64,000 nt of DNA from Psychromonas sp. SA13A. Its GTDB lineage: Bacteria; Pseudomonadota; Gammaproteobacteria; Enterobacterales; Psychromonadaceae. Below are positions 1 to 64,000 of the stretch, one piece after another; position 1 is the first letter of the stretch, and the number at the start of each line of letters is the position of its first letter. The DNA is taken from the NCBI RefSeq assembly GCF_011378715.1, contig NZ_WTKU01000010.1, positions 1 to 64,000 of the forward strand. The letters are read 5' to 3'. Position numbers and translations under genes: made by a program. The notes below the pieces were generated by a model, which ran no database searches, was not told the origin of the DNA, and worked only from the letters and a program-made list of their open reading frames with translations.

Positions 1-15
1 TTTAAGGAGTGCATA

Positions 16-372
16 GTGGCCCGTATCGCTGGCATTAACGTTCCTGATCATAAGCATGCAGTTATCGCATTAACTGCTATTTTCGGCATTGGCAAGACTC
101 GTTCACAGATTATCTGTGCAGAGTCAGGCATTGCAGAATCTACTAAGCTTAAAGATCTGGATGAAACACAAATCGAAGCTCTTCGTACAGAAGTAGCTAA
201 ATTCGCCGTTGAAGGTGATTTACGTCGTGAAGTATCTATGAGCATCAAGCGTCTAATGGACCTTGGTTGTTACCGTGGACTTCGTCATCGTCGCAGCTTG
301 CCAGTACGTGGTCAGCGTTCTAAAACGAATGCTCGTACCCGTAAAGGTCCGCGTAAAGCAATTAAGAAATAG
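16..372 (+). CDS. rpsM: 30S ribosomal protein S13
   Basis: Small-subunit head protein that contacts 5S/23S RNA and the P-site tRNA. The 118-residue product has the S13 N-terminus ([13 protein letters not shown]), the GIGKTRSQ helix-turn region and the basic C-terminal tail ending in [10 protein letters not shown]. Translation starts at GTG (16-18), seven bases after AAGGAG, the same unusual start codon used by E. coli rpsM. It is followed 11 bases later by rpsK, as in the alpha operon. The operon leader lies outside the window, so the S4 autoregulatory site cannot be inspected. Confidence 0.98.
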
Positions 373-383
373 GGTAAGAGATC

Positions 384-773
384 ATGGCTAAAACACCAAC
401 TCGTGCTCGCAAGCGCGTTAAAAAGCAAGTTGCTGATGGTATGGCACATATCCATGCTTCTTTCAACAACACAATCGTAACTATTACAGACCGTCAAGGT
501 AATGCTCTTTCTTGGGCTACTGCAGGTGGTTCTGGTTTCCGTGGTTCTCGTAAATCTACTCCGTTCGCTGCGCAGGTTGCTGCTGAACGTGCTGCTGAAG
601 CAGCAAAAGAGTATGGCCTTAAAAACGTAGAAGTTTTTGTAAATGGACCAGGACCTGGTCGTGAATCTTCGATTCGCGCACTAAACGCGGCGGGTTTCCG
701 TGTAACTAATATTACTGACGTTACACCGATCCCACATAATGGTTGTCGTCCACCAAAGAAACGTCGCGTTTAA
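384..773 (+). CDS. rpsK: 30S ribosomal protein S11
   Basis: Platform protein of the 30S subunit near the mRNA exit. The 129-residue protein shows the S11 signature: [15 protein letters not shown], the [14 protein letters not shown] segment, and the C-terminal [10 protein letters not shown]. Its length equals that of E. coli S11. It is second in the rpsM-rpsK-rpsD-rpoA-rplQ series, all on the plus strand with short gaps. Confidence 0.98.
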
Positions 774-806
774 TCGCAACTTTCTAAGGTAATTGGAGAA
801 AGAACA

Positions 807-1427
807 ATGGCAAGATATTTAGGTCCTAAGCTTAAGCTTAGCCGTCGTGAAGGAACTGATTTATTCTTAAAATCAGGTGTCCGCGCGATCGATTCTAAGT
901 GTAAAATCGAAAACGCACCAGGTGTACACGGTGCGCGTAAACCACGTCTATCAGACTACGGTTTACAATTACGTGAAAAGCAAAAAGTACGTCGTATGTA
1001 CGGTGTATTAGAAAAGCAATTCCGTAACTACTATAAAGAAGCTGCTCGTTTACAGGGCAACACTGGCGAAAACTTACTTCAACTTCTTGAAGGTCGTTTA
1101 GACAATGTTGTATACCGTATGGGCTTTGGCGCAACACGTGCTGAATCACGTCAACTAGTTAGCCATAAAGCTATTCTAGTGAACGGTAAAGTTGTAAATA
1201 TCCCTTCATTTAACGTTAAACCTAGCGATGTTATCGCAATTCGTGAAAAAGCTAAAAAGCAATCACGTATTGGCGCTGCATTAGAAATCGCTGGTCAACG
1301 TGAAGCCCTTGCTTGGGTTGAAGTTGATACAACGAAGATGGAAGGCGAGTTTAAACGTCAACCTGAACGTTCAGATTTATCTGCTGAGATTAACGAACAG
1401 TTAATCATCGAACTTTACTCTAAGTAA
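807..1427 (+). CDS. rpsD: 30S ribosomal protein S4
   Basis: Primary 16S rRNA binding protein, and by homology the translational repressor of the alpha operon. The 206-residue product starts [19 protein letters not shown] and contains the S4 RNA-binding domain at about 95-155 ([20 protein letters not shown] and the [15 protein letters not shown] stretch). A GGAGAA ribosome-binding site precedes ATG 807. The length matches E. coli S4. Confidence 0.98.
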
Positions 1428-1452
1428 AGTTAACTGTTAAGAGAGGGCACAA

Positions 1453-2439
1453 ATGCAGGGTTCTGTAATTGATTTTCTAAAACCAAGATTAGTTGATATC
1501 GAACAAATTTCAACAACTAGAGCAAAAGTGGTTCTTGAGCCGCTTGAACGTGGTTTTGGCCACACTTTAGGTAATGCGCTTCGTCGTATTTTGTTATCGT
1601 CTATGCCTGGCACAGCGGTAACAGAAGTCGAGATTGATGGTGTACAACATGAGTACAGCACCAAAGAAGGCGTACAAGAAGATATCCTAGAGATCCTTCT
1701 TAACCTTAAAGGTCTAGCTGTTAAACTTGAAGGTAAAAATGAAGTTTTAGTTAGTTTAACTAAATCTGGCGCTGGTCCTGTTACTGCAGGCGACATCATT
1801 CATGATGGTGATGTAGAGATAGTCAACCCAGAACATGTGATCTGTAATTTAACGGGCAATGCTGAAATCAGCATGCGTATTAAAATTGAATCAGGTCGCG
1901 GTTATGTTCCAGCTTCATCACGTATTCATAGCGAAGAAGATGAGCGTCCAATTGGTCGTCTATTAGTAGATGCGACTTTCAGTCCTGTTGAGCGTATTGC
2001 TTACAGTGTTGAATCAGCTCGTGTTGAACAACGTACCGATCTAGACAAACTTGTTATCGATATGGAAACTGATGGTACTTTAGAGCCTGAAGAAGCAATT
2101 CGTCGTGCAGCTACAATTTTAGCTGAGCAATTAGACGCATTTGTTGATTTACGCACTACTTACGAAGTACCAGTAGTTGATGCAAAACCTGAGTTTGATC
2201 CAATTCTTTTACGCCCAGTAGATGATTTAGAACTAACTGTTCGTTCTGCTAATTGTTTGAAAGCAGAGTCGATTCACTATATCGGTGATCTAGTACAACG
2301 TACTGAAGTTGAGCTACTTAAAACACCTAACTTAGGTAAGAAGTCTCTAACTGAAATCAAAGATGTACTTGCTTCACGTGGACTGTCACTAGGTATGCGC
2401 CTAGAAAACTGGCCACCAGCAAGTTTAATTGAAGATTAG
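1453..2439 (+). CDS. rpoA: DNA-directed RNA polymerase subunit alpha
   Basis: The alpha subunit dimerises to nucleate RNA polymerase assembly, and its C-terminal domain binds UP elements and activators. The protein has 328 residues, one shorter than E. coli. The N-terminal domain contains the [20 protein letters not shown] motif (about 33-52). A flexible linker at about 235-250 leads to the alpha-CTD with [14 protein letters not shown] and [16 protein letters not shown]. It sits 25 bases after rpsD and 35 before rplQ. Confidence 0.98.
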
Positions 2440-2474
2440 TCTAAAACCGATTTACGAATAATAAGGATTAGGTT

Positions 2475-2855
2475 ATGCGCCATCGTCAAAGTGGACGTCA
2501 ACTTAACCGAAACAGCAGCCACCGTCAGGCTATGTTTCGTAATATGGCAATTTCTATTGCTACGCACGAAGTTATTAAAACTACCGTGCCTAAAGCAAAA
2601 GAATTGCGTCGTGTAATTGAGCCATTAATTACACTAGCTAAAACGGATAGTGTTGCTAACCGTCGTCTAGCTTTTGCTCGTCTTCGTGATGATGCAGTAG
2701 TGGCAAAATTATTTAATGAACTAGGTCCTCGCTACGCGACTCGTCCTGGTGGTTACACTAGTATCATTAAATGTGGTTTCCGTACTGGCGATAAAGCTCC
2801 AATGGCTTACATCCAGTTTGTAGACCGTCCAGTTGTAGCGGACGAAGAAGCGTAA
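2475..2855 (+). CDS. rplQ: 50S ribosomal protein L17
   Basis: Large-subunit protein close to the exit tunnel. The 126-residue sequence has the L17 hallmarks [20 protein letters not shown] and [18 protein letters not shown]. It is the last gene of the alpha operon: a strong hairpin with a T-run follows 19 bases after the stop. The strand and composition of the sequence then change into the defence island. Confidence 0.98.
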
Positions 2856-2874
2856 GTTTCTTTATAGTTACATG

Positions 2875-2904
2875 AAAAAAGCCGAACTTATGTTCGGCTT
2901 TTTT
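2875..2904 (+). terminator. Bidirectional intrinsic terminator after rplQ
   Basis: Perfect 7-base stem GCCGAAC/GTTCGGC (2881-2887 with 2892-2898) and a 4-base loop, preceded by A6 and followed by T6. It can terminate the alpha operon on the plus strand. Because of the A-run it can also terminate minus-strand transcripts leaving the C5-methyltransferase gene, which stops at 2964. Confidence 0.9.
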
Positions 2905-2963
2905 GTGTCTTTCAAATGACCGCTCCTAAATTTTTAAAAATAGAAAATGTCAGTAAAACCTAT

Positions 2964-4538
2964 CTATAACTTACAAAGTAACTTAAGTACAACACTTCCA
3001 ATTTGCTGAGCCAAAAAAGGCGGTACTGCATTGCCTACTTGTACATATTGTTGTGTTCTATTTCCTTCAAAAATATAGTTATCAGGAAATGTTTGCAATC
3101 TAGCAGCCTCTCGAACAGTTAAGCTCCGGCATTGTTTAGGATCATAATGAACGAAATAATGACCATCTTTTGATATATGGCTCGTGATAGTTGTAGCATA
3201 TTTATTAGCAGATTGAACACGAAAACGGTCAGCATGGGTACCCGTTTTCCAGTTTTTATGTGCGGGCGCCAAAGCATTTGGGAAATCTTTCGACTTTGGG
3301 GATACCCCATTATTTAATTTTGCATATGCAGAACAAAATGCATAACGCAACAAATCGCCTTCCATGTGACCTCGAGTTTCATGGTTTAAAACACAACCTA
3401 ACTTCTTATCTATCAACCAGCTTTTTAATGGTTCAGGGATTTCAGTCTTCTCTATGTTTGAGTGTTGTGAGCTTTTTCTACTAAGCTCGCTTAAAGGTGC
3501 TAAATCTAAATTAGAGACCTGTTCACTAGAATAATTTTTAACTAATATAGTTTTCAATTGCTTAGCTTGCTTAGCAATGACTTTAGTCCAAGCAGCTGTA
3601 TCGTCAAGTTGTTTAGAGAATCCACTTCTAAGAGGTGGTAAATCACTAAGAATACTCTTTACAGTAACTGAGCCATCGGTTGGTTTGATGGTATCAGGAA
3701 CAATATTTATATCCTCTCTAACCCCTATCAAAATAACTCGATGACGAGCTTGAGGAATACCATAACGTTCAGCACGAATAAGAAAATCAGCAGAATCTTT
3801 ATACTGTGGATTGTTTTTATTTTCAGCATCAACGACAAGAGAATATATTTTATAATTGGGTACATTCTTGATGTTTGTAACTCGCCCTGGTTTTCTTAAG
3901 TCCTTAAGAATCTGAGGAAACATGATTTTGCCATTCAATTTAGCAGAAAGGATGCCCCTAACATTTTCCATTATAAAAACGTTTGGTTGAGCAATAGAGA
4001 GAACTTTTAAATACTCCATGTATAAAAAGTTTCGGTGATCTTTTTCTGCTTTATAGTCTTGAATACCTGCATTTCGAGATCTACCTGCTAAAGAGTATGC
4101 TTGGCAAGGAGGACCACCAATAAGCACCTTAGGTCCTTGGTGTTTTTTTATAAGCTGATGAATACGTTTGTGTATAAGTTCGTTATCATCTCCTAAAGCT
4201 CTTGGCTCTTGAAGAGTTTCTTCAATAGCTTCTTTAGCTTCTTTAGGATGTTTATCAAAAAGTTCCGCTCTAGAAATATCACCTCTAACATATTGGTAAT
4301 AGTTAGCTAAGCCACCTTTGCATTCTTTTATTTTACGATAGAGTGCTCTTGTCGTTAGCGTTTTATGAGCAGACGGCTCTTTTTCGACAGAGACGCCAAT
4401 TTGAAAAGGTTTATTACCATTATCATCTACACATGAGGATATGCCTTCACCCAACCCACCGGGTCCAGCAAACAAATCGATTACAAGAACTTCACCAGTT
4501 TCCACTATTAATCTACTATCAATAAAAATGACTGGCAA
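2964..4538 (-). CDS. DNA (cytosine-5) methyltransferase
   Basis: Modification enzyme that transfers methyl from S-adenosylmethionine to carbon 5 of cytosine in a target site. All core motifs are visible: motif I DLFAGPGGLGEGI (21-33), motif IV GGPPCQAYSL with catalytic Cys145, motif VI MENVRG (190-195), motif VIII QARHRVILIG, and motifs IX-X (VREAARLQTFPD and VQVGNAVPP) at the C-terminus. At 524 residues it is larger than most monospecific enzymes because of an extra segment before the target-recognition region. The start is uncertain: the longest frame begins at TTG 4538, and a GTG at 4505 would give METGEVLVIDLF. It lies 440 bases downstream of the AIPR gene on the same strand, so it may have its own promoter. 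It is inferred to be the protective methylase of the island. Confidence 0.93.
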   Translation of the reverse strand: MPVIFIDSRLIVETGEVLVIDLFAGPGGLGEGISSCVDDNGNKPFQIGVSVEKEPSAHKTLTTRALYRKIKECKGGLANYYQYVRGDISRAELFDKHPKEAKEAIEETLQEPRALGDDNELIHKRIHQLIKKHQGPKVLIGGPPCQAYSLAGRSRNAGIQDYKAEKDHRNFLYMEYLKVLSIAQPNVFIMENVRGILSAKLNGKIMFPQILKDLRKPGRVTNIKNVPNYKIYSLVVDAENKNNPQYKDSADFLIRAERYGIPQARHRVILIGVREDINIVPDTIKPTDGSVTVKSILSDLPPLRSGFSKQLDDTAAWTKVIAKQAKQLKTILVKNYSSEQVSNLDLAPLSELSRKSSQHSNIEKTEIPEPLKSWLIDKKLGCVLNHETRGHMEGDLLRYAFCSAYAKLNNGVSPKSKDFPNALAPAHKNWKTGTHADRFRVQSANKYATTITSHISKDGHYFVHYDPKQCRSLTVREAARLQTFPDNYIFEGNRTQQYVQVGNAVPPFLAQQIGSVVLKLLCKL

Positions 4539-4978
4539 TCATACCAGGCTTATTGTTATGGGCAACAAGTTTATAACTGCTTTAAGTTATTTAATTCAAT
4601 TGGGGTTAAATTAGAGGATTTTTCATCAATAGTTTTTGGGGGAAATATAGAATAGCCCCGAAATAACATAACTAGTCATATATGAAAAGATTGGCATTAC
4701 TGCATTCAATCTAATCTAATTCAAATACGAATATACACTTTTCCAGGAAATTTTTTTCAAAAAGCGTTAACAATTCAATATATAAAAATTTGAAAATACT
4801 GTCCTCTTTTTCTACTAATTCAAGTTATGCACTTATAATCTGAATCCAAGATACTTATTACAGCTAATAAAGCTCTAAATATATTAGTGTAAACAACAAT
4901 TATTAACTGAAAATTACTTTTGTAAATACCATTCTAAGTAATTGTTGTTTTACTCTGGTTATTTTAAATTTGAAGAGT
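4539..4978. other. 440-base gap inside the defence island
   Basis: Very AT-rich stretch separating the C5-methyltransferase from the AIPR gene. I see no open frame of useful length and no clear hairpin terminator. It most likely carries the promoter of the methyltransferase, which would let modification be expressed separately from the nuclease genes. No confident -35/-10 pair could be picked. Confidence 0.4.
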
Positions 4979-6853
4979 TTATTTTTTAGTGTATTTAAAT
5001 ATGATTTCTTGATTATTTACTTTAGAGTAAAACTCACCTATCTCTTTCGAATTAACGACACTCTCCCATAACTCTAATTTTTTTGAGTACTCCCCAAGGT
5101 CATCACTTTTTGAGTACTTCTTTATCAAGTCATTAATCAAATTGAGCAAGGTCCCAAAAAAGCTATCTAAATCATCGGGTAATGCTTGAAGATTCCAAAT
5201 AGAACTAAAGTCAAAATTATTTTCAGAAAATTGACTGTACAAAGTCGCTATTGCGTAAGGAACAGTTGCAGCTCTTATTTGTCCTATAGCATAAGGGCCT
5301 TGACCATAAATTTTCTCAAGCCTCCTAAACATAATTATTTTCGCTATCAGCTCCTCATAAAATTCACGATCAATTGTGAGAGAAGAGGTTGACTCATTTC
5401 CATTCAACGATTCCATTAGTTGTCTGAATATCTTTTCACCGCCTTTCTTAACTAAGTACGGAGATGCCCCCCAAGAACAATAACATTTAGCAAGTTGCTC
5501 TTTAGAGAACCTCATAGCAGGAGGAAAGTCTTTTTTAATTTGAGTAGCCTTTGAGCCAGCTAATTTGACCTTAGTATTAAAATCGCCCTTAACTCGATCA
5601 AAGAACCATTTTCTTCTTGTCGGTGTAGTAACACTTTCACTTAATTGCTTTATTGCTACCAACTGTGGGCTTCTCGAACGAATATCTACATTCGACACCC
5701 TAGATTGAGTATTAGAAAACCGACTAATTTTTGAAACAAGATCGTCTAAGTCATTAGGCTTATTTTGATTTATGACATTTATTTTTGCCATAACCATAAC
5801 TTTACTAATATCAATACCTTCTTTGCGCGAGAAATAAATTGAAGCAGTCGTCTGGCCACCATTAACTATTTGCAAATCAGTAAGTGATTCAATCACTATC
5901 CTTCCTTTATCTTTTTTATCGGTAGTAAGTTTAATATCAGATGCAGTAATAGTTAAACCATTATTGTAAGCAATAAACTTTTCAGGCTCTTCTCGAATAG
6001 TATCTCTTATCCCTTTATTTGCTCCTTTAAACTGAAGAAAAGAACGAACATTCTTTTCTAACATACGAGTACTGTAATGCATATAGAGATCAGCCAATAT
6101 TTCTGCATCAAAAACACAAAGATATGAAGAAAAGTGATCTTGTTTTGAAGCTGGTATTACCTCAATAGTCCTATTAAATGTTTTCTTAAACTCAATATGT
6201 AGAGGCCTTACTCCGCCTCTAGAGTCCTCAGTTTCTTTGATGAAGTTTAAATCTATCAGGTTAAATAAAATTAAAAATTCTTTCTCAATTTTGTCCTCAC
6301 CATTATTAACTTTTACAGTATATTTATTTTCGGGAAAATACATTCTTTTGGTTTCAACTTTATTTCCTTTCCAAGATACAGTAGCTGTTAGGGATATGAG
6401 AAATATTTCAATAACATCAAAATCTTTAATTCCATCAGTACTCGCTATTTTATTCGAGAGTCCTTTAGCTGGATCAGAATCTTGCATATTATCATTTAAT
6501 TTTTTAGTAATACTGCGCTGAAAAAACCGAAGGCCGCGTTTAAACTGACTTTCATAAATAGATCGATTAGAGTTCAATAACTCATTAGTATCCTTTTCAT
6601 AGATAGTTCTATCATCAATTATGTATAATTGTAATCGCTCCCCTGATTCATTAACTGTATAACCACTAAGTTTAATGTTTTCTTTTTCATCAACGAAATA
6701 ACACTCAGTAATGTCATCTGAATCAGTCATTTTTTCTTGAAAAGTGTATCCAGCTATTTCAGACAACAATTTCGAATCACTATGAAAATCATCCTCATCT
6801 TTGCAATCATTTAGCAAGTTATCTCTAACTTGAAATAATTCATCAACTAACAC
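4979..6853 (-). CDS. AIPR-family abortive-infection phage resistance protein
   Basis: The 624-residue protein carries the AIPR core. The signature run is LEKNVRSFLQFKGANKGIRD (about 265-285), then FIAYNNGLTITASDI and DLQIVNGGQTTASIYFSRK. The AIPR family was named for proteins in abortive-infection phage resistance and recurs in restriction-type operons; its biochemical activity is not settled. The start at 6853 overlaps the end of the upstream PD-(D/E)XK gene by 11 bases, which indicates translational coupling. It is the last gene of the five-gene run. The very low GC content is shared with the three genes before it. Confidence 0.9.
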   Translation of the reverse strand: MLVDELFQVRDNLLNDCKDEDDFHSDSKLLSEIAGYTFQEKMTDSDDITECYFVDEKENIKLSGYTVNESGERLQLYIIDDRTIYEKDTNELLNSNRSIYESQFKRGLRFFQRSITKKLNDNMQDSDPAKGLSNKIASTDGIKDFDVIEIFLISLTATVSWKGNKVETKRMYFPENKYTVKVNNGEDKIEKEFLILFNLIDLNFIKETEDSRGGVRPLHIEFKKTFNRTIEVIPASKQDHFSSYLCVFDAEILADLYMHYSTRMLEKNVRSFLQFKGANKGIRDTIREEPEKFIAYNNGLTITASDIKLTTDKKDKGRIVIESLTDLQIVNGGQTTASIYFSRKEGIDISKVMVMAKINVINQNKPNDLDDLVSKISRFSNTQSRVSNVDIRSRSPQLVAIKQLSESVTTPTRRKWFFDRVKGDFNTKVKLAGSKATQIKKDFPPAMRFSKEQLAKCYCSWGASPYLVKKGGEKIFRQLMESLNGNESTSSLTIDREFYEELIAKIIMFRRLEKIYGQGPYAIGQIRAATVPYAIATLYSQFSENNFDFSSIWNLQALPDDLDSFFGTLLNLINDLIKKYSKSDDLGEYSKKLELWESVVNSKEIGEFYSKVNNQEIIFKYTKK

Positions 6854-7802
6854 AGTAACTCCTTTCTATTTCAAACTCAGATATTTGTTCTAAATTTAAA
6901 TTATATTTTAATTTGGATATTGCTTTTGGAAGCTCTTTAGAAGTTAGCTTCGGAAAGTTATCTATTTGGGTATTAAATTGTCTATCTGAAATGACTGTAA
7001 ATTTAAAGTTATTATAAATAGAAACATTTTGTGAGGTTAACTCAAGCTCAGAAAGAGCTTTATAAAACAAAGAATAATCACCATGGAAATCTACAATACT
7101 CTGCCGTATTTTTTCAACTTTATTCTTTAATGTTTGTCCTGTTAAATAATCATCATTTAGTGATATTACTGAAATTATCAATCCTTTATCAGGGTGATTT
7201 TCAAGCTGCTGTTCGCTTGTAATAGATATCGTATTCTTAGAAGATTGTATTGCTTTAACTTCAATATCTACTGTACTAAATGCAAAATCATGAGGTTCTT
7301 TATATGGCCCCCTCCATGATGATAAAAGAGTGTCAATGTTATCGACATTATTTTTAATAAGTTGATGTAGTACATGCAATTCACCAAATAGCCCTTGTAC
7401 TTCATTTTTCGTCATTTTTGAGTGATTATTATCTTCAAAGAATTCACTCCATTTTAAGAAGGTAGTTATAAATAACTGAACAATTATTTTATCTTCATTT
7501 TTATCGTGAATTTCCTTATAAATAGAATGAATTAAATCATCAAATAAATTTGAAAACATTAAGTCTTTTAAAGTTAATACGATCGCATTTTGTGATTTAA
7601 CAAACTTTAGAGACAGATGTAATTTATCAATTTCTTTTATGTCAGCACTAAATCTTTTCGATAAATATAAAATTAGACATCTTTGTTTTTTGTTAGTAAT
7701 TCCATAATCTAACTCAGGTAAGCATGAAGTGGAAATTCTCTTTCCTGACACGAATGAATGCCCATCATTGTCAATATTCTCCCAGCTTAGTAAATAATCC
7801 AT
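6843..7802 (-). CDS. PD-(D/E)XK nuclease-like protein (DUF4420 type)
   Basis: The 319-residue protein has a restriction-endonuclease-fold signature. It reads GLFGELHVLHQLI (conserved Glu), SWRGP, HDFAF (Asp of the PD motif) and then DIEVKAIQSS (the ExK motif), at about 135-195. This matches the PD-(D/E)XK members found beside Z1 and GHKL ATPase genes. It is the likely DNA-cleaving subunit. It starts 7 bases after the Z1 gene ends and overlaps the AIPR gene by 11 bases. The assignment to DUF4420 is from memory of the motif spacing; the nuclease fold itself is better supported than the exact family. Confidence 0.82.
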   Translation of the reverse strand: MDYLLSWENIDNDGHSFVSGKRISTSCLPELDYGITNKKQRCLILYLSKRFSADIKEIDKLHLSLKFVKSQNAIVLTLKDLMFSNLFDDLIHSIYKEIHDKNEDKIIVQLFITTFLKWSEFFEDNNHSKMTKNEVQGLFGELHVLHQLIKNNVDNIDTLLSSWRGPYKEPHDFAFSTVDIEVKAIQSSKNTISITSEQQLENHPDKGLIISVISLNDDYLTGQTLKNKVEKIRQSIVDFHGDYSLFYKALSELELTSQNVSIYNNFKFTVISDRQFNTQIDNFPKLTSKELPKAISKLKYNLNLEQISEFEIERSYCVS

Positions 7803-7809
7803 CCTTTGC

Positions 7810-10800
7810 CTACTCCATTAAGAAATCGATATCATTTTCATCTTCACCACCGCCAATATCTACATTTTCAATATCTTTAAATTGAGCGAATGTATTACCA
7901 ATATCTTTTGATATTTTTGGTATTCCTATGGCATAACCAATTAAAGGAACTCCTTCAGTTAGAGTACTTTTCAAATCACTCAACTTTGAAATATTTTCTT
8001 TACCTTTATCTTTTGCTTTATTCGCGGTAAATATTTTTTGACTATCTATGAGGTAAATAACAAGTAATCCTTCATTTTCACTCATTGCATTGCGATAAAC
8101 CTTTTCAGAAAAGCCCTTGCGCTTAATGCTTGCCTTTTTTTGTTCTAGAAGTTCTTGAGTCCAGCTAGGGTTTTCACTTTTCCAATGATCTAATTTGTCA
8201 TTAATAAATTTTGTTTCTGCTTCATCTATTTGAGTTATAGAAAGCCGTAACTTCATGTCATTTTTACTAATTATATTTCTAGTTGCACCACCAGCGACAA
8301 ATACATGCTCATTTTCAAATGAATCTCTATACTGTGTGGCTTGAGATGAAGGACCGGACCTAACGTTAGTACTAAGGTTTTCATCTAAACCGAAAGCTTT
8401 TGTTAAAACATCATGCCCCTCTCCACCAGTCTTTATTGCCACTGTCCACTTATTTAACTGTGCGTTTTTTTGTCCATTACATTTTTTAATAAAGTCTATT
8501 TCACTTTTGAAATATTCCTCTTCTGAGGTTTCATCAATATTAAAAGAGTTTTTCATTCTTAAAACGTCAAAGACTATCGTTGGCGAAGCATTGAGTGTTA
8601 CATATTCAAGTTTATTAGACTTAGGGTTTCTTTTATATTCAAATGAATCTTGATACTTGTTAATAAATTGCGTCAAATCCCCCCAAGCTGAATTAAGTCG
8701 TTTATTTTCAATTTTAAATTGAGTAGTTTGAATTAAGTGATCGGAATATGACCATTTCACATCTTTAGAGTTTTTCAACATACTAGGTCGTGTTATTTTT
8801 ATAACTTTAGGGTTATTCAGCACTCTCAAGCCATAATCATATGGTTTTACATGTGGATCTCTATTCATATCAATGAAACGTTGCTCTAAATCTTCCACAA
8901 TAAGTGATGTTTGATTAAATTTATCCAAGCATTTTGCCGTAGTAAAAAGCTTACAACAATCAATGTAGCCCGGCCTATAACCAAACCATCGGCCCATTTG
9001 TAGTAATGTATCAGCGTAATTAGTTTCTCTTAAAAAGTAATTGATCGTTAATCCTTCTAAAGTAAACCCCCTAGAAAGACGATTTCCACCAACTGCAATG
9101 TATTTTTTTTCAATGCCTGACTTCTTACTAGGGTAAACTAATTTATCACCTGTTTCGCTATTGATAGCTTTCACTTCTATATCACTAACGGCTTTAAACA
9201 ATAAACCTTTAATCTCTTCAAAAGTCCTAACTGATAAGTAGTTATCTATATATTCGGAAGGCAGTTCGGATTTAATATTTTCTATAATATATGCGTAGTA
9301 TTGGTCCCATTTATTCTCAAAAGTTGAATATATAGTTTCTGCTGAGTGCTTATTTTCAATTTCTAATCTTGCTTTTATATTTTTAATGTATTTATCAAGT
9401 AACTCCTTAGTTCTCCCTTGCCAACTAGTAAACAACGACACATGGATTAGCATAGTATTATGTGGTTGATAGAATGGTGAATAAACTAGCTCTTTCCTTC
9501 TGGAAGCTCTAATAGCACAAGAGATAATAAAACACATAACTGCATCTTCTAAACTCTGGGGTAGTTTTTGGGGGTAATCATCAGTTTTCTGGGCAGATCT
9601 AGTGCCTTTACCTTTTGAAGAGGTAGGTAGTTCAGTTTCTTTATCAAATCTAGTAGGAAAGTCATCAAGGTGATCATTTACTGGCTTAGGTAAAAGAGAT
9701 ATGACCTTATTCTCCTCACTATGCTGAGTTGCAAAAAAGTTCTTTGCTCCAAGGTACTGATTGGATGGAGTCAATAACTCAATAAAATCATCTGGGAATA
9801 AATTTCCGACAACAGGAAATTCATATTCAACTTTTCGATTAGTAAATTTAAAGTTATCTTCTGGTTCTTCATTTCTGTCTTGAAGTACATTAGCAAATGG
9901 CGTTGCTGTATAGCCTAAATATACCTTTTTATTAAACATGCACAGAATAGCTCTAATACGGGCATTCACTTCAGTTGCAAACTTAGCGCCTTTGGAACCA
10001 TAATTATTTAAAGAGGCATTATCTGCTTCATCGTCAATAATTAATAAGGGAATATCCAGTTTCCCACTACCTCCTTCGGCTATATTTTTATCAAGGAATA
10101 TTAATAAATTGGCCAACACAGCAGTATTTTTTTTACATACTAAAACATTAGTTTGTTGATTTAAATTGAACCTAGCATCTCTCATATTTACATCAAAATC
10201 GCTATCGACAGAAGTAGGTACGTTTATTTGTTTGACTTCGGGATGATCTTCTTCATCACCAAAGGTTTTCACTTTAGCTACACCAAGCCTCTTTCCATTT
10301 TCGTAGAACCCTACTACATCCTCATGAAGTCTACGTTGCGTTTGCACACGTAAATCTTCCATAATCCCAGATAAAACAATTATTAAACGATATCCCATAT
10401 CAATGGCGCTATTAAGAACTCCATTAAAGTTTTCCGTTTTACCTGATTGCACATTACCTACAACAAGTCCTTTTCTAAAAAAACTCTCTTCTTTCGGATT
10501 ACCGAATTTTTTTATTATCTTTAAGCTAGAACTAGCTGTACTATTAACTTCTCCTTCGGTTCTTCCTTTATCTTTCAAATAGGTTAAATATCTTGTTCTA
10601 TAAGTCGTATTATCCTCTTTAAACCACCCAAACTTTTCTTGTACTTCATTTGTCACCCATGAATCGTTCTTATCATCTTCGATCATGTAGCTTTTATTTA
10701 TATCTCTATAATTTCTATGTTTGAATTGATTTAGTGCGTGTGGATATATTTCATCGAAAGATCCCTGAGATAAAGGCGGGTAATCGTGTAACTCAATAGA

Positions 10801-10944
10801 TAGTTCTGTCCTTTGTTCAATATTCATCTTTAGATCAGATGAATCAAAAAAAGCGCGATCTACAGAGCCTTTTTTGTTCTTGTATTCTTTATAAGGCTTA
10901 TTAAACAGGTTACATATTAGTTCAACATACTCTCTTTGATTCAT
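7810..10944 (-). CDS. Z1-domain SF2 helicase-like ATPase
   Basis: The 1044-residue protein has superfamily-II ATPase motifs: Walker A variant GNVQSGKTENFNG (about 160-175), Walker B LLIIDDEADNAS, the helicase motif III-like YTATPFANV, and a motif VI region GRWFGYRPGY preceded by GGNRLSRGFTLEG. The GRWFGYRPGY segment lies in the Z1 domain, a domain of restriction-type operons predicted to work on DNA. It is probably the motor that couples recognition to cleavage by the neighbouring nuclease. The gene overlaps the GHKL ATPase by 4 bases (ATGA type) and is followed 7 bases later by the PD-(D/E)XK gene. Confidence 0.9.
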   Translation of the reverse strand: MNQREYVELICNLFNKPYKEYKNKKGSVDRAFFDSSDLKMNIEQRTELSIELHDYPPLSQGSFDEIYPHALNQFKHRNYRDINKSYMIEDDKNDSWVTNEVQEKFGWFKEDNTTYRTRYLTYLKDKGRTEGEVNSTASSSLKIIKKFGNPKEESFFRKGLVVGNVQSGKTENFNGVLNSAIDMGYRLIIVLSGIMEDLRVQTQRRLHEDVVGFYENGKRLGVAKVKTFGDEEDHPEVKQINVPTSVDSDFDVNMRDARFNLNQQTNVLVCKKNTAVLANLLIFLDKNIAEGGSGKLDIPLLIIDDEADNASLNNYGSKGAKFATEVNARIRAILCMFNKKVYLGYTATPFANVLQDRNEEPEDNFKFTNRKVEYEFPVVGNLFPDDFIELLTPSNQYLGAKNFFATQHSEENKVISLLPKPVNDHLDDFPTRFDKETELPTSSKGKGTRSAQKTDDYPQKLPQSLEDAVMCFIISCAIRASRRKELVYSPFYQPHNTMLIHVSLFTSWQGRTKELLDKYIKNIKARLEIENKHSAETIYSTFENKWDQYYAYIIENIKSELPSEYIDNYLSVRTFEEIKGLLFKAVSDIEVKAINSETGDKLVYPSKKSGIEKKYIAVGGNRLSRGFTLEGLTINYFLRETNYADTLLQMGRWFGYRPGYIDCCKLFTTAKCLDKFNQTSLIVEDLEQRFIDMNRDPHVKPYDYGLRVLNNPKVIKITRPSMLKNSKDVKWSYSDHLIQTTQFKIENKRLNSAWGDLTQFINKYQDSFEYKRNPKSNKLEYVTLNASPTIVFDVLRMKNSFNIDETSEEEYFKSEIDFIKKCNGQKNAQLNKWTVAIKTGGEGHDVLTKAFGLDENLSTNVRSGPSSQATQYRDSFENEHVFVAGGATRNIISKNDMKLRLSITQIDEAETKFINDKLDHWKSENPSWTQELLEQKKASIKRKGFSEKVYRNAMSENEGLLVIYLIDSQKIFTANKAKDKGKENISKLSDLKSTLTEGVPLIGYAIGIPKISKDIGNTFAQFKDIENVDIGGGEDENDIDFLME

Positions 10945-12476
10945 TTCAATTCCTTCTGTATAGATTCTGGTAAATTAGTTAATGATATTCCAAGCTTTTT
11001 AATTATATGAGCTTCTATATACGCATTATCTAAACCCAAGTCTTTTAACTGATAAATAGAATCTCTGAGGTTTTCCCAAAATTCATCATCATATTCATGT
11101 GCCGTAGCATTAAAGTTTTTATCTATAGTAAATTTATTTACATTTAAATATCTTTGCACCATAGCTAACAATATTTTAAATTGTGAATTTAAACCCTTTG
11201 GTAATTCTTCAATAATGCTCTTCAATAATGGAAACGTTGTATTGAACTCTATTTTTGCGCCTTTATTTGTTGCTAACTTTGAAAATAAATCGGTATTATT
11301 CTTTTGCTTCGAAGAAGAGAAAATTCGAAGTCCTCTATTATGGAACTCTCTTTCGGCTTCTCTTTTTAATTCAACAATATATTTCGAAAATGCGACTTTA
11401 AGTTCATGAGGGATAATTACTTGTGATTTAGCAACATTCAAATGTAGTAAGTGATCAGCATTATTTCCTATATCAACTTTTAACCTAGCAAGCTGAAGTT
11501 TTGTTGTTCTTCTAATAATATTATTCCAGTCCCCAAAATAAATTAGCCTATTGGCTCTATATACATAAATCCCTTCCATTTCAATTAGTCCCTTGTTTCT
11601 TGGAGTCCACAAAGAGTGACTTTTTGATTCATCAATAGCTCTGACGGGTAACACAAATCCTTCTAACTTTATAATATCGTCATTACCAAAAGGTTTTTGT
11701 TTAAACTTAATACTTCTAAAGTCAGTCTCTTGGTTTGGGAATGGGTCGAATGGAATTAATCGGCTGTTATTCACCCTTATCCTTAGAGGGTCGATTTTCC
11801 TCTGCATAAAACGATGAAAAATAATAGAAAGGTGCTGAATTACATCTTCTGAAATTTCTTTAACTAATAGATTTTTTCTATTTTTTTCTGATAAGTAATC
11901 TTCAAATTTATATAAACCTTTCCAGATTATTAAAGTCTTTGCCTGAAAACCTAGTACTGGTTCATTAAAATCTTGTGCTAATTTATTATATTGAGATATA
12001 TAAGAGTTTATTTCCTCATTATCATTAATTTTTATCTGCCACTTTCCTTGTTTTAAAACTTCCAAATCCCAAGTTCTAGCCTTAAATGGAAGATTATAGT
12101 CATCGGTAGATATTACTGTGAAGTTACGAGTTTGAGAGAAGGAAGCTGTCTTCATCCCAAGTCCAAATCTGCCCATGTCAGATTTATTTCTTTCAACATC
12201 AATCGATTGACTTGGAAACTTCATAGCATTTGAAAGAGTTGTCTCATTCATTCCATCACCATTATCAGCAATATATACAGAAAACGGTTCTTTATCTGTA
12301 TCAATGATGACATCAACATGTGATGCTCCTGACGAAATAGAATTATCAATCAAATCGGCCAGAGCTGTAGATAATTTATAGCCTTGCTCTGAAATAGATT
12401 TAATTAAAAACTCAGGGTTAGGAGTAGCATTTTCAAAAGTACTTTCATTGAGGGTATCATTCATTTTTAGCTCCAT
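10941..12476 (-). CDS. GHKL ATPase, MutL/MORC-like, restriction-associated
   Basis: The 511-residue protein has all GHKL ATP-binding motifs: N-box ALADLIDNSISSGA (Asp in place of the usual Glu, then Asn), G1 box IADNGDGMNE, and G2 box GRFGLGMKTASFSQ. A S5-like transducer region follows (about 220-370, with VAKSQVIIPHELK). Prokaryotic MutL/MORC-like ATPases with Z1 and nuclease partners were described as restriction-modification components by Iyer, Abhiman and Aravind (2008). It probably clamps or loops DNA on ATP binding. It overlaps the Z1 gene by 4 bases and the methyltransferase-HNH gene by 10. Confidence 0.9.
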   Translation of the reverse strand: MELKMNDTLNESTFENATPNPEFLIKSISEQGYKLSTALADLIDNSISSGASHVDVIIDTDKEPFSVYIADNGDGMNETTLSNAMKFPSQSIDVERNKSDMGRFGLGMKTASFSQTRNFTVISTDDYNLPFKARTWDLEVLKQGKWQIKINDNEEINSYISQYNKLAQDFNEPVLGFQAKTLIIWKGLYKFEDYLSEKNRKNLLVKEISEDVIQHLSIIFHRFMQRKIDPLRIRVNNSRLIPFDPFPNQETDFRSIKFKQKPFGNDDIIKLEGFVLPVRAIDESKSHSLWTPRNKGLIEMEGIYVYRANRLIYFGDWNNIIRRTTKLQLARLKVDIGNNADHLLHLNVAKSQVIIPHELKVAFSKYIVELKREAEREFHNRGLRIFSSSKQKNNTDLFSKLATNKGAKIEFNTTFPLLKSIIEELPKGLNSQFKILLAMVQRYLNVNKFTIDKNFNATAHEYDDEFWENLRDSIYQLKDLGLDNAYIEAHIIKKLGISLTNLPESIQKELK

Positions 12477-14221
12477 TCTCTTAACTGTTGCATTTCTTTG
12501 AGGCGGCCTCGTTGATGCAATAGCGCTTCAAATAATTCATCTACAGAATTATTAGTGGCAGTTAATCCAGGTAAGGCGATATTGGCTTCTGCAAAAAAGC
12601 GGTGCTGACTGTTTGAGGGAGCGTTATTGTTTATGGATTGTTGATCAGTTAGCCAAGCATCTTGCCACCAATCAGTAATGCGTTGTTTAGCGTTTTTCAT
12701 TTTAGTTTCAGTTGGCAAGCGATCACTTTTTTGTCCATTGGCTTTGACATCTGATGGTAATAAATTCCATAGGTCATTATTAGGCCAACGAGAAAATGGC
12801 ATACAGTGATCGATCGCATATTGTTTATGTAGACTTTTACCTGTCCATACACAGTTATGTTGAGTGCCTTGTTGTTGCTTGAGGCTTTCAAAACGATTGC
12901 GCACTTCTGTCGTATTTCGCTTGGCTTCTAACCAATTTAAGGCATTAAATAATGTGTGTTGTTGTTCAGGTGCTTGGTATTGTTGGTTGCCTTGATAACT
13001 TGCCATGGTTTTCACCCACTCAGAAATAAGTACAGGTTCAATCCAGCAAGCATAACGACTGAACGCTATCCATAAATGCTCAGGTAGTGAAAACTCGCCC
13101 CATTCGTTCAATGTAGTGAGATCTAAAAAGAGATTATCTTTTGCTCGTACCGTTTTACTTCCTACTTCAAATACACTTTTTTTACTATTTGCGTAAGTGA
13201 TGTATTTGCAGGGCATATTTTTAATATTAGTCACACTGGCTGATAGCATCTTAAACATCGCTTTTGCATTATCACCTGTGAACAAGTTACCAATTCGATA
13301 ATCAGACGCTTGAAGGTTTGTTAATTGATGCCAACCGTCCGCTTTCATAAAGCCCATATTGATGTTTTTATTAGGGCTTTGAAACAACTGATGTTTGTCT
13401 ATTAAGTCTTTGTATTGATGCGCCCAATATAAAGCCACCAGCCCAACAGGTAGGATAACGCGACTGTCTTCACGGCGTATCACTGCACCAGGGTGTCCAT
13501 CTGCAATACGCAATAACACCCGCATCAACGCTAATTTATGTGTTGCTGATTTACCGTCATTTAACGCGACATGACGAATAAAAGGGAATGCACCACTACC
13601 ATCATCGGGTAATTGCAATACCACCGTTTGCCAACTAACCGCTTCTCTTTCGAGAACATCTTTATGATTTTCAGTGACTAATAACGGAAATAAACCCACC
13701 TTTTTACTGCGCTGTAATAATCGGTCGCTACGCACCTCAAACATCTTACGCTCATCACCGCTTGGGCCATGGCGCAATGAGATAACGAGTTTACCGCCGG
13801 GTTTTAGTAGGTTAGCGAGTTTGCGTAATGAGCGTGATCGCTGTGAGTCAGGAATATGCATCCATACTGCACTAAGTAGAATTAAGTCAAAGCAGACTTC
13901 TTGTTTGGTAACGGCATTTAAATCGGGGAGTGAATCTTGCAACCAACGAACGTTCAAGCCTTGCGTTTGTTGTTTGCCTAAATGGGCGAGGGTTAATGCA
14001 GGTTCAATCGCGGTGATTGAGACATTATTGCTTGCCCCCTGCTCTGCCATGTATTTGCTATCGCGGCCTGCACCCGCACCTAAGTCTAAAATACGTGCAT
14101 CTTTTTTATTTAATACCGGTGTTAAATAATGGAGCCACGACTGGTGTACTTGTTCGAACGTTTTAGATAAATACAACTCAGCTAATTGCTCTGCATTTTT
14201 ATCGTAAAAGCTTTCAGACAT
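12467..14221 (-). CDS. SAM-dependent methyltransferase fused to HNH endonuclease
   Basis: 584 residues in two parts. The N-terminal 200 residues are a class I methyltransferase with motif I ILDLGAGAGRDSKYM and motif IV-like LLSAVWMHIP. This resembles small-molecule or methyltransferase-11/25 enzymes rather than DNA adenine methylases, and no DPPY/NPPY is seen. The C-terminal part has an HNH core: CVWTGKSLHKQYAIDHCMPF, then NNDLWNLLPSD and NGQKSDRLP (about 475-520). The middle resembles the recognition region of HNH restriction proteins. It overlaps the GHKL gene by 10 bases, suggesting one operon, yet it is clearly richer in GC than the genes downstream. It may be an older resident gene to which the AT-rich module was joined. 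Confidence 0.82.
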   Translation of the reverse strand: MSESFYDKNAEQLAELYLSKTFEQVHQSWLHYLTPVLNKKDARILDLGAGAGRDSKYMAEQGASNNVSITAIEPALTLAHLGKQQTQGLNVRWLQDSLPDLNAVTKQEVCFDLILLSAVWMHIPDSQRSRSLRKLANLLKPGGKLVISLRHGPSGDERKMFEVRSDRLLQRSKKVGLFPLLVTENHKDVLEREAVSWQTVVLQLPDDGSGAFPFIRHVALNDGKSATHKLALMRVLLRIADGHPGAVIRREDSRVILPVGLVALYWAHQYKDLIDKHQLFQSPNKNINMGFMKADGWHQLTNLQASDYRIGNLFTGDNAKAMFKMLSASVTNIKNMPCKYITYANSKKSVFEVGSKTVRAKDNLFLDLTTLNEWGEFSLPEHLWIAFSRYACWIEPVLISEWVKTMASYQGNQQYQAPEQQHTLFNALNWLEAKRNTTEVRNRFESLKQQQGTQHNCVWTGKSLHKQYAIDHCMPFSRWPNNDLWNLLPSDVKANGQKSDRLPTETKMKNAKQRITDWWQDAWLTDQQSINNNAPSNSQHRFFAEANIALPGLTATNNSVDELFEALLHQRGRLKEMQQLREWS

Positions 14222-14585
14222 CGATTTACCTAATTTAAATTGATTTTATGTTTGGCATTTAGGTACAACTTATACCTAAGAAGCAAAATAGAATACGTTA
14301 ATAGAGTGACCTATCTTGTTTAAAAGCTTTAATATCCAAAAAGGAAATAGATTGATGAAACGCACTTTAATTCAAATAGATAAGTCACATACATTTTATT
14401 AGTTTTATCACAAAAAAGTAACATTGAAAACGCTAACAAGCTGAATAAATTAACAATAATTCAAAAAAGTAATTCACATCTCTTTTACTTTGAATTTATG
14501 CGCTAAAAATAAACAAACTACTTAAACTCGCGTGCTTTTGGCTTTTCTTCTTTTGAACTCAGTTTTTATGAAAATAAGGTAGGTT
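14222..14585. other. Intergenic region upstream of the defence operon
   Basis: 364 bases with no convincing open frame. It must hold the promoter of the minus-strand defence operon and the end of the tgpA transcript. The only structured element seen is the dyad at 14259-14279. Confidence 0.45.
14259..14279. promoter_or_regulatory. Perfect 7-7-7 dyad, candidate operator of the defence operon
   Basis: TTAGGTA at 14259-14265 is repeated in inverted form as TACCTAA at 14273-14279, separated by 7 bases. The centre lies about 48 bases upstream of the first codon of the methyltransferase-HNH gene, in the position of an operator for a dimeric helix-turn-helix protein. No regulator is encoded in the island, so a host or unlinked factor would have to bind it. 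Confidence 0.4.
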
Positions 14586-16622
14586 TTAAAACTGCTTACT
14601 TATTTTTTTCTGCAATTCATTCAATTCTACTAACAACCTTTTACGTTGTGTTGCGGATAAGTTCGGTTTGAATTTGATTTGGTTATACAGCTTGGCAAAG
14701 TCAATTAACAGCTGTGGTTCTGCTGTTGTTAATTGACTGAGTGCGTGGCAATAGTCGGCAATAGTTTGGCCCTTTTCTCTTATTAGGTGCTGTTGTGCGC
14801 TTTTTTGATAGAGTTTGTTAAATAGGCGATCTTCACTGGGTACTTTTTCAGTTTGCCATGGTTTAAATACCCAGAGTATTAATATACTGGCCGCTGATAA
14901 TAGTAATAATAAAATCAATATCGATAGGTTTAACCAAGGCAATCCTTTGAGTAAGTTTTGTAATAATTTAAATTGCTTTTCATTATCATAATTTATCACC
15001 CACACTGCCCACAGGTAATCGGCTTTGGCAAAGGCGCTTCTTAGTTGATTAAGGAACGGATTCGCTTGCCAGCGGTGTATTGATAAATATTGTCCCGATA
15101 AAAACTCACTTTGGTCGTCCAACCCTTGCATGATGCCCTGCTCTACTCGCTCAGGTGCGACATAAGCTGTGGGATCAACACGCTGCCATTGTTGATTTTT
15201 CCATATCTCAACCCATGCATGGGCGTCGTACTGACGGACACTTAAGAATTCGCTATCGCTGTCCAATTCCCCGCCTAAATATCCGGTAACCATACGTGCA
15301 GGCACATTTAATGCTCTGGCAACATACAAATAGGTACTGGCATAATGCACGCAGAACCCTGCCTGTGAAGTAAACAGAAAGTCATCAATTTGCTGTTCGC
15401 CTAATAGTGCTGGCTTTAGCGTATAACGAAAGTTTTCTTGGTTAAATTTTGCTAATAATTGCTCTAAGATGCTGTAGCTATCTAACCCTGATGCTTGTTG
15501 TGTGGCTATCCAAGCTTTTGTTTTTGGGTTGCCGCCTGTGGGTAATTGCAGAGACTGTTTAAGGGATTGTGGTGACTGTGATATTTGATCAACTTGATTA
15601 AATTGATCGATGGTAAAGGCTTGACGTTTGAACACTGGCTTTAGCGTACGCAAGCTATAGTCACTTAATAAAACACGCCCAGCTGTTGCCTTTGCAAAAT
15701 CTAAGCTTGGCAAATAATGTTTGTAATGTGGCTCGATGATTATCTGATAGCTATTTTCTTTAGTCGCTACTGACTGCGTACTCGAGCGAGTATTTTTACT
15801 CTGATATTGTAAACTGCCGCGATTAAATATCGGCCCTTTCCCTATTTTCACCTGTTGTTCTTGGTACTTAAGCTGTGAGCTTTGGGTCCAAGTTTTGCCA
15901 TCAAACTGATCTAAGGTGAGGACGCGCCAATAACGTGTTGCAGCAGCGGGTATTTTGCCATCAAAACTGGCTCTAAAGGCAAGTTCAGAAGATTGACTTA
16001 ACTCAGCAATACTACCAGGGCTGACGCTATCGCTTAACCCTGTAGTTGCTTTGTTTTGAAGTGGCATTTTCCACATTGAAGGGAGTCTGGGTAATACGAC
16101 GAATAATACAACGGCCAAGGGGACACTGAGTAACACCGCTTTGCTCAATAACTTAAATTGTTGATAATTTGCTAAGGCTTTGGCGTGAAGTGATAACAGA
16201 ATAGTTAATAACAAAAGTGTACTAACCATGGCGATTCCGGCCATCAGTATACTTTGATTAAACACTAGAAACAGCGCGACTAAAACAAACCCAGTATTGA
16301 CAAAAAAGTGCACATCTCGCACTGATTTAAGCTCAAGAAATTTTAAGCTAAAGCCTAAGACAACAAGGTGTACTAGGATGCTTAGCATGCCCTGTTGGTA
16401 GACCAAAGCAATTACCAATGCACTGCAAATAAGAGTGAAAATATTGGTTATTAGTTTGTTTAATAACGCGACACGCCCAGTAAAAACAGCCACTCGCCAT
16501 AACGCACACAAGAGACCAAAAATGATCATCACACTGTGTAATTGGTCCGTTAATAACACCATGATCAAGGCATAACTTAATAGGATAAGCGATAAGCTTT
16601 GGCGGGTTAAGAACTCAAGCAT
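14586..16622 (-). CDS. TgpA-like transglutaminase-domain membrane protein
   Basis: The 678-residue protein has several N-terminal membrane segments (about 5-185, DUF3488 type) and a periplasmic transglutaminase core. The catalytic triad is visible: Cys in AGFCVHYASTYLY, His in YDAHAWVEIW and Asp in VDPTAY. One further membrane segment follows near 555-580 and then a cytoplasmic DUF4129-like tail. In Pseudomonas aeruginosa TgpA is an essential periplasmic transglutaminase; its substrate here is unknown. Its start overlaps the end of the DUF58 gene by 8 bases in the moxR-DUF58-tgpA operon. Confidence 0.92.
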   Translation of the reverse strand: MLEFLTRQSLSLILLSYALIMVLLTDQLHSVMIIFGLLCALWRVAVFTGRVALLNKLITNIFTLICSALVIALVYQQGMLSILVHLVVLGFSLKFLELKSVRDVHFFVNTGFVLVALFLVFNQSILMAGIAMVSTLLLLTILLSLHAKALANYQQFKLLSKAVLLSVPLAVVLFVVLPRLPSMWKMPLQNKATTGLSDSVSPGSIAELSQSSELAFRASFDGKIPAAATRYWRVLTLDQFDGKTWTQSSQLKYQEQQVKIGKGPIFNRGSLQYQSKNTRSSTQSVATKENSYQIIIEPHYKHYLPSLDFAKATAGRVLLSDYSLRTLKPVFKRQAFTIDQFNQVDQISQSPQSLKQSLQLPTGGNPKTKAWIATQQASGLDSYSILEQLLAKFNQENFRYTLKPALLGEQQIDDFLFTSQAGFCVHYASTYLYVARALNVPARMVTGYLGGELDSDSEFLSVRQYDAHAWVEIWKNQQWQRVDPTAYVAPERVEQGIMQGLDDQSEFLSGQYLSIHRWQANPFLNQLRSAFAKADYLWAVWVINYDNEKQFKLLQNLLKGLPWLNLSILILLLLLSAASILILWVFKPWQTEKVPSEDRLFNKLYQKSAQQHLIREKGQTIADYCHALSQLTTAEPQLLIDFAKLYNQIKFKPNLSATQRKRLLVELNELQKKISKQF

Positions 16623-17583
16623 TGTTTAGTCCGTATAGGGCAATGGCGCGTAAGCAAGTGGTTTGATGGCTAGCACCAGTATCAACTTTTATCACTACTT
16701 GCCCAAGGTCTAGCCCATAACGAACGCCCTGTTGTTGGTAGTTGATCACTTGGTAAGTGAGCATTGCTAGTTTATCTTCTAGACTGACGCCTTTTAAAGC
16801 GGATAACGATAGGTAAACATCGCCACCTATTTCTTGCTCAAACTGTTTAGTAAAAAAGCCTTTACCTTGTGCAACTTGTTTCCAAGCTATCGACTTTAAA
16901 GATTCGCCCTGTTGAAATGGTTTTAAGTGATTAAACGTATCAAAGCCAACTTTCTTTTGATGTCCACCTATTGCGGTCTCTTTTCCGCTTAAGGTGATGC
17001 TCTGTAATTTATTCTCCAGGGGTGCAGGATAGAGCAAGCAAGAAAATCCAAAGTCTAAATAAGTCCACACTTTAAATAGGCCAAAGGGATAATAAGATTG
17101 AACCGTTACTCGTCCCGGTTTAAACCAGCCGCGTTGCGTACTTTTAGCAAAGAGTTGAACACTTTGTTGGTCGACCACGCTGTTAATATTTGAGGTGCTG
17201 TTTTTAAAGAAATATTGTATTTGTTGTGCGTCACCTTTTTTAGCATTGACGCGTAAACGAAAGATGGATGCTTGGTCGGTAAATTGATCATCGCTAGCAA
17301 CAGCAGTTAGGTTTAAGCCAGATAAGTTTTGATAGCTAAATAACAAGCAAGTAACCATAAAACTCAATAGGAAGAAGACGAGCAATAAAATTAAGTTATT
17401 TTGATAGTTGGTGCCAATCAGAAACATGACTAAGCAAGTCGCTAATAACATGCCGCCAAAACGTGATGGAAAAATAAATGTATTGCTACGATTGAGGGTA
17501 ATTTGCTCCACCGCCGGCATACGTTTGCTAAGCCATCGCTCAAAGTATTTTGCTTTTAATGCCTTCAACTTATGAACGATCAT
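16615..17583 (-). CDS. DUF58 domain-containing protein
   Basis: 322 residues. The N-terminus carries two hydrophobic segments (about 38-85) and the C-terminal half holds the DUF58 core (YDFGFSC-type region, then GFDTFNHLKPFQQGESLKSI and KQVAQGKGFFTKQFEQE). DUF58 proteins have a VWA-like fold and are partners of MoxR ATPases. The gene overlaps moxR by 4 bases and tgpA by 8, so the three are translationally coupled. Confidence 0.92.
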   Translation of the reverse strand: MIVHKLKALKAKYFERWLSKRMPAVEQITLNRSNTFIFPSRFGGMLLATCLVMFLIGTNYQNNLILLLVFFLLSFMVTCLLFSYQNLSGLNLTAVASDDQFTDQASIFRLRVNAKKGDAQQIQYFFKNSTSNINSVVDQQSVQLFAKSTQRGWFKPGRVTVQSYYPFGLFKVWTYLDFGFSCLLYPAPLENKLQSITLSGKETAIGGHQKKVGFDTFNHLKPFQQGESLKSIAWKQVAQGKGFFTKQFEQEIGGDVYLSLSALKGVSLEDKLAMLTYQVINYQQQGVRYGLDLGQVVIKVDTGASHQTTCLRAIALYGLNNA

Positions 17584-18491
17584 GATTGTAGCGGATCAAC
17601 ACTATTGAGTAGGGTTTGACTTAAGGCTTGGCTACCTTGCTTGACGCCGTGTACTCCGTTTAATCGATGATCGGTCACCGATGCAAAAACGGCTTGTATA
17701 TCTTCAGGCACTACGTAATCTCGTTGCTCGATAAAGGCCATGGCTTTCGCGGCATTTAATAAGGATTTTGAACAACGCGGTGACAGTGCATTAGCATACT
17801 CGGCGGCATATCGGCTTTCATTTACTAAGCGAATGAGATAGTTGAGTAAAGCATCACTCGCTTGTACTTTTTTTACCGCCGCTTGCATGGTTTGTAATTG
17901 CTGACTATCGATGATCGCGTTAATTGATGTTGCTGCAGTTTGCTCTTTAAGCATCGCTAATTCGGCATCTTTATTTGGGAAACCTAGCTCGATGCGCATC
18001 ATAAAGCGGTCTAATTGTGACTCTGGTAGCGGAAACGTTCCAGCTTGATCTTGTGGGTTTTGTGTGGCGATTACAAAAAATGGCTGACCTAATGAATAGC
18101 TGTGTTTATCAATGGATACTTTGCGCTCTTCCATCGCCTCTAACAATGCACTTTGCGTTTTAGGGCTGGCTCGGTTTATTTCATCGGCTAATAATACTTG
18201 TGTAAAAACAGGTCCTTGATGAAAACTAAACTGTTGACGTTGTTTGTCAAAAATCGACACACCTAAAATATCAGCGGGCAGCATGTCACTGGTAAATTGT
18301 ACGCGTTGATAGTCTAACCCTAATGTTTTAGCTAACGCGCCAGCCAGTGTTGTTTTGCCCATGCCGGGTAAATCTTCAATGAGCAAGTGGCCATCGGCAA
18401 GTAAACAGACTAAAGCTAATTTAGTTTGCTGCTCTTTACCTAATAAAACGGCATTTAATTGTTCTAATATTTTGGCGATTTTATTATGCAT
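17580..18491 (-). CDS. MoxR-family AAA+ ATPase
   Basis: The 303-residue AAA+ chaperone-like ATPase has Walker A EDLPGMGKTTLAGALA (about 39-54), Walker B VLLADEINRASPKTQSALLE, and a sensor 1 region FVIATQNPQDQAGTFPLPES followed by LDRFMMRIELGFP. MoxR ATPases are thought to remodel or insert partners such as the DUF58 protein. It is the first gene of the minus-strand operon; the 190 bases upstream of it separate it from the LysR gene end. Confidence 0.94.
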   Translation of the reverse strand: MHNKIAKILEQLNAVLLGKEQQTKLALVCLLADGHLLIEDLPGMGKTTLAGALAKTLGLDYQRVQFTSDMLPADILGVSIFDKQRQQFSFHQGPVFTQVLLADEINRASPKTQSALLEAMEERKVSIDKHSYSLGQPFFVIATQNPQDQAGTFPLPESQLDRFMMRIELGFPNKDAELAMLKEQTAATSINAIIDSQQLQTMQAAVKKVQASDALLNYLIRLVNESRYAAEYANALSPRCSKSLLNAAKAMAFIEQRDYVVPEDIQAVFASVTDHRLNGVHGVKQGSQALSQTLLNSVDPLQS

Positions 18492-18680
18492 TGTCAGTTA
18501 TTTCCTCACTGATTAAACTACCTCTTTAATGATAGTTTAAATTAACTCACAACACACGTTTGTTATCGTCTTGCGTTACATAATACTGAGACTGCACTTT
18601 GTTTATGCCCCTTAAAAAGTGAAAGTACGCTTCGGCATACTCATTAAACGAGCTGATAAAGTGGTTTTAATGCTAGTCAC

Positions 18681-19574
18681 TCATTGGCAAAAATTCTCTT
18701 TTAATAGACTTAATAACCATTTATGCAGTGGGTTATTCTCCGAGCGAGCATGCCAAGCGGCAATAACATTAAAACTAGGTGGCTGCTCCGTAATATTCAG
18801 TGCGACGACTTTAGGGTGTGGTAATAACCGAGAAGGTAAAAAACCAATGGCATTTGCGGCTTCAATAATATCCGGTGCGGACGAAAAACTGGGGACAGAC
18901 ATGATCACATTACGCTTAAGCCCTTTACTTTCAAACCACGCATCATGAGAACCTTTTAGGTTAGCTCTCGACGGTGAAACAATCACTTGTGGCATGGAGG
19001 CGATCTCTTTCAATGTGTATTGTTTATTTTTGTGGGCAGAATTGGCCCCTGCTACGCACACATGGTGCTCTTTAAATAGCAACATATTGGGATAATCAGC
19101 TGGAATAAATTCAGGGAAGGTAATGACGAGATCAAGTTCACCAGTGACCATTAATTGATGCAAGTTATCTGACTCGAAGTCTCTGATCACGACTTTTAAT
19201 TGTGGCGCTTGGTTGGTTATTATTTTTATTATCCTTGGGAACACTGTCACTAATGCATAATCTGAGGTACTGATTTTTAACGTCCCCGTTAAGCTCGATG
19301 GGTTAAAATTTTCAGGCGCAATCAGGTTGTCGATATCAGATAATATTTGATTTAATTTGTGTTCCATATTTTCAGCGACTTGTGTCGGGATAACGCCGTT
19401 ACTGGTTCTAATAAACATTTCATCATTAAAAGTGTTTCTGAGTTTTTTTAATTGTTCACTAATAGCCTGTTGCGTTAACCCCATTAATTGAGCCACTTTT
19501 GAAACATTTCGGTGTTGTAATAACAGCTGCAAAATGCGTAATTGTTTAATGTCCAGTCGATTGATACCACTCAA
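18681..19574 (-). CDS. LysR-family transcriptional regulator
   Basis: The winged helix-turn-helix is LDIKQLRILQLLLQHRNVSK through LGLTQQAISEQLKKLRN, followed by a periplasmic-binding-protein-like effector domain. I chose the TTG at 19574 because AGGGA lies 7 bases upstream and it gives a normal LysR length (297 residues). The frame stays open to ATG 19658, which would add 28 unusual residues. It is divergent from the CmcJ-like gene, which together with the OYE gene is the likely target. The inducer is unknown. Confidence 0.88.
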   Translation of the reverse strand: MSGINRLDIKQLRILQLLLQHRNVSKVAQLMGLTQQAISEQLKKLRNTFNDEMFIRTSNGVIPTQVAENMEHKLNQILSDIDNLIAPENFNPSSLTGTLKISTSDYALVTVFPRIIKIITNQAPQLKVVIRDFESDNLHQLMVTGELDLVITFPEFIPADYPNMLLFKEHHVCVAGANSAHKNKQYTLKEIASMPQVIVSPSRANLKGSHDAWFESKGLKRNVIMSVPSFSSAPDIIEAANAIGFLPSRLLPHPKVVALNITEQPPSFNVIAAWHARSENNPLHKWLLSLLKENFCQ

Positions 19575-19703
19575 ATTTGTATCCCTAACAAGCACTACTT
19601 GTTTTAAATTGTAATTGTTACAGCTTAGCATACCCTCATTGAAGTTTTGAAGCGCCAAATGCGCTGTGGTTAAAGCAATATGAGTATTAAACAGGAGTGC
19701 ACA

Positions 19704-20534
19704 ATGTCAGTACATACACCATCTAACAACGCCGTTTCTGTGCAGGGAAAGATTAATTACGTGTATGCCGATAGCGACCATACTTTTAATGTCACTGCAT
19801 CGGATAAAAGCCCTGAAACATTAGCGAACAAGATTGATACACATAGTTTAGCAATTGTAGATGCGCGTCGCTTAGTACCTGCACCAAGCATACAAGAGCA
19901 CGGTTTTACACTACATAGCAATGCTTATACGATTGATGACTATTTTGACCAAGCGTGTCTCGTTACTCAATTATACCCGCAGGTAACTGACCATTTGCTG
20001 AGCATCACTGGAGCTGTAAAAGGCATTGTTTTTGACCATACTATTCGTTCAGTTGAAGATAATGTCCAGCAAACAGAAAAACGCTCTCCAGTTAAAACCG
20101 TTCATAATGATTACACTGCGCAATCCGCCCAACAACGGCTACACCTTGAACTTGAAAAGCAAGGACTTGCAGAGCATGACTTTAGCCGTTATCAATTTAT
20201 AAACACTTGGATACCTTTAGTTGAACAAGTAGTTGATAGCCCATTAGCTTTTGCCGATGTGCGTACTTTTTCAACAAAAGATGTCCATACCATGAAGGTC
20301 ACTTATCCCGATAGAGTCGGCGAAATAGAAGCATTTAGCTTCAATAATCACCACCAATGGTATTTTTATCCCAATATGACCGCGCAAGAGCAACTTAATT
20401 TTAAGGTGTTCGATAGCGATCAACAGGTAATCGTTAAGGGTGTTCCTCACTCTGCTTTTACCCTGTCAAATTATGACCAAACCGCGCCTAAGCGGATCAG
20501 TATCGAAGTAAGAAGTATTGTGCTATTTGAATAG
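19704..20534 (+). CDS. CmcJ/NvfI-family oxidoreductase-like protein
   Basis: The protein has the conserved elements of the CmcJ family: HNDYTAQSAQQRL, QFINTWIPL, PLAFADVRTF and HHQWYFYPNMTAQEQLNFKV followed by DS. CmcJ-type proteins occur in cephamycin and fungal meroterpenoid pathways, in part as iron/2-oxoglutarate-type oxygenases or isomerases; the substrate here cannot be told. The start is ATG 19704, with AGGAG 6 bases upstream, rather than the in-frame ATG 24 bases earlier. It is divergent from the LysR gene and 122 bases before the Old Yellow Enzyme gene. Confidence 0.8.
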   Translation: MSVHTPSNNAVSVQGKINYVYADSDHTFNVTASDKSPETLANKIDTHSLAIVDARRLVPAPSIQEHGFTLHSNAYTIDDYFDQACLVTQLYPQVTDHLLSITGAVKGIVFDHTIRSVEDNVQQTEKRSPVKTVHNDYTAQSAQQRLHLELEKQGLAEHDFSRYQFINTWIPLVEQVVDSPLAFADVRTFSTKDVHTMKVTYPDRVGEIEAFSFNNHHQWYFYPNMTAQEQLNFKVFDSDQQVIVKGVPHSAFTLSNYDQTAPKRISIEVRSIVLFE

Positions 20535-20656
20535 CCCGCTTCTTTTTGCTTTATTTTTTTGAATAAAAATCAGTAATGGCCGTCAGAAATTAGCTTAACC
20601 GACGCGATTATTTTTCACTTTTATTCGTTTTTATCTCTCTCTTTTCGGAGTTCTTT

Positions 20657-21784
20657 ATGACAGTTTCACCTCTTTTTAGCGAAGTATCTTTAGGTGCCTA
20701 CACCTTAAAAAACCGTATTGCTTTGCCTCCTTTAACACGCTCAAGAAGCTCACAACCAGGTAATATTCCAAATGATTTAATGGTTGAGTATTATTCACAA
20801 CGCAGTGGTGCTGGTTTTATGGTGACCGAAGGAACGCAAATTGAGCCAAGAGGCCAAGGGTATGCGTGGACACCGGGCATTCACAGCGAACAACAAATAG
20901 CAGGGTGGAAAAAAGTCACTCAAGCGGTACATCAAAACAACGGTATTATCTTTTGTCAGCTTTGGCATGTAGGTAGAGTGTCGCATTCCACTTTACAACC
21001 TAATCAATCGGCACCCGTTGCTCCTTCAGATATGAAATCGGATACCGTTAAAGTCTTCATTGAAACGGCACCAGGTGTTGGCGCTTTGGCAGATCCAAGC
21101 CAACCTCGTGCTTTATCCACCACTGAAGTTGAAGCCTTAGTGGGTATGTACAAGCAAGCTGCCATTAATGCAAAAGAAGCAGGATTTGATGGGGTTGAGC
21201 TACATTGCGCCAATGGTTATTTAGTAAATCAATTCATCTCTGAGCATACCAATAATAGAACCGATAAATACGGTGGCAGTTTAGAGAATCGTTTGCGTTT
21301 TTTAAAAGAGATCACAAATGCCGTCACAGAGGTCATGGGCGCAGATAAAGTAGGCGTTCGCTTTGCTCCGCTATTTGAAAGTACTGCAGAAGAACGTGTT
21401 TATCTTGGCTTAGTAGAGAGCGATCCGCATACCACTTATATTGAAGCGATTAAGATACTCAATGACATCGGCATTGCTTATTTATCGCTCGCAGAAGCAG
21501 ATTGGGATAATGCGCCAGATTTACCTGAAACATTTTATCAAGATGCGAGAAAGCATTTTACGGGCGCTATTATGTACGCTGGTAAATACACAATTGAGAA
21601 AGCGTTAAACATGCTGAGTGAAAATAAAGGGGATATATTTGGTTTTGGTCGCCCATTTATAGCGAATCCAGACCTTCCTGAGCGTATTAAAAACAACTGG
21701 TCTTATAACCCTGTTGATGCCGCGTCGTTGTATGGTGGAACAGATAAAGGCTATACTGACTACCCTTTTTATAAGGCATCATAG
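20657..21784 (+). CDS. Old Yellow Enzyme family alkene/NEM reductase
   Basis: The 375-residue FMN-dependent ene-reductase is similar to NemA. It shows RIALPPLTRSR at the N-terminus, the flavin-contact region GFMVTEGTQI, the substrate-binding pair in GFDGVELHCANGYLVNQFIS (NemA has His-Gly-Ala-His; here His-Cys-Ala-Asn), NNRTDKYGGSLENRLRF, and GFGRPFIANPDLPER. These enzymes reduce the double bond of unsaturated carbonyls and nitro compounds with NADPH. The ribosome-binding site is CGGAG, 6 bases before ATG. The Asn in place of the second His also occurs in other OYE branches and may change the substrate range. Confidence 0.92.
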   Translation: MTVSPLFSEVSLGAYTLKNRIALPPLTRSRSSQPGNIPNDLMVEYYSQRSGAGFMVTEGTQIEPRGQGYAWTPGIHSEQQIAGWKKVTQAVHQNNGIIFCQLWHVGRVSHSTLQPNQSAPVAPSDMKSDTVKVFIETAPGVGALADPSQPRALSTTEVEALVGMYKQAAINAKEAGFDGVELHCANGYLVNQFISEHTNNRTDKYGGSLENRLRFLKEITNAVTEVMGADKVGVRFAPLFESTAEERVYLGLVESDPHTTYIEAIKILNDIGIAYLSLAEADWDNAPDLPETFYQDARKHFTGAIMYAGKYTIEKALNMLSENKGDIFGFGRPFIANPDLPERIKNNWSYNPVDAASLYGGTDKGYTDYPFYKAS

Positions 21785-22051
21785 ATGATTGTTCGCGCTA
21801 TTTTCTATTGTTAAATGAGGTGGTTAGCTCTCGTTATTGACTGGTTAGCTATTGTGTATTTGCCGTCATTTATCGCTATTAAAATGCTAACCATTTAGCC
21901 TATGAACCTGTCTTTACGTTAAAGGTTCATGGGCGTTCAGTCTTAACTGTTATTAAGTGTTAGTGGTAGTTATTGCGTGTTAATAGTAGTTTATGGGTGT
22001 TATTAGATTTTAATTGCAGTCTTGTATATTGATAGAAGTCATGAGTACCTG

Positions 22052-22450
22052 TTATTTTTTATTGCTATTGACCAAGCGTTGGTAAGCGACAATCATCAAT
22101 AATTCTAACAATGAGTAATGGATCAGCTTATGCTCATACCAGTATTGAAGATCTCTTTGTAAGCTACCATAGGTGGCTTTACCTCCGTTAAATTCTCCAG
22201 GAAAAGCGCAATGTTGTTGGGCGTATTGTGCTTTTTCATTTAGGCTCTCTAGAAATTTTTCAGCACTGTTTGCTTTAATGTTTAACGCGATACTTTGGTA
22301 GTCAGCAATGGCAATACAGGAGGCTTGAACATCGTATCCATTGAGGTCGTTTTGTTCTTTGTGATATTTTTGTTTACACATGGTTTTTACTTTGTTGCGC
22401 ACAATGTTCAGTTTTAATTTTTCAGTTAGTGTGTCTGGTTTAGTTTTCAT
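22052..22450 (-). CDS. Hypothetical protein, 132 residues
   Basis: Basic N-terminal half (KLKLNIVRNKVKTMCKQKYHKE) and a helical C-terminal half with many aromatic residues (LQRDLQYWYEHKLIHYSLLE). No signal peptide or membrane segment. I do not recognise the family. It stands alone on the minus strand between the OYE gene and the tandem repeats. The codon use and length make it a credible gene. Confidence 0.55.
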   Translation of the reverse strand: MKTKPDTLTEKLKLNIVRNKVKTMCKQKYHKEQNDLNGYDVQASCIAIADYQSIALNIKANSAEKFLESLNEKAQYAQQHCAFPGEFNGGKATYGSLQRDLQYWYEHKLIHYSLLELLMIVAYQRLVNSNKK

Positions 22451-22577
22451 TCTGATTATCCTTAGCGGTCATCGAATTGAGACTTAACATACATAGATGG
22501 GAAAATTTAATATTTAATTGTGCTGACTTTTTTGGTTTAGTCAATTTAGTATTTTAGCTGGCGTGGCTGTTGGATAT

Positions 22578-22659
22578 TTAGCTTGAGTTTGGTTTAGGTT
22601 TGGCTCGTCTGCCCTCGACATGACGGATTGGTATTTAGGTTGAGTTTGGTTTAGGTTTG
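22578..22659. repeat. Leading partial repeat before the 361-base array
   Basis: A short direct duplication precedes copy 1. The segment beginning TTGAGTTTGGTTTAGG at 22583 recurs at 22640, 57 bases later, each ending in the GGCTCGTCTG that opens every repeat unit. It looks like the truncated end of another copy. Confidence 0.6.
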
Positions 22660-23020
22660 GCTCGTCTGCGCTCGTCGGGTCAGTTTGATATTTATTAACT
22701 GTGGTTTCGCCCTATCGGCGACACGCCTTTCTTTTATCAGAAAAGAAAGGCGGCAAAGAAACTGACACCGAGGCGTTTTCTTATCCAATCTAAACTGTCA
22801 TTTTAAACGCACCATGTCAGGATGGCCGTCCATGGCCATTCTGACATTATCGCAAACGTCCTGTTTGCGATTGCTAAAATGTCAGTTTAGCTTGGGAAAA
22901 CTTTACGCTGGGGTTGTTCGTCCACAATGGGTGATGGCTTTGTTGTAGCTATATTAAACTAAATATTGATGACCATTTCTGATTTAAAATGAAAGACTAT
23001 CAATGAATGCTTGAGTTATA
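22660..23020. repeat. Structured tandem repeat, copy 1 (361 bases)
   Basis: Parts in order: CGCC/GGCG mini-hairpin (22708-22720); a perfect 12-base stem CGCCTTTCTTTT/AAAAGAAAGGCG (22724-22752) with a 5-base loop; then a three-way junction at 22773-22908. The outer stem pairs CTAAACTG-CATTTTA (22790-22805) with TAAAATG-CAGTTTAG (22875-22890) around one T/T mismatch, plus CCAA/TTGG and GCG/CGC beyond. Inside are hairpin 22815-22846 (13 base pairs with one G/T pair) and hairpin 22849-22871 (9 perfect pairs). No protein is encoded. Confidence 0.9.
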
Positions 23021-23384
23021 GCTCGTCTACGCTCGTCAGATCAGTTTTATCATTATTAGCATTGGTTTCGCCCTATCGGCGACACGTCTTTCTTTTATCA
23101 GAAAAGAAAGGCGGCAAAGAAACTGACAGCGAGGCGTTTTCTGATCCAATCTAAACTGTCATTTTAAACGCACCATGTCAGGATGGCCGTCCATGGCCAT
23201 TCTGACATTATCGCAAACGTCCTGTTTGCGATTGCTAAAATGTCAGTTTAGCTTGGGAAAACTTTACGCTGAGATTGTTCGTCCACAATGGGTGATGGTT
23301 TTGTTGTTGCTGTATTGGACTAAAGGTTGGTGATCCTTTTTTATTAAAAATCAAAGGCGAGCAATAAATGCTTTGAGTTATGTG
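23021..23384. repeat. Structured tandem repeat, copy 2 (364 bases)
   Basis: Same order of elements as copy 1, with near-identity across the junction part (23134-23270) and more divergence in the spacer that follows it. The first hairpin has one G-C pair changed to a T/G pair, which keeps pairing possible if the element works as RNA. Confidence 0.88.
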
Positions 23385-23745
23385 GCTCGTCTATGCTCGT
23401 CGGGGCAACTTGATTGTTAATAGCAGTGGTTTCGCCCTGTCGGCGACATTACTTTCTTTTATCAGAAAAGAAAGTATGCAAAGAAACTGACACCGAGGCG
23501 TTTTCTGATCCAATCTAAACCAGCATTTTAAACGCATCATATCAGGATGGCCGTCCGTGGTCATTCTGACATTATCGCAAACGTCCTGTTTGCGATTGCT
23601 AAAATGTCAGTTTAGCTTGGGAAAACTTTACGCTGGGGTTGTTCGTCCACAATGGGTGATGGCTTTGTTGTAGCTATATTAAACTAAATATTGGTGATCA
23701 TTTCTGATTTAAAATGAAAGGCTATCAATGAATGCTTGAGTTATA
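23385..23745. repeat. Structured tandem repeat, copy 3 (361 bases)
   Basis: In this copy the first hairpin reads TACTTTCTTTT/AAAAGAAAGTA (23450-23476). Two base pairs at its foot are replaced on both sides relative to the GC..GC of copy 1, a compensatory change. The junction is kept with several mismatches in its outer stem. Confidence 0.88.
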
Positions 23746-24000
23746 GCTCGTCTACGCTCGTCGGGGCAACTTGATTGTTAATAGCAGTGGTTTCGCCCTG
23801 TCGGCGACACGTCTTTCTTTTATCAGAAAAGAAAGGCGGCAAAGAAACTGACACCGAGGCGTTTTCTGATCCAATCTAAAGCGTCATTTTAAACGCACCA
23901 TGTCAGGATGGCCGTCCGTGGCCATTCTGACATTATCGCAAACGTCCTGTTTGCGATTGCTAAAATGTCGATTTAGCTTAGGAAAACTTTACGGTGGTGA
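23746..24000. repeat. Structured tandem repeat, copy 4 (3' truncated)
   Basis: Matches the other copies through the junction up to GAAAACTTTACG near 23992, then departs. In the outer stem one T-A pair of copy 1 is a C-G pair here, while the neighbouring pair is lost. The spacer that ends the other units is missing. Confidence 0.85.
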
Positions 24001-24173
24001 TTTTGCAGCCACGGTGTTCAATGTGGTTTGCCGCTTGAAATTGATCATTCAACTGATTGCTCATACGGATAAAACACTTTGTCTTAAGGTCGCTTTGTCA
24101 TCATGTTAGCCTGGGAAAACTTTACGGTGGTGATATTGCAGCCACGTTGATCGATGTAGTTTGTAAGTTGAAA
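23973..24173. repeat. Two-copy 70-base direct repeat after the array
   Basis: The stretch GGAAAACTTTACGGTGGTGA plus the following GCAGCCACG (from 23981) recurs from 24114, about 132 bases later, with scattered differences. It extends the 3' arm of the junction of copy 4 and so looks like a decayed relative of the array. Confidence 0.7.
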
Positions 24174-24209
24174 TGAATTAACTCGCCGCTATGTTTCTGC
24201 AAATCAAGC

Positions 24210-25496
24210 TTATAAAAAATAACGGGTTGCAAACTGCCATTGTGTTTCTACTAAATCGACAGGTTGTACACTATAAGAGCGCGCTGGCCGGTGGCTGTCA
24301 ATCACAGTGAATTCTGCAGATAAAAACCACTGCTTACTCAATCGGTAACTATGATTAAATGTTAATGCTTGGCCATCTTCGTTGTTATCGTCACCCTCTG
24401 TTTTATCATTATCAGTCACAGAGAAGTCCTCAACTCTGAGTGTACTTTTATGCTTTTTATTGGCGACTAAAGCCTGCCAATTATAATGTAAAGCAACAAA
24501 ACCACTGGCATAGTCATTATTAACCACATCTTCTTTTTCTTTACTTTGCATCAAGGTATCGCCAGACAAGTACTGCGCGGTTAAGGATAAATTATCACTC
24601 AAACGCCAGCGTGCTTCTAAGTGATAAAAACGTGTTCGCCACCCATACTGACCATCGACTACTTTATAGGGGATGGCCCTATTATCATAATAACCTGCTG
24701 ATATTGATCCTTTTCCTCTTAGTTTCCACTCGCCTCGCGTATGGTATCCAACACGGTTATCAAGCTCTAAAAAAGGATCTGATTTATGCGCTTGCCCTGC
24801 TAAATTTTTTCCATCTTCACGAGCAGGAAACCACGGAAAAGTACGTTGTTCATTCCAAAGAGTTTGCCTGTTACTTATTGCCCAACCATGCCAAGCTAAT
24901 AAAGCCCCTGCTGGATCGTTATTGATAAAGGCTGTTGCTGAAAAGGACAGATCATATTTATCGTTATTTATTCTACCTAACCGCGTTACTTTTATTTCAG
25001 TGCCGACTACTCGAATTTCTTCACCAATCCAGGTATTTAATGTTGAGGAGTCTAAGGTATCTTTACTTGCCCACGCATAGGCATTATTTTCAAGTGAGAT
25101 TTCAGGGTAGAAAAGACCAACTTTAGTTTGTAGGCGATAACCGGCACTATTGGGTATAGAGCGGTATTTTAAGTAGATCTCAGTCAACCCTAAGGCTGAC
25201 TTTTCTCCATCACCTGTTGCTTCTGGATAAGCATTAAAGACGCCATGAGCACTTAGGCCATTATCCCATGATACAGATAAATCTGCTCCTATTTGTGCAG
25301 CTGAAAAATGTACTCCATCACCTAGCCCTAATTTACCTTGCCCACCCGTTAGATAGCCTTGACCGGAGGAGTTAATGTGGTTAACTCTAAAGTCTAAGAT
25401 GCCATGAGCATTATATTCCGCAGCAATAACTACCTGCATAGGAAGGCAAGCAACAAGCAATAATAGATGTAAAGACTTAATACCCGTATTAATCAC
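24210..25496 (-). CDS. Outer-membrane beta-barrel (porin-like) protein
   Basis: 428 residues. It has a cleavable signal peptide (LLLLVACLPMQVVIAA, cut before EYNAHG), then alternating amphipathic strands with many Tyr/Trp residues, ending in the aromatic-rich ATRYFL typical of barrel C-termini. It resembles large porin-like proteins with no assigned solute. Its start overlaps the stop of the upstream GGDEF-EAL gene by 4 bases (ATGA), so it is the last gene of a three-gene operon with the c-di-GMP enzyme and the cupredoxin-like protein. Confidence 0.75.
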   Translation of the reverse strand: MINTGIKSLHLLLLVACLPMQVVIAAEYNAHGILDFRVNHINSSGQGYLTGGQGKLGLGDGVHFSAAQIGADLSVSWDNGLSAHGVFNAYPEATGDGEKSALGLTEIYLKYRSIPNSAGYRLQTKVGLFYPEISLENNAYAWASKDTLDSSTLNTWIGEEIRVVGTEIKVTRLGRINNDKYDLSFSATAFINNDPAGALLAWHGWAISNRQTLWNEQRTFPWFPAREDGKNLAGQAHKSDPFLELDNRVGYHTRGEWKLRGKGSISAGYYDNRAIPYKVVDGQYGWRTRFYHLEARWRLSDNLSLTAQYLSGDTLMQSKEKEDVVNNDYASGFVALHYNWQALVANKKHKSTLRVEDFSVTDNDKTEGDDNNEDGQALTFNHSYRLSKQWFLSAEFTVIDSHRPARSYSVQPVDLVETQWQFATRYFL

Positions 25497-27832
25497 GTAC
25501 TTCCCTTAATTTCTTTAATGTTTAAGTGAGTTAATAACCAGGGTGTTAAGTCGATTGCTGGTTTAGGCCTGCTGATGTAATAACCCTGTGCTAATTCACA
25601 GCCATTATCTGATAACCAATTTAATGCAAACTCATCTTCTATGCCTTCAGCTACTACATGCAACCCCATATTGTGGGCAAGTTCGATAGTCGAGCGTACT
25701 ATGATTTGATCGTCTTCATCATTTTCAATATTTTGGATAAATGATTTATCTATTTTTAATTCATGTACGGGTAATTGCTTTAATTGTGCTAATGAGGAAT
25801 AGCCAGTTCCGTAATCATCAATAGATATTTTCATTCCGTAGTCTTTAAACTCAGCTAAGACTTTAATCGCTGCTTCAGGATCTTCTACCACTGAGCTTTC
25901 CGTCACCTCAAGCGTAATTTTTTTAGCTGGGACATTGGCCGCTATCATGCTTTGATAAATAAACTTATGGAAGTCACTTTCTTTTAAATTTTCAGCTGAA
26001 ATATTGATGGCTATATTTAAATCTATGCCTTGTATTTTCCAAGCATTGTATTGCGCTAATGCAGTAACAAACACCCAACGGGTTAGGGCTTTAATTTGAC
26101 CTGTTTGCTCTGCAATATAGATGAAATTATCGGGTGGGATCATGCCTAAAGTAGGGTGTTCCCAGCGAACTAAGGCTTCGGCATGGGTTACCTTTCTGGT
26201 TTTTAAACACATTTTAGGTTGAAAATGTAACGCTAACTCCCCTGCTGGAATCGCTTGCTTTAAATCATTAATTAAATTTAAACGTTCAACAGTATTTATA
26301 TCAAGATCTGGGTGATATATTTGTACTAATTTACTTTGTTTTTTTGCACTGTGAAGTGCCATAACAGCCATTTGTAATAATGACTTCGCGTCAGTCGCAT
26401 GCGCTGGATAAACTGCAATACCAACTCGAACTTGAAAGTGTAAACTAATACCCTGATAGTTAAATGTAGGCTCCAGCTCAACATTGAGTTGCGTAATAAT
26501 TTCATCTACATTCATGTTTTCTGCCAACAAAACAAATTCGTCCGCCCCTATATGAGCTAACGCTTTTAAATTAGTTTTTTGGTATAAGCGCTGTAAACGA
26601 CCAGCAAGTTCTTTGATCACTTTATCACCAACATCACGGCCTAATGTATCGTTTACGTCATTTAAACGGCTCAGGTTTAAATGAAAAACTTGAAAGCTTT
26701 GTTGTTGTGCAATCAGTTGGTTAATTGTCTTATTAAGCAAGTTACGGTTCGGTAAATCGGTGAGAGGATCATGATTTGCACTATGGGTGATCGTTTCTTC
26801 TCGTAATAATACTGCCGCTTGCATTTGATTGAATTCTTCAGCAAGTTGGCCTATTTCATTTTTATCTTTTAACGACACTTTTTGCTGATAATCACCACTG
26901 GCAATCACTTTTGCTTGAGTAACTAAGCGTTTAATAGGTTTGCTGATAGACGCTGCGATAAAATAAGCACTAGTAAGCGATAACAATAGTGTTAATGCAG
27001 CTAGAAATAAGAACTTCCACCATTGTTCTTGTAATAACGCGACAAAGTTAGCGCGTAAGCCATGCATTGCTACACCTAATTCTTTATCATCAAATTCGTT
27101 AATCAGTGAGTGCGTTGCTATGTATTTATCGGGTGTTTTATTGTCAATAACCTGCACTGCTAATTCAAGCGCGTGATTATAATTTTTGTTATTTTCTTTA
27201 ATTGAAATTAATCGCCACTTACCTTCATCTTTTATAATAAAGTCAGTAGTTAAGTCGGTTATTTTTTTAAATTCATTCGCTAACCGGTGATCAATTTCAA
27301 AGCCAAAAGCAATCCATCCTAGTGTTTTAGCACCAACAGTTACGGGTGATAAACTCAGTTGATAAAGTGCATTGTCAATCATATAAAGATGGGCGGCTTG
27401 ACCAGCACCAAGCCACTCATTAAAACGAAAAATAGTGTCTCGCTCCGCGCCTTGTCGAATTTTATCTTTTCCATTGATGAAGTATCGTTGTAGTTGGCCA
27501 TTGATAACGCCTTCTGCTGTGATTGTCATCGCTAAATCAGCATCAATACGCTTTCTATGATTATTTAAAGCAAACAATAAACTGCGCGTATCCTCGTTAA
27601 ACACTTCCTTTAAGCCATAATCTTTAGCGACAGTTTCGGCAAACGTTGATAGGTAAGTCAATCTGCGATCAAATAACTCAGTAAAAATTGTTTTTGCAGT
27701 GGTTAAACGATTATTGATTTCTGCTGCTTCTTGATTTTTTTTACCGCTGTAAAGGGTCCAAAAAGCGATCGATTGAACCATTAATAGCAGGATGACAAAA
27801 AATAAAAATATTTTATTCTGTAAACTTTTCAT
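25493..27832 (-). CDS. HAMP-GGDEF-EAL membrane protein, likely c-di-GMP phosphodiesterase
   Basis: The 779-residue inner-membrane sensor has a first membrane segment at about 7-27, a periplasmic sensory domain to about 270, a second segment (WWKFLFLAALTLLLSLTSAY), a HAMP linker (SISKPIKRLVTQAKVIASGD), GGDEF, then EAL. The GGDEF signature is degenerate (IGADEF), so cyclase activity is doubtful. The EAL domain keeps EALVRWEHP, the conserved NISAENL, EVTESSV, the DDYGTGYSS loop, KIDKSF and VAEGIE, so hydrolysis of c-di-GMP is likely. Its gene partners suggest that it senses something delivered by the cupredoxin or porin proteins. Confidence 0.92.
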   Translation of the reverse strand: MKSLQNKIFLFFVILLLMVQSIAFWTLYSGKKNQEAAEINNRLTTAKTIFTELFDRRLTYLSTFAETVAKDYGLKEVFNEDTRSLLFALNNHRKRIDADLAMTITAEGVINGQLQRYFINGKDKIRQGAERDTIFRFNEWLGAGQAAHLYMIDNALYQLSLSPVTVGAKTLGWIAFGFEIDHRLANEFKKITDLTTDFIIKDEGKWRLISIKENNKNYNHALELAVQVIDNKTPDKYIATHSLINEFDDKELGVAMHGLRANFVALLQEQWWKFLFLAALTLLLSLTSAYFIAASISKPIKRLVTQAKVIASGDYQQKVSLKDKNEIGQLAEEFNQMQAAVLLREETITHSANHDPLTDLPNRNLLNKTINQLIAQQQSFQVFHLNLSRLNDVNDTLGRDVGDKVIKELAGRLQRLYQKTNLKALAHIGADEFVLLAENMNVDEIITQLNVELEPTFNYQGISLHFQVRVGIAVYPAHATDAKSLLQMAVMALHSAKKQSKLVQIYHPDLDINTVERLNLINDLKQAIPAGELALHFQPKMCLKTRKVTHAEALVRWEHPTLGMIPPDNFIYIAEQTGQIKALTRWVFVTALAQYNAWKIQGIDLNIAINISAENLKESDFHKFIYQSMIAANVPAKKITLEVTESSVVEDPEAAIKVLAEFKDYGMKISIDDYGTGYSSLAQLKQLPVHELKIDKSFIQNIENDEDDQIIVRSTIELAHNMGLHVVAEGIEDEFALNWLSDNGCELAQGYYISRPKPAIDLTPWLLTHLNIKEIKGST

Positions 27833-27858
27833 GCATTAACTTCTTCTATTTTCTGCGG

Positions 27859-28581
27859 CTAGTAATCGGAAATAAAATCAAAATCATCACTTGTTTGCAC
27901 GGGGATATCATCCATCGCTTTCTGTAGCGTAAATGTTGTGATCTCTGCACTTAATAGTTCTTTTTCTACTATCATGCGATTATTTTCAGCGCGCATTTGT
28001 GGGTGCCAAACCACCACTCTGTACTTTCCTAACTCAGTTAATGTAAAACTCGCCACTCCTTGCTCATCAGTTTTAGCAAAATATGGTGTATCAACAACTA
28101 AAAGGTAACCGCTCATCCAATCATGAATATTACATCCCATAGCAATTTCAGCAGCGTGATCAAAATGTGTTGATGAATCAGTCTCACCGGAGCGAATTTT
28201 AAAAGAAAATTTGTTTTCACTATCGGCTGAATAAATATGATGGGTAATATCATCTTTATTCACAAAGTTAACCTTATCGGATTTTTGGCTAACACTGATA
28301 TAGGGAATAAAAGATTTGCTATGTTGGCTAATTTCAACCGTCTTATTCTGCTGTGGAACAACCTGATTTGCTAACGGTTCAAGATATACCACCATATTAG
28401 CCAAAGGTTGATTCTTTACATTATTTACTTGGACTTGAACACACGTTGGATCTTCTTTTGTGCAAGCTTGTACTGAGGTCGATGCAAACGTGAAGATAAG
28501 CGCTGAAAAAATAGGTAAACCAAAACGTAAAAGTGAAAAACGAATAACGAAAAAGCGAAAGAATAAAGAATGTTTCAACAT
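27859..28581 (-). CDS. Secreted cupredoxin-like protein (methylamine-utilisation-type annotation)
   Basis: 240 residues with a signal peptide (LPIFSALIFTFASTSVQA, cut before CTKEDPTC). The plastocyanin-like fold is shown by a His in DITHHIYSAD and by a C-terminal Cys-His-Met cluster, MGCNIHDWMSGY, which fits a type 1 copper site. A carbohydrate-binding-like beta domain follows (TDEQGVASFTLTELGKYRVVV). Homologues are often labelled methylamine utilisation protein, but no such genes lie near. AGGAG stands just before ATG 28581. It heads the operon with the GGDEF-EAL and porin-like genes. Confidence 0.78.
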   Translation of the reverse strand: MLKHSLFFRFFVIRFSLLRFGLPIFSALIFTFASTSVQACTKEDPTCVQVQVNNVKNQPLANMVVYLEPLANQVVPQQNKTVEISQHSKSFIPYISVSQKSDKVNFVNKDDITHHIYSADSENKFSFKIRSGETDSSTHFDHAAEIAMGCNIHDWMSGYLLVVDTPYFAKTDEQGVASFTLTELGKYRVVVWHPQMRAENNRMIVEKELLSAEITTFTLQKAMDDIPVQTSDDFDFISDY

Positions 28582-28743
28582 CAGCTCCTGAAGGTAAAAT
28601 ACAAATAAGTGTTGAGTGTAGTCCAGTTTTATCTGTCTTGAATATTTTGAATCTAAAATATTTTTATCAAGCTGATTACTTAAAATTAGGTACTAAAGTT
28701 AATTTATCTGAATCTAGCTCAATACAAAAGCTTTTCGTCCTAT

Positions 28744-28923
28744 TTAACTTGCCATACTTTGCTGTATTTCATGCTTTGCAGCTAATGCAATATTTACAAA
28801 CGCATTAACCGTCGCTCTGCTATTATTTTTTTTATATTGAATTTGCACCGGAATTTTAGTGTTTAAATTGTCGAGCGCAGTAAAATACTCCCTCAACAAG
28901 AATGATGATGAATAACCTGCCAC
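28744..28923 (-). pseudogene. LysR-type regulator fragment (C-terminal end)
   Basis: An open stretch of 59 codons, not preceded by a convincing start and bounded by a TAA. It reads like the last part of a LysR effector domain: EYFTALDNLNTKIPVQIQY, then VNAFVNIALAAK, with the usual pattern of a short loop and a final helix. It lies upstream of nothing on its strand except the cupredoxin operon, and next to the SDR gene. A LysR gene next to an SDR gene is a common arrangement, so this is probably the decayed regulator. Confidence 0.5.
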
Positions 28924-28998
28924 TTAATTAGCGCATGTGAATGCATCAGTTACCAATAAGACAGCAGGTTTTTAGATCGTTTGAATGAAATGCACTTA

Positions 28999-29736
28999 TT
29001 ATGCTAAACCACCGTTGACACGAATGACTTGTGAGTTTATCCAATTACCATCTGGACCAACGATGCTTGCAACTACGTTGGCGACTTCTTCTGGTGTACC
29101 GATGCGACCTAAAGGAGACATTTTTGCCATGCCATTGATTTGTTCTTCTGATTTACCCGTGAAGAATAGCTCTGTACCGATTGGACCCGGTGCTATCGCG
29201 TTTACAGTAATATTGCGGCCAGTTAGCTCGTTTGCGAGTACGTGTACCAACCCTTCTACTCCGGATTTTGACGCGATATAAGGGCCATAAGCTGGAAATG
29301 ATTTGGCAATCACACTGGTAGAAATTGCAATAATTCGTCCACCATCTGTTAAATGCTGCGCGGCATAAGCAAGTACTAAGAAGGCACCACGTAAATTGGT
29401 TTGAATGGTTTTATCAAAATCAGCCAAGCCCTCTGGCGTTATTTTTGTCATGGTCATCATGCCTGCATTATGGATCACAACATCCAATTGCCCGTTAATC
29501 GCCATGCTCTCGTTAAATAAGCGTTTAACATCTTCGTCACTGGCGATATCAGCTTGGATAGCAACAGCTTGACCGCCCTTCGCTTGAATAATGCTGACCG
29601 TTTCCTGTGCACTTTCTTTGTTACCAGCATAGTTTACAATCACGCTATAACCGTCATTAGCTAAACGTTCTGCTATTGCGCGGCCAATGCCTCGCGATGC
29701 ACCGGTTACTAAGGCAGTTTTGGTCGTATTAGTCAT
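28999..29736 (-). CDS. Short-chain dehydrogenase/reductase
   Basis: The 245-residue SDR enzyme has the cofactor motif TGASRGIGRAIAERL (about 14-28), NAG of the fold (IHNAGMM), catalytic Ser in ISTSVIAKSFPAYGPYIASKSG with the YxxxK pair (YIASK), and the C-terminal WINSQVIRVNGGLA. It is of the 3-oxoacyl-ACP-reductase-like type; the substrate is unknown. It stands alone on the minus strand. Confidence 0.92.
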   Translation of the reverse strand: MTNTTKTALVTGASRGIGRAIAERLANDGYSVIVNYAGNKESAQETVSIIQAKGGQAVAIQADIASDEDVKRLFNESMAINGQLDVVIHNAGMMTMTKITPEGLADFDKTIQTNLRGAFLVLAYAAQHLTDGGRIIAISTSVIAKSFPAYGPYIASKSGVEGLVHVLANELTGRNITVNAIAPGPIGTELFFTGKSEEQINGMAKMSPLGRIGTPEEVANVVASIVGPDGNWINSQVIRVNGGLA

Positions 29737-29845
29737 TGCAGTTGTTCCTTATAGTTTATTGTTATTCAAGCAGAATGGGATGTTAATGCTTAAAGTTATT
29801 TAATATCGAATAAAGTAAATAGGTGCTCATATTCAGAAATATGCC

Positions 29846-30433
29846 CTAACATCCAATGGGAATGTTAAGGTTTACTATTGTCACCACCACCCATTTACCT
29901 TCAATCATTTGTTCTATTTTAATCCTAGCGGCACTGATTCCGATTAAGAGATTCATCTCTTTATTAAATGAATCTCTATCAAATAGTGGTATCCACTCCT
30001 GCCCATCGTGTTGTAAAACAGCTTGCTTAATTTCAGCAAGGGTTACTTCAGGAAAGCAATCTAACGGGATGTTCTCAAAGTCAGGCAATTTAAATTGGTG
30101 TGTAGCGGAATTGTCGATCGTTAGCCAATCGCTAGTGCAATGTTTCCAATCCAATAAGTCTAAGTGTGGGCCTTCATCTTGAATCGACATGCTTGTTTCG
30201 AGCTGTAAACTCGCTCTTATTTTATCGTTTTTATTAGCTACAAGAATTAGGTTCGCGTTAGAAATTTGATCCTGCATGTCTAAGGGAATGGTAATACGAT
30301 CTTTAAAAGGTTCGGCTAGATTAATCGTTTTGCTAATTGAAGTTGTTGCATTGGGAATGATATTAATTTCATTGATTGCCGCATTTAGCATGCTACTGAA
30401 CAAGCATATTAAACAGATAACTATATGTTTCAT
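29846..30433 (-). CDS. Secreted hypothetical protein
   Basis: 195 residues from ATG 30433, which has GGGAG 8 bases upstream; the frame is also open 18 bases further up. The N-terminus MKHIVICLICLFSSMLNAAIN is a signal peptide. The mature part contains paired Cys residues (HCTSDWLT, LDCFPE, final IPIGC) and looks beta-rich. I do not recognise a family. Confidence 0.6.
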   Translation of the reverse strand: MKHIVICLICLFSSMLNAAINEINIIPNATTSISKTINLAEPFKDRITIPLDMQDQISNANLILVANKNDKIRASLQLETSMSIQDEGPHLDLLDWKHCTSDWLTIDNSATHQFKLPDFENIPLDCFPEVTLAEIKQAVLQHDGQEWIPLFDRDSFNKEMNLLIGISAARIKIEQMIEGKWVVVTIVNLNIPIGC

Positions 30434-30868
30434 TTGCTTTACTCCCAACATCGATTAAAAGTTACCAAGCCACTATAAACCTATCTACACGATTTTAAAA
30501 TACGCTAACTATAGATCGCACGTTGATTAAATTTCTTCTTCAAAAAGCGCTTACTGATCATATTACTGACACACTTTTAGAAGACTAGCGCACAGATTTT
30601 ATTATTCATTAACGACAAGTTGCAATGAGTTGTATAGGTTAACGTTTTGTTAATATTTAGCTATTAATTCAACAAACTAGCAGCAACATTTAGTAATCAA
30701 TGCTCTCTTTTAAACTGTACTTTATTTAACACCTTAATTATTTAAATATTACTTTATGTAACAGAATGTTAACTCCGTTTTTAAGCAGCGCCTACCCGAG
30801 AAACGAACAGAAGCGTATCTGGTTTAATCAGGCTAGGTGGCGTTTTATATTTTAATCAAGGATCAACA
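30434..30868. other. Intergenic region before purU
   Basis: About 430 AT-rich bases holding the two divergent promoters. Near the purU end, 30786-30843, the bases CGCCTA and TAGGTGGCG and the small CTG..CAG hairpin between them could form a weak structure, but it matches no riboswitch I know. No open frame of note. Confidence 0.35.
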
Positions 30869-31747
30869 ATGTCTGATATCAAATCAATACCACAAACTCA
30901 CATCATCACTGCAGACTGCATTAGCAAACCAGGCACTGTTGATGTGGTTACTCGCTTTTTATTTAAACAAGGTTTTTATATTAATGAGATCCATTCATTT
31001 GTTGATACAACTGAAAATCGCTTTTTTATACGCGTAGAGTTTAGAGCAGAGACAGATAAGGTGTTTGACCGCGAAGACTTTTGTGAGCAGTTTCAACAAC
31101 GAGCCAATGAATTTGATATGCAATGGCAATTAGCTTCTAGACCTTATAAATCAAAGGTAGTGATCATGGTTTCTAAGCATGACCACTGTTTAAATGACCT
31201 TTTATATCGTTACCGTACTGGTGACCTTAATATTGAAATTCCGGCGATTATATCAAACCACCCTGACTTAGAAGAACTCGCTAAATGGCATGGTATTCCT
31301 TATTACCATTTACCGATCTCTAAAGAGACAAAACCACAGCAAGAAGCAAAAGTACTTAAAATCATTGAAGATAGTGACGCTGATTTAGTGGTATTAGCCC
31401 GTTATATGCAGGTGCTTTCCAGCGAAATGTCTAAAAAACTGTCCGGCAAAGCGATTAATATTCATCATTCATTATTACCCGGATTTAAAGGCGCAAAGCC
31501 TTATTACCAAGCCTATGACCGTGGTATTAAGTTGGTGGGAGCAACCGCCCATTACGTCAGTGATGACCTTGATGAGGGGCCGATTATTAGTCAATGTGTA
31601 GAAACCGTTGACCATAGTTATTACCCACAAGATTTGGCCGCCAAAGGCCGCGATATCGAGTGTTTAACTTTGTCACGCGCGGTACGTTGGCATATTGAGC
31701 ATCGTATTTTCTTGAATGGTAGTAAAACGGTGGTTTTTTCTAAGTAG
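30869..31747 (+). CDS. purU: Formyltetrahydrofolate deformylase
   Basis: Hydrolyses 10-formyl-tetrahydrofolate to formate and tetrahydrofolate, balancing one-carbon pools and supplying formate to PurT. The 292-residue protein has an N-terminal ACT domain (ITADCISKPGTVDVVTRFLF) and a C-terminal formyltransferase-like domain with ARYMQVLSSEMS, the catalytic INIHHSLLPGFKGAKPY and the Asp in YVSDDLDEGPII. Ribosome-binding site AAGGA lies 7 bases before ATG. A strong terminator follows the stop. Confidence 0.96.
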   Translation: MSDIKSIPQTHIITADCISKPGTVDVVTRFLFKQGFYINEIHSFVDTTENRFFIRVEFRAETDKVFDREDFCEQFQQRANEFDMQWQLASRPYKSKVVIMVSKHDHCLNDLLYRYRTGDLNIEIPAIISNHPDLEELAKWHGIPYYHLPISKETKPQQEAKVLKIIEDSDADLVVLARYMQVLSSEMSKKLSGKAINIHHSLLPGFKGAKPYYQAYDRGIKLVGATAHYVSDDLDEGPIISQCVETVDHSYYPQDLAAKGRDIECLTLSRAVRWHIEHRIFLNGSKTVVFSK

Positions 31748-31783
31748 CGATTTAAGGTTTATTAAAATTCGAATAATTTATAT

Positions 31784-31810
31784 GCTGCATGGAAATGCAG
31801 CTTTTTTTTA
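31784..31810 (+). terminator. Intrinsic terminator of purU
   Basis: Perfect 7-base stem GCTGCAT/ATGCAGC (31784-31790 with 31795-31801), loop GGAA, followed by a run of eight or nine T. It lies 37 bases after the purU stop. Confidence 0.92.
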
Positions 31811-31826
31811 ATTTGATTCACCGCTT

Positions 31827-32039
31827 TAGCTCGTCTCCGCTCGTGAGGTCAGTTTTATCATTATTAGCTCTGGTTTAGCCCTGTCGGCGACACGTCTTTC
31901 TTTTATCAGAAAAGAAAGGCGGCAAAGAAACTGACACCGGATCGTTTTGTGATGGCTGTGCTGAATTCAACATTGCAGTTTCTTTTTGATTTAAAACGAA
32001 AGGCTAGCAATGGATGCTTTGAGTTTGGTTTAATTTTTT
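31827..32039. repeat. Structured repeat, copy 5, lacking the junction module
   Basis: Opens with GCTCGTCTCCGCTCGTGAGG and keeps the first hairpin (CTTTCTTTT/AAAAGAAAGG at about 31896-31919) and the following GGCAAAGAAACTGACACCG. It then jumps directly to the spacer part of the unit (GTGATGGCT...GAAAGGCTAGCAATG). The whole three-way junction of copies 1-4 is missing, about 150 bases. Confidence 0.8.
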
Positions 32040-32096
32040 TACTCGTCTGCGCTCGGCTTGGCTGCTTGATATTTATTAACAGTGGTTTCGCCCTCC
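32040..32096. repeat. Structured repeat, copy 6, 5' end only
   Basis: Begins ACTCGTCTGCGCTCGG and continues through GATATTTATTAACAGTGG and TTTCGCCCT, matching the opening of copy 1 (22660-22711), then stops abruptly at CCCAGCTACTT. The break marks the edge of the accessory region that follows. Confidence 0.75.
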
Positions 32097-32103
32097 CAGC
32101 TAC

Positions 32104-32346
32104 TTAATTCAAAATAGAACTCGAAACACAGCATTTTATCTTCTTCGTTAGGAGTAAATCTGATATCACTAATACTTCCTTCATTTTCAAGCTTCTTAAT
32201 ACCACTTTCCCTTCAACAATATGAGCGTCATCATCAGCAATATTCAGCGCTGTCTCGATTAATTGTGCATGACGAACTGCTGATACTGATTCTAATTCAG
32301 TCATTAAATTGATTTTTATCGCATTGCGATCTTCTGCTTTTGACAC
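32104..32346 (-). CDS. Small hypothetical protein, possibly truncated
   Basis: 80 residues, with a regular first part (MTELESVSAVRHAQLIETAL, then DDAHIVEGKVVLRSLK) and an irregular tail. Its 3' end lies 8 bases from the broken repeat copy 6. The tail may be foreign sequence acquired when the gene was cut. No family recognised. Confidence 0.35.
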   Translation of the reverse strand: MSKAEDRNAIKINLMTELESVSAVRHAQLIETALNIADDDAHIVEGKVVLRSLKMKEVLVISDLLLTKKIKCCVSSSILN

Positions 32347-32481
32347 AAAGAAATGTATCTTTCCATTTAACTTTCGATGACATGCGGCATTATGTATTAG
32401 TACATATAATGCATCACAAATAACTTAATACGTACCACCGTTTACAGAGAAACTACGCTATCCTAAACACCGTAAATCTAC

Positions 32482-33186
32482 CTAAGGTTCAAAATGGCTA
32501 ACATTGCCAATAACTTCAGATATAACAGCGTTGAACAGTAAATAAATATCTGTGCTTGGAGACGCATAGTTTGGTTTATTAAACCAAGAGGCCATTAAGT
32601 CAATTTTTGTCCTCTTAGCGATTTTACCTAATACTTTTTTATCATCCATATTCAGTAACTGGTACCGGCTTGTAATAAATGAAAGCATTCAAATTAGAAA
32701 TACAGAAGTACCTTTAAGCTCAGCCATATGATCACAGGAATACAAAGCTTTATCTAAGTTGTTTTCCTTTAGATAACTAAAAATGTTAGTGGCATAGTCA
32801 GTAATAGCTATTAAATCACTGTCATAATTATTGATTTGGGTAGTGATTTCTGAAATAGAAAAATTAACTATGTCAGAAATCCCTTTGGAGCAGCGTTTAT
32901 TAAACAACAGTCCAACATCATTATTTTCAAAAATCAGGTTGGTTCTTACGTGAAGCAAAGCTTTTTTGTAATCTGATGAATTACAGTAAAATTTTATTTT
33001 ATCCAAAGCTATTTTTGTTCTGTTGTATTTTGAAGGGTCAACACCTCGAAGTAAATTTCTAGCTTTTTTAGAATGAATATCCAGTATTTGAATTATAGTT
33101 ACTATGATCCTGAAATTATAAAATTGGCACATGAATGTACTTGATCGTTGAATCTGCATTTCATAACGTATAAGTAAATTAACCAT
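32482..33186 (-). pseudogene. Hypothetical gene split by an in-frame TGA
   Basis: A 165-codon frame (from ATG 33186) ends in TGA at 32691-32689 and is followed at once, in the same frame, by ATG and 68 more codons to 32482. Read through, it would be about 234 residues with a Lys/Asn-rich, helical composition (SKKARNLLRGVDPSKYNRTK, later SRYQLLNMDDKKVLGKIAKR). One nonsense change in a single gene is the simplest view; two tightly abutting genes (TGAATG) are possible. No family recognised. It is divergent from the gene starting at 33202, 15 bases away. Confidence 0.45.
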
Positions 33187-33201
33187 TTATTGAGAGAATT
33201 T

Positions 33202-33726
33202 ATGCAAAAGAATATAACTAAGAATGATGATGTAAACTCAAAAATTAATACAACTTCATTTAGAACAATATTAGTTCCTACTTTCAATAAAATAGTAGTA
33301 GAAAGGGGAGAAGCATTTCATATTCGCCCTGACTTTAACAGTGAAGATTTTGATGCCCTATTCAATAATATCTATCACGGTATTATTTATAATTTTTTCC
33401 TACAACTTGAGGAAAAAGAAATATTATCATATGAAGAATACACTTATTTATATGAACATTATTTACGAATCTTAATCTTTGATGGTGTAAAAACGGTTAT
33501 TTACGGTGAAAGTACTATATTAACGGCTTCTACTTTCTCCCAAAAATCAGGGAGCTACATAACTCCCCTTTATAAGCGCGATACACTGCGCATACATAAT
33601 AAAATTACTAAAGAACTTATGGCAGAAGAACGTGAGCTGAAAAAGATACGCCAGAGGGAACAGTTAAAGAGGGATAAGGAAGAGGAGAAAAAGTTTAAAG
33701 AATGTCTCGATCGTTACTCAAAATAA
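33202..33726 (+). CDS. Hypothetical protein with charged coiled-coil tail
   Basis: 174 residues from ATG 33202 (GAGAGA upstream); a TTG 12 bases earlier is in frame but has no ribosome-binding site. The globular part (about 20-135) is followed by a strongly charged helix, KELMAEERELKKIRQREQ and then KRDKEEEKKF, which should be coiled-coil. Not recognised. It is the first of a small plus-strand series with the 55-residue frame and the propeller-like gene. Confidence 0.5.
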   Translation: MQKNITKNDDVNSKINTTSFRTILVPTFNKIVVERGEAFHIRPDFNSEDFDALFNNIYHGIIYNFFLQLEEKEILSYEEYTYLYEHYLRILIFDGVKTVIYGESTILTASTFSQKSGSYITPLYKRDTLRIHNKITKELMAEERELKKIRQREQLKRDKEEEKKFKECLDRYSK

Positions 33727-33869
33727 TAAATCCCGAATATAAATATTCGAGGTTTTCATCTACAGATTATCTTATAATTAAAAAAGGTTTCGTGAAATTA
33801 AATGCGTCACTCTATATAGGCAAAGCAACGGTGATAACATCATCATTCATAAAAATGTTCAACGAATAA
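33702..33869 (+). CDS. Possible 55-residue small protein
   Basis: A short open frame beginning at ATG 33702 inside the end of the previous gene (25-base overlap) and ending 9 bases before the next start. The predicted protein begins MSRSLLKIINPEYKYSRFSS and ends SFIKMFNE. It fills exactly the space between two same-strand genes, which is why I list it. No family recognised. Confidence 0.3.
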   Translation: MSRSLLKIINPEYKYSRFSSTDYLIIKKGFVKLNASLYIGKATVITSSFIKMFNE

Positions 33870-33878
33870 GAGATAGTG

Positions 33879-34510
33879 ATGGACAACTTCAATTTAAATT
33901 TACTACACCCAGATAACAAGCGAGCATTACGTAGTAAAAGACATCAATATCTTATTGAGATATTCAACCTAGAAACACAACAAGTGTTATTCCAAAGAGA
34001 AGATTTGGGTGGCTACCACCGATGCGGTACTTTTACAGAAGATGAAAACGTAGTTATTTATGTTACTTTCGATAAACACTGGTACCTTTCTCCGATTATC
34101 AACATATGGGACTTAGAAAAGGACCATGTTGAATCTATCTTCACATCCCATAATAGCCAATTGGAATCGATGCTAATCGCTTATAACAGGCACAAACAGC
34201 GCCTTGTACTCGGTTCTTGTTTTGATGGCGAGATCAGCACTTATGATATTAAAAAGCGTAAAGTCATAAAGCACATCCCCTCCTGTCCAGAGAAAAAAAC
34301 ACCCAAATTCTTTACTTAGATTTATCTGGTTGTGGAGAAAAAATAGCAGTATTACGAGAAGATATACTCACTGTTTATAATTTTAAAACAGGTGAAAAAC
34401 TATTTAGTACACCACTATTAACAACCTATACAAGATGTCAGTTTCACGAAACAGAACCAAATATCAGTATAACTCATTCTGAAAAATCACCCATCCACAT
34501 CAACTATTAA
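33879..34510 (+). pseudogene. WD40/propeller-like protein broken by a frameshift at an A7 run
   Basis: The first frame gives about 146 residues with repeat-like blades (IEIFNLETQQVLFQ, IINIWDLEKDHVES, ISTYDIKKRKVIKHI) and stops at 34319. The next blades continue in another frame from about 34304 to TAA 34508: ILYLDLSGCGEKIAVL, then LTVYNFKTGEKLFSTPLL. The switch falls on seven A at 34293-34299; adding one A restores a single frame of about 210 codons. It is either a mutation, a sequencing slip or a site of polymerase slippage. ATG 33879 is preferred over the GTG three bases earlier. Confidence 0.65.
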
Positions 34511-34578
34511 TCAATTGAAGTTTAATATCAGACTTGCTCATTCGAGAAAATGGAGTTCCATGCATCGTTTACTCGTTA

Positions 34579-35706
34579 TTACAGCTTAACAAATAGCAAT
34601 ACACTACTAATAACTGAATACAGTGCTAGCAAACAAGCAAGAGAAGTAAATGGTTTCCTAAATATAAGTTTTTTGAACTGATAAACGGGGGCCATGGAAT
34701 ATTCATCGATGGGAAAGCCAGTCTGATATTGTTGCAATACACGTCGGAATTGGAGAGCATCTTGATATCGATTTTCAGGCTCAACATAAAGCGCTTTACT
34801 TAACACTGCCTGTAACTCTTTATTGCTAATTTTTTTCAAATCTCTTTGCTCAAGCTGATTGCTGGTTAAAAGGTAAAACAGGATCGCTCCCAATGAATAA
34901 ACATCCGACATCGCTTCACAGTGTTCTCCTGCTATTTGCTCAGGTGCACTCCAATTCTTTGAGAATGCTTTAATAGTTTCCCTATTATCAGCTTTAGCAC
35001 TCGTTTTAAACTTCTTAGCCAGGCCAAGATCTATCAACACCAAATGACCTTGGTTGTTGATAATAATATTCTGTGGCTTTAAATCACCATGATAAATATC
35101 TCGATGGTGCAAATAACACACAGCCTCGAGGAGTTGCATAAAAACATCTATTTTTTGTTTCTGATTGCACTCACTATTAGAGAGCCATAAATCTAAGGAT
35201 TCACCATCGATATAATCCATAACAATACAAGCATGATCTAATACTTCAGATACACCATAAATACTGCAAATATTGGGATGATCTAATGCCATCAAACTAG
35301 ATGCTTCACTAAAAAACATCGCAGTTTGTTGGTGACTATTTAACTTGTCACGTCGCAGGATTTTAACTGCCGCTTTATGAATTTCATTTTCTGTCTTAGA
35401 CGGGTTAGAAATAGTTTGTTCTGCATGGAAGACCAATCCCATTCCACCAGCGTCCGAAAGTAAACGTTTAATGCTAAATCCCATTACCTCCTGAGCGATA
35501 AATGATTGCCATGACGTGCGCGTTGAACTTGTTAACTGCTGTGATATTAATTCGCTACTAGAAAGAGGTATATCATCAACCTGTAACATCCTTTCTAACT
35601 CATCAGCTTTAGCTGAGTCGATGTTTTTAAGCTTAGATAATTGTAACTGCTGCTCAGCGGGGCTTAAACTAGAAAGCTCTGTATACAAAGTGACGATATC
35701 TATCAT
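34579..35706 (-). CDS. Ser/Thr protein kinase with C-terminal membrane anchor
   Basis: 375 residues from ATG 35706, whose first bases overlap the TGA of the sigma-factor gene (ATGA coupling). Hanks-type motifs: a glycine loop variant SDAGGMGLVFHAE, Lys in AAVKILRR (about 115), a HRD-variant HGDLKPQN (Asp about 208), DLG instead of DFG (IDLGLAKK, about 226), and SAPEQ. A single hydrophobic segment ends the chain (SLACLLALYSVISSVLLFVKL region), placing the kinase domain in the cytoplasm. The Gly in HGD marks an RD-minus kinase that may not need activation-loop phosphorylation. Its likely substrate is the adjacent sigma factor. Confidence 0.9.
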   Translation of the reverse strand: MIDIVTLYTELSSLSPAEQQLQLSKLKNIDSAKADELERMLQVDDIPLSSSELISQQLTSSTRTSWQSFIAQEVMGFSIKRLLSDAGGMGLVFHAEQTISNPSKTENEIHKAAVKILRRDKLNSHQQTAMFFSEASSLMALDHPNICSIYGVSEVLDHACIVMDYIDGESLDLWLSNSECNQKQKIDVFMQLLEAVCYLHHRDIYHGDLKPQNIIINNQGHLVLIDLGLAKKFKTSAKADNRETIKAFSKNWSAPEQIAGEHCEAMSDVYSLGAILFYLLTSNQLEQRDLKKISNKELQAVLSKALYVEPENRYQDALQFRRVLQQYQTGFPIDEYSMAPVYQFKKLIFRKPFTSLACLLALYSVISSVLLFVKL

Positions 35707-36290
35707 TCGATTAACTTTGCTCTTAACCAAGTAACAGCAAACTTTAAATCGTTATCCGCCGTTCGCGTCGATATCGACAGCATATCTGCAATCTGTTGAT
35801 GTGAGATCATGGCAAAGTTTTTTAGTTCAAAAACCTCCGACTGCCTAGGGTGGTTTTCGCGAAGAAGATCTAATGCATTGACAAGATCAATACTCTCATC
35901 CCAATTAGGCTGATGTTCCGGGACCTGTGTTATTTCAGAGGCTAAATATTCACGTTTTGACTGTTGTTTATTAACGAATGATTGGTGAGGCTTGCCAAAT
36001 AGAAGGTGCCAAACAGACACGCGAATATAATCAAAAAAATCGTGACGACTTTCAAAGGGTAACTCATCATTTCGCCAGCGATGTAATTTGATGATCGACT
36101 CACTAGCAAGCTCAGTAATAGAGGAATCATGTAAAATAGTTTCGTTAGGTTGTTTTTTTTGCAGATATTTAGCCACAATTGCACGAATATCTTGATACGC
36201 GTACTCAAGAAACTCCTTACTTTTGCTTTCATCCCTATTCTGCCAACCAATCAATAATTCAGTTGCATTATCTAACTCTTTTATCGACAC
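35703..36290 (-). CDS. ECF-type sigma factor (TIGR02999/ECF43-like)
   Basis: 195 residues from GTG 36290, with GGAG 7 bases upstream. Sigma region 2 is at about 28-100 (YQDIRAIVAKYLQKKQPNET, ELASESIIKLHRW, HDFFDYIRVSVWHLL). Region 4 is at about 130-195 (HPRQSEVFELKNFAMISHQQ, ADMLSISTRTADNDLKFA). The spacing and the HTH resemble the sigma-70 X6 family. In Vibrio parahaemolyticus an ECF43 factor (EcfP) is switched on by phosphorylation from its neighbouring kinase PknT. There is no anti-sigma gene here; the coupled kinase gene fits the same logic. The match to EcfP is by arrangement and motif memory, not alignment. Confidence 0.83.
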   Translation of the reverse strand: MSIKELDNATELLIGWQNRDESKSKEFLEYAYQDIRAIVAKYLQKKQPNETILHDSSITELASESIIKLHRWRNDELPFESRHDFFDYIRVSVWHLLFGKPHQSFVNKQQSKREYLASEITQVPEHQPNWDESIDLVNALDLLRENHPRQSEVFELKNFAMISHQQIADMLSISTRTADNDLKFAVTWLRAKLIE

Positions 36291-36373
36291 CTAACACTCC
36301 TTGATATTCATCGTTAATAAAATGAATCATCATCTATTTCTCTGATTATTTCTAGTTATTCCAACTATTAATG

Positions 36374-37066
36374 TTAACTTATCTCGTTAATGCTCAATTC
36401 ATTAAGATTAAGTATGCAAAGTTCATTAACTGATGAGTAAGTATCTATCCAAAAGCGGTTATTCACGTTAACAACAGATTGTACAGGTGTATGCCCATGT
36501 ACAACATAATCAACAGAATCAATGGTTAAACAACCCCCTTTTTCTGCCAACGGCCGACTCCATAAGGTTTGCCAAATATCATCGTCCGATAAAGTTCCGC
36601 TTTGTAATGTCGACCAATCACGCGGTGCAGATGCATGTGACACACCGACTGTTAAACCATTCACCGCAATGGTACGCGTTAATGGCATCGCTATTTCAAT
36701 CAGCGTTTTCCAACGCATCAGCAGATCAAAGCGATCTAAGTTGTCGGTTAACCATTGCCCATGGTCTGATTTTAAATGATCCCAAAATTTAGATGATTTA
36801 AATCCCAGTATAAAAAGTTGCTCATGATTTCCCATTACCGAATAAAACCACTTCTCAGTTAATAAATTTAAACAACCAATGCTGTCGCTTCCTCTACCAA
36901 TTAAATCACCAGTGCAAAATAACCTGTCTAATTTAAAATCAAATTTAAGCGAAGCCAGTTGCTTAAAAAGTTGCTTCAACTGCCCGTGAATATCCCCGAC
37001 AATATAATCGTTACCGACACGGTTAAGGGCACTATAAACATGTTGCTTGCGCGGTTTAAATTGCAT
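36374..37066 (-). CDS. Ser/Thr-type metallophosphatase (PrpA/PP2A-like)
   Basis: 230 residues from ATG 37066, chosen because GGAG sits 6 bases upstream; the frame extends 45 bases further. Calcineurin-type metal-binding motifs are complete: VGDIHGQ (GDxHG), TGDLIGRG (GDxxGRG), MGNHEQ (GNHE), VSHAS and VVHGHTPV. It would dephosphorylate proteins. It lies 84 bases upstream of the sigma factor-kinase pair on the same strand, which supplies the opposing activity to the kinase. Confidence 0.9.
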   Translation of the reverse strand: MQFKPRKQHVYSALNRVGNDYIVGDIHGQLKQLFKQLASLKFDFKLDRLFCTGDLIGRGSDSIGCLNLLTEKWFYSVMGNHEQLFILGFKSSKFWDHLKSDHGQWLTDNLDRFDLLMRWKTLIEIAMPLTRTIAVNGLTVGVSHASAPRDWSTLQSGTLSDDDIWQTLWSRPLAEKGGCLTIDSVDYVVHGHTPVQSVVNVNNRFWIDTYSSVNELCILNLNELSINEIS

Positions 37067-37130
37067 GACAGTCTCCATGAATAAAGGTGAATCACCATCC
37101 ATTGATGACAACTCACATCAGAATCTCAAT

Positions 37131-37703
37131 TTATTTTTGTATGAGCTTTCCCCAAAAAAGAGTATTAGCTTGGTAACCAGGTTTCAGCATAGTAATAATA
37201 ACCATCAGTACGCTCCCCATAAATAGATAAAAGCCAAAACCAACCTCATCGATAGGTAAACTGTAATTGTCGCTGCTACGACTTGAAGTATGAATAACCG
37301 ATTCAGAAATCACTTCATAAAAACGCCAGCCAATGACCACCAGCAACACGAAGATCAAACAGCGTGAGACAGCTTGCTTTGCACCAAGCAAGTAACTGCA
37401 AAGTGTCACAATTGCAATAATATAGAGCCATGCGGGTGTTGATTCACTCAATGAAAATGAATGTCCCCAATATTCACCGAACGTAAATAGACTACTAAAC
37501 ATCAAACTACATAAGCTACACACCGCAAAGAAGTTCATTAACTTAATACTTGATGTATCTGCTTTTAATACCCTTTCAGCTGTTTCATCGAAAGCTGCTT
37601 TTGCCTTATCCAACGACTGTGACTGCTTCAAAACTGTTGATAGATTCTCTGCTCGTTTTTGTGCTTCATTCGCCATTTCAACCGTTCTGCTTTTAATGGT
37701 CAT
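37131..37703 (-). CDS. Membrane protein with N-terminal coiled coil
   Basis: 190 residues. The first 45 are a charged helix (ANEAQKRAENLSTVLKQSQS). Four hydrophobic segments follow (about 56-74, 90-106, 112-130 and 158-175). Ribosome-binding site AAAGGAAA precedes ATG 37703. It sits 64 bases upstream of the phosphatase gene and probably belongs to the same transcript. Not recognised; it may be the membrane sensor of the locus. Confidence 0.6.
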   Translation of the reverse strand: MTIKSRTVEMANEAQKRAENLSTVLKQSQSLDKAKAAFDETAERVLKADTSSIKLMNFFAVCSLCSLMFSSLFTFGEYWGHSFSLSESTPAWLYIIAIVTLCSYLLGAKQAVSRCLIFVLLVVIGWRFYEVISESVIHTSSRSSDNYSLPIDEVGFGFYLFMGSVLMVIITMLKPGYQANTLFWGKLIQK

Positions 37704-37898
37704 AATAGGGTTTCCTTTTAATATTACATCGTCATTAATATAATTTTGAATCGCTAGCCTAATGACTTATTAATGTTAGCTTGCAATTTAATGTGAATAT
37801 ACTCAGGTGGCGTACACAAATTAGATTTACGCAACCTACTTATAAATTTGTATTCAAGAAAACCATGACAGGATGGTCTTGGTTCTTGATAATTTCAT

Positions 37899-38222
37899 TT
37901 AGAACTGCATCACGTTATTTTTTAAGGTTTCCAACTCCAGTGAAACTCCATCGTTATCAGCTTGCTCAGTGATATAGGCAAACTCACACTTATTAATCAC
38001 CTCTTGTTGGCTTTTAGAGATACGTTTCGTGCCTTTATGTACACCCGCTTCTTTATAACAAACATTCACCATTTCTATTTTTGCTTCATATTGGCTATCC
38101 CATCCACTTAGCCAAGTAAGTTGCTCCTCTTGAGTTGATGAACCACAGCCTGTTAACATCAATGCAACGAAGCCAGTAGATAGGATTAATTTACACTTGT
38201 TATTTAAAAAAATTTTCATCAT
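37899..38222 (-). CDS. Small lipoprotein
   Basis: 107 residues with a lipoprotein signal peptide (STGFVALMLTGC; lipobox LTGC, lipidated Cys26) followed by a short Ser/Gln-rich linker. The mature part carries two Cys (VNVCYKEAG, INKCEFAY) that could form a disulfide. AAGGGA lies before ATG. It is the most upstream gene of the minus-strand signalling locus, about 195 bases before the membrane-protein gene. Confidence 0.6.
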   Translation of the reverse strand: MMKIFLNNKCKLILSTGFVALMLTGCGSSTQEEQLTWLSGWDSQYEAKIEMVNVCYKEAGVHKGTKRISKSQQEVINKCEFAYITEQADNDGVSLELETLKNNVMQF

Positions 38223-38579
38223 TGTCCCTTAATAATTTGAGGTTTTAAATTACTTAGCAAGCTTGCTAATGGGATAATAATGTAGGAAATGGGCATTTAA
38301 GCGCAGTGACATAACTATGAATTGTTTACGCAATTTTTTATCTAAGAAATGAGATTTAAGAGGATGGGCTGATTTACTATAAATACTAACATCAGTAACT
38401 TGCTGAAAATATAAAGCTAAAATGAAATATTTAAATGATGATTTTGGGAATATTATTTAAACAAAAATTCTAACCAGGTAATCAATGAACACTCTTTATA
38501 AAGTAATCACCTAACTACCCCTCTCATATCAATAATGTGCAGGGTTTGTCATGCCTTCCTTTTTAAATGAGATAATATT
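38223..38579. other. AT-rich intergenic sequence
   Basis: About 360 bases upstream of the lipoprotein gene. AAGCAAGCTT-like short dyads occur near 38258 but nothing that I can interpret. It must contain the lipoprotein gene promoter. Confidence 0.3.
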
Positions 38580-38860
38580 ATGACAACTAAACGACTGAAT
38601 TATTGGCAAGGCATAATCGAAAAACAAGCAAACAGAGGCTTAACTAATATTGAATTTTTAAAGTGAATAATATCAATCCAGTCACCTACTATTATTGGTT
38701 TAATAAAATAAAGTAACAGCAAAGTAGTCATAAATTTCTACCAGTTATTGTCACCCTGTCACTTTCTCAATCTGTGAGTTATTGTTGGCAAATGATTAGT
38801 GCTCGTTTGACTATGAGAGCTACAATTTAAGCGCTTTCTGGCACTATAGAATTGTAAGCA
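38580..38860 (+). pseudogene. IS66-family TnpA accessory gene remnant
   Basis: ATG 38580 opens a frame reading LNYWQGIIEKQANRGLTNIE, the usual N-terminus of IS66 accessory protein TnpA. It ends in TGA at 38664. In the shifted frame from 38663 the family sequence continues as VNNINPVTYYYWFNKIK before a TAA at 38714. A further degenerate stretch (KFLPVIVTLSLSQS) follows to about 38860. So a small deletion near 38655 and later stops have killed it. The tnpB and tnpC parts are absent. Confidence 0.7.
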
Positions 38861-38950
38861 ATATAGAAAAATCAAAAGAAAATTATGCTAAAGAAGTAGG
38901 AAAATTAAAGCTATAGAGAAGATATCAAAACAGACTGGGGATGCTGCGTA

Positions 38951-38982
38951 GAAAGAAAAACCGTTCAGCTTAAGTGAACGGT
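38951..38982 (-). terminator. Intrinsic terminator of the 39010-40357 genes
   Basis: 8-base perfect stem ACCGTTCA/TGAACGGT (38960-38967 with 38975-38982), followed on the minus strand by a T-rich run (complement of AAAGAAAAA). It lies 28 bases past the stop of the gene at 39010. Confidence 0.8.
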
Positions 38983-39009
38983 ATTGAATTTTCATAAAAG
39001 GTTACTTTT

Positions 39010-40128
39010 TTATCCTTTGATCTTACTTGCTAAAGCATCAAACATGGCTGAAGGGTCACTAAACTGATCTTTAGAACGAGGTTGGTAACATTTTCCATCA
39101 GTGAGGTTAAAGAAACTTTGGTGCTTTTCAATAGAACTAGAGTTATTAGGGTTAACCCAGTTATCAAACTCATGTTTATCATTAGTGATAACAAATCCAC
39201 AGCTATTTAGCGGTATCTCCACATTTTTTTGAAGGACAAGTGTTTTAACTCCAGAATGAGCCACAATTTTAAATTTACCATTTACAATCATATTGTAGAT
39301 TGCACCAGCACTTTGTAGCACGGCATTCGCCGCTAAATTCGATGCTATATTGGTAGTCTCTAATAAAACATTGGACTTTTTATATTTGGCTCCATAGCTA
39401 TCTTCCAAATAAATGGAGCTAACAGGTTCGAGTTCTAACCAAGGTGTTGCTGAATAACCTTCTGCTTCTAAGTTATGGATAATTATTGGCAAGCCATAAT
39501 ATATAATACCATTACTCTCTACTTCTATGTTTTTAAACTGCCATGGCCAATACGATTCAGGGAGAAATGATTTAACCAAATAAGGGACAAGAAAGAATAA
39601 AAACTCTTTATGAGAATAACTTTGCAGGAATTGTATAAGCAGGACGATTTGAGTCTGTGCTATTTTATAGTCTCCACTATTTGCTGCCACGATAAATGTT
39701 ACAATCCCTGCCCAGAAATCATTTTGTAATAAAAAATCATCGGAGAATGCATCTAGTGCAACCAGTGCTGCATCCATATCTTTTTGAGCAAGTGCTTTAA
39801 ATAAATATATAACGTCTGTCGGTCGGATTTTATGGTGCGGGAACATGTAATTTTCATATATGCTATTAAAGCTGTCCTCACTCCTTGCCTTAGCAATTAA
39901 TTGCCTAACATCTTCAACTTTAACAACCGGTCCGATGCTTTTGTTATTTTTATCTAATTCCTTTTTTTGATATTTTTTTACTTTTTCAGATTTACTTATA
40001 GAGGGTGTATCTACAGCGTTCTCACTAAATAAGTACAGAGCTAGACCATAACTTTCGAACCACTCTTGGGATTCCATTATTTGCTTATTTTTATAAGCCT
40101 CTTCAATAAAAGAAGAATAATAATTCAT
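39010..40128 (-). CDS. Hypothetical protein, 372 residues
   Basis: The N-terminal half is helical (VEDVRQLIAKARSEDSFNSI, then repeats such as LFKALAQKDMDAALVALDAF), and the C-terminal half is beta-rich (GKFKIVAHSGVKTLVLQKNV). A hydrophobic patch at about 170-190 (EFLFFLVPYLVKSFLP) is too polar for a sure membrane span. There is no signal peptide. No family recognised. It begins 4 bases after a small membrane-protein gene, so the two are co-expressed. Confidence 0.6.
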   Translation of the reverse strand: MNYYSSFIEEAYKNKQIMESQEWFESYGLALYLFSENAVDTPSISKSEKVKKYQKKELDKNNKSIGPVVKVEDVRQLIAKARSEDSFNSIYENYMFPHHKIRPTDVIYLFKALAQKDMDAALVALDAFSDDFLLQNDFWAGIVTFIVAANSGDYKIAQTQIVLLIQFLQSYSHKEFLFFLVPYLVKSFLPESYWPWQFKNIEVESNGIIYYGLPIIIHNLEAEGYSATPWLELEPVSSIYLEDSYGAKYKKSNVLLETTNIASNLAANAVLQSAGAIYNMIVNGKFKIVAHSGVKTLVLQKNVEIPLNSCGFVITNDKHEFDNWVNPNNSSSIEKHQSFFNLTDGKCYQPRSKDQFSDPSAMFDALASKIKG

Positions 40129-40132
40129 ATTT

Positions 40133-40357
40133 CTACCCTCTAAATTTTAATACAACAAAAGTAATAAATATTGCAATTGATGCCCATTTAATTAAAGTTA
40201 ATTTCATATCTCTTGACCGTAATCTTGGTAAATCTTCTGTAATCGCATTTTCCCATAATGTTTCGAATTCATTTTTTCTCGTTTGATAAGATTCTGCTTG
40301 TTTATCATAGATAGATTGTAACTCCTTTAGGGATTCAGACTTGGTATCTTCATTCAT
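40133..40357 (-). CDS. Small tail-anchored membrane protein
   Basis: 74 residues: a charged helical part with heptad character (ESLKELQSIYDKQAESYQTR) and a single C-terminal membrane segment (WASIAIFITFVVLKF). It is followed 4 bases later by the 372-residue protein gene. No family recognised; the pair looks like a membrane anchor plus a soluble partner. Confidence 0.6.
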   Translation of the reverse strand: MNEDTKSESLKELQSIYDKQAESYQTRKNEFETLWENAITEDLPRLRSRDMKLTLIKWASIAIFITFVVLKFRG

Positions 40358-40476
40358 AAATATATCCTTATTTAAAACCGTTTTAATTATTTGTATCAGG
40401 TGAAATTTTCTTTTTCGTACTTAAATATCATTATTTAAAAAATTTAAGGGATGAAAGTTCCACTTAAAATATCTAC

Positions 40477-40926
40477 TTAATCTCCCCACATTTCCTTAGC
40501 TAATGCTTTGTCGAACCAATATGTAGATTTTTCTTTATTCTTTTTGACCCCAATCCCATCTAAGTAGAACTTTGATATTAAATATTGAGCCTCTATATCA
40601 CCTTGCTGAGCAGATTTATTAATATACTTGAATGCTTGACTATTCTGAGAGCCATAAAAAGTGTAACCATACATTTTTTGTCCTTGAGGGTGATTATCTA
40701 ACGCTGATTTTTTAAACCAATACAGTGTTTTATCAACGTTTTGCTCTATACCGACACCGTACATATACATCAAAGCAACTTGGATTTTGGCTTCAGCATC
40801 CCCGCTTCTTGCTGCTGCTATTAACTGTTGGTATGAATGTTTAATCTTTAAGTTTCCAAAAGAAAACTTTTCACCGGGTAACATGTAAACCTTGTTCCAG
40901 TTAATTAATGAAAAAATCAACAACAT
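40477..40926 (-). CDS. Sel1-repeat protein
   Basis: 149 residues with three Sel1-like (TPR-related) repeats: AARSGDAEAKIQVALMYMYG followed by VGIEQNVDKTLYWFKKSA; HPQGQKMYGYTFYGSQNSQA; and AQQGDIEAQYLISKFYLDG followed by IGVKKNKEKSTYWFDKALA. Such repeats bind other proteins. The short hydrophobic N-terminus (MLLIFSLINW) might be an uncleaved anchor, or translation may begin at MLPGEK (40884). Confidence 0.75.
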   Translation of the reverse strand: MLLIFSLINWNKVYMLPGEKFSFGNLKIKHSYQQLIAAARSGDAEAKIQVALMYMYGVGIEQNVDKTLYWFKKSALDNHPQGQKMYGYTFYGSQNSQAFKYINKSAQQGDIEAQYLISKFYLDGIGVKKNKEKSTYWFDKALAKEMWGD

Positions 40927-41286
40927 TTCTAATATGGCACTATTATCGGATGGGTTTCATTAGCTGACAAATACTCTTTACTATACAGAACCTTAGCAAC
41001 GATAGACTATGGCTAGGTATTGTCAATTTATCGACTAGAACGGAGTAAATTAGTTCAAATACAGCTCAAATACTGTTCGAATACTCTTCAATCTAAATTT
41101 TATACACAACGACCTCTATCCCATTCTACGAAGGAACGATCACGGAAAGTGCGAGAATGGTTAACTTTTAATAAATGGAGACTAAGTCGAAATAGATTAT
41201 TCATTACTCAATGACAACTCAAAAAACTCCGAGCTTGATCATAGAATTTTAATTTTTCATTAGAAGATTATCGTGCAAAAAACGCC
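40927..41286. other. Intergenic sequence without a gene
   Basis: No open frame I would defend. It carries the promoter of the Sel1 gene; a 64-codon frame at 41020 has no ribosome-binding site and poor composition. Confidence 0.35.
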
Positions 41287-41324
41287 AACAAAAAGACTTT
41301 TAACTTAGTAAGCCTTTTTGTTAT
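41287..41324 (-). terminator. Intrinsic terminator of the lipoprotein gene at 41341
   Basis: 9-base stem AACAAAAAG/CTTTTTGTT around a loop of about 18 bases, 17 bases past the stop on the minus strand. Confidence 0.6.
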
Positions 41325-41340
41325 CTACGTGTAAATGATA

Positions 41341-42213
41341 TTAATAATGCGTTACTTGACCATGATAAGTAACATTGTAATTATGTAATGGAGCAAGGAT
41401 AGAAATATCCGTATATTGTTCACTAAATGAAATATCAATAGTACCCGCCTTTCCTTCTTCACCTACGTCACAGTTTGAGTTTTCTTGGAGAATGGCAAAA
41501 TCAAAAATATGCCCAGAGCCACTTAAGTAAAAATTCTCTTTTGACATCGTAAGGTACGAAGTCTCACGTGCAACACCTGTGATTGAACATCCTGAAGAGT
41601 CATCAACAAATACAAATTCACCATTGCCATTATAAACAAAGTCACCACCATTACTTATTGGATGAATGTCAAGCGCATCTAGCGTTACAGGCAACCCTTC
41701 GTTCAATAAACCGGCCCAAGAACTAGCAGATTTTTTCTTTATTTCTACGCCATCTTTTTCACTAACAAGATCGAATGAAACAGATGGTATTTCTCCAGAC
41801 AGGTCGAAAGTGACCGTACCATCAAGTGCGTTGCGATCTGCTAGTAACCCGATATTGTCAAAGCCATCTAGGAATCGCTTAAAGCGTACAGTGCGAACAA
41901 TTTGTTGATTATCATCCACATTAGAACCTTCAAGAATTGCAATGTAGTCCTCTGATTCGTACATAATACTCATACTCACCACATTCTCAGAAATGGTTGC
42001 TAACATAATAGATAAATCACCCGCAAAAGGGTTATCAGTCGGAAAGAATTGCCACTGTAACATTGACCTATTTACGCCTGTAGAGGGTTCATCCGCTATT
42101 TCAATATTAGGCAATTCAGGATCGATTATTCCTTGCGATGTATCGTTACTAGCACTGCCACATCCAACTAAAGGGATTAACCCCATGACAACCAACAATG
42201 TTTTAAATTTCAT
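41341..42213 (-). CDS. Lipoprotein of unknown function
   Basis: 290 residues; signal peptide MKFKTLLVVMGLIPLVGC with lipobox LVGC (Cys18). The mature part is acidic and beta-rich with many Ser/Asp residues (NRSMLQWQFFPTDNPFAGD, later GNGEFVFVDDSSGCS and ENSNCDVGEEGK). No family recognised. A single-gene unit with its own terminator. Confidence 0.65.
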   Translation of the reverse strand: MKFKTLLVVMGLIPLVGCGSASNDTSQGIIDPELPNIEIADEPSTGVNRSMLQWQFFPTDNPFAGDLSIMLATISENVVSMSIMYESEDYIAILEGSNVDDNQQIVRTVRFKRFLDGFDNIGLLADRNALDGTVTFDLSGEIPSVSFDLVSEKDGVEIKKKSASSWAGLLNEGLPVTLDALDIHPISNGGDFVYNGNGEFVFVDDSSGCSITGVARETSYLTMSKENFYLSGSGHIFDFAILQENSNCDVGEEGKAGTIDISFSEQYTDISILAPLHNYNVTYHGQVTHY

Positions 42214-42432
42214 ATTACGTCCTTTATTTATGTTTACTCATTAATATTAAATCGACAATAATTAAAAAACGAGGTCAACAATAGGGACGTAATAAAGAAT
42301 TATTTACGCAATTTATATTTATTTTCCAAAAAATATTTATGGGTGTGATCTTGTCGTAATTTACAAATTAGAGCCTGTAGTGCTCAAATAAAAATTGAAA
42401 GCTTTTGATGGTATTGTGAAGAGGATAAAAAG

Positions 42433-42537
42433 TACAAGACCATAGCCTGGTGCAAGTAATTCTTCGAACTCTCGAAAGTGAAGTGTAAAACGAAAATAAA
42501 GCCAGACTGCATGATTGATTCTTTGTGCAAGATAACA
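42433..42537 (-). pseudogene. IS6-type transposase fragment
   Basis: Within an 83-codon open frame, about 35 residues match the start of IS6-family transposases: RINHAVWLYFRFTLHFREFE followed by ELLAPGYGLV. The family sequence reads like HAVWLYFRF..SFRE.EELLAERGI. The DDE residues, both ends of the gene and the terminal repeats are gone, so this is only a fossil of an insertion. Confidence 0.65.
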
Positions 42538-43046
42538 ATAACCTACGTACATTTTATAATTTTTCGTCGGGTGATTATCGCATAACTCATACGGAGGTTG
42601 TTGTGTTGACAATACCTATCTTAGATATGTTTGATATCAAAATGAGAGGTGATAAGAACATTCTAGAAATAAAAAAACATAATAAATCATTAGACATCTA
42701 CCCTACAGAGAGTCTCCATAATGTCTATGGAAAACCAAAAGAACCATCAACTAGCTGATTAATATAAATATTAATCACAACATCGTCCAATCGAGCATCG
42801 GATAGTTTGGTTTTTTTAATTAATATTGATTCTTTCATCCTGAAGCGATTGTCCGAAAATAATCAAAATTGATCAGAAATGGGCACTTCTTGTTTGTTTA
42901 TTGAACAATTCATCTTTAAGGTTTGATCGGTTTTGAGGTCTTTATTTTTAAAGAAGTAAACTAAAAACAATAAAGTTTGTTCCTTTCGAGGAAATACAAG
43001 ATTTCCCATGACTCTCGTATAAACAGTATTTCAACAATACATATGC
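42538..43046. other. Non-coding stretch between the IS6 fragment and vapB
   Basis: Contains a 77-codon plus-strand frame (42525-42758) whose second half (MRGDKNILEIKKHNKSLDIY) might be the tail of a lost gene, but no start signal supports it. The rest shows no clear feature. Confidence 0.3.
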
Positions 43047-43074
43047 TTGACGTATGCAGTGCGTTATTCATACT
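43047..43074 (+). promoter_or_regulatory. Candidate vapB promoter
   Basis: TTGACG at 43047-43052 and CATACT at 43069-43074, spaced by 16 bases, followed by short direct CTAG repeats typical of antitoxin operators. Some 40 bases upstream of the vapB start, which has GTGAGG as ribosome-binding site. Confidence 0.4.
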
Positions 43075-43115
43075 AGACTATGCTAGGCACATACAGATAG
43101 ATAAGTGAGGATGCA

Positions 43116-43331
43116 ATGAGAACGGTATCAATTTTCAAAAATGGGAAGAATCAAGCGATTCGTCTACCAAAAGATTTAGAGTTTGAAGGAATCAACGAGC
43201 TTGAAATTCATAAAAAGGGAGATGTGATCACCTTAAGACCTGCCCGTTCAAATTGGTTATCATTCGGTGAACACGATAAAGTTGATTCAGATTTCATGAA
43301 TGATCGTGAAGATGTAATAGCTGACAAATGA
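43116..43331 (+). CDS. vapB: VapB-type antitoxin (AbrB/SpoVT fold)
   Basis: 71 residues. The N-terminal DNA-binding swapped-hairpin domain is typical: RTVSIFKNGKNQAIRLPKDL. The C-terminal toxin-neutralising tail contains NWLSFGEHDKVDSDF. VapB neutralises the PIN-domain ribonuclease VapC and represses its own operon. Here the toxin gene directly downstream is truncated, so the antitoxin is an orphan. Confidence 0.88.
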   Translation: MRTVSIFKNGKNQAIRLPKDLEFEGINELEIHKKGDVITLRPARSNWLSFGEHDKVDSDFMNDREDVIADK

Positions 43332-43341
43332 CGATTCAGTT

Positions 43342-43431
43342 TTGAGTAAGAAAATAAATTACATGCTCGATACGTGTATTTGTTCTTTCATTATGAGAGA
43401 ACAACCAATCATAGTATTACAGAAGCTATAA
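43342..43431 (+). pseudogene. VapC toxin remnant
   Basis: Right after vapB the sequence reads NYMLDTCICSFIMREQP (from about 43357), the exact beginning of a VapC PIN-domain ribonuclease with its first catalytic Asp, and then stops at TAA 43429. Beyond it a short stretch (VVGKQHQIVI) may continue the homology; everything carrying the other acidic residues is missing. The gene cannot make a working toxin. Confidence 0.78.
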
Positions 43432-44055
43432 ACTGTGGTTGGCAAACAGCATCAAATTGTTATTGATCAAACTATAGATGGACCAACAGCATTACTTCTA
43501 TTTATCCCATGCTACGCATGAATTGCCCTATTAATATGATTCTCATTATTGAAGAAAAAAAAGATCGTCACTAAAAATACAATTTTTAGAATTATTAAAA
43601 TGAGAATTAAATAGCAGTGATACTTTATTAATCCTATTAATATATGCTTTTCAATAGATTAGAAAAATCTAATATTATTCCCCCCTTCGCGCCATATCCA
43701 ACAAACCTAAGTATCTTAAGTTCGCAAAGCAAATTCCACACTAAAACAGAGCTTTTACTACGCCAATAAAGTCTAAAAAAACACCATTAAAAAATAAATA
43801 AAAATAATTTTATTAAGATTTTTAACGCTTTTTTTATTCAACTAGTTTTCTAGCCCCTGCTTAAAATCATATAAAACCCAGTGACTTACCCAAAGTATCT
43901 AGCCATCAAAAACTGAAATTAGTATATTTAAATCAACATGTTATGTCAACACAGCACAGTTACCCTATTTGACTAGCTAAATTTATCTGTTTATTGTTCA
44001 TACAAACAAGAGCACGCAACGTGCCAAACCGGCATGAAATGCCACGGAATTAATT
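43432..44055. other. Intergenic sequence before the xis-int module
   Basis: About 620 AT-rich bases. A GGCAT/ATGCC mini-hairpin lies at 44030-44041 just before the excisionase-like gene. The run CCCCCCTTCGCGCCA near 43681 resembles a tRNA 3' end but no tRNA can be folded around it. No gene seen. Confidence 0.3.
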
Positions 44056-44337
44056 ATGAACAGGACACTACAAACTCTAGATACAAAAAACATCAACATT
44101 AACGACCTGATGAAAACCTTATCTTTTCTCACTGAAAAAATAACCCTTCTTGAAAATAGCCATGGATATAATGGTTGGATGACAATCAAGCGAGCAGCTT
44201 TCCTTGTGGGTATCTCTCGTGATGCACTTGCACAACGTATTATCAATCATGATTATCCTGAAGGTGTAGTTTGGCAACAACATGCCAAAGGATGCTCAAT
44301 CATGATCAATTTAAAAGCATTGAATGAGATAATTTGA
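44056..44337 (+). CDS. Excisionase-like DNA-binding protein
   Basis: 93 residues. The C-terminal part is a winged-helix/MerR-like DNA-binding motif (WMTIKRAAFLVGISRDALAQ followed by RIINHDYPEGVVW), as in excisionases. It stops one base before the integrase start, the usual xis-int arrangement. The N-terminal 40 residues form a helix that may dimerise. Confidence 0.72.
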   Translation: MNRTLQTLDTKNININDLMKTLSFLTEKITLLENSHGYNGWMTIKRAAFLVGISRDALAQRIINHDYPEGVVWQQHAKGCSIMINLKALNEII

Positions 44338-44770
44338 TATGGCTGAAACTAATGAAGAAAAAAGATTAAAAAAACTAACTAAGACGAAAGGAGTTGCTGT
44401 TCATAAAGGATCATTACGCATCCAGTTTCGTCTTCCCAATAACAATACAGCAACAAGAAAAAGTATTGGATTAGCTCCTACTATGCATAATATTCAAGTT
44501 GCTAGTAATAAACTTGGTGCAATCAAAACCGATATTCAAAATGGTTTTTATGATAACAACCCAAAAGTATTTTGGCGTAAGCATTTCCCAGCGGATGTTC
44601 AGCATATTAAAGAAAATAAAACTATTTCAGATTACTATGAACATTATATTGTTCTAAGAGAGGGAGAACTAGGAACAAGTATGAAAAATAAACTTAAATC
44701 TGCAAAAACTTGGCTGATTACGCATAAACTTTTTAAATTAAATGTTGCAGAATTGCTTCCGACTCACATA

Positions 44771-45886
44771 TACCCATCATACTTCAAGATGAAAATTTGA
44801 AGGACTGAAAGTTGTCATTAATCCTACTCGTTAATGTATGTCCAATTCGGGGCAATGTATCATCAAAAAATTTATTAATACTCTGTCGGAATTCTTTAGT
44901 CGTTGCGAAATATTTGTTATTTCTGGCATGCTCATTAATCACCTTCCATAACCGCTCTATTGGGTTTAAATTGGGACTGTAAGGTGGTAAATAATGTAGA
45001 GTAATACCGAGCTCTTTCGCTTGGTTTTTGACTACATCACTACGATGATATCCAGCACCATCAAGTATTAAATGAATTGGTTTATCTGTTACATACTGCT
45101 CTTTTATTAACGTGAAAAAATCGATAATAGATTCACCGTTTACTGTGGTGTATTGTTTCGTGATCACATCTTGTAAATGACCCAACCTAATCGCACCTAC
45201 AATGTTTAAGCGGGTTCGTGTACCCGTTGTTTCTATCGGTTTATCAACGCCAGTTCTTATCCAGCCACAACTCACTTTAGTTGCTTGCGTTGGGTGTGTA
45301 GCATCCATAAAAAGGATTGGTTCATCCTTTGCGACCGAGGCTTTTAGCTCATTATATTCTTCAACAAAAGCATCTTGTTTTTCTTGGTCATATTTATGTG
45401 GAACGCCTTTTAATTGCTTGTAGCTAAATCCATTGCGATGAAGCCATTTTTGCAAACCAGGAATAGAATACTCTACATCTAAAGTGTCTTTGATATATTC
45501 TCGAATTTCATACATGTGAAAGTAAGTAATCTTACTCAAATGTTCAATCACTAATTCAGTTTGTATCTCATTGAGGTAACTATCTGAGCCACCATTTTCT
45601 GAAGTAGTTTTTTGTTGAGCAGCATAATCATTGAGATGGCGAATAATACTTGTTTGGTGTTTTCGCAAAGCTTGAGAGATCATCGTTGTAGACCAACCTT
45701 CATCTGATAATAAAATAGCTTTAATGCGGTCGCACTCTCGTTTATCACTGCATTTTTTATGGCGTGATTCTAAAGCTAATTTTTCTTGGTAGGTCAGAGA
45801 TATTTGCATTTATTCAGTCTGATCCTTTTAAATTAAATATCAACATTTTTTCTTCAATTGAAAAGCATTTTCAAAGATCATGGGTA
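44771..45886 (-). mobile_element. IS630-family insertion sequence, 1116 bases
   Basis: The ends are TACCCATCATACTTCAAGATG and, inverted, TACCCATGATCTTTGAAAATG, giving imperfect terminal repeats of about 21 bases (14 of the 19 after TA match). The element lies between two TA dinucleotides (44769-44770 and 45887-45888), the target duplication expected for IS630/Tc1 transposition. It carries one intact transposase gene on the minus strand. Excision in silico restores the integrase frame exactly, which fixes the boundaries. Confidence 0.9.
44784..45809 (-). CDS. IS630-family transposase (single ORF)
   Basis: The 341-residue DDE transposase has an N-terminal helix-turn-helix pair (DEGWSTTMISQALRKHQTSI and the VEYSIPGLQKWLHRNGFSYK region) and a catalytic domain. 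The triad is Asp in ILFMDATHPTQ, Asp in HLILDGAGYHRSD and Glu in PPYSPNLNPIERLWK. Full length and with no frameshift, so the element could still be active. It reads opposite to the interrupted integrase. Confidence 0.95.
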   Translation of the reverse strand: MQISLTYQEKLALESRHKKCSDKRECDRIKAILLSDEGWSTTMISQALRKHQTSIIRHLNDYAAQQKTTSENGGSDSYLNEIQTELVIEHLSKITYFHMYEIREYIKDTLDVEYSIPGLQKWLHRNGFSYKQLKGVPHKYDQEKQDAFVEEYNELKASVAKDEPILFMDATHPTQATKVSCGWIRTGVDKPIETTGTRTRLNIVGAIRLGHLQDVITKQYTTVNGESIIDFFTLIKEQYVTDKPIHLILDGAGYHRSDVVKNQAKELGITLHYLPPYSPNLNPIERLWKVINEHARNNKYFATTKEFRQSINKFFDDTLPRIGHTLTSRINDNFQSFKFSS

Positions 45887-46673
45887 TAGAAAAAGCTGTT
45901 AAAACTAGTTATAAAACTCTTAAACAATCTACTGTTGATGAATATTTAATGCATTTCAGTAAAATTGTGCAAGAAGCTGTAAATGACGAAACAATCATAG
46001 TTAGCCCTTTTACTAAAACACGAAGAATTAAAGCTGACAAAATGTTTGATGATGATAAAAATCCTGAGCCATTCAGCCAAAGTGAATTAGACCAATTATT
46101 AGCTGTTGTTCATGTAGAAACAACTAGAGACATGATCGAATTGTTAGCTTGGTGTGGCATGAGGCCTGGGAAGATATTGATCTAGATAATGGACTTATAC
46201 ATGTGAAATATAATATTGATCGTAAAGGTAAATTGAAACCTCCCAAAACATTTGCATCAATTCGAACAATTGAATTAATGCCAAAGGCAATGGAAGTAAT
46301 AATGCGCCAAATAGATATCACTTTTAATAAACCTACGCTTTTAGAAACTGTGTATTATAAATATGAAAAAACTAAAATAGCTGAAAGACATAGAGTATTT
46401 TTAAGTCGAGCAGACAAACCATATATAAGACCCGAACTAACTTCGGTTCCCAAGCAATGGAAGAATTGGTTAATAGCAGCTGATTTAACACATAGGCCTC
46501 CATATCATTTACGTCACACATTTGCGAGTCAAATGTTAATGGTTGGAGCAGATATTACTTGGTTAGCAGGCCAGCTAGGCGATTGGGGTATGATCCAAAA
46601 AATATACGGGAAGTGGATTCCAAATGAAAAATCAAATTAAAGTCCATTGTAATACATCGCAATATATCTTTTT

Positions 46674-46704
46674 AAAACAGCCATCATTTTTGATCGGCTG
46701 TTTT
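46674..46704 (+). terminator. Intrinsic terminator between the integrase and ybaB
   Basis: Stem AAAACAGCC/GGCTGTTTT (46674-46682 with 46696-46704), extended by ATCA/TGAT, followed by a T-run on both strands. It can serve both the plus-strand integrase and the minus-strand ybaB side. Confidence 0.85.
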
Positions 46705-46790
46705 TTAAAGAAATTTATAATAATAATGTCTTGACCTCCATATGACCACAACAGAGATAAGCCACCCAATACATTGATTTTATTTAAATA

Positions 46791-47120
46791 CTAGAAAGGC
46801 ATTTTAAAGCCTGGCGGTAAATCCATACCACCTGTTAAACCACTCATTTTACTTTTGTTCACTTCTTCAACACGACGTACGGCATCGTTCATTGCTGCTG
46901 CAACTAAATCTTCAAGCATATCTTTATCGTCTTCTAGTAAGCTTGGGTCGATCTCAACCTTACGTACATTATGGTTACCTAATAATGTAATTTTTACTAA
47001 GCCAGCACCTGACTCACCAACAACTTCAGTATTGGCAATTTCAGCTTGTGCTTTTTTCATATTTTCTTGCATTTCTTGGGCTTTTTTCATTAAGTCGCCC
47101 ATTCCGCCTTTACTAAACAT
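46791..47120 (-). CDS. ybaB: Nucleoid-associated protein YbaB/EbfC
   Basis: Small dimeric DNA-binding protein (109 residues) with [20 protein letters not shown], the [20 protein letters not shown] stretch and a C-terminal LPPGFKMPF. The genomic order apt-dnaX-ybaB is the classical one, and a recR gene would be expected next. Here the decayed integrase follows instead. It starts 39 bases after dnaX stops. Confidence 0.95.
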
Positions 47121-47159
47121 AATTTCTCTCTTTTATAAGTTAAGGTTAATGTGTCCCGA

Positions 47160-49781
47160 TTATAACGGCACTACACTATTTTCATAGACCTTTGCGGCAT
47201 AATCTCGCACAAAGGTTTGTACAATTGGATCATTTTTAATCGATAGTTTGGCATTATCTAAATATTGCTGATATACAATTTGCTCTAATTCCATCGGTGT
47301 ATTGCTGCCCGCTACATTACCTGCTTCAATGGTAATACTAAATTGTTGGCCGTAATAATCACGCAGTTTTGCTTTTAAATCTTCACATAAGCTTTGGTTA
47401 TTTAATAGGTGCTGTTGTGATTCATGCAATGATAGCTGAATATGTTGTTCGGTTTTTTGCATCACCGTACTCTTAGCCAATAGCTTTTCAAAGCCCACCA
47501 ACTGCATTGCTTTAATCGTTAAGAACCATTCATCGGTCATCTTGTCTTCGACATAATTCGCGATATCAATCTCAAGTGTTTGTAAGTTACTGTTACCAAT
47601 CAGTTCAACATCAGTGGCATTATTTTGCCCAATACTGAGTGCTGAAATATCATTATTGGCAATGGCTTGAGGTGTGCTCTTTTGGGGTTGCACTGATTGA
47701 ATAGGTGCTTGAACCGATTGCTTGACAGGCTTGTGTTGAAAAGGCTTAGGTTGAGCAAGGTTAGTCTGAACAGGTTGTAAAGAATTAGCATTCACAGGAG
47801 CTGCTATATTCTGAACTTCTGCAGCATGAGCCGCCTGATTTTCTGCTGATGCAGGGTTACCTGAATAATTGCTTTGTGGCGCATACTCTTCAGGCATATT
47901 CGGTGTTTGTTGATCAAAATAACCACCAGCATCATATTCGTTATAATCACCTTGAGGAGGTTGTTCTTGATAACTACTCAGCGGTGGTAATTCTTGCTCA
48001 TTACTCACTTTCACTTGCGGCTGCGATTTCGGTACTGCTTCTATTTTCGCCGCACTGTCAGGTACTCTAGCTTTTGGCAATTCTACACTTTGTTGAGGGA
48101 CAGTTGGTGTTACTGGTGCGACAGACCGATCATGAATGTTCGATGACTGTTGTTCAGTTGCCGCTTCAGTCTTTTTTAATGCCTCTCTTTTCAAACGATG
48201 ACTACGTAACATATTGCGTGATTGACTTGTGTCAGCCACTGTCGAAGTAACTGGTGCTGCTGCATGTTGCACTGCATTATTATCAGGGTTATTGTCTTGT
48301 TCTATAGGCTGATAATTTGGTGCTTGCTGAGGTTGTTCAGGGTTTACATTGTACTGCTCAGCGGCTGCATTCGAGTATTGTTGATAGTCTGCAGGCGAAG
48401 CTTGTTCTATAGGTTGCTCAGCAGATTGTTCAGTAACGATTTCTGAGTTTACTGCAGAAGCAGTTTTAGCTGGTATTGCTTGAACAGGCGTTTCTTGCAC
48501 TGGCGTAGTTGTGCTGTTGTCGGCAACATTAGGTTCATTATTGTTAATTTCAACAGAACTAGATTTACCGATTTGAGGTTCGCTAGTATTAAGTTCAACA
48601 GGGTTGGGCTCTGAAGTAGCGGCCGCTGTTGTATTTGAGGCAGCAGGTAATTCAGGCTGATTTTGATTTACCTGTTCCAACATTGATTCATCAATATCAA
48701 CATAATTGGCGGGTTTAAACGCCAATAAACGCATCACGGTCATCTCTAATGCGATTTTTCCATTTGGCGCATAGGCATAATCTTTAAAACCTTGCACTGC
48801 GATTTGATAGAAAAGTTGTACTTCTTCAGGGGTTAAACGTTCAGCTAGCAGTTGTACTGCACTTTTTTTGCTGACATTAGCATTAAGCTGTAATTGAATT
48901 AATGCTATTTGATGGCACAGACTCGCCAACTCTTGATGTAAGGCAGAGAAATCAGCCCCTAAATGTACAAACTCTTGAATTTTTTCAAATACTTTTTGGC
49001 TATTGCCCGAAGCAATGAAATGCAGTAAATAATGTAAGTGAGATTGGTCTATCGTCCCTAACATTTTGAGTACGGCGGCATATTCAATATGTCCTGCACC
49101 AAATGCCAAAGCTTGATCCGTTAAACTCAATGCATCACGCATACTGCCATCAGCAGCTTTTGCAATAACACCTAATGCGGCTTGCTCAAAGGTTGCTTTT
49201 TCATGCTTTAATATTTCGGCTAATTGATGTTCTATCTGCTCAGGTAAAATCGCTTTTAAATGAAACTGTAGGCATCGTGATAATACCGTGATCGGTAATT
49301 TTTGCGGATCCGTCGTTGCGAGTAAAAATTTTACATACTCAGGTGGCTCTTCTAAGGTTTTTAATAATGCATTAAAACTGTGCTTAGATAACATGTGCAC
49401 TTCATCGATTAAATAAACCTTATAACGCCCTTGCGCCGGTTTATATTGCACGTTATCTAATAATTCACGGGTATCATCCACTTTAGTACGAGAAGCAGCA
49501 TCGATTTCTAATAAATCAACAAATCGCCCTTGATCAATCGCTTGGCAATTCGCACACTTTCCACAGGGAGTTGCAGTAACCCCTACTTCACAGTTTAAGC
49601 TTTTTGCTAAAATACGAGCGATAGTTGTTTTACCAACACCACGCGTGCCACTGAATAAATAGGCATGATGGACGCGATCTTGTACTAACCCATTTTCCAA
49701 TGCGGTTAATACATGGGGTTGGCCAATAACTTCTTTAAAAGTCTGTGGTCGCCACTTTCGTGCTAAAACTTGATAGCTCAC
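47160..49781 (-). CDS. dnaX: DNA polymerase III subunit tau (and predicted gamma)
   Basis: Clamp-loader ATPase and replisome organiser. The 873-residue protein has Walker A FSGTRGVGKTTIARILAK (about 43-60), the zinc-binding CEVGVTATPCGKCANC, Walker B YLIDEVHMLS, and the SRC motif (VLSRCLQ). A long Gln/Pro/Ala-rich linker (about 380-700) and the tau-specific C-terminal domain follow. An A AAA AAG slippery heptamer in the zero frame (48177-48171) is followed in the -1 frame by GAC TGA, which would give a gamma product of about 538 residues. Four bases separate it from apt. Confidence 0.97.
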   Translation of the reverse strand: MSYQVLARKWRPQTFKEVIGQPHVLTALENGLVQDRVHHAYLFSGTRGVGKTTIARILAKSLNCEVGVTATPCGKCANCQAIDQGRFVDLLEIDAASRTKVDDTRELLDNVQYKPAQGRYKVYLIDEVHMLSKHSFNALLKTLEEPPEYVKFLLATTDPQKLPITVLSRCLQFHLKAILPEQIEHQLAEILKHEKATFEQAALGVIAKAADGSMRDALSLTDQALAFGAGHIEYAAVLKMLGTIDQSHLHYLLHFIASGNSQKVFEKIQEFVHLGADFSALHQELASLCHQIALIQLQLNANVSKKSAVQLLAERLTPEEVQLFYQIAVQGFKDYAYAPNGKIALEMTVMRLLAFKPANYVDIDESMLEQVNQNQPELPAASNTTAAATSEPNPVELNTSEPQIGKSSSVEINNNEPNVADNSTTTPVQETPVQAIPAKTASAVNSEIVTEQSAEQPIEQASPADYQQYSNAAAEQYNVNPEQPQQAPNYQPIEQDNNPDNNAVQHAAAPVTSTVADTSQSRNMLRSHRLKREALKKTEAATEQQSSNIHDRSVAPVTPTVPQQSVELPKARVPDSAAKIEAVPKSQPQVKVSNEQELPPLSSYQEQPPQGDYNEYDAGGYFDQQTPNMPEEYAPQSNYSGNPASAENQAAHAAEVQNIAAPVNANSLQPVQTNLAQPKPFQHKPVKQSVQAPIQSVQPQKSTPQAIANNDISALSIGQNNATDVELIGNSNLQTLEIDIANYVEDKMTDEWFLTIKAMQLVGFEKLLAKSTVMQKTEQHIQLSLHESQQHLLNNQSLCEDLKAKLRDYYGQQFSITIEAGNVAGSNTPMELEQIVYQQYLDNAKLSIKNDPIVQTFVRDYAAKVYENSVVPL
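48166..48177 (-). promoter_or_regulatory. Predicted -1 programmed frameshift site in dnaX
   Basis: The codons TTA AAA AAG ACT contain the heptamer A AAA AAG in the right register (codon starts counted from ATG 49781). After a one-base slip the next codons are GAC and TGA, so the short form ends in Lys-Lys-Asp. E. coli uses the same heptamer with Lys-Lys-Glu-stop. A GAGAGG sequence lies 4 bases upstream of the first A of the heptamer, and GACTG/CAGTC can pair just downstream. The Shine-Dalgarno-like spacing is shorter than in E. coli, so efficiency may differ. Confidence 0.75.
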
Positions 49782-49784
49782 TAA

Positions 49785-50330
49785 TTATTCACCCGCGTAT
49801 TCAATCAAAGAGAAAACAGGAATCGACATTGCTGATAATTTATCTTCACCATGTAAATCTGGTAAGGAAATAACAAAAGCAGCTTCAATCACTTCACCAC
49901 CTAAACGTTGAATTAATTTAACCGATGCTTCAGCAGTTCCGCCAGTGGCTAATAGATCATCTATCAATAATACTTTTTCGCCTTGTTTAATAGCATCTTT
50001 ATGGATCTGCAAAGTATCGTTACCATATTCTAACTCATAGTGTTCTTCGATAGTTTCACGAGGTAGTTTGTTAGGTTTACGAACCGGTACAAACCCTGCC
50101 CCTAAAGCTGCGGCTAATGGTGCACCAAAAATAAAACCACGCGCTTCCGTTCCAACTATTTTGTCGATTTTTTGGTGATTGTAACGTACTTTGAATAATT
50201 CAATCGTAGCAGCAAAAGCAGCACCATTTTCAATCAAGCTGGTAATGTCTCTGAAAGTAATACCTGGCAACGGATAATCGTTGATGCTTTTGATACTGTT
50301 TTTGATTAGTGCTAGTGATTCCGTGCTCAT
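49785..50330 (-). CDS. apt: Adenine phosphoribosyltransferase
   Basis: Purine salvage enzyme that joins adenine to PRPP to give AMP. 181 residues with [30 protein letters not shown] and the PRPP-binding motif [17 protein letters not shown]. It is the first gene of the apt-dnaX-ybaB series. The upstream region carries tandem repeats and no recognisable riboswitch. Confidence 0.97.
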
Positions 50331-50565
50331 CTTTTATGTCCTGTCATTATCTAATGCCATAAGGGTAAATAGTTGCTTGCGGTTGTGCAAGTTGTGTTGG
50401 TCAAAAGTGCGTAACTATTTCCATTTATCGCCTGAAAAATAATCTGATTGGCTTGGTAATATGAATTGAATGCAAAAGTAATGCGGGGAATTTAAATATC
50501 TAACCACCGAGCCATACTGTGAACATAGAAGAATGCGTGAAATATGGGGATTATTTATAACAGCT

Positions 50566-51125
50566 TTAACCCGATCTTCTTCATGGTTCATTGCTTTTCG
50601 CTTTTTATCTTAAAAACATAAAGCAACCACGAAGCCGCTGCGCTGCACCGAGAGCACGAAGAAAAGCTAAACAATAAAAGTAAAACAATAACCAAGTGAA
50701 TAAATATAAGTTTCAAATCCTTTTACATAATGATTTTGACCTAACCTTCTTCACCCTTCGTGCCTTCGTGGTTCATTGCTTTTTGCTTGTAATCTTAAAA
50801 AATAAAGCAACCACGAAGCCGCTGCGCTCCACAGAGAACACGAAGAAAAGCTAAACAAACCCAAGTGAATGAATAGAAATTTTAAATGCTTTTACATAAT
50901 GATTTTGACCTAACCTTCTTCACCCTTCGTGGTTCATTGCTTTTTGCTTGTAATCTTAAAAAATAAAGCAACCACGAAGCCGCTGCGCTTCACAGAGAGC
51001 ACGAAGAAAAGCTAAATCATAAAAAAGAACCAAGTGAATAAATATAAGTTTCAAATCCTTTTACATAATGATTTTGACCTAACCCTCTTCACCCCGCATA
51101 CCTTCATCGCTAATTGCTTTTGCTT
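50566..51125. repeat. Three tandem copies of a 160-185-base hairpin repeat
   Basis: The marker AAGCAACCACGAAGCCGCTG starts at 50621, 50805 and 50966; a fourth, partial unit ends near 51125. In the best copy CTTCGTGGTT pairs with AACCACGAAG (about 50764-50817) and GCTTT with AAAGC inside, giving a long hairpin. The units are joined by a conserved stretch TTTTACATAATGATTTTGACC followed by TAACC. No coding capacity. It looks like an intergenic repetitive family of the genome. Confidence 0.85.
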
Positions 51126-51176
51126 AAATAAACAGAGCGGGTATAATCCTGCCTCCCTAATAAACTGAGATAAATA

Positions 51177-52130
51177 ATGCATATAACGCTTGCCCCAATG
51201 GAAGGTGTGATGGACTTTCACATGCGCCAATTTTTAACCCAGATTGGAGGTATTGACCGTTGCGTGACTGAGTTTGTACGAGTTGTCGAACTGCCCTTAC
51301 CTTCTCGTGTATTTTATCGTTTATGCCCTGAATTACACAATGCGAGTCGTACCGAATCTGGTACACCTGTGCGCGTACAATTGCTTGGACAAGACCCTGC
51401 ATGTTTAGCTGAAAATGCTTTTCGAGCGATTAAGTTAGGCTCAGAGGGAATTGATTTAAACTTTGGTTGTCCGGCTAAAACGGTTAATAAAAGTCGCGGT
51501 GGTGCAGTGTTATTAAAAGACCCTGAAGCGTTACATCAAATCGTTAAAGCGGTGCGTGATGCCGTACCTAGTGAACATGTTGTTAGTGCTAAAATTCGTT
51601 TGGGTTATGCAGATAAAAGCTTGGCGATTGAAAATGCGCAAGCGATTGCAGAAGCTGGAGCTAGCGAATTAGCGGTTCATGCCCGCACCAAAGAGGAAGG
51701 TTATAAACCACCTGCACATTGGCATTGGATAAAAAAAATTAAACAATCAATCGATATTCCAGTGGTGGCCAATGGCGATATCTTTAGTTTTGAGGATGCT
51801 CAGCGTTGTATTGAAATCAGTGGTTGTGACCATTTAATGATTGGCCGTGGCTCCCTAGCAGTCCCCAACCTTGCGAATGCGTTAAAAGGTACTGAAGCGC
51901 CCTATTCTTGGTTACAAAATCTACAGGTAATGGAGCAATATTTTCAATGGCTACGCGAAATTGAAGATAAAGAAAAGTTTATGCCAAGCCGTATTAAACA
52001 GTGGTTGATGTTTATGAAGTTACAGCATCCACAAGCGGATCCTTTTTTACAATCAGTGCGTGCGCTCCGTCAGCCGAATGAAATGCTACTCGCCTTACAA
52101 CAAGCTCAACAGATTGAATTAGCAATCTAA
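51177..52130 (+). CDS. dusC: tRNA-dihydrouridine(16) synthase DusC
   Basis: FMN-dependent enzyme that reduces uridine 16 in tRNA with NADPH. The 317-residue protein resembles E. coli DusC closely in key regions: LAPMEGVMDFHMR, TEFVRVVELPLP, LCPELHNASRTESGTPVRVQ, the catalytic-Cys region NFGCPAKTVNKSRGGAVLL, VHARTKEEGYKPPAHW, and the FMN phosphate-binding GCDHLMIGRGSLAVPNL. Monocistronic. Confidence 0.95.
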   Translation: MHITLAPMEGVMDFHMRQFLTQIGGIDRCVTEFVRVVELPLPSRVFYRLCPELHNASRTESGTPVRVQLLGQDPACLAENAFRAIKLGSEGIDLNFGCPAKTVNKSRGGAVLLKDPEALHQIVKAVRDAVPSEHVVSAKIRLGYADKSLAIENAQAIAEAGASELAVHARTKEEGYKPPAHWHWIKKIKQSIDIPVVANGDIFSFEDAQRCIEISGCDHLMIGRGSLAVPNLANALKGTEAPYSWLQNLQVMEQYFQWLREIEDKEKFMPSRIKQWLMFMKLQHPQADPFLQSVRALRQPNEMLLALQQAQQIELAI

Positions 52131-52408
52131 GTAGGCGTTTAACAGTGCACCCATTGATTGATTAAAATAAATCACTACATCCAGTAAATTAGCCGTATTA
52201 ATAACTATATCGATACCTATCTTCACATAAATTAATGATGTTTTAATCTAACTCGCAATAAATTTAAAAAAAGCATTTAAAATCAGTTCTATTTTGTCAT
52301 TATTAGCCTACCCTTGTTGCAGTAAGAATAATTGTAGGCATTTTTAGCTTAGTCACATTTGCTTTACACTTCGCTAGCCTTGTACCAAAGACATATAATA
52401 GGAATAAT

Positions 52409-53410
52409 ATGCCCTTACCCATTTTAATCTGTGATGATTCTGCATTAGCCAGGAAACAAATTGCTCGTTCATTACCCAAAGATTGGGATATTACTGTCAA
52501 TTTTGCTGAGAACGGTAAAATTGGCCTAGAAACTATTCGTCAAAAAAAGGGAGATATTGTATTTCTCGATTTGAATATGCCGATCATGGATGGTTACCAA
52601 GTATTAGAAGAGATTCAGCGCGATGATCTACCCGCGATAGTGATTGTTATCTCCGGCGATATTCAGCCAGAAGCACATCGCCGAGTAAAAGAGTTGGGCG
52701 CGATTGATTTCATAGAAAAACCCATCAACAATACTAAATTAATGACCATTCTGGAACAATATGGCATTTATAAACCAGGTAGTCATCATTCACTTACAAG
52801 CCCTGAAAGCCTAGAAAAAGTCAGTATTCGAGATGTATTACAAGAAGTCTCTAATATTGCAATGGGCCGAGCCGGTGACTTGTTAGGCCGACTATTAGAT
52901 GTTTTTATCTTATTACCTATTCCCAATGTAAACACCTTTGAAAGTAGCGAATTGCACATGGCGCTCACTAATATTGCAAAAGATAATACGGTGTCAGCAG
53001 TAACACAGGGATTTATTAGTTCTGGTATCAGCGGTGAAGCGATTGTTATTTTCCATGATTCAAATTTTGATGATATGACAAAACTGCTCAAATATGAAAA
53101 TATGATCAGTGATCATTTAGAATTGGAAGTAATGAACGATATTTCTAATATTCTGGTCGGTGCATTTTTGAATGGCTTAGCTGAGCAGTTAGATATTCAC
53201 TTTAGCCAAGGTCAACCTAGCGTGTTAGGGCAACATGGAAAAGTTGAAGATTTGATTAAAAGCCGCCAAAAGGATTGGCAAAAAACATTAACTATCGAGG
53301 TCAGCTACAGTATTCAAGATCACGACATTAAGTGTGACCTGTTACTTTTATTTACTGAAGAGTCGATTAAAGTCATTCAACATAAAATAGGATACCTCTT
53401 AGACCAATGA
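52409..53410 (+). CDS. Response regulator with CheC/CheX-like phosphatase domain
   Basis: 333 residues. The receiver domain (1-125) has the acidic pair ICDDSALARKQ, phospho-Asp in FLDLNMPIMDGYQVLEE, and Lys in FIEKPIN. The second domain (about 145-330) carries two CheC-type helices: DVLQEVSNIAMG and EVMNDISNILVG (the second with Asp in place of Glu). In Shewanella and Vibrio relatives such proteins dephosphorylate CheY or relay c-di-GMP control. Its stop overlaps the start of the diguanylate cyclase by 4 bases, so the two act together. Confidence 0.88.
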   Translation: MPLPILICDDSALARKQIARSLPKDWDITVNFAENGKIGLETIRQKKGDIVFLDLNMPIMDGYQVLEEIQRDDLPAIVIVISGDIQPEAHRRVKELGAIDFIEKPINNTKLMTILEQYGIYKPGSHHSLTSPESLEKVSIRDVLQEVSNIAMGRAGDLLGRLLDVFILLPIPNVNTFESSELHMALTNIAKDNTVSAVTQGFISSGISGEAIVIFHDSNFDDMTKLLKYENMISDHLELEVMNDISNILVGAFLNGLAEQLDIHFSQGQPSVLGQHGKVEDLIKSRQKDWQKTLTIEVSYSIQDHDIKCDLLLLFTEESIKVIQHKIGYLLDQ

Positions 53411-54363
53411 GTACAAATATAGAATTAAAAGATATCCATTGGCTTATTGATATGGTGCATAACATAGATGTAGGGCTGGTGATCATCGATAAAGACTTCA
53501 ATGTCAAAGTATGGAATGGTTTCATGGAAAACCATTCTGGTTTATTAACTGCACACATGGTTGATAAAAAAATCACTGATGTGTTTACCAGTATTCCTGA
53601 AGACTGGTTACAACAAAAAGTGAACAGCGTTTGTTTATTAAAAAATAAAGCGTTTACTACTTGGGAACAACGCCCTTATTTATTTAAATTCAAAAGTTAC
53701 CGACCGATCACCAGTAATGCTGAATTTATGTATCAAAATGTGACCTTTTTACCCTTAACCGACATAGTGGGTGCAGTTACACAAATATGCATGATTATTT
53801 ACGATGTAACCGACGTAGCATTAAATCGACAAGCGCTACAGGAAGCCAACCACAAGCTTGAACATTTGAGCCATACCGATGGATTAACACAACTGATTAA
53901 TCAAAGTTATTGGCAAGAAAGGTGTCAAGTTGAGTTTAAACGCCATCAGCGTGCTCACCACAAAACATCAATGGTGACTTTAGATATCGATCATTTCAAA
54001 AAAATTAATGATACCTACGGGCATCCTTTTGGTGATCAAGTAATCAAAGGCGTGGCAGAAAGTCTACGCCAAAATCAACGCGAACCGGATATTGTGGGCC
54101 GTGTCGGCGGTGAAGAGTTTTCACTTTTATTGGTTGATACTGACCTAGCGGGTGCAAAAGTTGTCGCTGAACGCATACGTGCGGCTATTGAAGCACTGCG
54201 CTTTGAATGTGATGGAAAAGAAGTCAAAGTCACCGTGAGTTTAGGTATTGCACAAATAACGGATAGTATTGAAGACTTCAAGGCTTGGGTTAAAATGGCC
54301 GATTTAGGCTTGTATTTGGCAAAAAATAATGGCCGAAATCAAGTAGGATTTAGCGTCCATTAA
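53407..54363 (+). CDS. PAS-GGDEF diguanylate cyclase
   Basis: 318 residues with an N-terminal PAS domain (about 8-140; VGLVIIDKDFNVKVWNGFME) and a C-terminal GGDEF domain. The active site is intact (GRVGGEEFSLLL), and the product-inhibition I-site RxxD is present five residues before it (REPD). It therefore should make c-di-GMP and be feedback-regulated. It is soluble (no membrane span) and coupled by a 4-base overlap to the response regulator with a CheC-like domain. Confidence 0.93.
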   Translation: MSTNIELKDIHWLIDMVHNIDVGLVIIDKDFNVKVWNGFMENHSGLLTAHMVDKKITDVFTSIPEDWLQQKVNSVCLLKNKAFTTWEQRPYLFKFKSYRPITSNAEFMYQNVTFLPLTDIVGAVTQICMIIYDVTDVALNRQALQEANHKLEHLSHTDGLTQLINQSYWQERCQVEFKRHQRAHHKTSMVTLDIDHFKKINDTYGHPFGDQVIKGVAESLRQNQREPDIVGRVGGEEFSLLLVDTDLAGAKVVAERIRAAIEALRFECDGKEVKVTVSLGIAQITDSIEDFKAWVKMADLGLYLAKNNGRNQVGFSVH

Positions 54364-54482
54364 TCCTATCGGGTAGATAATCTAACTACAGTGATTAAAT
54401 GACAGTATTTTAAAATTAATATTGAATGCCGTCATTTTTTATCTTGTTCAGAAGCATTATCGACATAGCTGAATCGGTACAA

Positions 54483-55460
54483 CTAGTTGTTATTGATCGG
54501 TAGATAGTCCGTTCTATTAACCTGCAACCTTTCACTTCCTTGTATTACTTCTGAAGGTGATATACCAAATTTTTTCTTGAAGCTTTTACTAAAGTGAAAT
54601 TGATCATAAAAGTTAAGCTCTATAGAAACCTGATTAACGTTATAGTTTTTCTTGTCCATTAAGAAAAAAGCGGTTTCCAACTTAGTGTTTAAAAAATATT
54701 CTTTTGGTGATTGCTTGGTAAATTTTAGGAATAAGCGTCGTAAATGCTGTTCACTACACCCTGAAAATTCGGCCATTTCTTTGACTGTCCAATGGTCTGC
54801 GATTTTTAAATGAATATGAGAAATCACTTTTTGGACTAATAAAAATTGATGATCTTCAATTGGCTTAGTTTCAATTAAACATAACCATTCATATATAATT
54901 TTAGTTAAGGAAGCAACAGCAAGTTCTTTTAACTTTTGCCGTTTACTCAATAAATTAATGCTTATTTCACTAAACTCATTTTCTGATTTTTTTAATGTAT
55001 CGAGTTGAATAATTTCTCCATAGGAGATCTCCATCACACCATTTGGAATGAACTCTATCCAAAAAAGATCCCATATCAATCCTTTGCAAAAATAATGCTT
55101 AATGGTCATTGGGTCTAAAAAAACAATAGATGCGCCTTTAAGCTCTAATATTTCGCCGTTATGCAGCTCAAGCTCGCCATAGCCTTGTTTAGTAAATACG
55201 GCAATGGTTGAACTTGCAATCAAAGGCAACCTTTTATCTTCAGGCCAACGCACCATGTATCCCTTATCCGCATAGGTATTCCATAATGCCAGTAGCGAAA
55301 TACCACTCGATGTCACATTATCACCAATAATAATCGGCGTATCGTGAATAAGTTCGTTTTTTACATGCACCTTATTATTTAATCCATTCATTAATTTGTA
55401 ATACCTGTGGAATATAGCCGTTATCTTAAAGACAGAATAAAAAATGTGATAACAAAACAA
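54483..55460 (-). CDS. yidL: AraC-family regulator, YidL-like
   Basis: 325 residues with an N-terminal cupin-type sensor domain (about 50-130; GELELHNGEILELKGASIVF) and a C-terminal double helix-turn-helix (about 215-310): EMAEFSGCSEQHLRRLFLKF, then QVSIELNFYDQFHFSKSFKK followed by KFGISPSEV. It is divergent from a YidK-like symporter gene across 99 bases, the arrangement of yidL-yidK in E. coli, and so it probably activates the sulfatase locus. The inducer is unknown. Confidence 0.85.
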   Translation of the reverse strand: MFCYHIFYSVFKITAIFHRYYKLMNGLNNKVHVKNELIHDTPIIIGDNVTSSGISLLALWNTYADKGYMVRWPEDKRLPLIASSTIAVFTKQGYGELELHNGEILELKGASIVFLDPMTIKHYFCKGLIWDLFWIEFIPNGVMEISYGEIIQLDTLKKSENEFSEISINLLSKRQKLKELAVASLTKIIYEWLCLIETKPIEDHQFLLVQKVISHIHLKIADHWTVKEMAEFSGCSEQHLRRLFLKFTKQSPKEYFLNTKLETAFFLMDKKNYNVNQVSIELNFYDQFHFSKSFKKKFGISPSEVIQGSERLQVNRTDYLPINNN

Positions 55461-55559
55461 GTTATTAATGTGAGCTAAGGAGCAAACTATGCAAATCGTA
55501 TATTTTATTTTACATGACGAATTTCAGCCCGCAGTAGCACCAAATTATGGAGAATTATT

Positions 55560-57341
55560 ATGCTAACTATTTTATCGTTTATATTTTTTACTGGGTTGGT
55601 TGCGATCATCTCCTATTACAAAACAAAGGGTGAAAACTTATCCAGCTTAAAAGGTTATTTTCTCGCGGGAAGGAGCCTACCTTGGTATGTGATTGCAGGG
55701 TCACTTTTTTTAACCAATATCTCTGCAGAACAATTAGCAGGCCTTAACGCTAATGCATTTCGTAATGGCGCGAATGTAATGGCCTGGGAAGCCACCTCTG
55801 CACTGACCTTAATTGTGTTGGCGTTTATCTTTTTACCGCGCTTTTTAAAATCAGGCATTTCTACGATCCCACAGTTTCTTGAAATCCGTTATGGAAAGAA
55901 AATGCGTACCGTTGCATCTGCCATTTTTATCTATGCGATCGTGATTGGATTTTTACCTTTTGTTTTGTACGCAGGTGCTATCACCTTAGGTAAATTATTT
56001 GATATTAGTGGTGTATTAGGTATCTCTGATTACGCAACAACCTGGGTGATGGTAATCGCGATTGGTGTTGTAGGTGGTATTTATGCGGTATTTGGTGGGT
56101 TAAAAGCCGTGGCCATTTCCGACACTATTAATGGCATCGGATTATTAATTGCTGCTTTATTCGTGCCTATTATTGCTTTGTACCAATTAGGCTCAGGCGA
56201 CTTTTCAAATGGTTTTAATATCTTACTAGTAGAAGCGCCAGAGCGTATGCAGGCGTTAGGTTTAACCGAGGATGCAAACATTCCATGGCACGGACTTATT
56301 TCAGGTGTGCTCATCATTAACCTTTTTTATTGGTGTACAAACCAAGCCATCGTACAACGTGCGCTAGCAGCAAAAACATTAGCTGAAGGTCAGAAAGGTG
56401 TACTCGCAGCGGCGGCTTTAAAAATATTAGGTGTTGTCATGTTGGTATTACCGGGCATCATTGCTTGGCATATGTATCAACGCGGTATGATCTCCATTCC
56501 AATGAAAGAAGTCGGTGGAATGGTAGTTAACTCTGATATGTCTTACCCGGTATTAGTAAGAGCAGTATTACCTACTTGGTTAACTGGATTCTTTGGCGCC
56601 GTTTTATTTGGTGCAGTATTAAGCTCATTTAATAGTGGCGTTAATAGTTTATCAACCCTGATCAGCCTTGATATTTACAAACAACTTATTAAACCAGCCG
56701 CAACAGAAATTGAAACGGTACGTATCGGTAAATTATTCGGTATTGCAACGATTGTAATTTGTATTGGTATTGCGCCGTTTATCTCTACAGCAGAAAGTTT
56801 ATATACTCTGATGCGAACCATTATGGCGGTCATCAATGTGCCTATCTTTGCCGTATTATTAATGGGAGTCATTTCTAAAAGAGCACCTGCTCTTGCCGGT
56901 TATGTAGGTTTGGTAACTGGTATGGTCTTCTTCTTTGTCAGTAAGTTTATCCTTAATGGTGACTTTGGTTTATTCCAAGTTCACTGGTTAAATTTAGTAG
57001 GCATGAACTTAGTATTAATGTTAGCGGTTATGACTGCAATCCGCTACTGGAAACCAATGGATAAACCTTATATTCAGGTTGCAACCAATGAAGTTGAAGT
57101 AAATGAATGGAAGCATGCAAAACTTGCTAGTTGGATATTGATTTTTGCTTTCATTACACTTTACACGGTTTTCTCTCCACTAGGTTTAACCTCTGAAACA
57201 GGTTCATGGTTGAAAGTAGCCCTCACTATTTCAGGTAGTATGTTGCTGCTCTATTTTGTTTATAACAGCATCAAAAAAGTATTAGCCAATAAATCCACAG
57301 CGGATCCCATTAAGACTAAAAGCATCAATGCAGCATCATAG
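55560..57341 (+). CDS. yidK: SSS-family sodium:solute symporter, YidK-like
   Basis: 593 residues with about 14 membrane spans and the SLC5 core: KGYFLAGRSLPWYVIAGSLF, TNISAEQLAGLNANAF, the YAVFGGLKAVAISDTINGIG motif, and VLFGAVLSSFNSGVNSLSTL. It should import an organic solute with sodium. It lies directly before the sulfatase gene and follows the divergent AraC gene, matching E. coli yidL-yidK-yidJ order. A terminator-like hairpin separates it from the sulfatase gene. Confidence 0.9.
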   Translation: MLTILSFIFFTGLVAIISYYKTKGENLSSLKGYFLAGRSLPWYVIAGSLFLTNISAEQLAGLNANAFRNGANVMAWEATSALTLIVLAFIFLPRFLKSGISTIPQFLEIRYGKKMRTVASAIFIYAIVIGFLPFVLYAGAITLGKLFDISGVLGISDYATTWVMVIAIGVVGGIYAVFGGLKAVAISDTINGIGLLIAALFVPIIALYQLGSGDFSNGFNILLVEAPERMQALGLTEDANIPWHGLISGVLIINLFYWCTNQAIVQRALAAKTLAEGQKGVLAAAALKILGVVMLVLPGIIAWHMYQRGMISIPMKEVGGMVVNSDMSYPVLVRAVLPTWLTGFFGAVLFGAVLSSFNSGVNSLSTLISLDIYKQLIKPAATEIETVRIGKLFGIATIVICIGIAPFISTAESLYTLMRTIMAVINVPIFAVLLMGVISKRAPALAGYVGLVTGMVFFFVSKFILNGDFGLFQVHWLNLVGMNLVLMLAVMTAIRYWKPMDKPYIQVATNEVEVNEWKHAKLASWILIFAFITLYTVFSPLGLTSETGSWLKVALTISGSMLLLYFVYNSIKKVLANKSTADPIKTKSINAAS

Positions 57342-57351
57342 ATAGAACAAT

Positions 57352-57384
57352 AAAGGGGGCCATATTATCAGGCTCCCTTTTATC
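57352..57384 (+). terminator. Hairpin between the symporter and sulfatase genes
   Basis: AAAGGGGGCC pairs with GGCTCCCTTT (one G/T pair) around a 9-base loop, followed by a short T-rich stretch. It may attenuate readthrough from the symporter into the sulfatase gene rather than end transcription fully. Confidence 0.6.
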
Positions 57385-57405
57385 AATATAGAAGTAGGAT
57401 TTCCC

Positions 57406-58932
57406 ATGAAAAAACCAAATATAATTTTAATCATGACTGATACACAAGCCACTAACATGGTCGGTTGTTACAGTGGTAAAGCGCTGAATACAAATAATAT
57501 AGACCAGCTTGCAAGTGAAGGTATTCAGTTTAACTCAGCTTATACGTGCTCACCGGTTTGTACGCCTGCTCGAGGCGGATTATTTACTGGTATATATTCC
57601 AATCAATCCGGCCCTTGGACAAATAATATTGCACCGGGGTTAAATATTAGAAACATGGGCCATCATTTTAAACATGCAAATTATAAAACCTGTTATATCG
57701 GCAAATGGCATTTAGATGGCCACGATTACTTTGGAACGGGTGTTTGCCCGCCAGAATGGGATGAAGAGTTTTGGTATGAAGGTGCTAATTACTTGGCTGA
57801 ATTAAGTGATAAAGAAATAGATCTGTGGCGCAATGGTCTTAATTCCGCAGCGGAATTAAGGGCTAATAATATCACCGCTGAATTTACTTGGGCGAACCGT
57901 ATAAGCAATCGTGCTGTTGATTATATTAATCGTCGTGAACAGGAAAAAGACCAACCCTTTTTGATGGTACTGTCATACGATGAACCACACCACCCTTTCA
58001 CTTGCCCACCAGAATATGTTGATAAATATGAAGACTTTGCCTATGACTTAGGTAAAAAAGCCTTTGATACTTTAGAAAAAAAACCTATACATCATAAGCT
58101 GTGGAGTGATGCGATGCCTTCACCTGTAGGGGAAGATGGGCAATATCGTCATCCACTTTATTTTGCTTGCAATGACTATGTTGATGATGAAATTGGGCGA
58201 GTTATTAAACATCTTGATCAATCTGAGCTAGACAATACATGGATTGTCTATACCTCTGATCACGGAGAAATGATGGGAGCACATAAGTTAGTGAGTAAAG
58301 GTGCTGCTATGTATGACGACATCACTAACATCCCTTTAATTATTCGTCCCCCCTCTTCTGATAGAGCACTTGATGCGAGTGCAAAAGTCATTAATACGCC
58401 TGTCAGTCACATCGATATTTTGCCAACGCTAATGATGCTAGCAGGCATCACTCCACCTGAAATCTTACCTGGTGAAAACTTATTATCGATTAATGATCAA
58501 CTCAATATCACACGCGGCGTGATGGTAGAGTTTAATCGTTATGAAATTGAACACGATAGTTTTGGTGGTTTTATTCCTGTGCGTTGTTGGGTTAATAACG
58601 ATTATAAATTGGTGCTTAATCTACTCACAAGCGATGAACTATACGACAGAAAAAACGATCCAGATGAGTTAAATAATCTTATTACATCGCCAAAACATGA
58701 AGTGATTCGTGACCAAATACATGATACTTTATTAGCCTATATGGATACTATTCGAGACCCTTTCAGAAGCTATCAATGGGCGGTAAGACCCTGGAGAAAA
58801 GGTATTGAGGCAAATTGGATGGGGGCTTTTAGACCCAAACCACGCGATGGGTTTTCTAAAGTAGTACGAGATTACGATACTGGCATGCCCACACAAGGTG
58901 TCAAAGTGGAAGATAAAAAACAAAAGTTCTAA
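57406..58932 (+). CDS. yidJ: Sulfatase, YidJ-like
   Basis: 508 residues of the formylglycine sulfatase family. The active-site signature is VCTPARGGLFTG with Cys52 as the residue converted to formylglycine; this is the Cys type, so an oxygen-independent (anSME) or FGE-type maturase is needed and none is in the window. Metal ligands are visible in MTDTQATNMVG and TSDHGEMMGAH; VSYDEPHHPF supplies further active-site residues. The start, the signature region and the C-terminal WMGAFRPKPRDGF and TGMPTQGVKVEDKKQKF recall E. coli YidJ closely. No signal peptide: it acts in the cytoplasm on imported substrate. Confidence 0.95.
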   Translation: MKKPNIILIMTDTQATNMVGCYSGKALNTNNIDQLASEGIQFNSAYTCSPVCTPARGGLFTGIYSNQSGPWTNNIAPGLNIRNMGHHFKHANYKTCYIGKWHLDGHDYFGTGVCPPEWDEEFWYEGANYLAELSDKEIDLWRNGLNSAAELRANNITAEFTWANRISNRAVDYINRREQEKDQPFLMVLSYDEPHHPFTCPPEYVDKYEDFAYDLGKKAFDTLEKKPIHHKLWSDAMPSPVGEDGQYRHPLYFACNDYVDDEIGRVIKHLDQSELDNTWIVYTSDHGEMMGAHKLVSKGAAMYDDITNIPLIIRPPSSDRALDASAKVINTPVSHIDILPTLMMLAGITPPEILPGENLLSINDQLNITRGVMVEFNRYEIEHDSFGGFIPVRCWVNNDYKLVLNLLTSDELYDRKNDPDELNNLITSPKHEVIRDQIHDTLLAYMDTIRDPFRSYQWAVRPWRKGIEANWMGAFRPKPRDGFSKVVRDYDTGMPTQGVKVEDKKQKF

Positions 58933-59027
58933 ACGACTATTTAATTTATGCCTAAGTGACTTCCAAATAAAGCTTGGGCATATAAAATATATTTTAATAA
59001 TGTGTTTATTATTACTCGAGTAATTTT

Positions 59028-59375
59028 ATGAAATGGATCAAGCAAGGCAACGCACCTGACTACCGGTTCTCTTTAGCCAACGAACGTACCTTTTTGGCGT
59101 GGATCAGAACCTCACTGGCTTTTTTAGCCGCAGCCATTGGCTTAGATCAGTTAGCCCCTAATTTAGCCTCTCCAGCAATCAGAGAAATGCTTTCTTTAGC
59201 GCTGTGTTTATTTGCCGCCCTGATAGCGCTTTATGCTTATTTACGTTGGGTCGCAAATGAAAAAGCAATGCGTCAGAATACAGACCTGCCATATACTAAA
59301 ATTTTGCGCTTAGTGAGTATCTTCATGACTCTTATTGCTTGCGCCATAATATTGATGATCAGCAATGCCATTTAG
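59028..59375 (+). CDS. yidH: DUF202 membrane protein, YidH-like
   Basis: 115 residues with the DUF202 signature DYRFSLANERTFLAWIRTSL followed by AFLAAAIGLDQ and two further membrane segments. E. coli YidH is the neighbour of yidJ. It overlaps the next DUF202 gene by 11 bases. Function unknown. Confidence 0.88.
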   Translation: MKWIKQGNAPDYRFSLANERTFLAWIRTSLAFLAAAIGLDQLAPNLASPAIREMLSLALCLFAALIALYAYLRWVANEKAMRQNTDLPYTKILRLVSIFMTLIACAIILMISNAI

Positions 59376-59733
59376 CCGTATATCAAGACGTCATGACGAC
59401 CCAGGATTACAGCCTGAAAGAACCTCATTATCATGGTACCGAACGTTATTTTTAATCGTCGGTGTCTCGATGTTATTTCTAAGGTTAGGATTTATTAAAA
59501 ATGACCTTATTTTAGTCGCTGGTAGTATTATTTTATTACTCTGTAATATTGGTGTTTGCATCTATGCCTACAAACGGAACCTATTCGATGAAAGAAGTAC
59601 AGTACTCACTTCTTACGGCTCAGTGATAGTTAAAAAAATGATCTGTTTTGCGATCATCTTCAGTGCGCTTGTATTCGCATTATCAATCATTATGTCTAGT
59701 TATAATCGTATATTTGAATCGTACCTGATCTAG
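59365..59733 (+). CDS. yidG: DUF202 membrane protein, YidG-like
   Basis: 122 residues with the shorter DUF202 signature DDPGLQPERTSLSWYRTLFL and three membrane spans (about 27-43, 50-66 and 90-110). As in E. coli, the yidH and yidG-like genes are adjacent and of similar size. The overlap of 11 bases with yidH shows coupling. Confidence 0.85.
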   Translation: MPFSRISRRHDDPGLQPERTSLSWYRTLFLIVGVSMLFLRLGFIKNDLILVAGSIILLLCNIGVCIYAYKRNLFDERSTVLTSYGSVIVKKMICFAIIFSALVFALSIIMSSYNRIFESYLI

Positions 59734-60361
59734 ATAAATTGCGTCGAATGAACTGTTGAATGAGTCAGACAATAACCCCAGCTATTTATATGAAGGTTAC
59801 AAACACTTCTTTAATCATTACCCCTGAACATGAAAACAATGAGCAGCTTAATGCCAATTCCCCCCTATCTTTATTAATGAAAAGACTAAAACAATAAGTA
59901 GGTCATAAGCTACTGCTTTAAATAGGTATCGACTTCCCCCATAAATATGGTTATGTATCAATTTTTTACCGGGTGTTGCAATTAGTTGACTACTAATAAT
60001 CGGTCAACTCAATAGCCAATATGACTGCTATTCCACAAAGAACTTTTCTAACATCGGATTTCATGTCCGTTACCATTCTAAATACAAATTCAGCAAGCCA
60101 TGAAATAAACCAATTTGAGGCATTTAAATGAAAATCTAACAGCTTAATCCAGACGTTAGACCTATTCATAACATCAAGAAAGATACTTCTATCATTACTG
60201 CCATTACTTATTTTTATCTCTAAACGTGTTTTAGGTTATGGCTAGTTTAAGCCGTTTCATGGTTATTAATATCCAAAATAAAGATACAAATTAGTGAGAT
60301 ATTCATCAACATTTTATTGAAAAAATTCACCATACTGCCCTCTCTACAAGGGGAACTTTAG
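59734..60361. other. 628-base gap before the second sulfatase unit
   Basis: Holds a 35-codon plus-strand frame from 59790 (MKVTNTSLIITPEHENNEQL...) with no clear ribosome-binding site, and otherwise no gene I would defend. The promoter of the second sulfatase-symporter pair must lie near its 3' end; AAGGGGAA precedes ATG 60362. Confidence 0.4.
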
Positions 60362-61825
60362 ATGTTAAAAAAACCTAATATACTTATTTTCATGACTGAT
60401 CAGCAGCGTGGTGATACGTTAAATAATCAAGATATTTTCATGCCTAATACTCGTGAATTAATGGCAGGTGGTATTCACTTTAACAATACCTATTGTCCAT
60501 CTCCACATTGTTGCCCTTCTCGTGCATCTTTTTTTACAGGCTTATACCCCACTCAACATGGAGTTTGGAATAATGTTTGTGTGCAGAATGCACTTTCTCG
60601 TGGTTTAAATGCAGGTAGTGAGTTATTCAGTGATTATCTCAAAGAGCAAGATTACTCACTGTATTTTGCTGGTAAGTGGCATGTCTGTTTTGATACAGGC
60701 CCTGAAGATTACGGCTATGAAGAATTATTAGTCACTTGTAATAAAGAGCAAAAGAATGACGTTACTAATGATGCAATGTCTCCAGGTTGGGATATGTACA
60801 AAGCGATTGCTAATGAACCAGCATCAATTCGTAAAGAAGGTGAAATTAAACGTCCTGGTTATCCAGAATACATACATTATGGCATTGATGAAAACCCCTT
60901 TAATGACCGAGGAATAGTTGACTCTGCAATAGAAAAACTCAAACAAATTCGCGAATCAAATACAGAAAAACCTTGGTCAATGTACATAGGTACTTTAGGC
61001 CCACATGACCCTTACTTTGTACCACAAGCATTTTTGGATATGTATGCGAATTATGAGGTCAAGTTAAGTGAAATTCATGATGATTTTATGCTTGATAAAC
61101 CCTTTTACAATCGCAAAGTAAGATGTCTTTTTGATCAACTTAGTGTCCTTGAAAAGAAAGATGCAATTCGTCATTACATGGCATTTTGCACCTATGAAGA
61201 TTATCTATTAGGACTGGTACTCACGGAGTTAAAACAACATCCTGACTTCGATAATACCTTGATCTTAGCCACTAGCGATCACGGTGATTACAATGGGGAG
61301 CATGGGCTTTGGTGCAAAGGCCTACCGGCATTTAAAGGCGCATACCACATACCCGCCGTTGCTTATTGGAAAAATGGCATTGAAAATCCAGGCCGAGTCT
61401 GCGAGCAACTTGTTTCATTAACAGACTTTGCCCCTACCTTTTTAGAGGTCGCAGGCACGCAATTCAAACATCCCGTTGTTGGTAATAGTTTAGCGTCACT
61501 GTTTAAAGAAAATGAGCAGGCTCAGTATCGAGAGTTCTTATTTACTCAAACTAACGGTAATGAGCTTTACTGCACTCAACGCAGTGTTTTTAACCTCCAT
61601 TGGAAACTTGTACATAACCCATTAGACACCGATGAATTGTATGACCTCAACAATGACCCTAATGAATTGTGTAACCGTATCAACGATCCAAAACTTGATC
61701 AGATCAAAAAAGATCTGCATCAACAACTTTGGCAATTTGCCGCTAGCGTAGACGATCAGAATATAAACCCTTATATCATGGTTGGTATGGCCGAATATGG
61801 CCCCGCTATCGCTTATCAGAAATAA
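60362..61825 (+). CDS. Second sulfatase (formylglycine type)
   Basis: 487 residues; active-site signature HCCPSRASFFTG with Cys50 as the predicted formylglycine. Metal-binding regions are IFMTDQQRGDT and ATSDHGDYNGEHGLW; GTLGPHDPYF is the usual substrate-side motif. It is a paralogue, not a duplicate, of the first sulfatase: the fold motifs are shared but the middle is different. No signal peptide. It stands 15 bases before a second SSS symporter gene. The substrate is probably a sulfated organic acid, sugar or amino compound; the sequence does not say which. Confidence 0.94.
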   Translation: MLKKPNILIFMTDQQRGDTLNNQDIFMPNTRELMAGGIHFNNTYCPSPHCCPSRASFFTGLYPTQHGVWNNVCVQNALSRGLNAGSELFSDYLKEQDYSLYFAGKWHVCFDTGPEDYGYEELLVTCNKEQKNDVTNDAMSPGWDMYKAIANEPASIRKEGEIKRPGYPEYIHYGIDENPFNDRGIVDSAIEKLKQIRESNTEKPWSMYIGTLGPHDPYFVPQAFLDMYANYEVKLSEIHDDFMLDKPFYNRKVRCLFDQLSVLEKKDAIRHYMAFCTYEDYLLGLVLTELKQHPDFDNTLILATSDHGDYNGEHGLWCKGLPAFKGAYHIPAVAYWKNGIENPGRVCEQLVSLTDFAPTFLEVAGTQFKHPVVGNSLASLFKENEQAQYREFLFTQTNGNELYCTQRSVFNLHWKLVHNPLDTDELYDLNNDPNELCNRINDPKLDQIKKDLHQQLWQFAASVDDQNINPYIMVGMAEYGPAIAYQK

Positions 61826-61840
61826 AAAGGAAGCATTAAA

Positions 61841-63589
61841 ATGAATACATGGACTCTATTAAGTTTTATTGGTTTTACAGCACTCGTTGCCATTATTTCG
61901 TATATAGCAACAAAAAAAGAAGATTTAAAATCCAGTGATGGGTATTTTCTCGGTGGACGAAGCCTGACAGGCATTTCAATTGGTTTTTCTATTTTGCTAA
62001 CCAACTGGTCTGCGGAGCAATTAATTGGTCTTAATGGCCAAGGCTTTAGTGTTGGTTTATCTAACATGGGTTGGGCAGTGACATCTGCCATTGCTTTTGT
62101 ATTAATGGCTTGTGTGTTTTTGCCTATGTTCATTCGCAAAGGGATCACCACTATTCCCGACTATATAGAAGACCGATTTGGGCCTACAGCACGTAATGTG
62201 ATTGCTTGGTGTATTTTGGTTAATATGGCAGCAGTGGCATTACCTTCGGTGGTTTATGCTGGTGCATTAGGCCTTAGTAAAATTTTTGATGTTTCCTCTC
62301 TATTCGGCATTTCAGATTCAAGTGCACTGATCATCTCTATTATTTTTATTACTATTATCGGTGGGTTCTACGCCATTTTTGGCGGCTTAAAAGCAGTTGT
62401 TGTTTCGGATACGGTCAACGGTATTGGCTTTTTTATAGGCAGCATTCTAGTACTCATATTAGCATTGCGAGCATTAGGCGCTGGTGACGCAGGTGATGGA
62501 TTAGTTGAACTTGTCACTAAAGAACCACAAATGCTTAATGCCGTTAGTTCTCCTAAGGTGAATGTGCCTTTTGGAGCTATTTTTACTGGCATGCTATTAA
62601 TGAACATTTATTTTGCTTGTACAAATCAAGTTATCATTCAACGAGCACTTGGTGCTAAAAGCTTAGCTGAAGGGCAAAAAGGGGTATTAATAGCCGGCAT
62701 TATTAAGATTATTAGTATATTCATTTTAATTGTACCTGGTATTGCAGCTTACCACCTTTATGGCTCTGAAAATATTCGCCCAGATGAAGCCTACCCGCTA
62801 TTAATTAATCGCCTGTTACCTGAAGCCGTGGTCGGTTTTTTTGGTGCCGTTCTTTTTGGTGCAATTATTTCAACTTTCAATTCAACCATTAACTCTTGCT
62901 CTACTATCTTTGCGGTTAATATTTATAAGCCATACCATAAAGGAAAAATGGATCCGGCAAAATGTATTACTGCCGGTAAATGGTTTGGTGCAGGCTTGGC
63001 TTTATTCGCAGCTATATGTGCACCGTTTATAAAATTTGCACCGCAGGGTTTATATATGTTCATGCAAGAATTCAATGCATTATTTACTATCCCTATGCTG
63101 TTAATGATTTTGGTTGGTATGGTATCTAAACGCGCTAGTTCAACGGCGACTATTTCCGGTATGTTGACCTACATGGCTCTATATTTATTCTTCCGCTTTG
63201 GTTATACAGGTTGGGATTTACATTTCTTGCATAAAACTGCCATCTACTTTGGTTGTGGTTTACTGGTCACCGCTGTTATCACTTATTTGCACCCTGCTGA
63301 AATTGTTAAAAGAAGAGTTCAAGAAGCTCCTGTTAATATTCAAAACTGGAAACATCTTCGTCTAGCATCAGTGGCTACGACAGTATTAATGGTCGCAACT
63401 TATGCCGTCGCTTCTCCAATCGGCGTTGTTGCACCTATTGAGGAGATCCCTGGTAATTTAATGATTATTTTATTCGCTTCTCTATTCAGTACTTGGGCGA
63501 TTAATACTGTTATTAAAAGATATTGTGATAATAAAGCCAATAGTATTTTTGAAAGTGGCCCTAAAGAGGAATTAATAAAACAAGTTTAA
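61841..63589 (+). CDS. Second SSS-family sodium:solute symporter
   Basis: 582 residues, paralogous to the symporter at 55560. Shared segments include DGYFLGGRSLTGISIGFSIL, LTNWSAEQLIGLNGQGF, FYAIFGGLKAVVVSDTVNGI, and VLFGAIISTFNSTINSCSTI. About 13-14 membrane segments. It should import the substrate of the sulfatase encoded 15 bases upstream. A strong terminator follows. Confidence 0.9.
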   Translation: MNTWTLLSFIGFTALVAIISYIATKKEDLKSSDGYFLGGRSLTGISIGFSILLTNWSAEQLIGLNGQGFSVGLSNMGWAVTSAIAFVLMACVFLPMFIRKGITTIPDYIEDRFGPTARNVIAWCILVNMAAVALPSVVYAGALGLSKIFDVSSLFGISDSSALIISIIFITIIGGFYAIFGGLKAVVVSDTVNGIGFFIGSILVLILALRALGAGDAGDGLVELVTKEPQMLNAVSSPKVNVPFGAIFTGMLLMNIYFACTNQVIIQRALGAKSLAEGQKGVLIAGIIKIISIFILIVPGIAAYHLYGSENIRPDEAYPLLINRLLPEAVVGFFGAVLFGAIISTFNSTINSCSTIFAVNIYKPYHKGKMDPAKCITAGKWFGAGLALFAAICAPFIKFAPQGLYMFMQEFNALFTIPMLLMILVGMVSKRASSTATISGMLTYMALYLFFRFGYTGWDLHFLHKTAIYFGCGLLVTAVITYLHPAEIVKRRVQEAPVNIQNWKHLRLASVATTVLMVATYAVASPIGVVAPIEEIPGNLMIILFASLFSTWAINTVIKRYCDNKANSIFESGPKEELIKQV

Positions 63590-63604
63590 CCCTGAGTTAA
63601 GGGT

Positions 63605-63636
63605 GGCCACATTACTTTTGTGATGTGGCCTTTTTT
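63605..63636 (+). terminator. Intrinsic terminator after the second symporter
   Basis: 8-base perfect stem GGCCACAT/ATGTGGCC (63605-63612 with 63623-63630) and T6, 15 bases past the stop. Confidence 0.92.
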
Positions 63637-63976
63637 GTTTGAAAATCATACTTACACTGAACTAATGGGATAAGTCTCATTAATACCCTATTCATTCAAG
63701 ATGTACATAACCACAACTCATGGTGTGAACTGTTCCTAGGCACTGTATCACTGCAAACAAAGGTGAAGTATCTAAGGGATATATACTATTATTATGGGTT
63801 TAAGCCCATAAGCGAGCCAGTACGCTTACTTTCATGCATCTCTACGTTATACAATATTTTTTAATACTTTTTGACCTTTATTTAGAACTGCTGTTTAGAA
63901 CAATTATTTTGCTCCTATGATTCATAGTCTAGGAATAATAGAAGTTAGCCTTGTTATAATTCAGGCGTTTACAGGA
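63637..63976. other. Intergenic sequence at the window end
   Basis: 340 bases with no open frame of interest. Presumably the promoter of the gene that begins at the edge. Confidence 0.35.
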
Positions 63977-64000
63977 ATGAATATGGAAAAACTCTTATTA
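63977..64000 (+). CDS. Possible start of the next gene (cut by the window end)
   Basis: ATG at 63977 and another at 63983, in frame, with ACAGGA just upstream: MNMEKLLL. Eight codons only, so no function can be assigned. Confidence 0.3.

Follow-up and report, generated by a model that had tools for sequence, protein, structure and literature searches.

A tandem array of a dispersed, two-module TwoAYGGAY repeat in Psychromonas, read as a putative CsrA decoy

We analyzed a 64,000-nucleotide stretch of the Psychromonas sp. SA13A genome (contig NZ_WTKU01000010.1, positions 1-64,000; hereafter the window). TRF located a tandem array at 22660-23997 with a period of 361 bp, 3.7 copies and 89% matches, and the Rfam model TwoAYGGAY (RF01731) matched within each of four copies, confirming the four tandem 361-base copies of the original prediction. 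Successive copies are spaced 361, 364 and 361 bp apart (own-genome search, corrected for where each match starts in the query). In line with the claim that no protein is encoded, there is no ORF of >=80 aa within 22660-23997. A minus-strand ORF (24210-25496) ends ~200 bp upstream of the array. The features are listed below; R1 denotes a covariance model that we built from genus copies only.

22660-23997, minus as the likely RNA strand: whole array, 3.7 units of 361 bp (TRF, own-genome search, Rfam)
22660-22676, minus: conserved 3' tip of the element, GACGAGCGCAGACGAGC on the minus strand, placed by eye (flank listing)
22707-22721, minus: copy 1, small conserved module A hairpin TCGCC..GGCGA (fold, pair counts)
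22727-22749, minus: copy 1, module A hairpin, shared 23-base core from which the stem extends outward (folds, copy comparison)
22774-22907, minus: copy 1, TwoAYGGAY module, RF01731 64.0 bits (R1: 22784-22899, 105.2 bits)
22829-22831, minus: copy 1, GGA of the longer-hairpin loop, CAUGGACG (sequence, loop counts)
22859-22861, minus: copy 1, GGA of the 9-pair-hairpin loop, CAGGACG (sequence, loop counts)
23088-23110, minus: copy 2, module A hairpin (folds, copy comparison)
23119-23279, minus: copy 2, TwoAYGGAY module, RF01731 63.7 bits (R1: 23145-23260, 105.2 bits)
23452-23474, minus: copy 3, module A hairpin with two compensated pairs (copy comparison)
23499-23632, minus: copy 3, TwoAYGGAY module, RF01731 45.9 bits (R1: 23509-23624, 91.9 bits)
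23813-23835, minus: copy 4, module A hairpin (copy comparison)
23844-24004, minus: copy 4, TwoAYGGAY module, RF01731 61.3 bits (R1: 23870-23985, 98.9 bits)
31859-32025, no strand assigned: partial copy in two pieces, 31859-31953 and 31940-32025 (one full unit plus parts at this place in P. arctica)

Other repeats and signals also lie in the window. A 57-bp sub-repeat (2.2 copies, 22569-22694; TRF) carries the element tip and adjoins the array, and similarly stacked tips flank some other copies of the element. A second tandem repeat occupies 50579-51094 (169 bp x 3.0), its unit containing CTTCGTGGTT and CCACGAAG, and the window edge (1-48) matches the Rfam family Alpha operon ribosome binding site.

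The RF01731 matches (cmscan at gathering thresholds, 43 bits for this family) cover, on the minus strand, the three-way junction in each of the four copies, at 45.9-64 bits; the junction of the original prediction, drawn on the plus strand, is therefore a known candidate RNA on the opposite strand. The perfect hairpin that had been described next to it belongs to a second conserved module (module A), which lies 3' of the junction on the minus strand, outside the Rfam match, and in which the fold shows a further small hairpin, TCGCC..GGCGA. Module B, the TwoAYGGAY part, consists of an outer stem and a junction enclosing two neighboring hairpins with loops CA(N)GGAYG. The loop of the longer hairpin reads AUGGAC in copies 1 and 2 and ACGGAC in copies 3 and 4, both of which fit AYGGAY; that of the 9-pair hairpin reads AGGAC, one base short of AYGGAY and aligned with a deletion, and both loop forms occur among other copies. 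With tips placed by eye, the element is roughly 290 bp long.

Membership in RF01731 and conservation of the structure are firm: all four copies exceed the gathering cut-off and contain what marks the family, two hairpins with GGA loops set in a junction that is closed by an outer stem. The element differs from the Rfam model in the one-base-shorter loop (CAGGACG), in the module A hairpins 3' of the match, and in its high copy number and tandem arrays, which the model lacks. The motif is listed as probably RNA and probably not cis-regulatory in the table of its 2010 discovery (PMC2864571), and Rfam gives RF01731 the type label Cis-reg. Among the open-licence papers listed, judged by titles and the starts of abstracts, we found no description of RF01731 as a dispersed multicopy repeat. 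What is new here is the multicopy, two-module and tandem nature of the element, with the strand and co-occurrence evidence given below; CsrA binding was already proposed in 2014.

The claim that every copy has the same architecture finds support for the junction, whose minus-strand folds beat shuffled sequences in all four copies (z -4.99, -4.78, -3.01 and -5.60); for the first-hairpin region, minus-strand folds of two of the four copies gave z -4.65 and -1.66. The compensatory change noted in the first hairpin of copy 3 is real, GC..GC of copy 1 being replaced by TA..TA on either side of the common CTTTCTTTT-AAAAGAAAG stem, and one of these two pairs reads T..G in copies 2 and 4. Copy 4 likewise shows the T-A to C-G change described for its outer stem; the adjacent pair, however, is broken in that copy, as are about three outer-stem pairs in copy 3. 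Because of these broken pairs the array alone is weak evidence for covariation, and the selection on structure that had been read from it is strongly supported instead by copies from across the genus.

An nhmmer search of the genus loci yielded 143 non-redundant copies, 106 of them full-length. For alignment A1 we took module B from 22 diverse copies, representing 14 genomes (one of 23 selected copies, which has a loop insert, was left out), and compared pair counts with those of shuffles. Two-sided changes occur at 29 of 34 pairs, with 223 such cells versus 75.8 +/- 7.0 in shuffles, counts that are not independent, as the copies share ancestry. Overall, 90.1% of cells pair versus 63.9% in shuffles and 33.5-45.7% with the partners slid, a comparison in which the scored structure has an advantage over slid partners, being the RNAalifold consensus of A1 itself. 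The outer stem around both hairpins is present (A1 helices 1 and 2: two-sided changes at 14 of 16 pairs; 85.6 and 89.0% of cells paired). Columns that do not vary in A1 include the CA and GGA of both loops as well as residues of the junction. The GGA of the two loops is retained in 103/106 and 104/106 full-length genus copies; among R1 matches it is found in 80/87 and 83/87 genus copies and in 24/25 and 25/25 copies from other families.

The original prediction had suggested a search of related genomes with the 361-base unit and a covariance model of the genomic copies; the search uncovered a dispersed repeat family, and the model (R1) matches all four copies of the array. Searched with the unit, the window's genome (G000) gave 37 matches. 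Of 60 sampled genomes, 14 are matched, G000 among them, and every one of these belongs to the genus. RF01731 has 32 matches in G000 and, with up to 75 candidates scored in each genome, occurs in 20 of 24 Psychromonas genomes (own included; 0 to 38 matches each, four genomes without a match). At E 0.001, it was found in 90/394 genomes of an order sample, 71 of which exceeded the cut-off, and in 25/299 of a phylum sample, of which 20 did so and 24 belong to the same class; in these two scans 6 or 9 candidates were scored per genome, so that copy counts are lower bounds. None of the 14 control genomes was matched in any of these searches. Relatives of the element occur in other gammaproteobacterial families. 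R1 gave 112 matches in 80 sources, including 17 of 22 other-family loci, all of them found via RF01731 (L104, L108, L109, L112 and L114 were missed), and none in 15 control loci, taken from the 22 that a search with the flanking gene gave in addition to L120.

That search, with the flanking 428-aa protein, returned one locus at 92% identity, in Psychromonas arctica (L120). At the orthologous place P. arctica has three junction modules versus the four here, and the remnant at 31859-32025 corresponds there to one full unit plus parts. For the suggested recombination substrate, this change in array copy number is the only sign that we found. The gene block at 24210-28581 (an unknown 428-aa protein, a GGDEF-EAL protein and a neighbor) has 77-80% DNA identity to four Colwellia-labelled loci (L121-L124), which suggests that the block was transferred horizontally. 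The repeats R178 and R200 of Pseudomonas fluorescens are likewise dispersed and intergenic (101 and 320 bp), R178 with an internal 11-bp inverted repeat (PMC2718517); going by their published description only, they might be relatives of the element.

Seventy-eight of the 106 full-length copies could be placed between genes and 28 could not; 7 overlap an ORF. Close neighboring copies in the searched loci are arranged in tandem in 31 cases, 5'-facing in 11 and 3'-facing in 2 (duplicate loci L008, L060 and L188 and one cut-off match omitted). The 5'-facing inverted doublets recur both within the genus and in further families (L065, L071, L078, L081, L082, L096, L100, L110 and L113), with module A outermost in L065 and L100. 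At 52 collapsed sites the downstream gene is on the opposite strand in 33, and the upstream gene shows no preference (same strand 27, opposite strand 25).

Dispersal on this scale fits a putative non-autonomous mobile element, which had been offered as one possibility. Neither of two loci offered a clean empty site; at L011, G007 retains the gene flank and lacks the element, with only one flank aligned. By eye, single copies do not resemble one another at their tips. The window unit had no match in plasmid and phage collections, nor did two distant relatives among plasmids, and we reject an origin from either. REP/REPIN elements, which are associated with RAYT transposases, are dispersed hairpin repeats that occur as singlets and inverted doublets. 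The elements described here share this arrangement but are longer and have two modules and GGA loops, and the Y1/RAYT transposase family (PF01797) was rejected as a partner because it does not track copy number, having no match in G007 and G019 despite 38 and 29 RF01731 matches in these genomes.

The structured non-coding RNA of the original prediction is the favored option, with two amendments: the strand is opposite to the plus strand assumed, and the junction already has a place in Rfam as a candidate family. Across 38 consensus pairs read on the minus strand, G-U cells outnumber A-C cells by 102 to 32, with G-U ahead at 23 pairs and A-C at 6 (sign p 0.0023; one internal-loop position, a non-consensus pair with 14 A-C cells, and two non-pairing junction positions omitted), which points to an RNA of the minus strand; the asymmetry is indicative only, because the copies share ancestry. 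RNAalifold energies are -29.5 (minus strand) and -13.5 (plus strand). When copy 1 is folded on the plus strand, the folds are as stable as those of the minus strand (z -4.35 and -4.98), and single-copy fold energy therefore cannot tell the strand. A cruder, greedy ungapped scan of 170 hairpins gave the opposite of the aligned counts (A-C 19, G-U 11), a discrepancy that in our judgment likely stems from the 14 A-C cells at the internal-loop position. We predict that the array probably specifies a minus-strand RNA.

TwoAYGGAY RNAs were proposed to bind CsrA on the strength of motif matches, in a 2014 paper that also describes GGA hairpins as generally paired because CsrA is a dimer (PMC4333381). 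The CA(N)GGAYG loops of the element are of the CsrB-hairpin type, in the copies of other families as well. A search of G000 with the CsrB model (RF00018) returned five places, none of them in the array; the best matches (L115 and L116, 78.4 bits) lie at contig ends and are unconfirmed, cmscan of L115 listing nothing. A further locus, L117 (36.6 bits, below the cut-off), is taken as CsrB-like because of its CAGGAUG hairpins, the same as those of the element. Another candidate, sRNA-Xcc1, was set aside, no link to the element having emerged from the literature consulted.

The CsrA gene (PF02599) is present in G000; the phylum sample has it in 180/299 genomes, among them all 25 with an RF01731 match (20 over the cut-off). 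Within the class, RF01731 occurs in 24/67 CsrA-bearing versus 0/20 listed CsrA-less genomes (Fisher p 0.0011), counts that may be incomplete because 99 CsrA-less genomes of the phylum sample were not listed; with the family as the unit, the figures are 8/20 versus 0/8 (p 0.063). As in sponges of the CsrB/CsrC/RsmY type, GGA is repeated in hairpin loops of the CAGGAYG kind, two per copy and eight in the array. The array differs from such sponges in lacking an evident promoter or terminator of its own, in its absence from the RF00018 matches of the genome, and in being made of a dispersed repeat, not of one or a few sRNA genes. A consensus scan found 5 promoter-like sites, no excess over shuffles (3.7 +/- 2.0), and a single minus-strand terminator-like site, which is located within the outer stem of copy 4 and does not follow module A.

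Given the repeat family, its conserved structure and loops, its strand asymmetry and its distribution, the best reading of the element is a putative CsrA decoy. We lean, by somewhat better than an even chance, toward an interspersed repeat, present here as four copies in tandem, that encodes a two-module minus-strand RNA, with transcribed arrays predicted to titrate CsrA. The copies would be transcribed, perhaps by read-through, which is suggested because no promoter of their own is evident. Each transcribed copy would give the CsrA dimer one paired site, and a transcribed array would therefore present eight GGA hairpins; titration of CsrA by the array would free its mRNA targets. Copies may spread by a mobile or recombination process, and array size would change, probably by unequal recombination. 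Against the decoy reading stand the lack of a promoter excess and of an upstream orientation preference, the opposite outcome of the cruder hairpin scan, the equally stable plus-strand folds, the CsrA association of p 0.063 by family, the shared ancestry behind the pair counts and the four Psychromonas genomes without a match; in addition, inverted doublets place neighboring copies on opposite strands.

These doublets enter an account at the level of DNA, a non-autonomous mobile repeat (REP/MITE-like) whose single-stranded hairpins are read by a transposase and whose likeness to CsrA sites is incidental. We consider this account possible, though on the unlikely side. The dispersed copies with tips that appear sharp by eye, the mixture of tandem, 5'-facing and 3'-facing pairs, the absence of both an upstream orientation preference and a promoter excess, and the equal stability of plus-strand folds are all consistent with it, and a hairpin formed in one strand of single-stranded DNA could likewise yield a G-T bias. 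It is countered by the CsrB-type loops in several families, the G-U bias on one strand, the presence of CsrA in every sampled genome with an RF01731 match, and the lack of PF01797 in the two element-rich genomes, Y1 transposases being the only kind searched for.

That the element acts in cis, as part of the mRNA of an adjoining gene (3' UTR stability, processing or termination, possibly CsrA-mediated), seems distinctly unlikely. Upstream genes lie on either strand almost equally, the sole minus-strand terminator-like site is misplaced for such a role, and the 2010 table speaks against a cis-regulatory motif (PMC2864571), whereas the Rfam type label and the ORF that ends ~200 bp upstream on the same strand speak for it. 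Least probable, and very unlikely in our estimation, is that the copies are spent debris, once selected for structure and now neutral products of recombination and gene conversion: partial or broken copies do exist (31859-32025; the outer stem of copy 3) and match numbers range from 0 to 38 per genome, but 90.1% of cells still pair among diverged copies and the GGA loops are kept almost throughout the full-length genus copies.

Transcription of the copies and binding of CsrA, if both occur, would give an orphan RNA family a function and a global regulator a copy-number-variable and possibly mobile layer of control, and would link repeat expansion to post-transcriptional regulation. A broader and more tentative extension of the decoy reading, which we hold to be doubtful, is that selfish or domesticated mobile repeats distribute paired CsrA sites across the class, copy number setting the decoy load and rewiring the regulator genome by genome. 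Even otherwise, RF01731 matches in Psychromonas belong to a dispersed repeat that has a second conserved module, and their annotation should change.

Several individual loci have features of their own. At G000:C1:311-316 kb and G000:C7:21-22 kb (L010, L011 and L022), elements adjoin a further shared repeat (query positions 1130-1390) that by eye resembles an integron attC. Group II intron matches lie <=0.9 kb from elements in 3 of 20 scanned loci (L011, L017 and L033), and an FMN riboswitch (718-879) lies near the elements of L013. In L168 and L169, G009 and G019 each have a copy after the same gene; the module A hairpin differs between the two and module B is alike, as if modules had been exchanged. 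An insert of ~50 nt, containing GAGCGGRCTAAGCTCTGCGTGCCC, is found within the GGA hairpin loop of either hairpin, directly after the GGA in most cases (L024, 1915-1938; also L025, L037/L090, L042, L062, L079, L185, L226 and L230); L185 has a second insert site without the GGA start. The insert resembles either an element nested specifically in loops or a modular domain of the RNA.
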